Shown: piece by piece, positions 1-39,541 of the stretch
How positions within the stretch are numbered: position 1 is the stretch's first letter
Layout: each line of letters starts with the position of its first letter
Virus record (IMG/VR): IMGVR_UViG_3300028837_001110
Coordinates: 1-39,541 of that record
Direction: 5' to 3' (one strand)
Length of the DNA stretch: 39,541 bases
DNA from: a virus
Position numbers and translations under genes: made by a program
Notes under the pieces: generated by a model
Database searches by the model: none
Seen by the model: the letters and a program-made list of their open reading frames with translations, nothing else
Told to the model about the DNA's origin: nothing

Positions 1-5443: not shown

Positions 5444-8400
5444 GATGTCACTCCCTCTATACCTTCCGTAATTGTCTTGATATCATTTTTAATTTCTTCA
5501 AAAAGCTCCTCTTTCTCGGCTGCCATTTCTTCAAGCTCATTCATGACAATTTTCTGCGGTATCATCTCTTGAATCGCCGGGCTATGAGTGATAACTATTG
5601 TATGATGCCTCCCGGACTCTATGTGAGCTTTTTCAAGCATATGAAAATAAGCTTCTTTAGCTTCCTGGTCCAGTGCTCCGTCCGCTTCATCTTTAAACAC
5701 GGAAAGAAACTTCATGCCTGTGTTATTCTTTCGGATAATACCGAATGCGTCAGATACTGCCTGCACAGCCCAGCGGGCCTCACCCCCGGAAAGATCGGAG
5801 AGGTCAACCCAATCTTGATGTACGGAGTCAAGAAAAAGAATATTGAAATCTTCGACTTGGTGAGTGTTCTTTCCAGTTCCTGCGTCTCTGGTAGTCTTAA
5901 TCTTAGCTTGTGTATACCGGTTAATCGTTACGTCCTGGGGCAATAGCATATTAATATAATCACAGATTCCCGGAGCTAAGGCGTCGAGCTCAAGGGCTTG
6001 TATTCCGTCCCGCCCGCACGCTTTCTGCAGGTACCGCCACTCTATCATCTGAGTTCGTTTTTCATTTACCTCAGAGGTTAAGAGTTTTTTCTCCCGGATG
6101 TCCGTCTTAAGCTTTTCAATTGCCTTATCAATCGCTTTCAATTCCGCTTCGTGTCCGGCTATCTCAGCCCTGACATCTGAGTAATCTTTCCGGGTCTGTT
6201 CAAGCTTCGTATCAACGATAAGTCCTTCTTCCTCTGCTACTGTGTTGTAGTTGCAGTACAACTTATCAACTGCGTGTTTAATCTCTTTAATATTCACGTC
6301 GATTGTATTACGTTGTTTTAGCTTCTTCGCAATCTCCGTTTCCGCCGTCTCAGATTTGGCGAGAATCGACCGGGCTTCGTGTATCTTGCTTCCGGCCTGC
6401 AATTCTTTGAGTCTTAATTGTAGCCTGCTCAAATTGTTATCTATTTTTTCATACCTCAAATCATACACTGGTTCGGGGGGTTCTTCGAGAACGGAAAGCG
6501 CAAATTTAGTTTCTTCATTTTCAACTTTGAGATTGTGAATCCGATAATATCCGTCTTCAATATTTTTTTCTAATTGTCTTGATTCATAAGATTTTAAAGG
6601 GGTAAATTTCGTTTTACAATTAGGACAAGTCACCATCTGTGTTGATTCTTTTTCCATGAATCGATTATCTTTTTCAATTTTTTCTATAGAAATATTATTA
6701 TCTTTTATAAGGTTCTCACATTTTCTTTTTATGTCTTCATAATCCCTTACTTTTTCATCAAAAACCTGTTTTTTCTTTGCATTTTCTTCAAGAATTTGCG
6801 TTTTTTCCTGCAAAAGGTCTTTCTCTTTTTTCTGCAAATCCTCATATTCTTGAACGGTTTTTGCTGCTTCATCTTTCTTTTCCAGTGCGGTATTAAGGTT
6901 TTGAATTTCTTTGTGAAGCTCATCCTTCCGGGTTTGCTTTTCAGCGAGAAGAGCGGTAGATGTGCTTATCTCTGATTGTATGCGGTTATTCTCTTTGATT
7001 ACCAGGTCAATTTTTTTCTTCTGATCTGCGAGTTCCTGTCCGGCTTTTTCCAAGTCAGCGAGTTGATCTTTTTGAAAATCTATCTTATTTATCACAGTTT
7101 CTTTTTCTTTATTTAATTTTTCAAGAGCTTCATTAGCTCCCTGTAATAGAGTTAGTTTTAATTCGCTTTCTTTGATTTCACCTTCAATCACATCCCCCCG
7201 ATCCTTGCTCATCTCAGAATAGACTTGTAAGTAATCTATCCCGGCTAACTCGGTGAACAGGGCTTTTTTCTCCCCCTTAGTTGCGTCTTCAAGGCTGGGA
7301 TTGGTCTTTGTATTTTTCTGTGTAACGAATACTGAACGGCGGAATAATTCCAGGCTCCCGAAAAGCTGGTTAATTTTCTTTTCATAATCTTCTTTGCGTC
7401 CATTAGTGATTGACTCACCATTTTTGAATAGAAAATATTCTACACTCCCGGATTTATTTTTACCATCAATATTCAGTAAACACCTGTACTCATCTCCGGT
7501 CCGTTCATCAACTCCCCACACTTCCCGGGCAGAATCCCGCAACATGAAATGAGATTGCAACTTTCCGGCCCTGGTAAGCATATAAGGAAACATATGCATA
7601 TTTTCAAGCAAGGTAGTTTTTCCGGTTCCGTTACGACCAATTAAGGCGATAAGTCCCGGGTCCATATTATCAAAGTCAATTATAATTTCTTCTTTCCCTA
7701 TGCCCTTAAATATCCCCGTAGCACCTCGTAGGCGTGTTTTTTTCAGTTTAAAAAACAAACCGTCTGTGATTGCGCCTTGCTTTTTTGCTTCCGCCTCGAT
7801 GGTATCGGCTTTTTCCAGGACGTTCTCAAGGTTTACGGTGCTGTCTGCGCTGTTGGCATGGTATATCTCTACCTTGTCCCGCAGATATTCGGCTTCCTGG
7901 ATGCCAGCGGTCCGGACGGTTTCCTCATGAATCAGGGTAGTTGTGACCTTTGATCCAGGTAGCGCACCTTCGGTTTCAAGGATTTTTTCCCATTTCCCCT
8001 TGTCGAATTCTGCAAGCTGTTCTTTTGTGCCCTTATATTCAAGCCAAATTCGAAATTTACTCACATCCCCTAAACATGAATCAGTAACAATTGTAATAGA
8101 CCCGTCACGCCCTTCAAAACTATCGCCTAAAATTATTTTCTTCATAGGCGGGTGCGGGAAATCATAACGCCGCATGTTAATAGCACCGCACTTAGTGACA
8201 GGTTGCGCAAGGTGGATATGTCCCAGCGCTCCGTAAGTCTGACCGTGGAGTAGCTTCACGTAATTGAAGCCTTTCCGGTCCAGCTCCCCCCAGTTAACTG
8301 GATATACCGATCCCGCATAGTGTGCTTCGATTTTAGGGTCAATCATGAGCAGATCGTCTTTTCTGATATTGATACCCGGCCGCATCACCTGACCAGTACA

Positions 8401-9000
8401 GGCTTTCGATCCGGTTACGGTACCGTGATAGAGGAATAAGCACGGCAGGTCAGAGTATATTTTCCGAATCGCACCCATACCCAGGAAAACATCTCGCATA
8501 CCCTGAGTAATAGCCTGGTCCGATTCGTCCTTACTCATAGATTTACCCTGCAGGAACCAAGTCTTTTGTGGTTCGGGACAACCAAGAATGAGAAGCCTAT
8601 CATCTTCCGACCATGGATCGGCCGAAACAAAAACATCCCCATGAGAAGGATGTGTTAAAAAATATGACTGCCCAGGTTGTATAATCGTGAAATTATGCTT
8701 AGCTTCAATCTGCGTGAATATTTCGTAACACCCTGGTATGTCATGAGTGACAGTACCGTCCACCACAACCATGGGGGCAAGGTTTAGCATCTCCTGTATA
8801 ATCTCGACTAACTCAGGGAATCCAGCGTTCAAGGTATTTTTAACACCGGCATTGAACATGTCACCCGCATAAGCCCACAGGTTGACGCCCTCTTTTTTTC
8901 CGGTATCCAATGCCGTTTTATGAGACAATAGGAATTCTTCTTTTTTTGCTGGGCAATAATGCCCGTCTGCGATATGTATTATTTTGATGCTATCTGTCAT
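5440..9000 (-). CDS. SbcD-SbcC (Mre11-Rad50-like) fusion protein
   Basis: A 1186-residue protein. Residues 1-290 hold the metallophosphoesterase motifs of SbcD/Mre11 in order: ADGH (D12, H14), AGD (D47), THD in place of the usual GNHD (H86, D87), YHG (H192) and GHIH (261-263). Residues about 410-1186 are SbcC/Rad50-like: GRNGTGKT Walker A (455-462), long coiled coils interrupted by a CPNC zinc hook near residue 790, the ABC signature LSGGE near 1070 and a Walker B/D-loop region (FLSVFKDEADGALD). In the usual arrangement these are two proteins that form a nuclease-ATPase complex processing DNA ends; here one chain carries both. The start is the ATG at 9000, preceded by GAGGAGG; an open extension to 9171 is only read-through into the neighbouring gene. 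The gene overlaps the recombination gene before it. Confidence 0.92.
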   Translation of the reverse strand: MTDSIKIIHIADGHYCPAKKEEFLLSHKTALDTGKKEGVNLWAYAGDMFNAGVKNTLNAGFPELVEIIQEMLNLAPMVVVDGTVTHDIPGCYEIFTQIEAKHNFTIIQPGQSYFLTHPSHGDVFVSADPWSEDDRLLILGCPEPQKTWFLQGKSMSKDESDQAITQGMRDVFLGMGAIRKIYSDLPCLFLYHGTVTGSKACTGQVMRPGINIRKDDLLMIDPKIEAHYAGSVYPVNWGELDRKGFNYVKLLHGQTYGALGHIHLAQPVTKCGAINMRRYDFPHPPMKKIILGDSFEGRDGSITIVTDSCLGDVSKFRIWLEYKGTKEQLAEFDKGKWEKILETEGALPGSKVTTTLIHEETVRTAGIQEAEYLRDKVEIYHANSADSTVNLENVLEKADTIEAEAKKQGAITDGLFFKLKKTRLRGATGIFKGIGKEEIIIDFDNMDPGLIALIGRNGTGKTTLLENMHMFPYMLTRAGKLQSHFMLRDSAREVWGVDERTGDEYRCLLNIDGKNKSGSVEYFLFKNGESITNGRKEDYEKKINQLFGSLELFRRSVFVTQKNTKTNPSLEDATKGEKKALFTELAGIDYLQVYSEMSKDRGDVIEGEIKESELKLTLLQGANEALEKLNKEKETVINKIDFQKDQLADLEKAGQELADQKKKIDLVIKENNRIQSEISTSTALLAEKQTRKDELHKEIQNLNTALEKKDEAAKTVQEYEDLQKKEKDLLQEKTQILEENAKKKQVFDEKVRDYEDIKRKCENLIKDNNISIEKIEKDNRFMEKESTQMVTCPNCKTKFTPLKSYESRQLEKNIEDGYYRIHNLKVENEETKFALSVLEEPPEPVYDLRYEKIDNNLSRLQLRLKELQAGSKIHEARSILAKSETAETEIAKKLKQRNTIDVNIKEIKHAVDKLYCNYNTVAEEEGLIVDTKLEQTRKDYSDVRAEIAGHEAELKAIDKAIEKLKTDIREKKLLTSEVNEKRTQMIEWRYLQKACGRDGIQALELDALAPGICDYINMLLPQDVTINRYTQAKIKTTRDAGTGKNTHQVEDFNILFLDSVHQDWVDLSDLSGGEARWAVQAVSDAFGIIRKNNTGMKFLSVFKDEADGALDQEAKEAYFHMLEKAHIESGRHHTIVITHSPAIQEMIPQKIVMNELEEMAAEKEELFEEIKNDIKTITEGIEGVTS

Positions 9001-10084
9001 CCTGCGCCTCCTCTTTGTCCTTATAATAAGCAATATGTTTGTCAAGTTGAATTTCCACCTGCTTGAGATTCTGCAGGTTATTTGCATCTTGATTCTGTTC
9101 AAGATATGCCGTGCATTCACCAAAAAATCCTTCATCAATATATTGTCTGTTGACAGCCATTTTGTGAGCAATTTTATTCTTGAGATTGCTTACGGGATTC
9201 GTGTCCGGTTTTTCCGTGGGGGAGAAACTCGGCGGCATGTCTTCTGGCGGTCCTTCGATTATCTGTGTGGTTTCGGGGGTGACGTTTTTCATTCCCGGCT
9301 CTTCTGTGCTTTCGAAAATATTCTTTACAGCTCCGGTCATATTCTGGATAGCCGTGTTTCTCATTGTTGGATCGCTCAGCATAGCATCAGTATCAAGCAT
9401 GACGTGAGGAACCACAAAAGGTTTTTGCAATTCATCAATCGTATATGTTCCGTGAAGTGCAAAAAAGTACCGAATCACCCGGTTTTTTGCGCCGGTCATG
9501 GCGAGGTCGTCCTTGAATTGCCGTTTTTGCAAAACTGTTTTCTTAACTTGCAGTTCTATCCATGCAAGCCGGTCTTTCTCACTTTTCCAGGGATGAAAAG
9601 ATTTCGGGTATTTTTTCCCGGACTTCGACACTCCCCATTCTTTAACGCTGTTTTGATCACCCTGTAAAGATTTCTCTTCATAGGTGATATACTGTTGTTC
9701 TTCATATACTTTGCAATCAATCGTCTTAGTGTCGGTACAGGTAATCCATTTTCCGTTTGGATGTTTTATCCTCCCGGTTGCCTTGGCAATACTTTTCATG
9801 TCATCCGAAAAAGTAATGTCCATGTGTTCCGGCACCCATTCGATACACGCGGCTAAGGCGAGTTTGTCCAGGCCAACTTTGGTTAAGGCTTTTTCTTTCC
9901 CCTGATCGTAAACTTCTTTTGACCTGGGGGATGTGTCAATCTCCACTATCTCTAATACTACTTTTTCGTACTCACTGATAATTTGACCGTACGTTTTGGT
10001 GGGTATCAGGAGATTGACTTTTGAAACATCGATTTTTTGATTTGTAATCGCGGTTTGAATAACCGCAGGTAAATTGTTATCCAT
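8990..10084 (-). CDS. Phage recombination-region protein, possibly ssDNA-annealing related
   Basis: A 364-residue protein. The segment ALTKVGLDKLALAACIEWVP and later AWIELQVKKTVLQKRQF, DLAMTGAKNRVIRYFFALHG and IDELQKPFVVPHV match a conserved phage family found near recombination genes, whose members I recall as uncharacterised. A Pro-rich linker (about 270-295) joins this core to a helical C-terminus. The location directly before the SbcD-SbcC fusion suggests a partner in recombination, such as an annealing or end-binding protein; that is inference. Start ATG at 10084 follows GGGAGCT. It ends in TAG at 8990, which overlaps the start of the next gene, showing that TAG is an ordinary stop in this phage. 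Confidence 0.6.
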   Translation of the reverse strand: MDNNLPAVIQTAITNQKIDVSKVNLLIPTKTYGQIISEYEKVVLEIVEIDTSPRSKEVYDQGKEKALTKVGLDKLALAACIEWVPEHMDITFSDDMKSIAKATGRIKHPNGKWITCTDTKTIDCKVYEEQQYITYEEKSLQGDQNSVKEWGVSKSGKKYPKSFHPWKSEKDRLAWIELQVKKTVLQKRQFKDDLAMTGAKNRVIRYFFALHGTYTIDELQKPFVVPHVMLDTDAMLSDPTMRNTAIQNMTGAVKNIFESTEEPGMKNVTPETTQIIEGPPEDMPPSFSPTEKPDTNPVSNLKNKIAHKMAVNRQYIDEGFFGECTAYLEQNQDANNLQNLKQVEIQLDKHIAYYKDKEEAQDDR

Positions 10085-10111
10085 AGCTCCCTACCTTTCT
10101 TGTTTAATAAT

Positions 10112-10146
10112 CCCGACGGGGTGCTTAGTAGATGTTCCCCGCCGGG
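10112..10146 (-). other. GC-rich intergenic hairpin
   Basis: CCCGGCGGGG (10146-10137) pairs with CCCCGTCGGG (10121-10112) over ten positions with one G.U, loop 15 bases, no T tract. It stands in the 108-base gap before the gene at 8990-10084, and may stabilise or process the mRNA. Confidence 0.55.
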
Positions 10147-10192
10147 TGCGGTAGGGGAAAACAGAATACATCTGCTTTCTGCTTTCCCCTCC

Positions 10193-10375
10193 TTACATAA
10201 TTTCGTCTACTGTTTTCAAGCCAGCATTAGAAATCTTTTTTTTCATTTCTGCAATTGCGCTTTCAAGAAGTTCCCCGGCCTTTTCAACAGTGGGGGCTTC
10301 CGCGGTTATATCCATTTGGACGTAACCTTTTGAGTTGTGCTTCACTCCCATCCTCACTCTTGTTTCTTCCGTCAA
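10193..10375 (-). CDS. Small hypothetical protein (60 aa)
   Basis: A 60-residue protein, MTEETRVRMGVKHNSKGYVQ then MDITAEAPTVEKAGELLESA, ending NAGLKTVDEIM. A short beta strand pair followed by a long helix is the likely fold. I choose the TTG at 10375 because AGGAGG lies eight bases upstream; the GTG at 10384 would touch the Shine-Dalgarno. It follows the initiator-type tRNA and precedes the recombination gene. The pattern recalls small phage proteins encoded beside recombination proteins, but the function is unknown. Confidence 0.7.
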   Translation of the reverse strand: MTEETRVRMGVKHNSKGYVQMDITAEAPTVEKAGELLESAIAEMKKKISNAGLKTVDEIM

Positions 10376-10409
10376 GGTCTTCACCTCCTTTCTGCTAAGA
10401 TAATCATTC

Positions 10410-10481
10410 TGGCAGGGGACGGATTCGAACCGCCGACCTTCGGGTCATGAGCCCGACAAGCTACCACTGCTCTACCCTGCT
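10410..10481 (-). tRNA. tRNA-Met(CAT), initiator type
   Basis: A 72-nt cloverleaf: acceptor AGCAGGG/CCCTGCC with an unpaired first position (A1-C72), D arm GAGC/GCTT with A11-T24, anticodon arm TCGGG CTCATGA CCCGA with three G-C pairs below the CAT loop, variable AGGTC, T arm GGCGG TTCGAAT CCGTC. The mismatch at 1-72, A11-T24 and the three G-C pairs are the three classical marks of bacterial initiator tRNA, and the core closely matches E. coli tRNA-fMet. No CCA is encoded. It lies 24 bases after the leader-RNA terminator, so expression would need read-through of that terminator. Confidence 0.85.
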
Positions 10482-10504
10482 ACACGAGGGCCTTTCACCC
10501 TCAA

Positions 10505-10562
10505 TAAAAAAAGCCGCTTACCAGGCCTTCCGGGGTGCAGCCCTTCCAGCCAGGTAAACGGC
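10505..10562 (-). terminator. Rho-independent terminator of leader RNA 1
   Basis: Minus-strand GCCGTTTACCTGG (10562-10550) pairs with CCTGGTAAGCGGC (10525-10513), 12 of 13 positions counting one G.U, followed by seven T. The loop holds CTGCACCC (10540-10533), perfectly complementary to GGGTGCAG (10580-10573) at the 5' end of the transcript, so an alternative fold would prevent the terminator. Same design as 2634-2692. Confidence 0.85.
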
Positions 10563-10590
10563 TTGTCTCAGTCTGCACCCTGATAATCTA

Positions 10591-10619
10591 ATAATATCAG
10601 GACCTTATGGAAAAGTCAA
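10591..10619 (-). promoter_or_regulatory. Sigma70-type promoter for leader RNA 1
   Basis: Minus-strand TTGACT (10619-10614), exactly 17 bp, TATTAT (10596-10591). Predicted start near 10584, giving a leader of about 80 nt ending in the terminator at 10505-10562, ahead of the initiator-type tRNA. Confidence 0.75.
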
Positions 10620-10637
10620 GGACTTTTTTTAATCTTT

Positions 10638-10847
10638 TTAGCTTTTCCATTCTGTTTTTCCAGCTTCAATATAATCGGTATATGTTTTTAGGTTACAATC
10701 TACATAAGTGATTTTTACAAACAGAAGGCAAATAGCCCAGGTGATTTTATTATTAAAGATATCTTTCCAGAAATTAAAATATTTTGATTCCTTAGCTTTC
10801 TTTTTAAATTTTAAAAACTCAGGGCAAGAAAATTCTAAAATTATCAT
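10638..10847 (-). CDS. Hypothetical protein (69 aa)
   Basis: A 69-residue protein, MIILEFSCPEFLKFKKKAKE..., with a hydrophobic stretch ITWAICLLFVKITYV in the middle. ATG at 10847 is preceded by AAGGAGAGAAGG, a good ribosome-binding site. Not recognised. It is the last gene before the leader-RNA promoter at 10591-10619. Confidence 0.6.
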   Translation of the reverse strand: MIILEFSCPEFLKFKKKAKESKYFNFWKDIFNNKITWAICLLFVKITYVDCNLKTYTDYIEAGKTEWKS

Positions 10848-10901
10848 CCTTCTCTCCTTAAAGATTTTCTCGGTGTCCTCTATAGTTCCCCTCCCAAGAG
10901 A

Positions 10902-11045
10902 CTATATCTTCCATTTATTAATTTCTTTGTCAATTTTTCTCATATTCTCTTCTAACATTCTTATTGAAGTTATTGTCTCCACTTGTGATGTTACTAAGTT
11001 TTTGCTAATCTCTTCCCATGTCTTTCTAATTTCCTGTTGTTTCAT
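10902..11045 (-). CDS. Small helical protein (47 aa)
   Basis: MKQQEIRKTWEEISKNLVTS to KEINKWKI, a single amphipathic or coiled-coil helix; ATG 11045 after AAGGAAATAAGG, stop TAG at 10902. It overlaps nothing and starts two bases after the stop of the preceding gene. Unknown function. Confidence 0.55.
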   Translation of the reverse strand: MKQQEIRKTWEEISKNLVTSQVETITSIRMLEENMRKIDKEINKWKI

Positions 11046-11047
11046 CC

Positions 11048-11269
11048 TTATTTCCTTTCCGGCTTCCCGCCGTCTTCAACAAAATATAATTTATGCGCAG
11101 ATGTTCCACCTGTAACATAAAACACATCATATAGATCAGGAATATTTTTCTTAGCCCATTCTTGAGCTGCATAAAATCCTGATGCTATTATGTATTCCTC
11201 CGAATAGGTAATCGTATTATTACCATTTTTTTTGCTTACAAGTGCTTTGTACAAACACAAACATTTCAT
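11048..11269 (-). CDS. Hypothetical protein (73 aa)
   Basis: MKCLCLYKALVSKKNGNNTI then TYSEEYIIASGFYAAQEWAK, predicted alpha/beta. I use ATG 11269, preceded by GGAAGGG and one base after the stop of the upstream gene; the longer open frame to 11398 is only a shadow of that gene. The C-terminus EDGGKPERK almost repeats that of the preceding protein (EDGGKPEGK), and both DNA ends form a small GGC/GCC hairpin before the next ribosome-binding site. Function unknown. Confidence 0.6.
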   Translation of the reverse strand: MKCLCLYKALVSKKNGNNTITYSEEYIIASGFYAAQEWAKKNIPDLYDVFYVTGGTSAHKLYFVEDGGKPERK

Positions 11270-11270
11270 A

Positions 11271-11441
11271 TCATTTCCCTTCCGGCTTTCCGCCGTCTTC
11301 CTTAACCTTGCGCAGGGAAGTTTTTTCCAGCCACTCGCTAAGTTTTTGACAATCAGGCCCGTACAATTTCTTTTCAGCTTCATCTCTTGTTTTTGCATTT
11401 ATCACCCATTCTGTAATATAATATTCCCTTAATATATACAT
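11271..11441 (-). CDS. Small hypothetical protein (56 aa)
   Basis: MYILREYYITEWVINAKTRD then EAEKKLYGPDCQKLSEWLEK, ending KEDGGKPEGK. A beta strand followed by helix, resembling the AEKKL-type segment of the larger protein at 11553-12122 (SDAEKMLFG), so the two may share a small domain. ATG 11441 follows AAGGAGAGAGATT. Function unknown. Confidence 0.6.
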   Translation of the reverse strand: MYILREYYITEWVINAKTRDEAEKKLYGPDCQKLSEWLEKTSLRKVKEDGGKPEGK

Positions 11442-11515
11442 AATCTCTCTCCTTATCTTGTTTAAAGCCCGCCGGCTATTTCGCCCAGTCACCCCACAGG
11501 GTAACCGGGTAAAAT

Positions 11516-11542
11516 GAGGAGAGCTTACGTAGTGCTCTCCTC
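11516..11542 (-). terminator. Probable terminator after the 189-aa gene
   Basis: GAGGAGAGC and GCTCTCCTC make a perfect 9-bp stem with a 9-base loop, followed on the minus strand by ATTTTA. It stands just after the stop at 11553 and could end transcription from the promoter at 12989-13017. Confidence 0.6.
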
Positions 11543-11552
11543 TGTAAAATTA

Positions 11553-12122
11553 TTAGAAATTACAGAATGTTTCCCACCAGTAGTTTTGGGGATAATCCTT
11601 AGTTTTGTTCCCGCATTTATCGAATAAACCACCACCAACTCCGCTTGTTGCCTCGACCCAATCTAAGGTAATATTTTGGGGTAGATTTTTTTCCAACCAT
11701 GCTTTGTAATGGCCTGGATTGTCTCCGCAGTTTCCCGCTAATACTCGCAATGTATATTGTATCTCTTCTACCTCAACATTTACCGGACATCCTGCTTCAA
11801 ATACATTTCCGTTTTCATCTGTCCATGAACTGCATATACCGAAAAGCATTTTTTCGGCATCACTTTTGCTATCAGCTTCTATTGTGCCAACAGCAACCGG
11901 ACAATCTTTGTTTTCAAAATAAGCTTTGTATTTATAAGTTTTTTCTTCTACCTCAACAATTTCGCACACATCATCCCATATGTTCAACTGTTTGATGTGA
12001 TACTCTTTTATTAACTGCTTTACATGGTCAGTAAGATTTCCCTCTGCCCATGCTTTACAATCTTCTTCTGTGAGGGCATTATCAATAATGTCCTCAATTT
12101 CATGTTTTCTTTCTTCTTTCAT
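11553..12122 (-). CDS. Hypothetical early protein (189 aa)
   Basis: N-terminal helical region (MKEERKHEIEDIIDNALTEE), then two related segments: YKYKAYFENKDCPVAVGTIE with SDAEKMLFG, and IQYTLRVLAGNCGDNPGHYK, each beta followed by helix, and an aromatic C-terminus (YPQNYWWETFCNF). The segments suggest an internal duplication of a small alpha/beta domain also seen in the neighbour at 11271-11441. Start ATG 12122 is preceded by TTGAGGAGGGT, the ribosome-binding site shared by four genes of this region. Not recognised. Confidence 0.7.
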   Translation of the reverse strand: MKEERKHEIEDIIDNALTEEDCKAWAEGNLTDHVKQLIKEYHIKQLNIWDDVCEIVEVEEKTYKYKAYFENKDCPVAVGTIEADSKSDAEKMLFGICSSWTDENGNVFEAGCPVNVEVEEIQYTLRVLAGNCGDNPGHYKAWLEKNLPQNITLDWVEATSGVGGGLFDKCGNKTKDYPQNYWWETFCNF

Positions 12123-12204
12123 ATTTTAACCCTCCTCAAGGTTTCGGTCATGCTTGACATCATCAGTACCCCAGCATCAGGGGTATACCGGGAAGGTTCC
12201 CGGC
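12123..12204 (-). repeat. Structured leader cassette A
   Basis: Between TAA of one gene and ATG of the next: hairpin CCGGGAACCTTCCCGG (12203-12188), hairpin TACCCC/GGGGTA (12185-12167), hairpin GTCA/TGAC, then AAACCTTGAGGAGGGT with the Shine-Dalgarno. It has the same order of parts as cassettes B and C but different stem sequences. Confidence 0.65.
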
Positions 12205-12375
12205 TTAGAAATTCCATAAAACTCCTGACATCTCTATTGAGGTATCATTATGAGCAATAAGCGTTTTATTCATGAATGGATATTTTTCGATAAAGTAATA
12301 AACAGCATTCGCTTTATTGCTTTTAATTTTCTCAACGGGAAACCCGTTGTTATCATATAATGTCCATATCTTCAT
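12205..12375 (-). CDS. Small hypothetical protein (56 aa)
   Basis: MKIWTLYDNNGFPVEKIKSN then KANAVYYFIEKYPFMNKTLI, ending MSGVLWNF; small alpha/beta protein. ATG 12375 follows TTGAGGAGGGT. The longer open frame to 12504 runs through cassette B and is rejected. The stop TAA is immediately followed by the GCCGGG hairpin of cassette A. Unknown function. Confidence 0.6.
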   Translation of the reverse strand: MKIWTLYDNNGFPVEKIKSNKANAVYYFIEKYPFMNKTLIAHNDTSIEMSGVLWNF

Positions 12376-12479
12376 ACAATTACCCTCCTCAAGGTTTCGG
12401 CTATTAGTACTCCCGCCTGGACGTGATCGACTTATCGATCGGACGCACCGCTTACCAGGCATACCGGGACAAGCCCGGC
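12376..12479 (-). repeat. Structured leader cassette B
   Basis: Hairpin CCGGGCTTGTCCCGG, then GCCTGG/CCAGGC enclosing an inner GATCGA/TCGATC hairpin, then AGCCGAAACCTTGAGGAGGGT-type sequence with the Shine-Dalgarno. Closely similar to cassette C, including TATGCCTGG and CCAGGCGGG. Confidence 0.7.
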
Positions 12480-12644
12480 TTAATACTTCCATAACAACCC
12501 ACATATTATAGCGGACTTCACCTTTTTGTAAGAACCCCTATATTGAACAGGAATTTTTTTCCATGCTTTTTTCACTCTACCCGAAAAAATAGTATAATGG
12601 AGTAAAAATAAAAAATTAAATAATACTGAATTCTTATTCTTCAT
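12480..12644 (-). CDS. Small hypothetical protein, possibly membrane-associated (54 aa)
   Basis: MKNKNSVLFNFLFLLHYTIF opens with a hydrophobic stretch (VLFNFLFLLHYTIF) that could be a membrane segment, followed by a strongly basic tail (GRVKKAWKKIPVQYRGSYKK). ATG 12644 follows TTGAGGAGGGTTAT. The C-terminus (GLLWKY) resembles that of the neighbour (GVLWNF). Unknown function; basic tail may bind nucleic acid. Confidence 0.55.
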   Translation of the reverse strand: MKNKNSVLFNFLFLLHYTIFSGRVKKAWKKIPVQYRGSYKKVKSAIICGLLWKY

Positions 12645-12738
12645 ATAACCCTCCTCAAGGTTTTTCCGGCTTTCAGCGTTACCCGCCTGGACGACATGGA
12701 CGAACCGGACACCAGGCATACCGGGAAGGTCCCCCGGC
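12645..12738 (-). repeat. Structured leader cassette C
   Basis: TAA is followed by GCCGGGGGACCTTCCCGG, then GCCTGG/CCAGGC enclosing GTCC-rich sequence, then AGCCGG and ACCTTGAGGAGGGT with the Shine-Dalgarno of the next gene. The order hairpin I, TAT, hairpin II, A-rich, Shine-Dalgarno is the same in cassettes A and B. Confidence 0.7.
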
Positions 12739-12939
12739 TTATCTGTCTAAATATTCCTTTAAAGCGTAGCCCATCATATAAGCGTGGAATAATTTATTAA
12801 TTTCACCATTCGTATAAAAAACCCCTGTAATACCTGATGTATCTCTTTTTACTTCACATCCGTATACACCCGGTATTTTGTTTACAGCTTTTTCAAACTC
12901 TACTCTCATTTCAAAAAATTCTTTAGTTGCAACCTTCAT
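12739..12939 (-). CDS. Small hypothetical protein (66 aa)
   Basis: MKVATKEFFEMRVEFEKAVN then KIPGVYGCEVKRDTSGITGV and a helical end (MMGYALKEYLDR): helix-strand-strand-helix. ATG 12939 after TTGAGGAGGGTAAAGAAT; open frame upstream covers the promoter and is rejected. It is the first gene after the promoter at 12989-13017. Unknown function. Confidence 0.65.
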   Translation of the reverse strand: MKVATKEFFEMRVEFEKAVNKIPGVYGCEVKRDTSGITGVFYTNGEINKLFHAYMMGYALKEYLDR

Positions 12940-12988
12940 ATTCTTTACCCTCCTCAAGGTTTGGCTTTTCCTTAGCCTTTCTATTAAT

Positions 12989-13017
12989 AATATAGCACAT
13001 CTGTACTTTATTGTCAA
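12989..13017 (-). promoter_or_regulatory. Strong sigma70-type promoter with extended -10
   Basis: TTGACA (13017-13012), 17-bp spacer ending TGTGC, TATATT (12994-12989). The spacer holds ACAGATGTGC; an inverted copy of TACAGATGTG lies at 13071-13080, so a looping or paired operator is possible. It drives the small-gene cassette 12939-11553. Confidence 0.8.
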
Positions 13018-13066
13018 GTCTTTTTGAAAAATAAATGTCTTTTTTTGTACTTTTTTTCAAGAAATA

Positions 13067-13252
13067 CTATACAGATGTGTAGGTTTTGGGACGCCCCCTG
13101 GTTGGCTGGATATTCTTTCTCAATTCTTCTATCTGAGTTTCTGAAAAAAGCCAACACGGATATTTTCTTTCAAAGAGAATGCCCGCCCATTTTCGAATTG
13201 TCTTACCTGAGCAGTTAAGTTTTTCGGCTGCTTCCTTGCATGTATACATCAT
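13067..13252 (-). CDS. Small helix-turn-helix DNA-binding protein (excisionase/MerR-like)
   Basis: A 61-residue protein, MMYTCKEAAEKLNCSGKTIR then KWAGILF and FSETQIEELRKNIQPTRGRP. The TCKEAAEKLNCSGKTIRKW segment is the helix-turn-helix of the HTH_17/excisionase family and the GRPK tail is a minor-groove-type basic end. It is the only evident regulator. The promoter -10 ends seven bases before the ATG at 13252, so the predicted transcript starts on or next to the start codon (leaderless), and no Shine-Dalgarno exists. The GTG at 13276 would lie inside the promoter. It likely controls the nearby early promoters. It is short for a full repressor. Confidence 0.75.
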   Translation of the reverse strand: MMYTCKEAAEKLNCSGKTIRKWAGILFERKYPCWLFSETQIEELRKNIQPTRGRPKTYTSV

Positions 13253-13258
13253 GTATAT

Positions 13259-13287
13259 AATATAGCATGTTTGCACAATTAAGTCAA
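13259..13287 (-). promoter_or_regulatory. Promoter of the helix-turn-helix gene, predicted leaderless
   Basis: TTGACT (13287-13282), exactly 17 bp, extended TGC-TATATT (13264-13259). The predicted start falls at about 13252, the first base of the start codon. The spacer includes AATTGTGC, shared with the promoters at 15991 and 33892. Confidence 0.75.
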
Positions 13288-13589
13288 GGATTTTTTAAAA
13301 AAAACAAAGCATGAGGATTGCTATAGAGAAGAGGTAAAGTACAAGAACGTACTTTTTGCCAAGGAAACACGTAAAATGCAGGATTCTAATTCCTTATAAT
13401 ATAAGGAGTTATAAACACTTGTTTTTGACTGTTTTTTACACTGACATATACAGCTTGTAATTACTTATGGTATAAAGAGTTAACGGATACTTAACAAATA
13501 TGTAGTGGAAAAAACAAAGGTATTATAATACTAATATGCCTTAGAAAATCAATTGCAGCCCCCTTGAGCTGCATTCTGTGAGGGATTAT
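13288..13589. promoter_or_regulatory. Intergenic control region with palindromes; no gene
   Basis: No coding frame is supported in the about 300 bases between the lysis genes and the early genes. It contains AGTAC-N6-GTACT near 13338, a perfect 17-bp palindrome TCCTTATAATATAAGGA at 13391-13407, a related imperfect copy with CTTAT..TATAA.GAGTTA near 13464, and the palindrome GTATTATAATAC at 13520-13531. These are candidate operators for the helix-turn-helix protein or a host factor. A/T-rich throughout. Confidence 0.5.
13554..13573 (-). terminator. Possible terminator at the end of the late operon
   Basis: TGCAGC and GCTGCA pair around an 8-base G/A-rich loop, 17 bases after the endolysin stop. 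Followed by AATTGATTTTC, only a weak T tail, so termination would be partial or need a factor. Confidence 0.4.
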
Positions 13590-14138
13590 TTATAATTCTC
13601 CCGTTTTCAAAAGATAAAACGACCACGCAGAAAGATAACTTGCACCGCCCCCGAAAGATTTATTGTCCCCTGGGCTACAGATTAGATTGTCCCATCCAAC
13701 ATTGCACACCTTCAAGAAGCTGTTTTGCGGTGTAGGGTATACGATAGCCACATGGCCGGAACGCCTTCCCTTAATTGTATGCGCGCACAGTAAGACAGGA
13801 TAACCCAACCAGGCGCAAAAACGAGCTTGATCCTGGTCTACCCGGGTTATATATTTTATTGTCATATCGGGCGCTCGCTTGCATATACTATTTGCCGTCA
13901 TCACACAGCCGAGCTTGCCCCATCCTTCCAGCCATTGAAAAAAATTATAATGCATCCATGCCGTGTCTGCTCCGCACTGTTTAGCGATGTATTCAGATGC
14001 CCGATTACAATGCGTTTTGTTTTTCCCATAATAATGTCGCTTAAAATCTTTTCTTTCCAGAGCTTCACGGCATACCTTAATCAGCTTTTCCCGTGCTTTA
14101 TCGTGTCTTTCTTCCCAAATCCATGTTAACTTATCCAA
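13590..14138 (-). CDS. Endolysin: NlpC/P60- or CHAP-like cysteine peptidase/amidase
   Basis: A 182-residue protein. KTHCNRASEYIA (C44), SGHVAIVYP (H129) and VCNVGWDN (N146) are the Cys-His-Asn catalytic set of papain-like peptidoglycan hydrolases, in the order and spacing seen in a phage family with a THCN motif. It would cut peptide or amide bonds of peptidoglycan at lysis. No signal peptide or binding domain is evident, so it depends on a holin. The start is a TTG at 14138 with AAGGAG seven bases upstream; there is no suitable in-frame ATG. A 14-codon frame with its own strong Shine-Dalgarno ends just before this TTG. It is the last gene of the late operon. Confidence 0.8.
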   Translation of the reverse strand: MDKLTWIWEERHDKAREKLIKVCREALERKDFKRHYYGKNKTHCNRASEYIAKQCGADTAWMHYNFFQWLEGWGKLGCVMTANSICKRAPDMTIKYITRVDQDQARFCAWLGYPVLLCAHTIKGRRSGHVAIVYPTPQNSFLKVCNVGWDNLICSPGDNKSFGGGASYLSAWSFYLLKTGEL

Positions 14139-14142
14139 ATTT

Positions 14143-14187
14143 TTACTCCTTAGCAAACCATTTTGCCCGCGTGGCCAAAATGGTCAT
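14143..14187 (-). CDS. Possible 14-aa leader peptide of the endolysin
   Basis: ATG 14187 follows AAGGAGG by six bases and reads MTILATRAKWFAKE, ending in TAA four bases before the TTG start of the endolysin. The stop overlaps the endolysin's Shine-Dalgarno region. The position suggests translational coupling or timing of lysis. It could be fortuitous, though the ribosome-binding site is among the best in the region. Confidence 0.4.
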   Translation of the reverse strand: MTILATRAKWFAKE

Positions 14188-14214
14188 TGTTTTCCTCCTT
14201 GGAAAACCTTTTTT

Positions 14215-14391
14215 CTATATACAAAATAATTTTACACTATTATTTCCTTTATCGAAAATCCATTTTATGTTTATGATTTTATATCTATTTCCATTAATTT
14301 CTATAACATCATTTATTCGCGGAACTGCGTTACTCCGAATACAAAAAATATCAACACCATTTTTATCTAATATGAAATGCAATTCAATCAT
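14215..14391 (-). CDS. Small beta-rich phage protein (58 aa)
   Basis: MIELHFILDKNGVDIFCIRS then VPRINDVIEINGNRYKIINI, a SH3-like pattern common in small phage proteins with the PRINDVI...NGNRYKI core. The ATG at 14391 forms an ATGA overlap with the membrane protein upstream and has GGAGGG ahead. It ends in TAG. Unknown role within the lysis region. Confidence 0.7.
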   Translation of the reverse strand: MIELHFILDKNGVDIFCIRSNAVPRINDVIEINGNRYKIINIKWIFDKGNNSVKLFCI

Positions 14392-14786
14392 TGTTTCCCT
14401 CCAGGATAAAATTCATCCGGTACCTTATCCGGTTTTTCTGGTATAATTTTCGGACCGTTTATCATCGATTTCTTAATAATCCCCAGGGCAATCCATTTTT
14501 GCATTTCATCCATCCTGGAAAGGTTAAGCGCAACCGATTTCCTTTCAGCGCCTCGAACCGCAAAACCTACAGCGTAAAAAAGGATACCACACGCCATATG
14601 CGGGAAAGCGAGAAAGAAAGTATTTATCAAGGTCCCCATGATGTTATAAGAATTGTCTTGATAATATCGGATGTTAATTGAAAAGAAAATTATATACAAT
14701 AGCAATTCGACAAGCAACAGCCCTGCTACGCCCCACTTCCAAAAAAGTATTGTCTGTTCTTTGACTTCCTGGTCTGTTATCACCAA
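14388..14786 (-). CDS. Two-span membrane protein, candidate holin
   Basis: A 132-residue protein with two long hydrophobic segments, WGVAGLLLVELLLYIIFFSI near residue 20 and LINTFFLAFPHMACGILFYAV near residue 55, then a soluble tail (KWIALGIIKKSMINGPKIIP) rich in Pro/Lys. The topology and location two genes before the endolysin make it the best candidate for the holin that releases the endolysin. Class II holins have two spans; this one is longer at the C-terminus than usual. Overlaps the preceding gene by a few bases. Confidence 0.6.
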   Translation of the reverse strand: MVITDQEVKEQTILFWKWGVAGLLLVELLLYIIFFSINIRYYQDNSYNIMGTLINTFFLAFPHMACGILFYAVGFAVRGAERKSVALNLSRMDEMQKWIALGIIKKSMINGPKIIPEKPDKVPDEFYPGGKQ

Positions 14787-15001
14787 TCACCCCCGTCGTT
14801 TTTAATCTTTATTACATCAACTTTATATTCTTGATCCACTCCACCAGATTTGGTCATTGGTATATTGCCGTTTCTATCTTTTCTCATAACACATAATTCA
14901 CCATTTGCGGAAAAAAGCCATAACGATTTAGGCCATACTTTAGCAAGGGTTTTTAATTTTTTTATGACAAGTTTCTCTTTGTTTGTTAATTTAAATTTCA
15001 T
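14780..15001 (-). CDS. Small basic protein in the lysis region (73 aa)
   Basis: MKFKLTNKEKLVIKKLKTLA, a basic helix, then KSLWLFSANGELCVMRKDRN, a strand-turn-strand, and a lysine/aspartate tail. I use ATG 15001, one base after the stop of the upstream coiled-coil gene (TGAAATG) and with GGTGGGGAAT ahead. This coupling is evidence that the upstream frame 15003-15473 is translated. Function unknown. Confidence 0.65.
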   Translation of the reverse strand: MKFKLTNKEKLVIKKLKTLAKVWPKSLWLFSANGELCVMRKDRNGNIPMTKSGGVDQEYKVDVIKIKNDGGDW

Positions 15002-15002
15002 T

Positions 15003-15473
15003 TCATCTATTCCCCACCCCATGGCCTATACATGCAGCCCCTGCGCAGGCGAGAACCCATAAAACACGTTCAATCCACTTTCTGCGCTTTGATTGTTTCA
15101 ATGATTTTTCCCAGTCGCTCAACTGGGTCTCGTATTCCGTCTGTAATTTTTTGTATTTCAATTCCAATACTCTCAATCCTATCAATTCGGTTTGCATCTT
15201 CTGTAAGGTTATTTCTAAGCTGGCTAATTTCTCGCTCTGACTCTTTACGATACTCTGAGAATTCTGATTCGAGCTCTTCAATTCTTCTATTTGCTGCTTC
15301 AAGTTCTGTATTTTGTTCTCCAAATCGGGAATTAAGCTCTTGACCTCCTGGTATATCAGACCCATTTCCGTCAGTTGCTTGCTGGTTGTTATATATAATT
15401 GCTCCTGTGAGTACAGCGATAACAATTCCGAGAAAAACATAACTGCAAACAATAATAAAAATGTTCTTTTCAT
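15003..15473 (-). CDS. Secreted coiled-coil protein with C-terminal membrane anchor (spanin-like)
   Basis: A 156-residue protein: signal peptide-like MKRTFLLLFAVMFFSELLSL, long coiled coil (LIPDLENKIQNLKQQIEELK and on), then a basic stretch and a C-terminal hydrophobic helix WIERVLWVLACAGAACIGHG. A coiled coil bridging two anchors is the layout of unimolecular spanins that join inner and outer membrane at lysis, but there is no lipobox cysteine at the N-terminus. The stop is one base before the start of the next gene. Almost the whole gene overlaps the second frame 15070-15477; the two starts are four bases apart and share GGAGG (nine bases upstream here). Confidence 0.65.
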   Translation of the reverse strand: MKRTFLLLFAVMFFSELLSLYSQEQLYITTSKQLTEMGLIYQEVKSLIPDLENKIQNLKQQIEELKSSNQNSQSIVKSQSEKLASLEITLQKMQTELIGLRVLELKYKKLQTEYETQLSDWEKSLKQSKRRKWIERVLWVLACAGAACIGHGVGNR

Positions 15474-15477
15474 TCAT
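15070..15477 (-). CDS. Membrane-anchored coiled-coil protein overlapping in a second frame (i-spanin-like)
   Basis: A 135-residue protein: MNEKNIFIIVCSYVFLGIVI with one N-terminal transmembrane helix, then a Gly/Asn-rich link and a coiled coil (NTELEAANRRIEELESEFSE and on). This is the topology of an inner-membrane spanin (Rz-like). The ATG at 15477 is five bases after GGAGG. The gene lies entirely within the same DNA as 15003-15473 in the neighbouring frame. Both products have heptad repeats and membrane segments, which chance frames seldom have together. If both are made they may act as a pair, as Rz and embedded Rz1 do. Confidence 0.6.
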   Translation of the reverse strand: MNEKNIFIIVCSYVFLGIVIAVLTGAIIYNNQQATDGNGSDIPGGQELNSRFGEQNTELEAANRRIEELESEFSEYRKESEREISQLRNNLTEDANRIDRIESIGIEIQKITDGIRDPVERLGKIIETIKAQKVD

Positions 15478-15487
15478 TCATTCCTCC

Positions 15488-15532
15488 TTAAGCAGGTTCA
15501 AAATATTCTATCTTTAAATTTTCTGGCATCAT
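15488..15532 (-). CDS. Possible 14-aa leader peptide of the spanin-like pair
   Basis: MMPENLKIEYFEPA begins on the stop of the preceding gene (ATGATG) and its TAA overlaps AAGGAGG of the spanin-like pair. No strong Shine-Dalgarno of its own. It resembles in size and placement the 14-codon frame before the endolysin. May be a coupling device or fortuitous. Confidence 0.3.
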   Translation of the reverse strand: MMPENLKIEYFEPA

Positions 15533-15702
15533 TGCTTTCTCAACAGAAGCTTATACACACCTGAAATAGTTTTCACAAAACCAGTGCTTTTTTTAATTCT
15601 TTTTTCTCTTGTTTCATCATCAGTAACCACGATAGTATCGCTCGGTATGATTTGACCTTCGATATTTATGTTAGCTCCTGTGTTTTGTATTATCTCTATC
15701 AT
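15529..15702 (-). CDS. Small beta-rich hypothetical protein (57 aa)
   Basis: MIEIIQNTGANINIEGQIIP then SDTIVVTDDETREKRIKKST and GVYKLLLRKQ: short strands with a basic end, typical of small phage morphogenesis or regulatory proteins. ATG 15702 follows GCGAGGTGAAACC; a longer in-frame start adds a few residues. Unknown function. Confidence 0.6.
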   Translation of the reverse strand: MIEIIQNTGANINIEGQIIPSDTIVVTDDETREKRIKKSTGFVKTISGVYKLLLRKQ

Positions 15703-15723
15703 GGTTTCACCTCGCAAAAATTA

Positions 15724-15762
15724 CCGGGGAGAATATGCGGGGACAAGGCGGGATCCCCCCGG
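15724..15762 (-). other. Intergenic GC-rich hairpin
   Basis: CCGGGG and CCCCGG pair across a 27-base loop after the stop of the gene at 15768; the stop is followed by AGCCGGGG, as in the 12.1-12.7 kb cassettes. It is followed by TAATTTTT, so weak termination is possible. Confidence 0.4.
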
Positions 15763-15767
15763 CTTTA

Positions 15768-15929
15768 TTATTGTTTTAATTGTTTTCTTGTATTCATAAT
15801 TTTTTCAGCTATTTCGTATGCTTGCTTTGTTATGTACTCAAAATCGTTGTTTACGGTGTACCCGGACACGCTTATCATTCCAGAAATTACATGTGCTGCA
15901 AACATATCTAATGTTTCTTGTTCACTCAT
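15768..15929 (-). CDS. Small hypothetical protein (53 aa)
   Basis: MSEQETLDMFAAHVISGMIS then VSGYTVNNDFEYITKQAYEI and AEKIMNTRKQLKQ, helical. The pattern (AAHVISGMIS ... YEIAEKIM) matches a common small phage protein of unknown function in which a short helix is followed by AxxVADAMLxAR. ATG 15929 follows GGAGGT. First gene after the promoter at 15991-16018. Confidence 0.7.
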   Translation of the reverse strand: MSEQETLDMFAAHVISGMISVSGYTVNNDFEYITKQAYEIAEKIMNTRKQLKQ

Positions 15930-15990
15930 TTTTACCTCCGATTTTTAAAAAGAGAAATATCTGTACAAATATTAATCCCTGCACAATTGT

Positions 15991-16018
15991 ATTGTAGCAC
16001 AGATACAGATAACGTCAA
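15991..16018 (-). promoter_or_regulatory. Internal promoter ahead of the lysis genes
   Basis: TTGACG (16018-16013), 16-bp spacer ending CTGTGC, TACAAT (15996-15991). Downstream it has TACAATTGTG, also present at the terminase promoter. It lies between the tail genes and the lysis genes and could add lysis transcription. Confidence 0.65.
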
Positions 16019-16025
16019 GGATTTT

Positions 16026-16343
16026 TTATAATAATTTAAATATTTTTGCCAAAATTAAACCGATTATTGTTGCTAAAAAATAAAATGATATCCCCCAAAA
16101 AGAATTCCTGATGTCTTTTTTGATGTCATCGAAGCGCTTGAGGTAGTTTGTTTTAATTTCATTAGTGTCTTTTTCCCTATCCTCTTTTTCTTCATCGATA
16201 CGTTTTGCATGATCTGTCAACATACTGTTTATCATTTTTATGTCAGGGATAAACTCTTGTATAATTTCCAGCGTATCAAATATTTTCTTTTTTTCATCTG
16301 TATTAATTATAACGTCCTCTCCGTTCTCTGTTTTCATGCACAT
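16026..16343 (-). CDS. Coiled-coil protein with C-terminal membrane helix (XhlA/holin-associated-like)
   Basis: A 105-residue protein, N-terminal acidic and helical (KKKIFDTLEIIQEFIPDIKM), charged coiled coil (RIDEEKEDREKDTNEIK) and one C-terminal transmembrane helix (FYFLATIIGLILAKIFKLL). This is the size and topology of haemolysin XhlA-type phage proteins that assist lysis. ATG 16343 follows TTAGGAG by seven bases. First gene after the large tail protein; the identification is by topology only. Confidence 0.6.
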   Translation of the reverse strand: MCMKTENGEDVIINTDEKKKIFDTLEIIQEFIPDIKMINSMLTDHAKRIDEEKEDREKDTNEIKTNYLKRFDDIKKDIRNSFWGISFYFLATIIGLILAKIFKLL

Positions 16344-16353
16344 ACAAAAACTC

Positions 16354-19300
16354 CTAACTTACCCTATGTATTGATAAATAATTATAAGTAGCATCATTGT
16401 ATAAGTCCGTATTAGCTCCCCTGTCTATACGTAGTCTGATATCTATATAATCCCCGGCTAAAAGATCTATTTTGTCACTTCCGTGTACTGCTTGATGATG
16501 TGTCAACGCCGCCTCAGCTCTCCAATATGATAACACTGAATATGTAACCCCATTTTTGAACAACAACATTCGAATTCTATCATTAGCAACCCAAGCCACG
16601 TCCGCCGTAAGTATATGAGCATTAACCGCATAATAACCAGATTTCAATGCCGTAAATCTATAATTCGTTACATTATCATATTCTTCAAGGTTATCATATA
16701 CCTCGTCGTCGTATTCAACAATCTCGGTAGTTGCGTCAGTCATAGTCTGTACATCATCTTTTGTTACCCTTACCCTCGATGCGCCGGAGATTCTTAGCTG
16801 ACTGCTTATATGTACTTCTCCACCCGCGGCGGGCCTAAGTGAAATATCTTTATAGGCATAATCAGTATTCCAGGTAACATTATGATTATAATGTTGCGCC
16901 CAAATATTTGGAGTAATGTATTGATCCCATGCAAATACAAGCTCATCAAAACGATTAGTTATTGTCAACCCGCCATTAGCAAAGTTTTGCCTTCCCATTA
17001 AAACACAATAATCAAATGCCCCGGTACCCCAAGTCCCGCCAATTACTCCAGTATTATATATGACATTATTAATATTTAAATATGCTATGTCGTTATCGCT
17101 ATCATACGAAATTCCTATATAATACCAACTGCCAGAGGTGAGAACGATAAAATCATTATCATATTCATATACTGATGATTTTAGTACAGTTAAATTTATT
17201 TTTATATCGTCACTTCCGATTTCCTGGGATATTCTTATTGCAATATAATCACCTGGAGATTGATATAACACGGCAATTGAAATTGTTTCGGCAGTACTGG
17301 ACGTTCCTGAATAATCCAATCTGAGCCAAAATCCAAAAGATTGATCTTCTCCAATAGTACCTCCGGCTGGCGTCCTTATATTTGATATATTTGTGTTTGT
17401 CGCAAAAAGAGAATAAGACCCGAATTTTTTTTCGCTCGAATCGAACGCTCCGTTTGTTTTTTGGCTCCAATCATCAACGCCCAAATGATCTTCATAATTA
17501 TTCTCAAAATTAAAAATCCGATAATTACTGCCAGGGAATAATTCCGCTGAATCCGGCGGATTATCCGGATGATATACCATAACACAGCTAACAGCTGCCA
17601 GAAATAACCCCGCAATTGCGCCGCCTATTTTCAATCTTTCCACCCAAGCACCTCCTGTATATTCATATAATGTATATTCATCTAAATCAATATAATTGAC
17701 TCTATCCCCCTCATCAGGGGAATCATAAGTACCAGTTCCATTATAACCCACATATACATGATCTGAAACCTTAAGAAACAATGTTTGTATCTGTGCAGCT
17801 ATCATGTTATTAGCGTATATCGAGTCAGCGGCCAGGTCTCCGGCTCCTACCGTGTTTGCCGTAGCGTTTGCTGTAGCCGACCATGTGCCGTTTACAGGGG
17901 CTTTTGTAACCCTGCGTACTCTATAATATAATTGCTTTCCGGACGGAGTGTCAGCGTCCCCGGTATGTGGAATACCGCTATGAACCAGAAATTCGGACAA
18001 TACATCCGTTGTGTCATCCAGAGTGTCCTTCCAGTCAGTACCGTCAAATTTCAGAGAATACCAGGACACTCCGTTGTCGTCCGACACCTGTACTTCGTAG
18101 TGATCGAAATTTGTAAGATTAAGCTGCCGGTCCCATATCAGTAATATTGAATGAGTACCCACGGCCTTACACGTTGCAATTGTCACCTGGGTAGGTGTTT
18201 GTGTGCCGCCGCTGGGTGTGTCCGTGAAACCAATCTGATGCTCTACCTTGCTTACCATGCGATTGTTTTCCTGCCTGGTAGAGATAACTGCCCTTGGTGA
18301 AGTTATCTCGTTTTCTATCTCAACGTCATTCAAGGAATAAGCGGTAATACCCTCTGCCGTTATTTTAATATTGTCGAATTCATCCTCTACAATTTCGATT
18401 ACCCGAATATATGTGTCGAACTCCATAATATCAGAATCCAGTTCTAAGATATCGCCAGGGTCATATGAGTCTATAGCCTCGAATCTATATTGAAAATTAG
18501 AATACTTATACCAATCCGCAACGCCATTTGCTAATTTTTTAGCATCATCTGCATCGGTAATATATCTTGTTTCTATTTCCTTGATCTTTTCAGTATCTAC
18601 AACATTATATCTTACGCTTTTTCTTATATCGTTTAGGTCTCTGACTACCGCATCCCCGGTAATATCGAATTTCGTAATTGTTCCGCCGCCAGCAGAATAG
18701 AATTTGATTAACGATCTTTTGTTACCGTGTGTCTCCGTATTAAGCGTAACCCCTGAATTTTCCCAATCTAAATTATGATTACTTACTGTTATAAGTTCAT
18801 AACCGTCTAATTCGAATTTAGAGTAGACATCTTCCGTGTCCGATCCGTCCGGGTACCATTCCCCGGCGCCCAAAGATATGTCACAAAAACTTTCATCGGT
18901 CCCGCCTGTTGTGTCTGAAAAAAGAAGTTTGCCCGTTAAGGTGTCGTGAGGATGCCAGGTAACTCTTGCGGCTTCATATGCAGATTCTTTTCTTTCATAT
19001 TTTAGCCGGGCTCCGGTCTCCCCGTACATGTCTGAATCTTCGATTAGGGTCCCGGATAATGAAGAAGGAAAAATGTCAATCAATTCAAATAATCCCGACG
19101 GTCTGCAATCATAGATATAGCCGAACTGCAGCAATAAATTAATTTGATCTCTATAAGTTGTTTTGTCTTCTCTTTCGATTACAAACCAATCAATCGTTTT
19201 ATCAATCAAGGATAGGTCTAATTCACTGTCTGCGATCCCTGCCTCATAAAACAACTGATGTATAATGCTTGTAGATTTTGATGACGGATTACATACCTTG

Positions 19301-19644
19301 TAATCCTGGTAAGCGAGAGTTTGATTGATACTTTTTTGCAGCAAAACCCCCCGGTCATACCCTTCTACGGTAAGTTTTTTAAAGTCAGATGACACCTCAC
19401 TCTTGTATGTCGGCCGTATCATACCCACGAACCAATTAGCGCCGTCTTTCTCAATCGCGAGTGGCATATCGTCAGTAGCTGTATTGAATTGATTTGCAAC
19501 TGTTTTGTCGTACACCTCGAAATGACAGGTGTTTATTGTTGATCTTAAATCTTTATGTGCGGTTCTATTACGGCTTACCTTTCCGCAATGCTCAGTGATA
19601 TCTTGATCGCCGGTGCCAAAATCTACAAATATAGACCAACTCAT
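16354..19644 (-). CDS. Tail tip / receptor-binding protein with FnIII, LamG-like and C1q-like domains
   Basis: A 1096-residue protein after the tape measure (ATGA overlap). Residues 1 to about 440 resemble a tail-tip hub domain (QITEHCGK..., NWFVGMIRPTYKS, GYDRGVLLQ). About 485-600 is a fibronectin type III-like domain (PTQVTIATCKAVGTHSILLI...YEVQVSDDNGVSW). A hydrophobic segment (IAGLFLAAVSCVMVYH) is near 680. About 705-915 looks like a LamG/concanavalin-type lectin domain (FGFWLRLDYSG..., YYIGISYDSDNDIAYLNI). About 985-1096 has the C1q/TNF-like jelly-roll pattern (YRFTALKSGYYAVNAHI...LLFKNG...YLSIHRVS). Such multidomain proteins recognise host surface sugars or proteins. Domain calls are by eye. 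Confidence 0.8.
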   Translation of the reverse strand: MSWSIFVDFGTGDQDITEHCGKVSRNRTAHKDLRSTINTCHFEVYDKTVANQFNTATDDMPLAIEKDGANWFVGMIRPTYKSEVSSDFKKLTVEGYDRGVLLQKSINQTLAYQDYKVCNPSSKSTSIIHQLFYEAGIADSELDLSLIDKTIDWFVIEREDKTTYRDQINLLLQFGYIYDCRPSGLFELIDIFPSSLSGTLIEDSDMYGETGARLKYERKESAYEAARVTWHPHDTLTGKLLFSDTTGGTDESFCDISLGAGEWYPDGSDTEDVYSKFELDGYELITVSNHNLDWENSGVTLNTETHGNKRSLIKFYSAGGGTITKFDITGDAVVRDLNDIRKSVRYNVVDTEKIKEIETRYITDADDAKKLANGVADWYKYSNFQYRFEAIDSYDPGDILELDSDIMEFDTYIRVIEIVEDEFDNIKITAEGITAYSLNDVEIENEITSPRAVISTRQENNRMVSKVEHQIGFTDTPSGGTQTPTQVTIATCKAVGTHSILLIWDRQLNLTNFDHYEVQVSDDNGVSWYSLKFDGTDWKDTLDDTTDVLSEFLVHSGIPHTGDADTPSGKQLYYRVRRVTKAPVNGTWSATANATANTVGAGDLAADSIYANNMIAAQIQTLFLKVSDHVYVGYNGTGTYDSPDEGDRVNYIDLDEYTLYEYTGGAWVERLKIGGAIAGLFLAAVSCVMVYHPDNPPDSAELFPGSNYRIFNFENNYEDHLGVDDWSQKTNGAFDSSEKKFGSYSLFATNTNISNIRTPAGGTIGEDQSFGFWLRLDYSGTSSTAETISIAVLYQSPGDYIAIRISQEIGSDDIKINLTVLKSSVYEYDNDFIVLTSGSWYYIGISYDSDNDIAYLNINNVIYNTGVIGGTWGTGAFDYCVLMGRQNFANGGLTITNRFDELVFAWDQYITPNIWAQHYNHNVTWNTDYAYKDISLRPAAGGEVHISSQLRISGASRVRVTKDDVQTMTDATTEIVEYDDEVYDNLEEYDNVTNYRFTALKSGYYAVNAHILTADVAWVANDRIRMLLFKNGVTYSVLSYWRAEAALTHHQAVHGSDKIDLLAGDYIDIRLRIDRGANTDLYNDATYNYLSIHRVS

Positions 19645-21797
19645 AATCCTAACACTCCCAATGCATCAAATTCATTTCTTATTAATATAGCAAAGTCCCG
19701 AAGGCTGCCACCGAAAACATCATTATCATGTATGTCTATGTTTACGACGATAGGCCGGGCTTGTTCATATGTGGCTGCTGCGCCTGTTACCGTATCCCCT
19801 GTCTCGGTGTCAGCTTCCCCGGCTCCTAGAGCGTCTTCCAAAGAAATCGCTTTTAGCTTTTTTGATTCGATATCTATTTTTTCCACATGTGCCATATGTC
19901 TGCTGCGCCTTCGAAAGAGATTAATCACATCTATTAGTGCATTTGCAATTCTTATGAAAAAATTACCAATTGTTCCTATTAATGTAATAATAAAATTCCC
20001 GACTGGCAGGATTGCTTTGTTGTAAAACCAGACAAACGCTTCCGTCAGTTTTCTGGTAATTTTTCCTATAACCTCAAAAATTGGAAGAACTATTTTCCCG
20101 ATTGTTGCACCGAGAATTTTAAGCTTGCTAACAAGGGGTTGTAAGATTTCATTAATAACAGGCTCTAACACTTCCATTACTCCCTCAAGAATAGTTGAAA
20201 ACGGATTGATTACTTTAATGAAGTTCGAAACACTTCCAACGGCGCTTCTAAGTCCGCCGCCGAAAGAAGACAGTGAAGATAGTACGCCCTCTATCACACC
20301 TGCGCCCCCTGTGGCAGGTGTAGCGGCCCGGCCAACTCCGACCGGAGCAGCGTATCCGCCCATGCCCACATAGGGCCTTGCTGCTTCGGGAACCTCGGCA
20401 GAAATACCCCCGAATGTTCTTGCTGTTTCCGCTACTTCTTCATTAATGCTTTTATGTTTTTCTAATACTTTATCCAATTTGTTTAGATAGTTTTCTACCT
20501 CAGTGCCGTATAGGTTTTTATACTCCTCACCAATTCCTTTAATCAGGTCTCCGGCATTTTCTATAGCTACACCGCCAGCTTTCGCGATGTTTTCAAGATT
20601 GCCTCCTATGTCGTTAACCATCTCATCCCATACGTCGCCTAATTCTTTAACCTGTTTTTCCTGTACTCTCTGGATTTCAACGAAAGGTATTTCATTAAGA
20701 GCATCAATAAAAAAATTAGCAATTGAGCCAAATATTTTTTCAAAAACACTCATTAACCATGCTCCGAAATGCCTAACCGGTGCAGTAAGAATTGATAATA
20801 CTGACACAAATAATTTAGGAACTATTTCTATTGCAGTTTTAAAAACAAACATCATGTATCTACCAAATATAGCAAATTGAGTTTTTATTCCTTCGAAAGA
20901 AAATGTTTTTGCTATTATTTTCTTAATCGTTTCAAAAGTCAAAGATGCCACCTCCGGAAACCCCTTGAAAAACGCATATATCTTACCTTTATTTTTTTCG
21001 AGGAAATCAGTCACCCCCTTTGTCACGGGCGTAATCATTTCTGTAAGAAATTTTCCTATCTCTTCTTTTGCGTCTCCCATGGCAGCTTCATATTTTTTAA
21101 TTTGCCCAACTCCTTCTTTTCCCATAGCCGCCGCAACGCCTTTTACTTGCGCCTCGACACCTTCGAGTATTATCTTTTGTGCCTCCGCTTTCTTTCCCAT
21201 TTCCCAGAGAGCAAGCGCCATATTTTCGGCTTCTTCGGTAAAAGTAACACCCACTCTGCGCAGTGAAGAAAGTCCGCGGGGGATATCTTCCAGGGCTTTT
21301 CCCAGCATGACGGTTGAGGATTTAAGGTCCGTATCGAATGCGGCCGAAAGGTCGACGGCGGCATCCATAGCCCGCGGGAATATCTCTTCTCCAATCTGCT
21401 TAAACGTGAGCATAATCCCCTGGGCGTTGATGATTACTTCGTCACCAATCCCAGTTAGGCTTTGCATTTCGCTTGCCATTTGATTGAGCTCAGAAGTTGT
21501 TTTGTTGACTATATTCCCGGTAGTTTTTAAGATTTGATTTCGTTTTGCCTCTGCGTTTGCCTGCTTTGCATAAGCATCTGTCAGGTCTTTGATTCCTCGC
21601 CCGATTTGCTGCACCATTTTAAAGGCGGCAAGTCCCACCATAGATAACTTGCTCATAGTGTCAAGTAGAGCACGGCCGGTTTTCTGAAAAGATTTTTCTA
21701 ACCCCTGTGCGCCTGCTTTTGCTTTGTTGAGTCCTGAGTAATATTTGCTGTCGTCAGTCCTTAACTCAAGGACTGCATCTCCGAGCCTTTCGGCCAT
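19641..21797 (-). CDS. Tail tape measure protein
   Basis: A 718-residue protein with long alpha-helical, coiled-coil-rich N-terminus (KYYSGLNKAKAGAQGLEKSF, then repeated Ala-rich helices), a membrane-like hydrophobic middle (FKTAIEIVPKLFVSVLSILT and LKILGATIGKIVLPIFEVIG) and a Gly-rich segment (GVIEGVLSSLSSFGGGLRSA). Position after the tail chaperone frames and before the tail-tip gene is diagnostic. Length implies, by the usual rule of about 0.15 nm per residue, a tail near 100 nm. It overlaps the second chaperone frame (21761-21797). Confidence 0.92.
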   Translation of the reverse strand: MAERLGDAVLELRTDDSKYYSGLNKAKAGAQGLEKSFQKTGRALLDTMSKLSMVGLAAFKMVQQIGRGIKDLTDAYAKQANAEAKRNQILKTTGNIVNKTTSELNQMASEMQSLTGIGDEVIINAQGIMLTFKQIGEEIFPRAMDAAVDLSAAFDTDLKSSTVMLGKALEDIPRGLSSLRRVGVTFTEEAENMALALWEMGKKAEAQKIILEGVEAQVKGVAAAMGKEGVGQIKKYEAAMGDAKEEIGKFLTEMITPVTKGVTDFLEKNKGKIYAFFKGFPEVASLTFETIKKIIAKTFSFEGIKTQFAIFGRYMMFVFKTAIEIVPKLFVSVLSILTAPVRHFGAWLMSVFEKIFGSIANFFIDALNEIPFVEIQRVQEKQVKELGDVWDEMVNDIGGNLENIAKAGGVAIENAGDLIKGIGEEYKNLYGTEVENYLNKLDKVLEKHKSINEEVAETARTFGGISAEVPEAARPYVGMGGYAAPVGVGRAATPATGGAGVIEGVLSSLSSFGGGLRSAVGSVSNFIKVINPFSTILEGVMEVLEPVINEILQPLVSKLKILGATIGKIVLPIFEVIGKITRKLTEAFVWFYNKAILPVGNFIITLIGTIGNFFIRIANALIDVINLFRRRSRHMAHVEKIDIESKKLKAISLEDALGAGEADTETGDTVTGAAATYEQARPIVVNIDIHDNDVFGGSLRDFAILIRNEFDALGVLGL

Positions 21798-22126
21798 ACT
21801 ATTTTCACTCCCATTGTCGCTAACATAATCTTCTGTTGTTCAGGTGTTAGCTTCTTAATGCTTTTCACCGCTTTTTTCCTCGCTGCCTCTCTCCATGCCC
21901 GTTGTATTCTTTTCTGGTCGTCTTTTTCCATAACGCCATTGCCGATAGCGATTACAAGCACATCGTTCATGTTTTCCTCAGCACGTAACGCGGGTATGCA
22001 TTCGAGGTATAAAGAGATTAACCAGATGGGGCAGCTAAGCCATTGTCCGGGGTTACCTCCGTAGAATCGCTGGAGTCGGGGGATGACTCGGTATTTGTCG
22101 TATTTTCTTCTCGAATTCCGGTCAAA
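21761..22126 (-). CDS. Tail assembly chaperone, C-terminal (T-like) part made by -1 frameshifting
   Basis: Reading in the -1 frame from the T9 run at 22132-22124 gives an open frame without stops to 21761: RNSRRKYDKYRVIPRLQR, then FYGGNPGQWLSCPIWLISLY and LECIPALRAEENMND, ending WPKGSEMQSLS. The YGGNPxxWLxxPIWLxxxYLE segment is the conserved motif of chaperone extensions in tail phages. The ATG at 21970 alone would miss this conserved part, so the frameshift product (about 221 residues with the first frame) is the expected functional protein. It guides the tape measure during tail assembly. Confidence 0.8.
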   Translation of the reverse strand, partial: FDRNSRRKYDKYRVIPRLQRFYGGNPGQWLSCPIWLISLYLECIPALRAEENMNDVLVIAIGNGVMEKDDQKRIQRAWREAARKKAVKSIKKLTPEQQKIMLATMGVKIVWPKGSEMQSLS

Positions 22127-22425
22127 AAAAAAGTCATGATTTGCCGTTTGTGATTGAAAGATAGTTTTCTTTTAACTTCCGGTTCTGCAATCAACACCTT
22201 GTCTATCAACGTATCAACTTCTTTTGTGAGTTCATTCGCTTTTTTCTTTGTCAATTTTTCCTCAGCGATACCGGCAAACTTTCCGCCGACCGAAGTCATC
22301 CACACATAATCTATTAAGTCGAATTCATCTATGTTTTTAAGTTCGCACTTTTCATTATCGATCATTACAACCCTGCGCTCAACTTCTGTGATAATATTAA
22401 GAATATCTGATTTTTCCATATTCAC
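22018..22425 (-). CDS. Tail assembly chaperone, N-terminal (G-like) frame
   Basis: A 135-residue protein, MNMEKSDILNIITEVERRVV then FDLIDYVWMTSVGGKFAGIA, helical, followed by a Ser/Thr/Pro-rich tail. It lies between the major tail protein and the tape measure. About 100 codons in, after MTFF, the DNA has nine consecutive T, a slippery site; reading on gives this frame, slipping -1 gives the T extension. Start ATG 22425 (a second ATG follows at once). Confidence 0.85.
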   Translation of the reverse strand: MNMEKSDILNIITEVERRVVMIDNEKCELKNIDEFDLIDYVWMTSVGGKFAGIAEEKLTKKKANELTKEVDTLIDKVLIAEPEVKRKLSFNHKRQIMTFFLTGIREENTTNTESSPDSSDSTEVTPDNGLAAPSG

Positions 22426-22428
22426 CCC

Positions 22429-23028
22429 CTACGCTAACGCCGTCGCATCTTGCATTCTCAAAGTTCCGAATCTTTCTTCCTCAGATGCGGCGTCCGGATC
22501 CTCGAGGGCAGTAAATTCAAAAGACAATGCTGCAACGTCCGATTTATTGAATTTAGGCGTAAGGTTTCCACTGTCGTAAGCTTTGGGTATCTGATATTGT
22601 CCGTACCAACTATCGCCGTACGAGCTTTTTCCCTTGACAAGAACTGCAAAAACGGCAACCTCCCGCCCTTGGCGCAGCGTAATTTCTCTATACCCAGGTG
22701 TACCCGATGCCGCGGCCGTGTCTGTTACAGTAACATTGTTAAGCGCTTTTGCATACATCTCAAGCGTTAAATCTTCCAGAATAAAGCTAATCATAAGATC
22801 CTCTTCGGTTCTCACCGCTTTTACTGGTCCAGTACTGCCGACAGTTCTCTTTTTTTCAATAGTCTGATTGTGAGTGACTGTGACCCCATCTTCTGATATA
22901 TTGAATTTCCCATTCGTTCCGAGCAGGGTCCAGTTTCCGCCGGGCGTTTCGTCGACGTCCGGGAATGATTCGCCAACAGGGGCAAGATACACCTCATAAG
23001 GCGAGATTAGAATTTCATATGGTTCCAC
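22429..23028 (-). CDS. Major tail tube protein
   Basis: A 199-residue protein, MEPYEILISPYEVYLAPVGE then WTLLGTNGKFNISEDGVTVT, EEDLMISFILEDLTLEMYAK, with the beta-sandwich pattern and position of siphovirus tail tube proteins: after the head-tail completion genes, before the chaperones. It forms stacked hexamer rings around the tape measure. Ends DATALA. No Ig-like fusion at the C-terminus. Confidence 0.88.
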   Translation of the reverse strand: MEPYEILISPYEVYLAPVGESFPDVDETPGGNWTLLGTNGKFNISEDGVTVTHNQTIEKKRTVGSTGPVKAVRTEEDLMISFILEDLTLEMYAKALNNVTVTDTAAASGTPGYREITLRQGREVAVFAVLVKGKSSYGDSWYGQYQIPKAYDSGNLTPKFNKSDVAALSFEFTALEDPDAASEEERFGTLRMQDATALA

Positions 23029-23040
23029 TTCCTTTACCTC

Positions 23041-23454
23041 CTAATTAATTTCTCTTTCATCTACCGTGACATATACTGTCAATATCATGGCGGGCCATCC
23101 TGATTCTGGGTCTCTATAAGACCTGGAGCCTGCTGATAGTCCGGCAGAATGTATAAGCATGTTACGGATTGTAACACGATCTATTGCCTTGATTGCGCTA
23201 TACACTGCCCTGCTCAGCTTTAACGCTTCATGTTTTGTTTCACCATAACACCAAACATCGAACCGCGGGGTTGTAGTTGGTGCCTGTTTTCTTTCTTCAT
23301 AGCCTCCGGCGCTCACCATTGCAATATTTTTCCTGGGCATATTCTCGATTTCATCGCGGGTCAATTCTTCTCCGTATATGCGCTCGCCTACCAGGTCTGA
23401 CACATCGGTATCACTTTTTAGAATTTCCGTTAACCCCAGTACTACGTCTATCAT
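23041..23454 (-). CDS. Tail completion protein (DUF3168-like)
   Basis: A 137-residue protein, MIDVVLGLTEILKSDTDVSD, then NMPRKNIAMVSAGGYEERKQ, FDVWCYGETKHEALKLSRAV and MILTVYVTVDERE: the helix, strand and order of the phage tail terminator family (lambda U / DUF3168-like). It caps the tail tube and joins it to the head. Overlaps the gp10-like gene by four bases. Confidence 0.85.
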   Translation of the reverse strand: MIDVVLGLTEILKSDTDVSDLVGERIYGEELTRDEIENMPRKNIAMVSAGGYEERKQAPTTTPRFDVWCYGETKHEALKLSRAVYSAIKAIDRVTIRNMLIHSAGLSAGSRSYRDPESGWPAMILTVYVTVDEREIN

Positions 23455-23858
23455 ATTGACATACCCTCTTTGATTTTGCTTTTGAGCCGCGGGAAATGCC
23501 TGTCAGCAGACGGAATCAAAAACGGTTGCGGTTGCGTTCCCGGATGATAAACTCTTTTGACCGGATGTGATGCGCCCTCCCAGTACAGGGCTTTTTTCGT
23601 CACCGGTTCTATGATATGCGGGGGCGTACCTTTTTCAACGAATATGGCATATTTACAGTTGAAAGTACCCCAAATACCTATCCAATTGCTCCCAATTCTC
23701 CGGGCCGTTCTCATTTGTATAGATCCCTGCAGGGTAGTAGTTTTTTTCGGTACCCGTGTTTTTGCTTCCCTCACACAATCTGCGAGTATACTATTGATTG
23801 CCCAGGGAATTACACGATCCATTTTCTTTTTAAGTTCGTCACCTTTCCAATTAAGCAA
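23451..23858 (-). CDS. HK97 gp10-like neck/tail-component protein
   Basis: A 135-residue protein, AINSILADCVREAKTRVPKK then TTLQGSIQMRTARR, KYAIFVEKGTPPHIIEPVTK and YHPGTQPQPFLIPSADRH. The RVPKxTGxLxxSI, YAxxVExGTxPH and PxPFLxPA motifs identify the HK97 gp10 family of head-tail neck proteins. Catalytic roles are not expected. It overlaps the head closure gene. Confidence 0.92.
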   Translation of the reverse strand: MLNWKGDELKKKMDRVIPWAINSILADCVREAKTRVPKKTTTLQGSIQMRTARRIGSNWIGIWGTFNCKYAIFVEKGTPPHIIEPVTKKALYWEGASHPVKRVYHPGTQPQPFLIPSADRHFPRLKSKIKEGMSI

Positions 23859-24189
23859 TTTTTTTCAACCTCACTGCTAAATGATCTTCCCTCCGAACTA
23901 TACTTTCTACCGTCATTTTGCCGTACAATTCTTCACCCCTTCGATCTATTACGCTTAGCACTCTGTTGTCAATTGTTAGCTCCGAAGCAAGGGGCACTAA
24001 CATCATGAGAGTGTTCGCTGTATATACGCCGGTACCGTAGTTGATCCGATCCCCGGTATTGAAAACCCGGCAGGGCATTTCCTCTGCGCGAGTCACCCAA
24101 ACAGGCGGTCCAGGATGGCCGTGATCGTCGTTTGTCGTCCGGTTATCCTGAATTTGTGCCCGTTGTGTCATAACAGACCGTGCGCCCAT
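23851..24189 (-). CDS. Head closure / head-tail joining protein
   Basis: A 112-residue beta-rich protein, MGARSVMTQRAQIQDNRTTN then WVTRAEEMPCRVFNTGDR and VESIVRREDHLAVRLKKIA. Size, position and the N-terminal RAQIQxN pattern match the head-closure (SPP1 gp16-like) family, which plugs the connector after packaging. It touches the connector gene by one base. Confidence 0.8.
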   Translation of the reverse strand: MGARSVMTQRAQIQDNRTTNDDHGHPGPPVWVTRAEEMPCRVFNTGDRINYGTGVYTANTLMMLVPLASELTIDNRVLSVIDRRGEELYGKMTVESIVRREDHLAVRLKKIA

Positions 24190-24716
24190 TATTCAACCCT
24201 GTAAGGCTTGAGTGCGTTGATGATTTTTGCCCGCTCTGATGTATAGTCTTTTGCGGTTTCTGAATGATCGCCGGTTCTAACAGAACTTGCATGGCTGTAC
24301 TCTGTTTCCAATTTTACAAGCTTAATTACAGCGGCCTTCCTGCGAGTCCGTTCATCTTCGGGTTCATACGTGATTGTAACGATATCGCCCCAAGTCCCCC
24401 GGGGGTTGTCGCCGTCCGCAAGTCTTTCTATCATACAATTATTATGTCTTAGCGCATAATCATTTGCCAATAGAGTCGTTGCCTCGTAATCATTACCGCT
24501 TTTCACCTGCTCAATTACAGAAGTAACACTCACTGCTTTTCTTTTCAAAAAAAGTAGTGTGGCTAAGGTTTCATCGTGAAATTCCTCTATTTCTGAATTA
24601 AGCTCACCGCATGCATCTATGATATCAGATTCCGCCGCATCGATTAACATTTGCAGGGCCGTATCATTGAGATCGGTCTCAACATGTTGTCTGACTTGTC
24701 CTAATGTTAACAACAT
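24189..24716 (-). CDS. Head-tail connector (gp6-like adaptor)
   Basis: A 175-residue helical protein, MLLTLGQVRQHVETDLNDTA then LQMLIDAAESDIIDACGELN, with the LxxLKxHLRxD-like start and the following DAAExxI helix of connector adaptors of the gp6/gp15 type; C-terminal helices (RAKIINALKPYRVE). These form a ring below the portal. The mid-part is longer than in HK97 gp6. Confidence 0.78.
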   Translation of the reverse strand: MLLTLGQVRQHVETDLNDTALQMLIDAAESDIIDACGELNSEIEEFHDETLATLLFLKRKAVSVTSVIEQVKSGNDYEATTLLANDYALRHNNCMIERLADGDNPRGTWGDIVTITYEPEDERTRRKAAVIKLVKLETEYSHASSVRTGDHSETAKDYTSERAKIINALKPYRVE

Positions 24717-24719
24717 ATC

Positions 24720-25061
24720 TTACCACTCTATCACGGCCACGGTCAGCCCGGTGATTTCAGAACAGGTAAATTCTACGTCCCCGCTCGTATTGTTATAGAT
24801 CGAGGGCGGAAATGGCCCGCTCATCTCATCCCCCGTAGTAGCCGCCACAACTACCGTTTGATCAGCTACGGCAAGCCCTCCCTTTGTAGTCGGGGTTGTA
24901 ATCGTAACCGTACAATCGCCGGCTCCGCTTTTTTTGAAGTGAAGCATACACCTTCCGGTATTTCTTACCTGATAAGTATTTGCGGTGTCAAGGCTACCCG
25001 TGTAACTGGGCGTTACTCCAGTTGGTACGAGAGTCTGTGGTGTAAGTCTAACATTTGCCAT
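24720..25061 (-). CDS. Small beta-sandwich capsid/decoration-like protein (113 aa)
   Basis: MANVRLTPQTLVPTGVTPSY then YQVRNTGRCMLHFKKSGAGD and CTVTITTPTTKGGLAVADQT, ending with VTGLTVAVIEW-like strands: an all-beta Ig/CBM-like fold. Phages of this type often encode such a protein between the major capsid and connector genes; capsid decoration is the most common role. SD GGGAG, ATG 25061. The exact family was not identified. Confidence 0.7.
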   Translation of the reverse strand: MANVRLTPQTLVPTGVTPSYTGSLDTANTYQVRNTGRCMLHFKKSGAGDCTVTITTPTTKGGLAVADQTVVVAATTGDEMSGPFPPSIYNNTSGDVEFTCSEITGLTVAVIEW

Positions 25062-25064
25062 GTT

Positions 25065-25322
25065 TTATTTCTCCCTTCCTTTGTTTTCCGCATTTTTTAC
25101 GGATTTATTCTCCGGAGGATCCTCTTTTTTTGTTTCCGCTTTGGGCGGCACCACTTTTTCCGGAGGATCCTTGATTTTTCCGTCCACAAGCCCGTACTGT
25201 TCCGCGATTACATCCGGGATAGTCTGGCCTATAGCACACAGAAGGAAAGATGCCCGCGGATTTCCAGCAGGGACCGCTTTCTTTTTTTCTGCGTCCAAAT
25301 ATATTCTCTGTTTCATCAGCAT
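25065..25322 (-). CDS. Small capsid-region protein (85 aa)
   Basis: MLMKQRIYLDAEKKKAVPAG then NPRASFLLCAIGQTIPDVIA and EQYGLVDGK: the YLDxxGKxVPxGDPxAxxLLxxxGQxIPDxxAxxLGL pattern found in small proteins encoded next to phage capsid genes. The C-terminal third is a Lys/Pro/Glu-rich disordered tail. I take ATG 25322, preceded by AAAGGAGA, not the longer frame to 25370. Function unknown. Confidence 0.7.
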   Translation of the reverse strand: MLMKQRIYLDAEKKKAVPAGNPRASFLLCAIGQTIPDVIAEQYGLVDGKIKDPPEKVVPPKAETKKEDPPENKSVKNAENKGREK

Positions 25323-25372
25323 GGTTTTTTCTCCTTTCTCTGATGTTTCTCTATTAATTATAATTCCCACGA

Positions 25373-26257
25373 TTATTCTTCGTAATGATTGTCGGCAAAC
25401 CCGAAAGCAGCAAGGGAACCTGTATTAAGAAAAGCCGCCGCTTTATTCGCCAATGGCGCTACATAGTTGCCAGCCGCCATTCCAGTAGCCGCAACCGAAT
25501 TGAAATCGATCATCACACCTTGATTTCCTGAAAATCCAGGCAATAGATAATTGTGTGCGATTAACATATCAAGCGGTATTGATCCTGTTTTGCATTTGAT
25601 CGCGGGTTTGCTTGATCCTATACCGGAAAATTCGCAGTCAATAACTCGCAGGAAATCCGTTGCAAATCCACCCGTGTCATTTTCGACTTGAATACCTGCG
25701 GTAGTCACACCGACAAAAAGACCATCGAATGTACAACCCTCAAAGACATTCACGGCCCCGCCTATCATACGAACGAATACGTCCATTGCTCCATACCATG
25801 CCGAAAACCGGCAGTTTTTGAAATAATTGAAACCGCCGCTAAACCCTCCGGCTTCTTGACAGTCAATCAATAACGATTCTTTTGTAATGTCCCTCCCGGT
25901 TATTCCCATACCTATAATAGCACACGGCTTTGTGACTGTAACGCCTGGGACAGTTGCTAATGCTGCTGCCGTACGCATGGTAAAAGATTCTCCCTTAAAT
26001 TTAGGGGGGTGTCCAAAATCGGCAGCGATAATTGTAATACCCTGTTTGTTGAGCGCAATTGTTCCCCCATCTGCCCCATGGCTTCCGGGAAGACATACGA
26101 TAAAATCACCTTGATCGTCGGTACAATCAGCAAGGGCCGTTTCTATTTCATCCGGATCATTCCCAGGATCGACAAGAAAAGCCCTGGCATCGGGCGCTAA
26201 CAGATACCCCGCATTACGCAGGGCTTCAATAATATTTCCACCTTCAATTATTGCCAT
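25373..26257 (-). CDS. Predicted beta-helix protein next to the capsid gene
   Basis: A 294-residue protein, MAIIEGGNIIEALRNAGYLL then repeated short strands with Asn/Gly/Ser turns (FKNCRFSAWYGAMDVFVRMI, NVFEGCTFDGLFVGVT, LRVIDCEFSGIGSSKPAI). The regular repetition of NCxF/GCTF/DCEF rungs is the signature of a right-handed parallel beta-helix. Such folds occur in tail spikes and in some capsid-bound proteins; here it lies directly after the major capsid protein, so a head decoration or head-attached binding protein is inferred. GGAGGACACA precedes the ATG. Confidence 0.7.
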   Translation of the reverse strand: MAIIEGGNIIEALRNAGYLLAPDARAFLVDPGNDPDEIETALADCTDDQGDFIVCLPGSHGADGGTIALNKQGITIIAADFGHPPKFKGESFTMRTAAALATVPGVTVTKPCAIIGMGITGRDITKESLLIDCQEAGGFSGGFNYFKNCRFSAWYGAMDVFVRMIGGAVNVFEGCTFDGLFVGVTTAGIQVENDTGGFATDFLRVIDCEFSGIGSSKPAIKCKTGSIPLDMLIAHNYLLPGFSGNQGVMIDFNSVAATGMAAGNYVAPLANKAAAFLNTGSLAAFGFADNHYEE

Positions 26258-26266
26258 TGTGTCCTC

Positions 26267-27487
26267 CTATATACTGGTTACGGTGCAGAATGCAGCCGCC
26301 CGCATTATCACGAGTACGCCGCGCATATCAGCACGTATACACTGTTTACCTTTGATGAAGTAATCATCATGAGAATTCGTAACCTGAACATCGACTCCGC
26401 GCTTGGTGAGAAACATTGAAAAGTCAACGAAATCACCCGTTAGTCCGGTGTTTTCTGTAGATGCCTGGCACTTAGCTACAGGAAGTCCCCATAATCTTTC
26501 AATTCCTGCCTCGGAAGGATTACCCCAAATATAAATACCATCTGTGGTTCTCAGCAGTCTTATATCCTGCCAATCGTTCGGGTGCATAATATGTGCGCTT
26601 GGATATGCTTGACCTGTTACCTGGATTTTTGTCATAGCCTTGTAAAAGGCGTCCGGGACTGGATCGCTTCCTTTTGCCTGTGTTTGTATACCTGACTTGT
26701 TCAGAAATCCAAGGAGGTTTGGTGTAACACCGTCACCCTGGAGAAGCTGATAATCAAGCCGCTGGCGTATCATGAAGATAAGACGATTATCGAGATAACT
26801 CTCGATTCCGATAACGTCCTCAAGTTGTTCATCTGTTACCGGGATAAACACAGGTATTTTCTCTACGACCTGGGACCGTTGCGTCAATTCAAGGGCTGCT
26901 TCTGGATACTGCGCGCCCTCCGCTTTTTCTGCTGCGTTATTTGTAAAGGTCGTTTCTTCCATGAATTTAAAGGTATCCTGACCGATGCTTCCCTGGGGGA
27001 TTATGTCAATTACCTGAATAGGCCGTGTAGCATAATCTACCACCATCCCGCTTCTCACGGATTCGGGAGACCAACCGGCAGTCCTCTCAAAAAGCGTTTT
27101 CACCTCTATATCGAGGCGCTTTGACACGTTCTTTTGTTTATGCGCTTTTGACTCCGTAAAAAGCCGTCCGAAAGATTTCTTTTCATTCCCCGGACTCGGC
27201 AACGTAGGCCCCCCGTTTTTCTGGTTTAGCAATTCCTGCCGTTCCTGATTTGCCTTACTCGCTTTTTCGAGAAAGACAAGGTTCTCGACTTCTTTCCCGA
27301 GATCATCGAGTTCCTCATTCATTTTTCTGATTTCCTCGACTATCTCTTGAGTCGTACCCTTAATGCTGGTTACTTTTGAAAGGTCAAGCTCTTTCCTTCC
27401 GGCTTTAGCTTCCTCAAAAATATCATTAAGTTTTTTCTGTTTAGCCTCAAGTTCCTGCCTTTTTTCAATCAATTCTTTAGAAGGCAT
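26267..27487 (-). CDS. Major capsid protein, HK97 fold
   Basis: A 406-residue protein. Residues 1-115 are a coiled-coil delta (scaffold) domain (LIEKRQELEAKQKKLNDIFE ... ELDDLGKEVENL) that the protease probably removes. From about 115: VKTLFERTAGWSPESVRS, then IDIIPQGSIGQDTFKFMEE, QVVEKIPVFIPVTDEQLEDV, DYQLLQGDGVTPNLLGFLN and PNDWQDIRLLRT are the HK97 N-arm, E-loop and P/A-domain motifs. Overlaps the protease gene end by 19 bases; ribosome-binding site AAAGGAG. Confidence 0.95.
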   Translation of the reverse strand: MPSKELIEKRQELEAKQKKLNDIFEEAKAGRKELDLSKVTSIKGTTQEIVEEIRKMNEELDDLGKEVENLVFLEKASKANQERQELLNQKNGGPTLPSPGNEKKSFGRLFTESKAHKQKNVSKRLDIEVKTLFERTAGWSPESVRSGMVVDYATRPIQVIDIIPQGSIGQDTFKFMEETTFTNNAAEKAEGAQYPEAALELTQRSQVVEKIPVFIPVTDEQLEDVIGIESYLDNRLIFMIRQRLDYQLLQGDGVTPNLLGFLNKSGIQTQAKGSDPVPDAFYKAMTKIQVTGQAYPSAHIMHPNDWQDIRLLRTTDGIYIWGNPSEAGIERLWGLPVAKCQASTENTGLTGDFVDFSMFLTKRGVDVQVTNSHDDYFIKGKQCIRADMRGVLVIMRAAAFCTVTSI

Positions 27488-28293
27488 TGTGTTCTCCTTT
27501 CTGAAATTGTTTTTTGAAATCGCATATACTGTTTTAGCACCATGTTTTCCGTGTCATGCTTATCCCTAACATCCTCAAGCTTGCCGAGAAGTTCAGTCAA
27601 AACATCTTTCATAGCTGTTATGCGTTTCATCGTGTCCTTAGATGGGTGCCGGCTTTCGGCTTCCCGTAATTCTCCAAGGGCTTCTATCCGCTCTACTAAG
27701 TTTTTGACGTCTGCTTGCACCGTCTCTATATGCTCTGCGAGCGGTAATGGTTGTGTATGTGTTGCCTTCGCGTCTTGCACGTCAGCTTTATCTTTACTTT
27801 TAATATCCAGTAACCTGGTATTTTCCCCCGCACCTAACATAACAGGAGAAACTTCCGGGACACTAATTTTTTCTAATATCCTTACCCTGGTTCCGTTTCG
27901 GTCTTCCATTCTGTATTGTATTTCCGGGAGAGCATAAGACCATTCAACATTCCTGCCCTTGCTATGTAAGTACTTTAATTTTTCATAAGTTTTTTTCCCG
28001 TCTGGATCGCTAAGATCAAACTCGCCCTGTACAATCGCATCATCTCCCCGCTCGAAAATCTTACCCACGCCTATGGGTAATCCTTTTGATCCGCTATCCC
28101 ATGAACCGTGATTCCACTGGCTGATGACCACTTTTTGATTACCGAAAGCACCGTTTTCCGTTACGTCGCTGTCTTTGTCGACCACGTTCATAGTAGCGAA
28201 TACGGCTTCAAAAGTGCCTTCACCGTTTGTGTCAAGTTTAAGACGGGTTTCACCCCTGTATATTTTAGTTTCCATTTTTTTAAGTTCTGGCAT
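27469..28293 (-). CDS. HK97-family prohead protease
   Basis: A 274-residue protein: RGETRLKLDTNGEGTFEAVF, then VVISQWNHGSW (H62, the family histidine) with PIGVGK, and GRNVEWSYALPE (S119) with EVSPVMLGAGENT: the His-Ser catalytic pattern of HK97 prohead proteases (peptidase U35 type). From about residue 165 a charged, helical tail (AEHIETVQADVKNLVERIEA...) may act as a scaffold. It matures the capsid by cutting the delta domain. GGAGG is seven bases before the ATG. Confidence 0.92.
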   Translation of the reverse strand: MPELKKMETKIYRGETRLKLDTNGEGTFEAVFATMNVVDKDSDVTENGAFGNQKVVISQWNHGSWDSGSKGLPIGVGKIFERGDDAIVQGEFDLSDPDGKKTYEKLKYLHSKGRNVEWSYALPEIQYRMEDRNGTRVRILEKISVPEVSPVMLGAGENTRLLDIKSKDKADVQDAKATHTQPLPLAEHIETVQADVKNLVERIEALGELREAESRHPSKDTMKRITAMKDVLTELLGKLEDVRDKHDTENMVLKQYMRFQKTISERRTQCLLKN

Positions 28294-28295
28294 TG

Positions 28296-30080
28296 TTAAT
28301 CCTCCAGTTCATAATAGCATTTTGATGATTCGTTCGGGACGGTTTTATATTCCTGCTTTTTCCCTCCGAAATCAAATATATATTTAAAATTTCTTATAAG
28401 GTCCACTCTCCAGTAATAACTTTCGTCAGTTGTAACCGGAATTTCATCATTGAAAATGCTTGTATAATTCCCGTATTGCTGCACGTCTGATGCAAGATAT
28501 ATTTTGATTGGCTTATCTGTAGCATTCCCTTCTGAATTACGCGAGAACCCCCATACCCGGCAATATTCTATTTCATCCGGAGTTTCACCTCCGTAAGAAT
28601 AATCGACCTGTAAGTTATCAAGTTCGGGCGTCGATGTACCGTCATCGGAGTGCAAGAAAAAATACACATACCACAAAGACGATTTGTTGGTTAACGCACT
28701 ACAATTTGCATGTATATCACTCGCAGTAGATGAATTGCTATATTGCAATGATCCGGTTGCCCATGTACTACCAGACAAGTAATAATAATCACCATCATTT
28801 TCGAGTATATATTTAATTTCATCGCTTCCGGTTTTGATTTCGGTTGCAAGAAATCCTTGAAGTTCATCAGTGCGAAAACCGGTATTAATTTTTCCGTACG
28901 GATTTGTGGTGAGATAGCCGATATCAACATTCATGTTAGCTGTTAGTTCATCGACTGAACTTTGTGTATTGGAATCTGGATAAACAATTGTGAATTGTCC
29001 GTATTTTTCACCGTCTACCGAAAGCGAACCGCAATTTGTGTTGAAAGTTGTCGGATCTGTGGCTTGAGTATAGGTTTCATCAGAAACCACCCACGCAGAC
29101 CCATTCCAATATAATTTATCACCTGACCGCCCAATTTCTAAAAGTATCCTGGGTGATCCAGTGTAAGTTACCGAAAGCGAATTAAATAATTTTATTGAAC
29201 CGTCTCCGGTGTGCTCCATTTCAGGAAGTACATCCGACGTTTCAACATATAAATAAGCAGGTAATGTATAACCTGGCGTGTAATTGGATGTATACATTAC
29301 AGAATCGTAAACTATGAAATCATCATATTCCATATCGGATAATTTAACACCCGTATTATCATTAGCTAAACGATGAACGCAAGGGCTTCCTCCTCGAGTA
29401 TCACTAATATTTCCACCATCTTTTAAAATTCCGTCTATGAACACATTTGAGTTATCGACTCCCGTATAATCCCAGGTTACTGCAAATTCGTATGGTGTAT
29501 CTGCGGTTGGTGAAAAAGGAATTGCTTTTGAAAGAATAGTAGCACCTGCGGAATTGTAAATATAAAAATAAAGATTTGTGCCCGCTTGAATTAACCACAC
29601 CGATCCAAGGTAATTAGTAGCATTACCATTAAAATATATATGTTTTTCAGTTGCTGGAGCTCCTGAATATTTCGGAGTCCATTTAAATTTTGCCGTTCCT
29701 ATATCTCCGTTCCCCTGGTCTATGCTGGGAAAGTCCAGGTACGCAACTACTTCCCCAATACAAGATAATTTTCCACCTGTGATTGAAGCCGCTCCATATA
29801 ACGTCCCGGTTGTATCACTAAAGGCATAATCTGCGTTTTCATCTGTAGCCCATTTTGCGTATAACAGGGAATTAGACGGGTTCTGCGCTTTTTGTTTGTT
29901 TTGTCCATCGGTAAATTCGCTCTTATCCGAATCATAGGTGTGATCCGTATCATCTGCGAAATCCTCGGTAAAGTCAACGTCATCTTGTTGAAGTTCAAGT
30001 TTTGCTTTCCCTCCTGATAACTCAAGACCAGCCTGTAAAGTATAGTTGATTATATCTGTAAAGGGGTAATTCAGCGTCAT
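28296..30080 (-). CDS. LamG-like structural protein between portal and protease
   Basis: A 594-residue protein, MTLNYPFTDIINYTLQAGLE. About 80-270 has a LamG/concanavalin-like jelly roll (AKFKWTPKYSGAPATEKHIY, EFAVTWDYTGVDNSNVFIDG, MEYDDFIVYDSVMY), then beta-rich repeats (PRILLEIGRSGDKLYWNGSA; IKYILENDGDYYYLSGSTWA) and a C-terminal domain of carboxypeptidase-regulatory or fibre-like type (KPIKIYLASDVQQ). The tail-tip protein has a similar LamG-like segment. This position (portal-X-protease) is normally empty in HK97-type phages. It could be a capsid fibre or surface adhesin. Start by ATGA overlap with the portal and GGGAG. Confidence 0.72.
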   Translation of the reverse strand: MTLNYPFTDIINYTLQAGLELSGGKAKLELQQDDVDFTEDFADDTDHTYDSDKSEFTDGQNKQKAQNPSNSLLYAKWATDENADYAFSDTTGTLYGAASITGGKLSCIGEVVAYLDFPSIDQGNGDIGTAKFKWTPKYSGAPATEKHIYFNGNATNYLGSVWLIQAGTNLYFYIYNSAGATILSKAIPFSPTADTPYEFAVTWDYTGVDNSNVFIDGILKDGGNISDTRGGSPCVHRLANDNTGVKLSDMEYDDFIVYDSVMYTSNYTPGYTLPAYLYVETSDVLPEMEHTGDGSIKLFNSLSVTYTGSPRILLEIGRSGDKLYWNGSAWVVSDETYTQATDPTTFNTNCGSLSVDGEKYGQFTIVYPDSNTQSSVDELTANMNVDIGYLTTNPYGKINTGFRTDELQGFLATEIKTGSDEIKYILENDGDYYYLSGSTWATGSLQYSNSSTASDIHANCSALTNKSSLWYVYFFLHSDDGTSTPELDNLQVDYSYGGETPDEIEYCRVWGFSRNSEGNATDKPIKIYLASDVQQYGNYTSIFNDEIPVTTDESYYWRVDLIRNFKYIFDFGGKKQEYKTVPNESSKCYYELED

Positions 30081-32107
30081 GGCATCTCCCTTATAACCGG
30101 GATAAACGAAAGCGTATTGTTAGGGTGATCATCCAAGGCGTAAGCTTCCGTTAACGTGATTACGTCCCCGCTTCTTTCAATACAGAATTCATCAGAAGTC
30201 GGAAGCTGACCGTCAACTATCTCGACCTTGTCAATTCCGCCCTGTTTGTAGGCGTCGAGAGAAGCTACGTTCTGCGCTTGTTTTGTCTCGGTCCGGGCAA
30301 TTACTTTCGATCTAATCTTTGAAGTCGTCCACGGACCCGCGGCAACCAAATCTTTAATCGTCTGCGCTGCCTGATACGGACCTTTCCCGGCTTCCCGGGC
30401 ATCCGCAAGGGCTTTAAGGACCGCCTTTTTTGTGTCGTCTTCCAGGTTCAGCAGGCTTTTCCTGCGCTTTGCGTCTTCAATTAGTTTGATCTCGTTTTGA
30501 TCCGTGAAATTAACGCCAAGTCCTGTAATTGCGTTAATGTTATCGAAAATATCTTTTCCTACTCGCAGGTAGTGCGGGCCATAGTCGATTATGTCAGTAT
30601 TGATCTCTTCTGATATAAGGTCCGCATAATATTCATCCAGTTCAGCGCCTTTTTTCTCTACGTCCTCATGAGACAATGTCTCAATCCCTCTTTCAGCTAC
30701 CAAATTAAGCCACAATTTTTTTGCTTCTCCACCAAGTATGTTGAAAAGGGCCTCATATTTCCGTTCATAGATTCCGGTAAACCTTTTCTCAGATTCCGCA
30801 AAAGTTCTTATAAGTGCCCTGCCTATCTGCGTCATTTTTGTTTGCGATTTCCGGCTCTTATCATCACCGGTCATTGTTTGATCTGAAATATTCCCGACTG
30901 GCATAATATTGAAAGGCATAAAGTACACATCGTGTTCAGGCCCGACCTCATAGCCTAATGCTTGCCGTGCCTCGCCCTGAGTGATTACCATATCTTTCAT
31001 TTCTCCCCGGATACGTTCGGATTTTTTGTTTTCATCTTCCTGTAACACTCGAACGCCTGATAAATCAAAATCTATTTTCCAGCGATCCGGCTGTGGTTCA
31101 AAGTCCGGGGTAAGCTGCACGTCAAGTTCCTCAGCAATAAGATTTTGCATCGGGATAATACAATCCTCATATGCAGCCTCCCGCATTGATTCCATAGTCG
31201 CTCCGACCTTGGTTTGCTCAAGACCAGTACCGAATCCTACCACAGCAGCAGGAACGCCTAATATCGCAGTGACTCGCTCCTCGGGAACTTGCCTTAACCG
31301 GGAAAGATCCATGTTCGCAGGTGAGAAACCTAATTGCTCGACTTTGGTTTTTGATTCCATGACAAGGGGTTCTCCCCTTCGATCCCTGCCGAACTTTTCT
31401 TTAAAGGCTTTCTTAAGTAGTTTAGCATCATCTTTTCCAATTACAACATTTTCTTGATCTGGGCTTAGTATTATTCCAGGGATCCCCATGTTACGCAAAA
31501 GACTCGCTGAAAAATTTGCCGCTTCATCATCGGTGAATATTTCCCGGAAAAGACTCTTAAGAGGTGACAATCCTTTTCTGATGTTTTCCGGATCAATTCC
31601 AAACCGGATATGTATTACATCTTCCGGATCGACCCTGATATTTTCACCTCGGGGCCGGTAATTGTAATAATCGATATATTGATTACCGCTGTCCGGTGTA
31701 TGCGGATTCATCATCCAGTGAGGAACATACCACAGTTCCACCGGTTTAAGCTGATTATTTCGTATTTTCAAAAGATACACATTACCATCGATATTATAAG
31801 AGAGTCCGGTCGACATTCTCATCAGTCGGCCGGAATAATAAGGATTAGGTCTTTTCAACAGGGTTAGTATATCATGACTATCCTGTATTTCATCGTCTTT
31901 CTTAATTATAGGCTTAGCTTCCGCGAGTCTGCGGCATATCCACAACACCGGGGCCATGATCACCGAGGATTGCATACCCTCGCCGACTTCTTTCTCATAA
32001 TCGAATCTTGTCCGGGGCATTAGATAGTTAAGAAGCCGGTCCCGGGGGAAGACCATTGCGGATAGAGCTTTTATAAGCAGACGCGTAAAAAATCCAGGTC
32101 GCTTCAT
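30077..32107 (-). CDS. Portal protein fused to a MuF-like C-terminal domain
   Basis: A 676-residue protein. About 1-400 is the HK97-type portal (LWICRRLAEAKPIIKKDDEI, DGNVYLLKIRNNQLKPVELW, VIHIRFGIDPENIRKGLSPL, RVTAILGVPAAVVGFGTGLE). From about 430 to the end are helices and a MuF/minor-head-like part (RSKVIARTETKQAQNVASLD, VDGQLPTSDEFC, LDDHPNNTLSFIPV). In many phages MuF is a separate gene; the fusion would place it inside or at the base of the head. I use ATG 32107: it makes an ATGA overlap with the terminase stop and has TTGGAGG eight bases upstream; the 11-residue longer frame lacks these. Confidence 0.88.
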   Translation of the reverse strand: MKRPGFFTRLLIKALSAMVFPRDRLLNYLMPRTRFDYEKEVGEGMQSSVIMAPVLWICRRLAEAKPIIKKDDEIQDSHDILTLLKRPNPYYSGRLMRMSTGLSYNIDGNVYLLKIRNNQLKPVELWYVPHWMMNPHTPDSGNQYIDYYNYRPRGENIRVDPEDVIHIRFGIDPENIRKGLSPLKSLFREIFTDDEAANFSASLLRNMGIPGIILSPDQENVVIGKDDAKLLKKAFKEKFGRDRRGEPLVMESKTKVEQLGFSPANMDLSRLRQVPEERVTAILGVPAAVVGFGTGLEQTKVGATMESMREAAYEDCIIPMQNLIAEELDVQLTPDFEPQPDRWKIDFDLSGVRVLQEDENKKSERIRGEMKDMVITQGEARQALGYEVGPEHDVYFMPFNIMPVGNISDQTMTGDDKSRKSQTKMTQIGRALIRTFAESEKRFTGIYERKYEALFNILGGEAKKLWLNLVAERGIETLSHEDVEKKGAELDEYYADLISEEINTDIIDYGPHYLRVGKDIFDNINAITGLGVNFTDQNEIKLIEDAKRRKSLLNLEDDTKKAVLKALADAREAGKGPYQAAQTIKDLVAAGPWTTSKIRSKVIARTETKQAQNVASLDAYKQGGIDKVEIVDGQLPTSDEFCIERSGDVITLTEAYALDDHPNNTLSFIPVIREMP

Positions 32108-33426
32108 ACGGGCCTCCAAGTGATTCTTAACGGTTGGCATATGGCGAGACAGAAAGCGTCCGCTTTGTCCGGGCTTTTAAGCCCCCGTTTTTTCATATCT
32201 ATTTTTCGCTCTATTTGTATGCGCCCATCCGGTCTTACTGTATACTTCCTGGTTGTGAGTTGACTTATAAATTCCGGATCATCAGGAATTGACATAGTTT
32301 TCAGCGCTTCCTTAGCTTCTCCCCACATTTGCGAATTGTAGAGATAATAATCTTTATCCGTTGCCGTGTCACCAAAGTTGACCGGAATTACTTCTATGTT
32401 GAATTCTTCTTGTCTCGGTTCAAGTTGATCCACTACCCCTGCACCGATACCGGTCGCATCTACCCGGACTTCAATTTTTTTCTCATATCCTGTTTTTCTT
32501 ATCTCTTTCACTATCCTTATCACCTCTCCAGCACACCTGGTAGTATTAATTCCGTGAAATGAGGAAAACTGAATACTCAACCCTTCCTTGACACATATCT
32601 CCGTTGAATCATCCCCGTATCGGGCCGGGTCCACGCCGATTGTAATTTTTCCGCCTTCTTCAACAATCCTTTTAACCGCCGGTTCGGTGTCTGCCAGACT
32701 TATAAGTGCATCGGGTGTGCCCTGCGGAAACTGTCCAGCAACACGCACACGGTATACATCAGATTCCCGGCCGTATTTCTCCGCAATTCTATTGCAGTAC
32801 TCAGCGGTAACGAGGTTTGATTTTTCAGAGGAGAAGGTGAAAGTCTTATATTGTGCCCTGTCCTTATGAAAGGCATCGTAAAATGAACCGCTTATTCGTG
32901 TTGGATTTCCGCACATAAGAAGTTTTCCTTCCTGGGTAAGTGCGCCGAATACGACTTCAAGAATCTCCTCGGGGATCCCCGGTGCTTCATCGATAAGGAA
33001 AAGCAAGTTTTCGCTATGAAACCCCTGCAGGTTTTCGGGCTTTGAGCATGCCCTGGGTACTGAAAACCAGGTCTCTGCATGTCCCCTCATATACATCCTG
33101 GTTTTAGTCCATTCGAAAGCGTTTTTTAATCGTGACCGGTTAAGCCATTTCTTGACTTCCGGCCATAATATATCTTCTAATTGGTGTTGAGTCGGTGCCG
33201 TACAAGGAACTTTTGAATGGGGACGGGTAGACAGAAACCAGAGTTGCGCCCAGGCCTCGACTGCCGTTTTCCCTATTCCGTGCCCTGATTTGACACATAT
33301 TTGAGAAGATCCGGCGAGTGCTGTTAACACCTTTGCTTGTTCAGGCTCCGGCTCTACTCCTATAATATCCTTTACGAAATGTACGGGATTATTAGCGTAA
33401 TGCTGAATAGCCTCAATCAGACCCAT
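32104..33426 (-). CDS. Terminase large subunit
   Basis: A 440-residue DNA-packaging motor: Walker A SGHGIGKT at 47-54, Walker B LLFLIDEA at 141-148, an ATPase-coupling motif (LLMCGNPTRISGSF), and RNase H-like nuclease residues D266 (VDPARYGDD), D323 (RVDATGIGAG) and DAF near 412. It cuts concatemeric DNA and drives it into the prohead through the portal. The start is ATG 33426, overlapping the small subunit by 14 bases; a start at 33474 is possible, while the frame to 33903 merely shadows the small subunit. Confidence 0.95.
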   Translation of the reverse strand: MGLIEAIQHYANNPVHFVKDIIGVEPEPEQAKVLTALAGSSQICVKSGHGIGKTAVEAWAQLWFLSTRPHSKVPCTAPTQHQLEDILWPEVKKWLNRSRLKNAFEWTKTRMYMRGHAETWFSVPRACSKPENLQGFHSENLLFLIDEAPGIPEEILEVVFGALTQEGKLLMCGNPTRISGSFYDAFHKDRAQYKTFTFSSEKSNLVTAEYCNRIAEKYGRESDVYRVRVAGQFPQGTPDALISLADTEPAVKRIVEEGGKITIGVDPARYGDDSTEICVKEGLSIQFSSFHGINTTRCAGEVIRIVKEIRKTGYEKKIEVRVDATGIGAGVVDQLEPRQEEFNIEVIPVNFGDTATDKDYYLYNSQMWGEAKEALKTMSIPDDPEFISQLTTRKYTVRPDGRIQIERKIDMKKRGLKSPDKADAFCLAICQPLRITWRPV

Positions 33427-33880
33427 TTCCGCTTCTATTTTCCCAGGCTTCCGCGACTGCGTCGGCAAAGACATTTCCGGAATGCTCAATGTTAAGGACC
33501 TTCTTATACAAACCTCTAAGTTCAGCTCTACGAGTAATGTATTCAAGAAGTTGTTTTGACAGGGTTGTAAGCTGGTAAACAGACTGGGACTGGATTTCTT
33601 TGCCGATATCTTTTCGTAGTCCTTTTTTGATATTTGAAGATATTTTTTTGAAAATCGCTTGCATGGGCCCGTATACCTGGTTAAGAGCTCGTAATTCTTC
33701 CAGGATAGACTCTTTTGTTTGTTCTGTGAAAAATCCGTTTTTCCTACCGTAACGCAAAGCAGCGTCAATAGTAGAACGAGCGACGTTAAAATGTGTAGCC
33801 ATTTTCTCAGCGGTAGCCGAGATGTTGGCGACTTTGTAAGAGCAAATCTTAATATACTTGAAATCCTGCGCCGTAAGCAT
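33413..33880 (-). CDS. Terminase small subunit
   Basis: A 155-residue helical protein with an N-terminal helix-turn-helix (AEKMATHFNVARSTIDAALR) and coiled-coil oligomerisation region (PMQAIFKKISSNIKKGLR). It recognises packaging-site DNA and loads the large subunit, encoded next. ATG 33880 has no Shine-Dalgarno; the promoter -10 ends only 11 bases upstream, so the mRNA would have a leader of a few bases or none. Confidence 0.8.
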   Translation of the reverse strand: MLTAQDFKYIKICSYKVANISATAEKMATHFNVARSTIDAALRYGRKNGFFTEQTKESILEELRALNQVYGPMQAIFKKISSNIKKGLRKDIGKEIQSQSVYQLTTLSKQLLEYITRRAELRGLYKKVLNIEHSGNVFADAVAEAWENRSGNGSD

Positions 33881-33891
33881 ATCACAATTGT

Positions 33892-33923
33892 AATATAGCG
33901 CACAGATTAGGACAAAGTCCTAA
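33892..33923 (-). promoter_or_regulatory. Late promoter with perfect 17-bp palindrome at its -35
   Basis: TATATT (33897-33892) preceded by CTGTGCGC; no good -35, instead the perfect palindrome TTAGGAC-TTT-GTCCTAA (33923-33907) covers the -35 zone. Downstream is TACAATTGTG, also at the promoter 15991. A weak -35 with a palindrome suggests activation by a phage or host protein. Confidence 0.6.
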
Positions 33924-33954
33924 GTTTTATGTCAAAAATAAACTTTTTTTTATT

Positions 33955-34158
33955 TTATTCGGATATAATTTCCATTAATTTCTTGAATATGTCATGCTTC
34001 ATATTGGTCCTGTTAATATAATCAGCGGGATCGGTGACAAAAAAAGATACACCCCTTATTCCCTTAATCATAAGTATAGCTTCTTTTATCTTCTCAGCAT
34101 CCTCTTGTTTATAATCTTTGTCAAAAGCAACCGTGCACCCCTTTATTTTATCACTCAT
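33955..34158 (-). CDS. Small hypothetical protein (67 aa)
   Basis: MSDKIKGCTVAFDKDYKQED then AEKIKEAILMIKGIRGVSFF and KHDIFKKLMEIISE, an alpha/beta protein with the AEKIKEAIxMIKGIRGV pattern of a ferredoxin-like two-strand plus helix half. It is the last gene before the late promoter. Unknown function; the pattern is common in phage-encoded small proteins. Confidence 0.7.
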   Translation of the reverse strand: MSDKIKGCTVAFDKDYKQEDAEKIKEAILMIKGIRGVSFFVTDPADYINRTNMKHDIFKKLMEIISE

Positions 34159-34188
34159 CTTTATTTCCTTTCACTGTCGTAAATTGTT

Positions 34189-34455
34189 TCATGACTCACC
34201 CTCACTCTCTTTTTCTTCAAAATCCTCGCATGCCATTGCAATACACGAAAGCACATATACTTCAATTACATTCACATTTATGTAATCTCTTGTTTCAAAA
34301 AATTCCTGATTAGCAATTTCTCGTTCAAAATCACGAGGGATATAACACACTTTCTTATGTATGCAGCTATAGCATGATGACTTTTTCTTTTTGCCCTCGT
34401 CAAAAAATGATTTTCTATAAGCACAGTTAGTGCAATCATTAATATTTTCCTTCAA
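34189..34455 (-). CDS. Cysteine-rich small protein (88 aa)
   Basis: MKENINDCTNCAYRKSFFDE then KKKSSCYSCIHKKVCYIPRD, a CxxC...CxxC...C arrangement like a zinc ribbon, followed by an acidic helix (SCIAMACEDFEEKESEGES). The start is TTG 34455, in a TTGA overlap with the previous stop, with GGAGG ahead. Metal binding is likely; role unknown. Confidence 0.65.
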   Translation of the reverse strand: MKENINDCTNCAYRKSFFDEGKKKKSSCYSCIHKKVCYIPRDFEREIANQEFFETRDYINVNVIEVYVLSCIAMACEDFEEKESEGES

Positions 34456-34775
34456 TTCCTTCCTCCTTTCCAGCCCTTCAACGGGACTGGTTCTATCAAT
34501 GATTTAGCATTCTTATAATAATACAGATACGCTTTCCTAATAGCTATCTGAACGGCGGCATACATCCTTACCCGCAACCGGTCTTTCTCGAAATAATCCA
34601 TAAGTGAGTGGAAGACCTCGCCTTGTCCGGTTCGGGGGCGTAAGGGATAGTTTTGACTCCAAAACATTAAATCTACAAGCTGTTTTAAAGCCTCTTTTAC
34701 GCTTTCGTATTCTGTCAATTTGTTTAATTCTTCTTCAAACAATTTGTTTAATTCTTCTTCAAAATCAATTAGCAT
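34452..34775 (-). CDS. Hypothetical helical protein with short N-terminal repeat (107 aa)
   Basis: The N-terminus duplicates a 7-residue unit, EEELNKLFEEELNKL, from a 21-bp DNA direct repeat at about 34717-34762. The rest is helical (LKQLVDLMFWSQNYPLRPRT; RVRMYAAVQIAIRKAYLYYY). It may be an early regulatory protein. Overlaps the preceding gene by 11 bases. Confidence 0.65.
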   Translation of the reverse strand: MLIDFEEELNKLFEEELNKLTEYESVKEALKQLVDLMFWSQNYPLRPRTGQGEVFHSLMDYFEKDRLRVRMYAAVQIAIRKAYLYYYKNAKSLIEPVPLKGWKGGRN

Positions 34776-35070
34776 GTACTATCCTCCCCACCTGCCTTGT
34801 GCTAAGCTTATACATCCTTGCTAATCCTGTCAGAACTTGCCTTTCCGAGATAGCGGCCGGATCCTGGATGAGCATATGATATGTATACCGAATCTCTGCA
34901 TTACGAATCCGCTTTTGCAGGTTCACGGTGTAGATTGCTGAAAAGTTCAGGTGTAAAAGTTTGAGCACCTTTAACAGCTTGTCGGTATCACCTTCTAAAA
35001 CCTCGTACAAATCCTCAACCCAGGGTTTAGCCTGGATGGTTTCCTCATAAGTTCCGTTAATTATTTTCAC
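34765..35070 (-). CDS. Hypothetical protein with C-terminal helix-turn-helix (101 aa)
   Basis: The last 30 residues, SERQVLTGLARMYKLSTRQV and GRIVHAN, form a typical helix-turn-helix. The N-terminal part is helical (EETIQAKPWVEDLYEVLEGD). Could be a transcription regulator for the late promoter or a resolvase-like DNA-binding protein; context (a few genes before the late promoter) favours regulation. It overlaps both neighbours. Confidence 0.6.
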   Translation of the reverse strand: MKIINGTYEETIQAKPWVEDLYEVLEGDTDKLLKVLKLLHLNFSAIYTVNLQKRIRNAEIRYTYHMLIQDPAAISERQVLTGLARMYKLSTRQVGRIVHAN

Positions 35071-35299
35071 GATCCCTCCTTATAAATTCCCAGCAAAGCT
35101 CTGCATCAATCTCGCAACAATCAAGCTCCCAATCGGTTTCTCCATAACGCATCTCGTTAAAAACTGACCTCCATAACCTGTCATGTTTTGCACACCATTT
35201 ATAATTTTCCATACCATTCGTGATATACTCTTCATCAAGTGCTAAAAAAAATTGATCGAAAACCTCCACTATCGGGTCTATTATTTCGCTTATTTTCAT
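35057..35299 (-). CDS. Hypothetical protein (80 aa)
   Basis: MKISEIIDPIVEVFDQFFLA then LDEEYITNGMENYKWCAKHD and CEIDAELCWEFIRRDRENN: acidic, helical. Overlaps next gene by 14 bases. I do not recognise a family. Confidence 0.6.
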   Translation of the reverse strand: MKISEIIDPIVEVFDQFFLALDEEYITNGMENYKWCAKHDRLWRSVFNEMRYGETDWELDCCEIDAELCWEFIRRDRENN

Positions 35300-35493
35300 G
35301 ACAAGCTTTCCAGGAAATGTTTGATTGATAATATAATTGTCGCTTTCATTCCCATTTCGATAGGGTTGTCTTTGTCAGCGTAAATATCAGCTATTAACTG
35401 CCAGCTATTTTTTCCGTTAACCATGTATACCCTTGCCCCTCCATGGGCATAATTGTTAATCTTTAAATTTTCTAATTTGTAAAACTCTTTCAT
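35296..35493 (-). CDS. Hypothetical protein (65 aa)
   Basis: MKEFYKLENLKINNYAHGGA, then ARVYMVNGKNSWQLIADIYA and MGMKATIILSIKHFLESLS. Strand-turn-strand followed by a helix; unknown. ATGA-type overlap with both neighbours shows it is translated in the methyltransferase operon. Confidence 0.6.
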   Translation of the reverse strand: MKEFYKLENLKINNYAHGGARVYMVNGKNSWQLIADIYADKDNPIEMGMKATIILSIKHFLESLS

Positions 35494-36209
35494 AATAGTT
35501 TCTCCTTGTAAATATATTCTTTCAAGTCCTCCGGCTCCAAACCTGGCAAGCTGCGGTTAGCTATATGATTTTGAAATCGCTCCTCTTGTGCTTGCCAATA
35601 ATCTGGATCAATTTCGCATCCCACAAAATCGAAGCCCAGGTCATAGCAGGCAATCCGGATACTACCGGACCCGACGTGAGAATCGAATATTTTCCAGCCA
35701 GGTTTAGCGTAGTTTTGTAAGAGCCATTTATATAGGGCTACGGGTTTTTGTGTGGGATGGATGCGCTTTCCTCTGTTTTTATGGCTTCCCATAAATCCGC
35801 ATGATAAATAATTAAATATTCTCAGTTTAGTTTTAAAAGAAGTCCAGGCCAACTCTCCGTCTGCAAAAAAACTATTTCCATTTAATTTATTCCAAACAAT
35901 CCAACCTTTTGAATTGTAAAGATTTTCAATAAAATAATTACCACCCCAAATTATTTGATTTTTTGATATTCTAAATAATTCCTGAAAATATTTTTTCTCA
36001 GGAATAACATTATCCCAATTTCCATATATTGTATTATCGTTTTTTTTCTTACCCTTCCAATCTTGCTTCCCGTTATTTGATAAATATATTTCAGTACCTT
36101 TCCCCGCCCCTATCCCATACGGCGGGTCAACAATAGCCAAGTCAAAAAACTTATCCGGCTTTGTCTTCATGATGTCCATACAATCGCAGTTATGTACTAC
36201 ATTATTCAT
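35490..36209 (-). CDS. DNA adenine N6 methyltransferase, beta class
   Basis: A 239-residue protein with motif IV DPPYGIG (D28-Y31) near the N-terminus and motif I-like FDSHVGSGSIRIA (about 175-187) near the C-terminus, then GCEIDPDYW. DPPY with catalytic motif first is the beta class of amino-methyltransferases, typically N6-adenine. No restriction endonuclease is linked, so it probably protects phage DNA from host restriction. Motif I normally reads DPFxGSG; here DSHVGSG. ATGA overlap with the upstream methyltransferase. Confidence 0.85.
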   Translation of the reverse strand: MNNVVHNCDCMDIMKTKPDKFFDLAIVDPPYGIGAGKGTEIYLSNNGKQDWKGKKKNDNTIYGNWDNVIPEKKYFQELFRISKNQIIWGGNYFIENLYNSKGWIVWNKLNGNSFFADGELAWTSFKTKLRIFNYLSCGFMGSHKNRGKRIHPTQKPVALYKWLLQNYAKPGWKIFDSHVGSGSIRIACYDLGFDFVGCEIDPDYWQAQEERFQNHIANRSLPGLEPEDLKEYIYKEKLL

Positions 36210-37216
36210 ACAAATAACGGTATCTCCTTTCTTAACCTATTCTCTGCCATCTGCACATATTCAGGCTTTATTTCTATAAGTAGATAATTCCTATTTAGTT
36301 TTCTTGCAACCAGAGCAGTAGTGCCGGCGCCGCCGAACGGGTCAAGGACAATCCCGTTAATAGGACATCCGGCCTGAATGCAGGGAATAATAAGCTTTTC
36401 CGGAAAGACGGCAAAATGCGCCCCGGAAAAGTTGGCGCCAGCGATTGTCCAGACTGATTTTTTAGGGGCTTTACCCCATTTATTTGGTTTTCTTATATTT
36501 GTAAATTTCTTTATAGCTGCTGATTTAACCATTTTTTCATTTTCCGCACTTGTATTATATTTTTTTCCATGCACACTATAGGTCTCATCTTTATACTCCT
36601 CAGCAATCGCCAAACTATCAAAATAATATTTTTTTGATTTTGAAAAAAGAAAAACATACTCATGTGCTTTTGTACATCGGCCATTCATCATAGGCTCAGG
36701 GGTAGGACAAGGTTTTGCCCATATTATATCCTGCCGTAAATACCATCCGTCTGCTTGAAGTGCGAAAGCAAGCCGCCAAGGCATGCCATACATATCTTTT
36801 TTCTTTATTCCCGGGGTATTTATCCAGTTTCTTTTTCGTTTTCCTTTACCTGCGTATTTCTTACCTATTCCGGTATCATAAGCCCCTGTACCACCTGATG
36901 TACAATAACTATCCCCAATATTAAACCACAAAGTCCCGTCATTTCGCAGTACTCTTCTGACTTCTCGGAAAATCTGCACCGTATGACCGATGTAAGCCCA
37001 AATATTGGATTCTAATCCGTACACACATTTTATTTCCGGTATGGTTATTTCCGGCAGTCCAGGCATAGGGGAGAAGGAAATTTCTGACCATAAAGTCGGC
37101 TCAATATCGTAATCTCTCATCTGCCAATATGGGGGAGAAGTCACGCAGCAATGTACAGATTCTGCCGGCAGAGATGAAAGTATTTCGAAAGAATTACCCT
37201 GGATAATTTTATTCAT
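36206..37216 (-). CDS. DNA methyltransferase, beta class, probably N4-cytosine
   Basis: A 336-residue protein with motif IV TSPPYW (26-31) early and motif I DPFGGAGTTALVA (about 292-304) late. SPPYW is typical of N4-cytosine methyltransferases and motif order is that of the beta class. Sits next to the adenine methyltransferase, so the phage would carry two modification activities. Both are solitary (no nuclease). Start ATG 37216 lies inside the end of the upstream 58-residue gene. Confidence 0.85.
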   Translation of the reverse strand: MNKIIQGNSFEILSSLPAESVHCCVTSPPYWQMRDYDIEPTLWSEISFSPMPGLPEITIPEIKCVYGLESNIWAYIGHTVQIFREVRRVLRNDGTLWFNIGDSYCTSGGTGAYDTGIGKKYAGKGKRKRNWINTPGIKKKDMYGMPWRLAFALQADGWYLRQDIIWAKPCPTPEPMMNGRCTKAHEYVFLFSKSKKYYFDSLAIAEEYKDETYSVHGKKYNTSAENEKMVKSAAIKKFTNIRKPNKWGKAPKKSVWTIAGANFSGAHFAVFPEKLIIPCIQAGCPINGIVLDPFGGAGTTALVARKLNRNYLLIEIKPEYVQMAENRLRKEIPLFV

Positions 37217-37385
37217 CCCCTGCCCTCTTTGCTTGCTTTTTTGCCCAGTCTATCCAGCAATTAATTGCAATCTCTTTTTTGAATGTGCATTTTTTATATT
37301 TTTCACACATCCCAGGCGGACAATTTTGTTTATTAAATAAATATTCAATAAGCACTTTTATAATTTCATCTTTGTTTTTTAACAT
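37209..37385 (-). CDS. Small cysteine-containing protein (58 aa)
   Basis: MLKNKDEIIKVLIEYLFNKQ then NCPPGMCEKYKKCTFKKEIA and INCWIDWAKKQ. Four cysteines (C22, C27, C33, C43) are compatible with a small metal-binding knuckle, as in common phage proteins ending CxxCWxxWAxK. ATG 37385 overlaps the YopX stop region and its stop overlaps the methyltransferase start. Unknown function. Confidence 0.65.
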   Translation of the reverse strand: MLKNKDEIIKVLIEYLFNKQNCPPGMCEKYKKCTFKKEIAINCWIDWAKKQAKRAGDE

Positions 37386-37794
37386 CGCTCACCTCCTCTA
37401 ATAATTCAGGGTTTTCGTTAATATTACCTATTATTTCTATTTTTTCTTTAAAACAATTTAATTCAAAAAAACTAAGAGGATAATTATCTTTTATTCTTCT
37501 CATTTCAAAAGCACAGTTTTTATTATTCCAATACACTATATATTTGCTTTCACTATATCTTTTTACAATATCACTCTCATAAATCTCTTTATCTTTTTTG
37601 TCTTTAAACCCGGTATCAAATTCAACAATAAATCTATTATTATTATCTACTTCAAAATTACATGGTTCTTTATTCCAACCGATCCAGCCGGTACTATATT
37701 CTATCAATCCATCAGGAGTTAACCGAAAACTAAACTTTCTTTCCTCTTTAAGATATTTTTGATTAAGTGTATCCCATATCCTATATTTTCTCAT
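37366..37794 (-). CDS. YopX-family phage protein
   Basis: A 142-residue protein: MRKYRIWDTLNQKYLKEERK, DTGFKDKKDKEIYESDIVKR, YIVYWNNKNCAFEMRRIKD and IEIIGNINENPELLEEV. The TGxKDKxGKEIYExDIVK...EIIGNIxENPELL pattern is diagnostic of the YopX family, widespread in phages of Gram-positive and Gram-negative hosts and of unknown function. ATGA overlap with the GIY-YIG-like gene. Confidence 0.9.
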   Translation of the reverse strand: MRKYRIWDTLNQKYLKEERKFSFRLTPDGLIEYSTGWIGWNKEPCNFEVDNNNRFIVEFDTGFKDKKDKEIYESDIVKRYSESKYIVYWNNKNCAFEMRRIKDNYPLSFFELNCFKEKIEIIGNINENPELLEEVSDVKKQR

Positions 37795-38195
37795 TTCCTT
37801 TTCCTCCCCGGCATAGTCCCTGGCATAACCTTGTTTTTTATCGGCAATAATAGCCTTTCAAGTATCACTTCCAGCCTGCTGGCAAGAAACATATTGTGCG
37901 TATTGATTGTGATAATCTCTTCCTCTTCCAGCTTTTCGTGACTATGACAAATCCGCTCTTTCATCTCCTCCGCTTTTCCCACGTAAGATACAACCTGATA
38001 ACCAGAGATAAAAAGATATACTCCGGTACCCAGGGTTTCTTTGATCTTCTTTTTCCCCGGGAAAAAAGCAAAATAATTAAGCCCTAAATACCGTAAAATC
38101 GCATGGATTATAATCGCATCATCTCTATTGATGAACGCAGGTAACTCTATAATTGAGTGTACGGTCTTATCTTTGTTATTCGTGTTTACTATCAT
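37791..38195 (-). CDS. GIY-YIG-like nuclease-domain protein
   Basis: A 134-residue protein with GVYLFISGYQVVSYVGKAEE (GVY 58-60, YVG 71-73), R81, and a later RLEVILERLL / N121 element: the order GIY...YIG...R...E...N of the GIY-YIG superfamily, with GVY/YVG variants. Divergent, so activity is uncertain; a DNA-cutting or repair role, or a homing-type remnant, is possible. Confidence 0.6.
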   Translation of the reverse strand: MIVNTNNKDKTVHSIIELPAFINRDDAIIIHAILRYLGLNYFAFFPGKKKIKETLGTGVYLFISGYQVVSYVGKAEEMKERICHSHEKLEEEEIITINTHNMFLASRLEVILERLLLPIKNKVMPGTMPGRKRK

Positions 38196-38198
38196 CTT

Positions 38199-38435
38199 TC
38201 ACCTCCAGTTTTCTTTTAAGTGCTGCAAAACCCTAATCACAGAATCAACGGAATCTATCGTATCAAAAACAAACATCATTTCAGGCTTGATGTATGCATC
38301 AGGATACTCCCTTCCTGCCTCTCTTTTTTTATCCGTTTGTTGAAAGGCTATTATATTGTGAATCTGATTTTTTAATTTTATTTCTCCGCTCGAGACAAGC
38401 ATTGTGCCGTCAAAAAAATATATATTATTACTCAC
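38199..38435 (-). CDS. Hypothetical protein (78 aa)
   Basis: MSNNIYFFDGTMLVSSGEIK then NQIHNIIAFQQTDKKREAGR and FDTIDSVDSVIRVLQHLKE, alpha/beta. GTG start at 38435 with GGAGGTGAAAG ahead. Overlaps the preceding gene. Not recognised. Confidence 0.65.
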   Translation of the reverse strand: MSNNIYFFDGTMLVSSGEIKLKNQIHNIIAFQQTDKKREAGREYPDAYIKPEMMFVFDTIDSVDSVIRVLQHLKENWR

Positions 38436-38772
38436 CTTTCACCTCCGGCTTTTCTATCAATTCATCAATTGTTTTTCCGGTTGCTTCTTGTAATATTACA
38501 ATACATTCGTTTTTAAAAACAGAGTTATTGCTTTGGTGCGATAAATGTGAAAGACAAAACATATTTAGACACATTTTTGTTAATCGTCTTCTATCGTCTA
38601 ATAACTTTTTTAAGACACTTGCAACCTCTTTTTTCATATTCATAGTTTTTAATCCTGCTATAGTATATATCTTCGTACATGCTTGTTTTTCCTGCAAATC
38701 TGGCGTTATTTCAAAACCTGGTATTTTTTCTATATGTGTTTCTAACAACGTATAATTAGATTCCTCTGTCAT
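38428..38772 (-). CDS. Hypothetical protein (114 aa)
   Basis: MTEESNYTLLETHIEKIPGF then VASVLKKLLDDRRRLTKMCL and NECIVILQEATGKTIDELIE. Mostly helical; the basic DDRRRLTK region may bind nucleic acid. ATGA overlap with the XF1762 gene upstream. Not recognised. Confidence 0.65.
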   Translation of the reverse strand: MTEESNYTLLETHIEKIPGFEITPDLQEKQACTKIYTIAGLKTMNMKKEVASVLKKLLDDRRRLTKMCLNMFCLSHLSHQSNNSVFKNECIVILQEATGKTIDELIEKPEVKGE

Positions 38773-39224
38773 CTACAACCCCTTTCTAATATAATTTCCC
38801 ATCGTATCTTATTGCACAATGGATGCTTGTCTTCTCTTGTCCTGCTTTTACATGACCATGAACGCCCTTTTATTTTTTTAATTTTTTTCCAATTCGAAGC
38901 TTTCAGAGATGTTCCTTTTTCTGTGACAAGTGTGTACGTAATCGCCTTTTTATAACCAAGCGCTTTGGCAGCTCTCGTTAAAGCTCCATAAATCATACTT
39001 GCTATATTTTTTTTTGATGCATTTGTACAACATCGTGTTATTTCAATCGTATATCCGTCGTCTAACATCCTGGAAACTGGACGTCCTGCAATACCCACCC
39101 CTATGAGTTTATTTTTTTCTTGTATTCCCACACCGAATTTCCAACCAATTGGCGCTATATGATGTGAATGATTTTTATTCACAAATTCTTTTGCTTGTTT
39201 GAAGGTTATCGGTATTATAATCAC
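38769..39224 (-). CDS. XF1762-family protein (GNAT/Mom-like)
   Basis: A 151-residue protein with the family pattern AKEFVNKNHSHHIAPIGWKF, LIGVGIAGRPVSRMLDDGYT, IEITRCCTNASKKNIASMIYGAL and YKKAITYTLVTEKGTSLKASNW. XF1762 proteins are GNAT-like and related by fold to the phage Mu Mom DNA-modification protein. In this phage it stands upstream of two DNA methyltransferases, so a third DNA-modification activity is a reasonable inference. GTG start 39224 with AAGGAG ahead. Confidence 0.8.
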   Translation of the reverse strand: MIIIPITFKQAKEFVNKNHSHHIAPIGWKFGVGIQEKNKLIGVGIAGRPVSRMLDDGYTIEITRCCTNASKKNIASMIYGALTRAAKALGYKKAITYTLVTEKGTSLKASNWKKIKKIKGRSWSCKSRTREDKHPLCNKIRWEIILERGCR

Positions 39225-39249
39225 TCCACTCTCTCCTTCCCCTTTCCTT

Positions 39250-39541
39250 TTAAAATAAATCAGGAAACTCCTTTCTTAATTTACGTCCTGGAATAATCCC
39301 ATCCAGATTATTTTTCATAAATACCGGAATATCTAAATCAAAAAAAGGTTGTATCATTTCCCTGGTTGCTTTTATCCGATCTTTCCGGTTTCCGGACTCT
39401 TGACCTACGTGAATCCAGTCAAATTTTTCTTCTACCATTTCTATAAATCTATAGCTAAAAGTATTTTGAATTGGTTCTATTGATAATAATAATTTATTTT
39501 TAAAATCCTGCATGTTGTCAATTTGTACAGCATGATTTCTA
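39250..39541 (-). CDS. DUF5131 (Gp37/Gp68-like) protein, C-terminal part
   Basis: Continuation of the gene at 1-587 across the circular join: ...MQDFKNKLLLSIEPIQNTFS, then FDWIHVGQESGNRKDRIKAT and IPVFMKNNLDGIIPGRKLRK, stop at 39250. The VGQESG...RxxxxEWxRxIxxQ-type and FxKN motifs match the C-terminal part of the family. The last 144 bases repeat the first 144 of the window. With the other part, 244 residues. Confidence 0.85.
   Translation of the reverse strand, partial: RNHAVQIDNMQDFKNKLLLSIEPIQNTFSYRFIEMVEEKFDWIHVGQESGNRKDRIKATREMIQPFFDLDIPVFMKNNLDGIIPGRKLRKEFPDLF
39398..39541. repeat. Terminal direct repeat, right copy
   Basis: Identical to bases 1-144 of the window; marks the circular join inside the DUF5131 gene. 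Confidence 0.95.

What the first reader, a model, noticed from the sequence alone, without database searches (positions are those of the whole stretch)
10505..10619. Leader RNA 1: promoter, element complementary to the terminator loop, terminator
A consensus-like promoter makes a leader of about 80 nt. Its first bases contain GGGTGCAG, perfectly complementary to CTGCACCC in the terminator loop. Pairing across the 5' arm excludes the terminator stem or makes a pseudoknot. This is an attenuator-like or small-RNA design ahead of an initiator-type tRNA and the recombination genes. The complementarity recurs with a different sequence in leader 2, which points to a selected structure.
Basis: partly seen in the sequence, partly recalled or inferred. 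Interest (0 to 1): 0.75.

Follow-up and report, generated by a model that had tools for sequence, protein, structure and literature searches.

The report
Phage leader RNAs with self-pairing terminators
This phage and one distant relative carry seven short leader RNAs whose first bases pair with the loop of the transcription stop signal that follows, nearly all with a different pairing sequence, so they look like a set of separate RNA on/off switches in front of tRNA and accessory genes.

Summary
On the minus strand a promoter (TTGACT-17-TATTAT) makes a leader of about 80 nt. Its first bases (E, GGGTGCAG) are complementary to the loop (E', CTGCACCC) of a strong terminator just ahead of an initiator-type tRNA. 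Leader 2 repeats this with 9 nt (TCGGGCGGA). A second virus contig (G009, 64.5 kb) has five more such leaders: one homologue of leader 1 and four with unrelated E/E' sequences of 7-11 nt.

When leaders were chosen only by promoter plus strong terminator, blind to complementarity, 7 of 7 in these two phages had E:E' and 0 of 5 elsewhere in 2.3 Mb did. Geometry is nearly constant (E at nt 0-17, E' starting at nt 41-49, U-tract at nt 68-89) while sequence is not: what a selected pairing gives.

Folding along the growing transcript puts the E:E' conformer first, and best until the terminator's 3' arm is out. The most likely mechanism is therefore an antiterminator/terminator switch (attenuator). 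What sets it is unknown; each leader's own terminated RNA acting in trans would explain the differing E sequences. No ligand core, leader peptide, Rfam family or antisense promoter was found. No expression data exist.

The parts
10591..10619 (-). Leader 1 promoter: -35 TTGACT 10619-10614, 17-nt spacer, -10 TATTAT 10596-10591
   Evidence: consensus scan, 10 of 12 with TG before the -10
10505..10584 (-). Leader 1 RNA, about 80 nt from predicted start to end of U-tract
   Evidence: sequence and fold
10573..10580 (-). Element E GGGTGCAG, near the 5' end of leader 1
   Evidence: sequence; kept in homologue G5
10553..10564 (-). 5' arm of leader 1 terminator, lying between E and E'
   Evidence: fold
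10533..10540 (-). Element E' CTGCACCC in the terminator loop
   Evidence: perfect complement of E, shuffle P about 0.003
10506..10522 (-). 3' arm of leader 1 terminator and U7 tract
   Evidence: hairpin -30.8 kcal/mol with T7
10409..10482 (-). Initiator-type tRNA-Met(CAU) downstream of leader 1
   Evidence: ARAGORN and Rfam RF00005, 63 bits
2723..2750 (-). Leader 2 promoter TTGACA-16-AATAAT
   Evidence: consensus scan, 11 of 12
2706..2714 (-). Element E TCGGGCGGA of leader 2
   Evidence: sequence
2660..2668 (-). Element E' TCCGCCCGA in the loop of the leader 2 terminator
   Evidence: perfect complement of E, shuffle P 0.0005-0.001
2635..2691 (-). Leader 2 terminator hairpin and U6 tract
   Evidence: hairpin -31.7 kcal/mol with T6

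Best explanation
Leaders 1 and 2 belong to a family of promoter-proximal RNA switches (attenuators) shared by two related phages. The first 7-11-nt element of the transcript (E) pairs with the loop (E') of a terminator hairpin whose 5' arm lies between them. During transcription E' emerges before the terminator's 3' arm, so E:E' forms first, encloses the 5' arm in a closed loop, and lets RNA polymerase pass into the tRNA, cargo or early genes. If E is occupied or displaced, or the polymerase waits long enough, the more stable terminator forms and an RNA of about 75-95 nt is released. Shown here: the elements, their recurrence with different sequences, the constant geometry and the energy ranking along the transcript. 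Inferred: that E:E' lowers termination in vivo, and that something tunes it. A parsimonious tuner is the terminated RNA of the same leader, which has E free and E' in a loop.
For: Unbiased selection: 7 of 7 leaders with E:E' in the two phages, 0 of 5 elsewhere. Six unrelated E/E' sequences in one geometry. Homologue of leader 1 keeps E and E' while the terminator stem changes and still pairs. Along the growing transcript E:E' is 11-16 kcal/mol better than any fold with E unpaired when E' emerges (about 5 in G4) and is overtaken only -7 to 0 nt from the first U; in G5 never. Strong terminators sit just before tRNAs or start codons, not at operon ends.
Against: No transcript, read-through or mutant data. 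A pseudoknot that keeps both helices would pay if its penalty is below 7-17.6 kcal/mol, so E:E' need not prevent termination. At full length the terminator is the more stable nested fold in six of seven leaders. The G4 pair is short and weak (7 nt, P 0.02-0.03). No regulator identified. Only two phages.
Confidence: 0.6

Rival explanations
1. E:E' and the terminator coexist as a pseudoknot. Termination is constitutive and the product is a compact, 5'-protected small RNA; read-through is incidental.
For: E' lies in an apical loop and E is free in the terminated fold. The energy balance allows a knot if the penalty is small. The leaders have their own promoter and terminator, as small RNAs do.
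Against: In the full fold the linker from E to the stem is only 0-8 nt while the stem is 18-26 pairs long, which strains a knot unless the stem base opens. All leaders sit directly before tRNAs or ORFs, which suits control of read-through better.
Confidence: 0.18
2. The terminated RNA acts in trans: through E' (or E) it pairs with nascent copies of its own leader and drives termination, a protein-free self-limiting loop for each leader. This is an extension of the best explanation.
For: Cognate duplexes are -11.3 to -21.8 kcal/mol, non-cognate ones in the same phage mostly -4 to -12. It explains why E differs between leaders of one phage.
Against: Sequence divergence alone would also give different E elements. 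G4 is barely separated from non-cognate values. No other exact copies of the 8-nt words exist in the window as further targets.
Confidence: 0.25
3. A ligand- or protein-sensing riboswitch-like leader with the aptamer built into the terminator.
For: Terminator-embedded aptamers exist, as in the HMP-PP riboswitch (PMC6478431).
Against: No conserved bases besides the U-tract across seven leaders and no Rfam match. Unrelated downstream genes argue against a common ligand.
Confidence: 0.05
4. Leader-peptide (ribosome-controlled) attenuation.
For: Some leaders have open frames across the terminator, for example 25 codons from a GTG in leader 1.
Against: No common frame; no ATG, GTG or TTG start in the first 60 nt of G4 and only frames of 9 codons or fewer in G3.
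Confidence: 0.03
5. Chance complementarity in ordinary terminators, or a DNA-level inverted repeat.
For: Looser chance hits occur: 0-5 per shuffled window with relaxed settings.
Against: 7 of 7 against 0 of 5 in the blind test; constant order promoter-E-arm-E'-arm-U tract points to RNA.
Confidence: 0.02

Closest known systems
pT181-type transcription attenuator (plasmid copy control)
   Same: A leader chooses between an antiterminated and a terminated fold; pairing of the 5' region decides; RNA-RNA binding can flip it (PMC4878617).
   Different: There the antiterminator sequesters the terminator's 5' arm directly and a separate antisense RNA flips it. Here E pairs with the loop beyond the arm, and no antisense promoter was seen over the leaders.
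HMP-PP riboswitch (thiS motif)
   Same: Very compact; the switch is built into the terminator; alternative P1 and possible pseudoknot exclude the full stem (PMC6478431).
   Different: It has conserved bases and a ligand; here only geometry is conserved and no Rfam model matches.
HK022 put RNA
   Same: Phage RNA element just after an early promoter that secures read-through without a phage protein (PMC9378689).
   Different: put RNAs share sequence, bind RNA polymerase and suppress distant terminators; these leaders carry their own terminator and share no sequence.
Gifsy-1 IsrK
   Same: Phage promoter giving a terminated small RNA and a read-through mRNA with alternative folds (PMC4825925).
   Different: IsrK controls translation of the read-through form; here the alternative fold bears on the terminator itself.
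P4 CI RNA / P1 C4 RNA immunity (from general knowledge, no paper read)
   Same: Short phage RNA complementary to its own leader, acting on termination.
   Different: Those RNAs are processed and use several target sites; here one E and one E' per leader, and many leaders per phage.

Membership tests
Transcription attenuator (general: leader with terminator and mutually exclusive antiterminator) | Promoter-proximal intrinsic terminator before the controlled gene | tested here: met
   All seven leaders
Transcription attenuator (general: leader with terminator and mutually exclusive antiterminator) | Alternative fold that precludes the terminator and forms earlier | tested here: met
   Nested-fold energies along the transcript; pseudoknot not excluded
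Transcription attenuator (general: leader with terminator and mutually exclusive antiterminator) | Read-through changes in response to a signal | not testable with these tools
   Needs transcription assays
pT181-type antisense attenuator | Antisense RNA transcribed across the leader's 5' part | tested here: not met
   No opposite-strand promoter-like site listed over either window leader (consensus scan only)
pT181-type antisense attenuator | Antiterminator pairs with the terminator's 5' arm | tested here: not met
   E pairs with the loop
HMP-PP (thiS) and other Rfam riboswitches, T-box | Match to the family's covariance model | tested here: not met
   Only the tRNA reaches the gathering score; weak-hit searches around both leaders give nothing plausible
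Leader-peptide attenuator | Short ORF overlapping the switch, shared among members | tested here: not met
HK022 put RNA | Conserved put sequence and two-hairpin fold | tested here: inconclusive
   No put model or sequence comparison was run; the seven leaders share no sequence among themselves
P4 CI / P1 C4 type immunity RNA | Short RNA complementary to sites elsewhere in its own leader or operon | tested here: inconclusive
   One internal complementary site per leader, no further exact copies in the window

The most novel reading that the evidence does not exclude
Each leader is a self-contained, orthogonal feedback switch: the terminated 80-nt RNA pairs through E' (or E) with nascent copies of the same leader and drives them to terminate, so each cargo gene in the phage is limited by its own RNA without any protein.
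Probability: 0.25. Interest if true: 0.82.

Novelty: new variant of a known kind. Interest (0 to 1): 0.63.

Why it matters
Natural attenuators that share an architecture but not a sequence would show that a phage can multiply one RNA switch design and keep the copies apart by changing 8-11 bases. That would be a natural example of the orthogonal attenuators that synthetic biologists build by hand. It also shows why such elements can escape sequence- and covariance-based searches: only the geometry is conserved. The leaders head tRNAs, a sugar-synthesis cluster and a cargo gene among tail genes, so they may be how these phages control accessory genes.

Tried and rejected
Protein searches for close relatives: the 364-aa early gene and the SbcCD-like gene gave none in viral contigs, and the 364-aa gene none in genome contigs or known phages. 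Portal and capsid relatives (best segments 33-60% identical) were scanned and show no such leader. A terminator-plus-tRNA-fMet pattern found only an unrelated bacterial-type tRNA pair. Of 12 contigs with the leader 1 E/E' words, only L080 is a homologue; the others are repeats or plain hairpins. The leader 2 words were found nowhere else. A shared ASCH-like protein brought 80 loci but no further leader-bearing phage. 340 genomes of one phylum were searched for host traces without result. Considered and rejected: leader peptide; Rfam riboswitch or T-box; leader as a tRNA mimic (leader 1 against its tRNA P 0.58; G2 shares 11 nt with its tRNA-Leu, P 0.005 uncorrected). Alignment A5 used truncated coordinates for G1 and was replaced by A6.

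Full report
What the window is. The window is an IMG/VR virus record of 39.5 kb. The genes around the finding run on the minus strand. PHROG matches include portal, major head protein, DNA methyltransferases, a DnaD-like helicase loader and an SbcC-like subunit.

Checking the observation. The tRNA has the GGG/CCC anticodon stem and no standard pair at the end of the acceptor stem, as initiator tRNAs do (sequence). Leader 2 lies at 2750-2635 with E TCGGGCGGA and E' TCCGCCCGA. With the 5' part and the loop shuffled, matches this long arise with P about 0.003 and 0.0005-0.001. Neither 8-nt word pair has another exact copy in the window.

A second phage. A scan of viral contigs for GGGTGCAG...CTGCACCC...TTTTTT gave 12 loci, and only one is a real homologue: L080, in a 64.5-kb contig here called G009. 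It keeps GATTATCAGGGTGCAGACTGA and GGGCTGCACCCCG. The lower terminator stem differs in sequence but still pairs. The two phages share genes, for example an ASCH-like protein and a protein of 109-114 aa, each 49% identical. Scanning the whole G009 contig uncovered four more leaders of the same layout with wholly different E elements: TGGTCATGGGG (G1, U-tract at 37401), TACCTGGGG (G2, 53881), TGGTTACGGCA (G3, 21291) and CAGTAGT (G4, 46490). G5 (43576) is the homologue of leader 1.

A blind test. Because those leaders were found by a scanner that looks for E:E', I repeated the selection without it: a promoter of at least 9/12 with a hairpin of -18 kcal/mol or better and at least six T within 45-120 nt. 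Over 2.42 Mb this gave 7 leaders in the two phages (0.10 Mb) and 5 in all other contigs. All seven carry E:E' (shuffle P 0.001-0.033); none of the five does. W1 (leader 1) and G5 are homologous, so there are six independent E:E' sequences.

Geometry and folding. Measured from the predicted start, E lies at nt 0-17, E' begins at nt 41-49 and the U-tract at nt 68-89. Aligned, the seven leaders have essentially nothing in common except the U-tract. Constrained folding of the growing transcript shows the E:E' conformer ahead of every fold with E unpaired as soon as E' is out, by 11-16 kcal/mol in six leaders and about 5 in G4. The terminator overtakes it only when its 3' arm is almost fully exposed, at -7 to 0 nt from the first U in six leaders; in G5 it never does. 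This is the profile expected of an antiterminator that must be overcome at the last moment. Adding E:E' to the finished terminator as a pseudoknot would pay if the penalty is under 7-17.6 kcal/mol, so the released RNA may be knotted; energies alone do not decide.

Specificity. Cognate E:E' duplexes are -11.3 to -21.8 kcal/mol. Non-cognate combinations within one phage mostly lie between -4 and -12. The G4 pair is the weakest and not clearly separated. Between phages, W1 and G5 would cross-react fully.

What the leaders control. W1 is followed by the initiator-type tRNA, a 63-aa ORF, a 364-aa protein of unknown family and an SbcCD-like gene. G2 is followed by tRNA-Leu(UAA), tRNA-Leu(UAG) and tRNA-Tyr, then cytidylyltransferase, oxidoreductase, DegT-type aminotransferase and NeuB-like genes. 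G3 precedes a hydrophobic, membrane-protein-like ORF placed directly in front of a baseplate-hub gene. G1, G4 and G5 precede small ORFs with good ribosome-binding sites. W2 (leader 2) is followed by a further multi-branched terminator at 2596-2513. The common theme is accessory or tRNA genes rather than one pathway.

Mechanism. I commit to an attenuator in which 5'-end-to-loop pairing is the antiterminator (0.6). Shown: elements, recurrence, geometry, energy order. Inferred: effect on read-through and the existence of a tuner. Against a ligand or protein: no conserved bases, no Rfam match. Against leader-peptide control: no common ORF, and none starting in the first 60 nt of G4. Against a pT181-type antisense RNA: no opposite promoter over the window leaders in a consensus scan, and the pairing partner is the loop, not the arm. 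The orthogonality of E elements within a phage is what self-feedback by the terminated RNA would need, but plain divergence would give it too.

Comparison with known systems. It works like pT181 attenuators, described as a leader with antiterminated ON and terminated OFF folds flipped by RNA pairing (PMC4878617), but two defining features of that type are not met. The HMP-PP riboswitch shows that a switch can be built wholly into a terminator (PMC6478431), but no conserved core is seen here. HK022 put RNA (PMC9378689) and Gifsy-1 IsrK (PMC4825925) are phage precedents for RNA-only read-through and for a short plus a read-through RNA. Literature searches in the held library found no description of this layout; that library is incomplete.

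Limits. Two phages, unknown host, no expression data. Folding energies are for 37 C and nested structures.

Noticed in passing
window 12770-12640, 12488-12370, 12212-12118 (minus strand): Three similar structured intergenic elements before small genes: a CCGGG..CCCGG hairpin, a second hairpin whose sequence differs between copies but still pairs, and AACCTTGAGGAGGGTT, which can fold over the ribosome-binding site.
   Followed up: partly
window 2596-2513 (minus strand): A third very strong terminator (-31.3 kcal/mol) directly after leader 2, with three hairpins inside its stem; no E element and no promoter of its own seen.
   Followed up: partly
window about 3890-3770 and 3690-3575 (minus strand): Two tRNA-like stretches (T-arm sequences ggttcgagtcccgtccctggca and ggttcgactccccggctgctgt) with odd lengths, not called by ARAGORN.
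   Followed up: no
L094 4186-4259 (G009): tRNA-like gene with a four-base anticodon call (taca), about 600 nt after the G5 leader.
   Followed up: no
L094 about 13845-13855 and tRNA-Leu at 13889-13964 (G009): The loop of leader G2, next to E', shares 11 nt (GGTAGCCCAAC) with the D-arm of the tRNA-Leu that follows it (shuffle P 0.005, uncorrected).
   Followed up: partly
window 2725-2630 (minus strand): A possible 31-codon frame starting at an ATG that overlaps the stop codon of the upstream gene runs through leader 2 to just after its U-tract; no such frame is common to the other leaders.
   Followed up: partly
L002 about 2150-2260 (minus strand as gene sense): In a portal relative, TTCTCCTT inside a long hairpin is complementary to the ribosome-binding site AAGGAGAA behind it: a possible translation-masking 5' UTR.
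   Followed up: no
L093 1291-1813 (G009): Leader G3 plus a hydrophobic ORF sits between tail-region genes, just before a baseplate-hub gene, like a moron-type cargo insert with its own promoter.
   Followed up: partly

Follow-up and report, generated by a model that had tools for sequence, protein, structure and literature searches.

An overlapping pair of coiled-coil membrane genes behind one Shine-Dalgarno sequence in a phage lysis module: a possible spanin-like pair with no lipobox

Kongari et al. (2018; PMC6139136) distinguish embedded, overlapped, separated and unimolecular arrangements of spanin genes, and found no spanin in 91 of the 677 genomes of their survey. They also pointed to type I proteins carrying a C-terminal transmembrane (TM) segment as possible spanin components, and left these out of their search. 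Unimolecular spanins (u-spanins) have been reported to be beta-rich (PMC7830690). Out-of-frame dual initiation at AUGUG has been shown by Kohl et al. (PMC9841429), with pqiA and tamA as the E. coli examples, and the same authors cite Thermus rnpA-rpmH as a described precedent for the use of a single Shine-Dalgarno (SD) sequence: GGAGG followed by AUGGAUG, in which the two AUGs stand 4 nt apart.

Here we describe a locus that bears on both subjects. It lies in the IMG/VR virus record IMGVR_UViG_3300028837_001110, the 39,541 nucleotides of which are referred to as the window; this 39.5-kb record represents a tailed virus, whose minus strand carries the genes for an HK97-type capsid, a portal and a tape-measure protein. 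On the minus strand, gene A runs from 15477 to 15070 (135 aa) and gene B, which is in the +1 frame relative to A, from 15473 to 15003 (156 aa); their ATGs are separated by 4 nt, and they overlap by 404 nt. One SD sequence, GGAGG (15483..15487, minus strand), is shared by both, at 5 nt from the ATG of A (15477) and 9 nt from that of B (15473). The start region as read from the sequence, ATGAATGAATGA (15470..15481, minus strand), contains three ATGs, one per frame; the additional one, at 15481, opens three codons (M-N-E-stop), and its TGA overlaps the ATG of B. The stop of B, a TGA at 15005-15003, is placed one base ahead of the next likely start, an ATG at 15001. The initial annotation, which had proposed two fully overlapping genes behind one SD, was correct in all these coordinates: GGAGG, both starts, both frames and the position of the B stop relative to the next start. 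A short minus-strand frame at 15488-15532 (MMPENLKIEYFEPA) ends in a TAA that touches the shared GGAGG, and translation may therefore be coupled from this frame into the pair.

The membrane and coiled-coil layouts that had been claimed for the two products are borne out by sequence features and by AlphaFold2 single-sequence models. Judged from its open frame, profile match, codon usage and model, A (15070..15477) is i-spanin-like: a strong N-terminal TM segment, predicted to act as a signal anchor, is followed by a single long helix, predicted to be periplasmic. The model of A (pLDDT 87) has helices at residues 3-36 and 45-133, and A matches the Rz-like spanin family PHROG 739 (phrog_739, E=1.4e-5), with the reservation that PHROG matches of coiled coils may be biased. 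B (15003..15473), for which the open frame, permutations, AlphaFold2 and syntenic phages provide the evidence, has a signal-like N-terminus, MKRTFLLLFAVMFFSELLSLYSQ, then a helical coil and a weaker C-terminal TM segment, ERVLWVLACAGAACIGHGVGNR. The latter is encoded by the tail of B past the stop of A (15003..15069, minus strand), a single-coding stretch of 67 nt here and of 79 nt in the two syntenic phages described below. B has no Cys ahead of residue 143, none near the N-terminus, and no lipobox. Its single-sequence model (pLDDT 85.7) is a helical hairpin, 2-71/76-151, in which both hydrophobic ends point to one side and would thus seem to share a membrane. Immediately ahead of the C-terminal TM segment stands KRRK, and these basic residues fit poorly with a periplasmic coil. 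A fold search of B against viral models returned only weak matches, to long coils.

The same interval was read in two further phages, IMG/VR 3300031554_000003 (G001) and 3300009788_000064 (G002), which were reached via portal, tail and endolysin homology, i.e. by synteny, and not via the design of the pair. G001 has the C-terminus of a tail protein and an endolysin candidate in common with the window, G002 the portal (52%) and tail genes. Both phages possess an A-type frame with an N-terminal TM segment and a hydrophilic remainder, overlapped over 411 nt in G001 and 459 nt in G002 by a B-type frame with a signal-like N-terminus, a hydrophilic middle and a C-terminal TM segment. B is the +1 frame of A in all three phages, and in G001 and G002, too, one GGAGG-type SD serves both starts; these are 4 nt apart in the window, 5 nt in G001 (ATGAAATG) and 2 nt in G002 (ATGTG, where an ATG 21 nt upstream of the GTG is a possible alternative start of A). 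A-type profile matches, subject to the same reservation about coiled coils, are found for G001 (phrog_214, E=0.0045) and G002 (phrog_7584, E=0.062, not its best match). Relatives with only one frame open had been named beforehand as evidence against a double gene; both syntenic relatives keep both frames open. The A and B proteins of the three phages are barely alignable; synteny and frame make it likely that the pair is of common descent, which sequence alignment does not demonstrate. The structural genes of G001 are apparently quite unlike those of the window, yet it shares the C-terminus of the tail protein at 16354-19644; such a tail C-terminus and an endolysin candidate, common to otherwise different phages, suggest a common host and module exchange.

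Like Rz/Rz1 of lambda and LysB/LysC of P2, A and B form a pair in a lysis module, in which A, with its N-terminal TM segment and coiled coil, has the features of a type II i-spanin and its partner overlaps it extensively in the +1 frame, as is true of many two-component spanin pairs, though not of all. Unlike Rz1 and LysC, B has a C-terminal TM segment and lacks the lipobox of the o-spanin, an outer-membrane lipoprotein, and the pair therefore falls short of a defining feature of two-component spanins. A further difference is that the starts of A and B are 2-5 nt apart behind one SD, with near-complete overlap from the first codon. The likeness to Rz/Rz1 seen in the initial annotation thus holds for two overlapping lysis-type genes with shared initiation, for a design that recurs in two phages and for an A that matches Rz-like profiles, but not for B, which with no lipobox and a C-terminal TM segment is not of Rz1 type. 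The unimolecular spanin gp11 of T1 likewise combines an N-terminal export signal with a C-terminal TM segment; B differs in having no lipidation signal, in its helical coil and in its overlapping i-spanin-like partner. The starts themselves, two codons in different frames a few nt apart behind one SD (ATGAATG here, ATGTG in G002), conform to the single-SD ambiguous start of Thermus rnpA-rpmH and of AUGUG in E. coli, except that those are bacterial genes, whereas the present ones are phage membrane proteins of one module, known from sequence. The lambda holin gene S is also a lysis gene with two nearby starts, S105/S107, but these share one frame and yield almost identical proteins. What is new here is that the shared start goes together with a partner that has no lipobox; this may be a new form of spanin pair.

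In the window the pair is part of a series of small minus-strand genes, which extends from the last large tail gene (16354-19644) to an endolysin candidate. Between tail gene and pair lies a 105-aa coiled-coil protein with a C-terminal TM segment (16026..16343), XhlA/holin-like by layout and without a convincing family match; a small C-terminal-TM protein follows the tail gene in G001 and G002 as well. On the other side of the pair, a 73-aa protein (14780..15001), which starts one base past the stop of B, and a 132-aa protein with two hydrophobic segments (14388..14786), a holin candidate by layout, both gave no family match. A 188-aa protein with conserved Cys/His motifs (13590..14156), 40% identical to the equally placed protein of G001, likewise matched no family and is a putative endolysin. 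In G002 a small TM gene and an endolysin gene (phrog_17001, E=2.5e-13) directly precede the pair, so that the placement with holin and endolysin genes is clear there, the endolysin of the window being a candidate. A lenient six-frame lipobox search, which covered the window and the complete G001 and G002 records apart from frames interrupted at two joins of retrieved segments, gave no usable gene: the sole matches were starts internal to tail genes and, in G001, one polytopic membrane protein distant from the lysis module. The A/B pair is consequently the only spanin candidate found. Elsewhere, positions 5440-9171 of the window encode a 1243-aa SMC/SbcC-like protein (phrog_77, E=6.8e-28), large for a 39.5-kb phage.

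Most likely, A is an i-spanin-like protein that disrupts the outer membrane together with B. Ribosomes would bind at the single GGAGG and start at either of the two ATGs, so that both proteins are made. The N-terminal helix of A would be held in the inner membrane and its helix of ~90 residues extend into the periplasm, as in an i-spanin, while B would be exported via its signal-like N-terminus and held by its C-terminal TM segment, with the coiled coil between. Once the endolysin has cut the peptidoglycan, A and B may associate through their coils, which would then disrupt the outer membrane and replace the i-spanin/o-spanin pair. This presupposes a host with two membranes, the outer of which is assumed; a scan of genomes for the capsid matched only Saccharopolyspora, where a capsid relative occurs, and two MAGs, and a search of 46 genomes around one MAG was empty. 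That the pair functions in a spanin-like manner is moderately probable, and for the full proposal of two lysis proteins that are made from one start region and act together on the outer membrane we estimate a probability of a little under 0.6. Alternatively, both genes could be real and have another task in the envelope, as a holin/antiholin-like or lysis-timing pair or in superinfection exclusion. We consider this unlikely, but it would accommodate the modelled B hairpin with both ends probably in one membrane, the lack of an outer-membrane anchor in B and the small coil-plus-TM proteins adjoining the pair. It would leave unexplained that the best matches of A are Rz-like spanin profiles that a second spanin candidate was not found in the window, G001 or G002, and that the portal relatives L008, L012 and L018 have, according to our scan, embedded Rz/Rz1-like pairs with lipoboxes.

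Either of these readings requires two genes, and A and B are very probably both real. When synonymous codons were permuted with the A protein held fixed, the B frame was open in 5-9 of 20,000 trials (two runs: 9 and 5), and with the B protein fixed the A frame was open in 24-25; when codons were instead sampled according to the codon usage of the phage itself, the count was 0 of 20,000, whichever frame was fixed. The corresponding permutations left B open in 18 and A in 1 of 20,000 trials for G001, and in 53 and 0, respectively, for G002. The third frame of the overlap contains 18 stops. In 36 other genes, taken as a control, the longest open run in the +1 frame was 100 codons, versus ~133 at A/B; the +2 frame has one run of 162 codons and otherwise reaches 81. 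The source of that one run is probably a 155-aa frame at 33413-33880, a likely small terminase gene, within an over-extended 599-aa ORF (32104-33903).

Translation of A alone, with the B frame left open as a side effect of a gene that encodes a coiled coil and a TM segment, is improbable. Composition would agree with it: over the overlap A resembles true genes in codon usage, while B is intermediate between these and shifted frames; A is favoured over B by codon usage as well as by positional composition, and the B of G002 scores like a shifted frame. By composition A is the better supported frame, the case for B being built on its openness, its junction with the next gene and the comparison between phages. 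Moreover, a TM segment in one frame often yields hydrophobic residues in +1; given the TM codons of A, 41-58% of open draws have a hydrophobic N-terminus in the B frame, and that of B is therefore not independent evidence. A by-product, however, should not stay open in three barely alignable phages in which just 5, 18 and 53 of 20,000 shuffles leave it so, nor would its stop be expected to abut the next gene's start. The stop of A, furthermore, directly precedes the codons for the C-terminal TM segment of B in 3/3 phages; the background rate of a hydrophobic, stop-ended stretch is 5, 9 and 10% per genome, or ~4.5e-4 jointly. The converse, B translated alone with A as by-product, is very improbable: the tight junction of B with the next gene and a B-like gene in MW202444 that another frame overlaps in part only would suit it, but the better codon usage and the Rz-like profile match belong to A, the frame of which is open in 25, 1 and 0 of 20,000 shuffles. 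That B is an ordinary o-spanin or u-spanin with an atypical lipidation signal, as a possible LMSC lipobox in the MW202444 B-like protein, an LVSC in an ambiguous fourth locus and Cys19 within LLLC of the G001 B protein might hint, can scarcely be reconciled with the lack of any Cys before residue 143 in B of the window and with a lenient six-frame search that gave no lipobox gene in its place.

A lipoprotein-free spanin class, consisting of two membrane-anchored coiled-coil proteins with near-complete overlap and one ribosome-binding site, a design kept across barely alignable phages, is a tentative extension of the spanin-like reading. If true, such a class would correspond to the alternative topology mentioned, but left unsearched, in the 2018 spanin survey. 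Spanin searches rest on lipobox detection, and a lipobox-free lysis-module pair offers a concrete candidate. The pair also adds a phage example to the very few described cases of one ribosome-binding site with two out-of-frame genes. Gene callers that disfavour overlaps would probably miss the arrangement.

Further cases proved scarce. Close homologues of A or B were absent from IMG/VR, phage records and 36 related virus records, as were those of the G001 and G002 B proteins from phage records, and scans with the endolysin and the major tail protein turned up no other lysis module of this type. The design is absent from six reference phages among those in which Kongari et al. found no spanin (Petty, BPP-1, B124-14, LUZ24, Syn5 and RcapMu) and thus is not a general answer for spanin-less phages. 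A possible fourth case, in G010 (IMG/VR 3300037440_000274; L126, starts 4349/4353), has an LVSC lipobox and two starts at a distance of 4 nt. It was not counted: the locus is GC-rich, its openness is not significant with A fixed (4018/20,000), and its B frame runs into an apparent tandem copy of A. At positions 4349-5334 there, a start region of this type occurs twice in tandem (GGAGGGCTAGATGAATG and GGAGGGCTAACATGGATG): in each, ATGs spaced by 4 nt open one frame for a TM protein and another, out of frame with it, that bears a signal; the second of these signal-bearing frames resembles a lytic transglycosylase. MW202444.1 (L063, 961-1666) has a partly overlapped relative of the pair: an unannotated A-like coil frame (961-1284) partly overlaps a B-like gene (1223-1666) in the +1 frame, the product of which has a signal, a coil, a C-terminal TM segment and the possible LMSC lipobox, and which adjoins an M15 peptidase.
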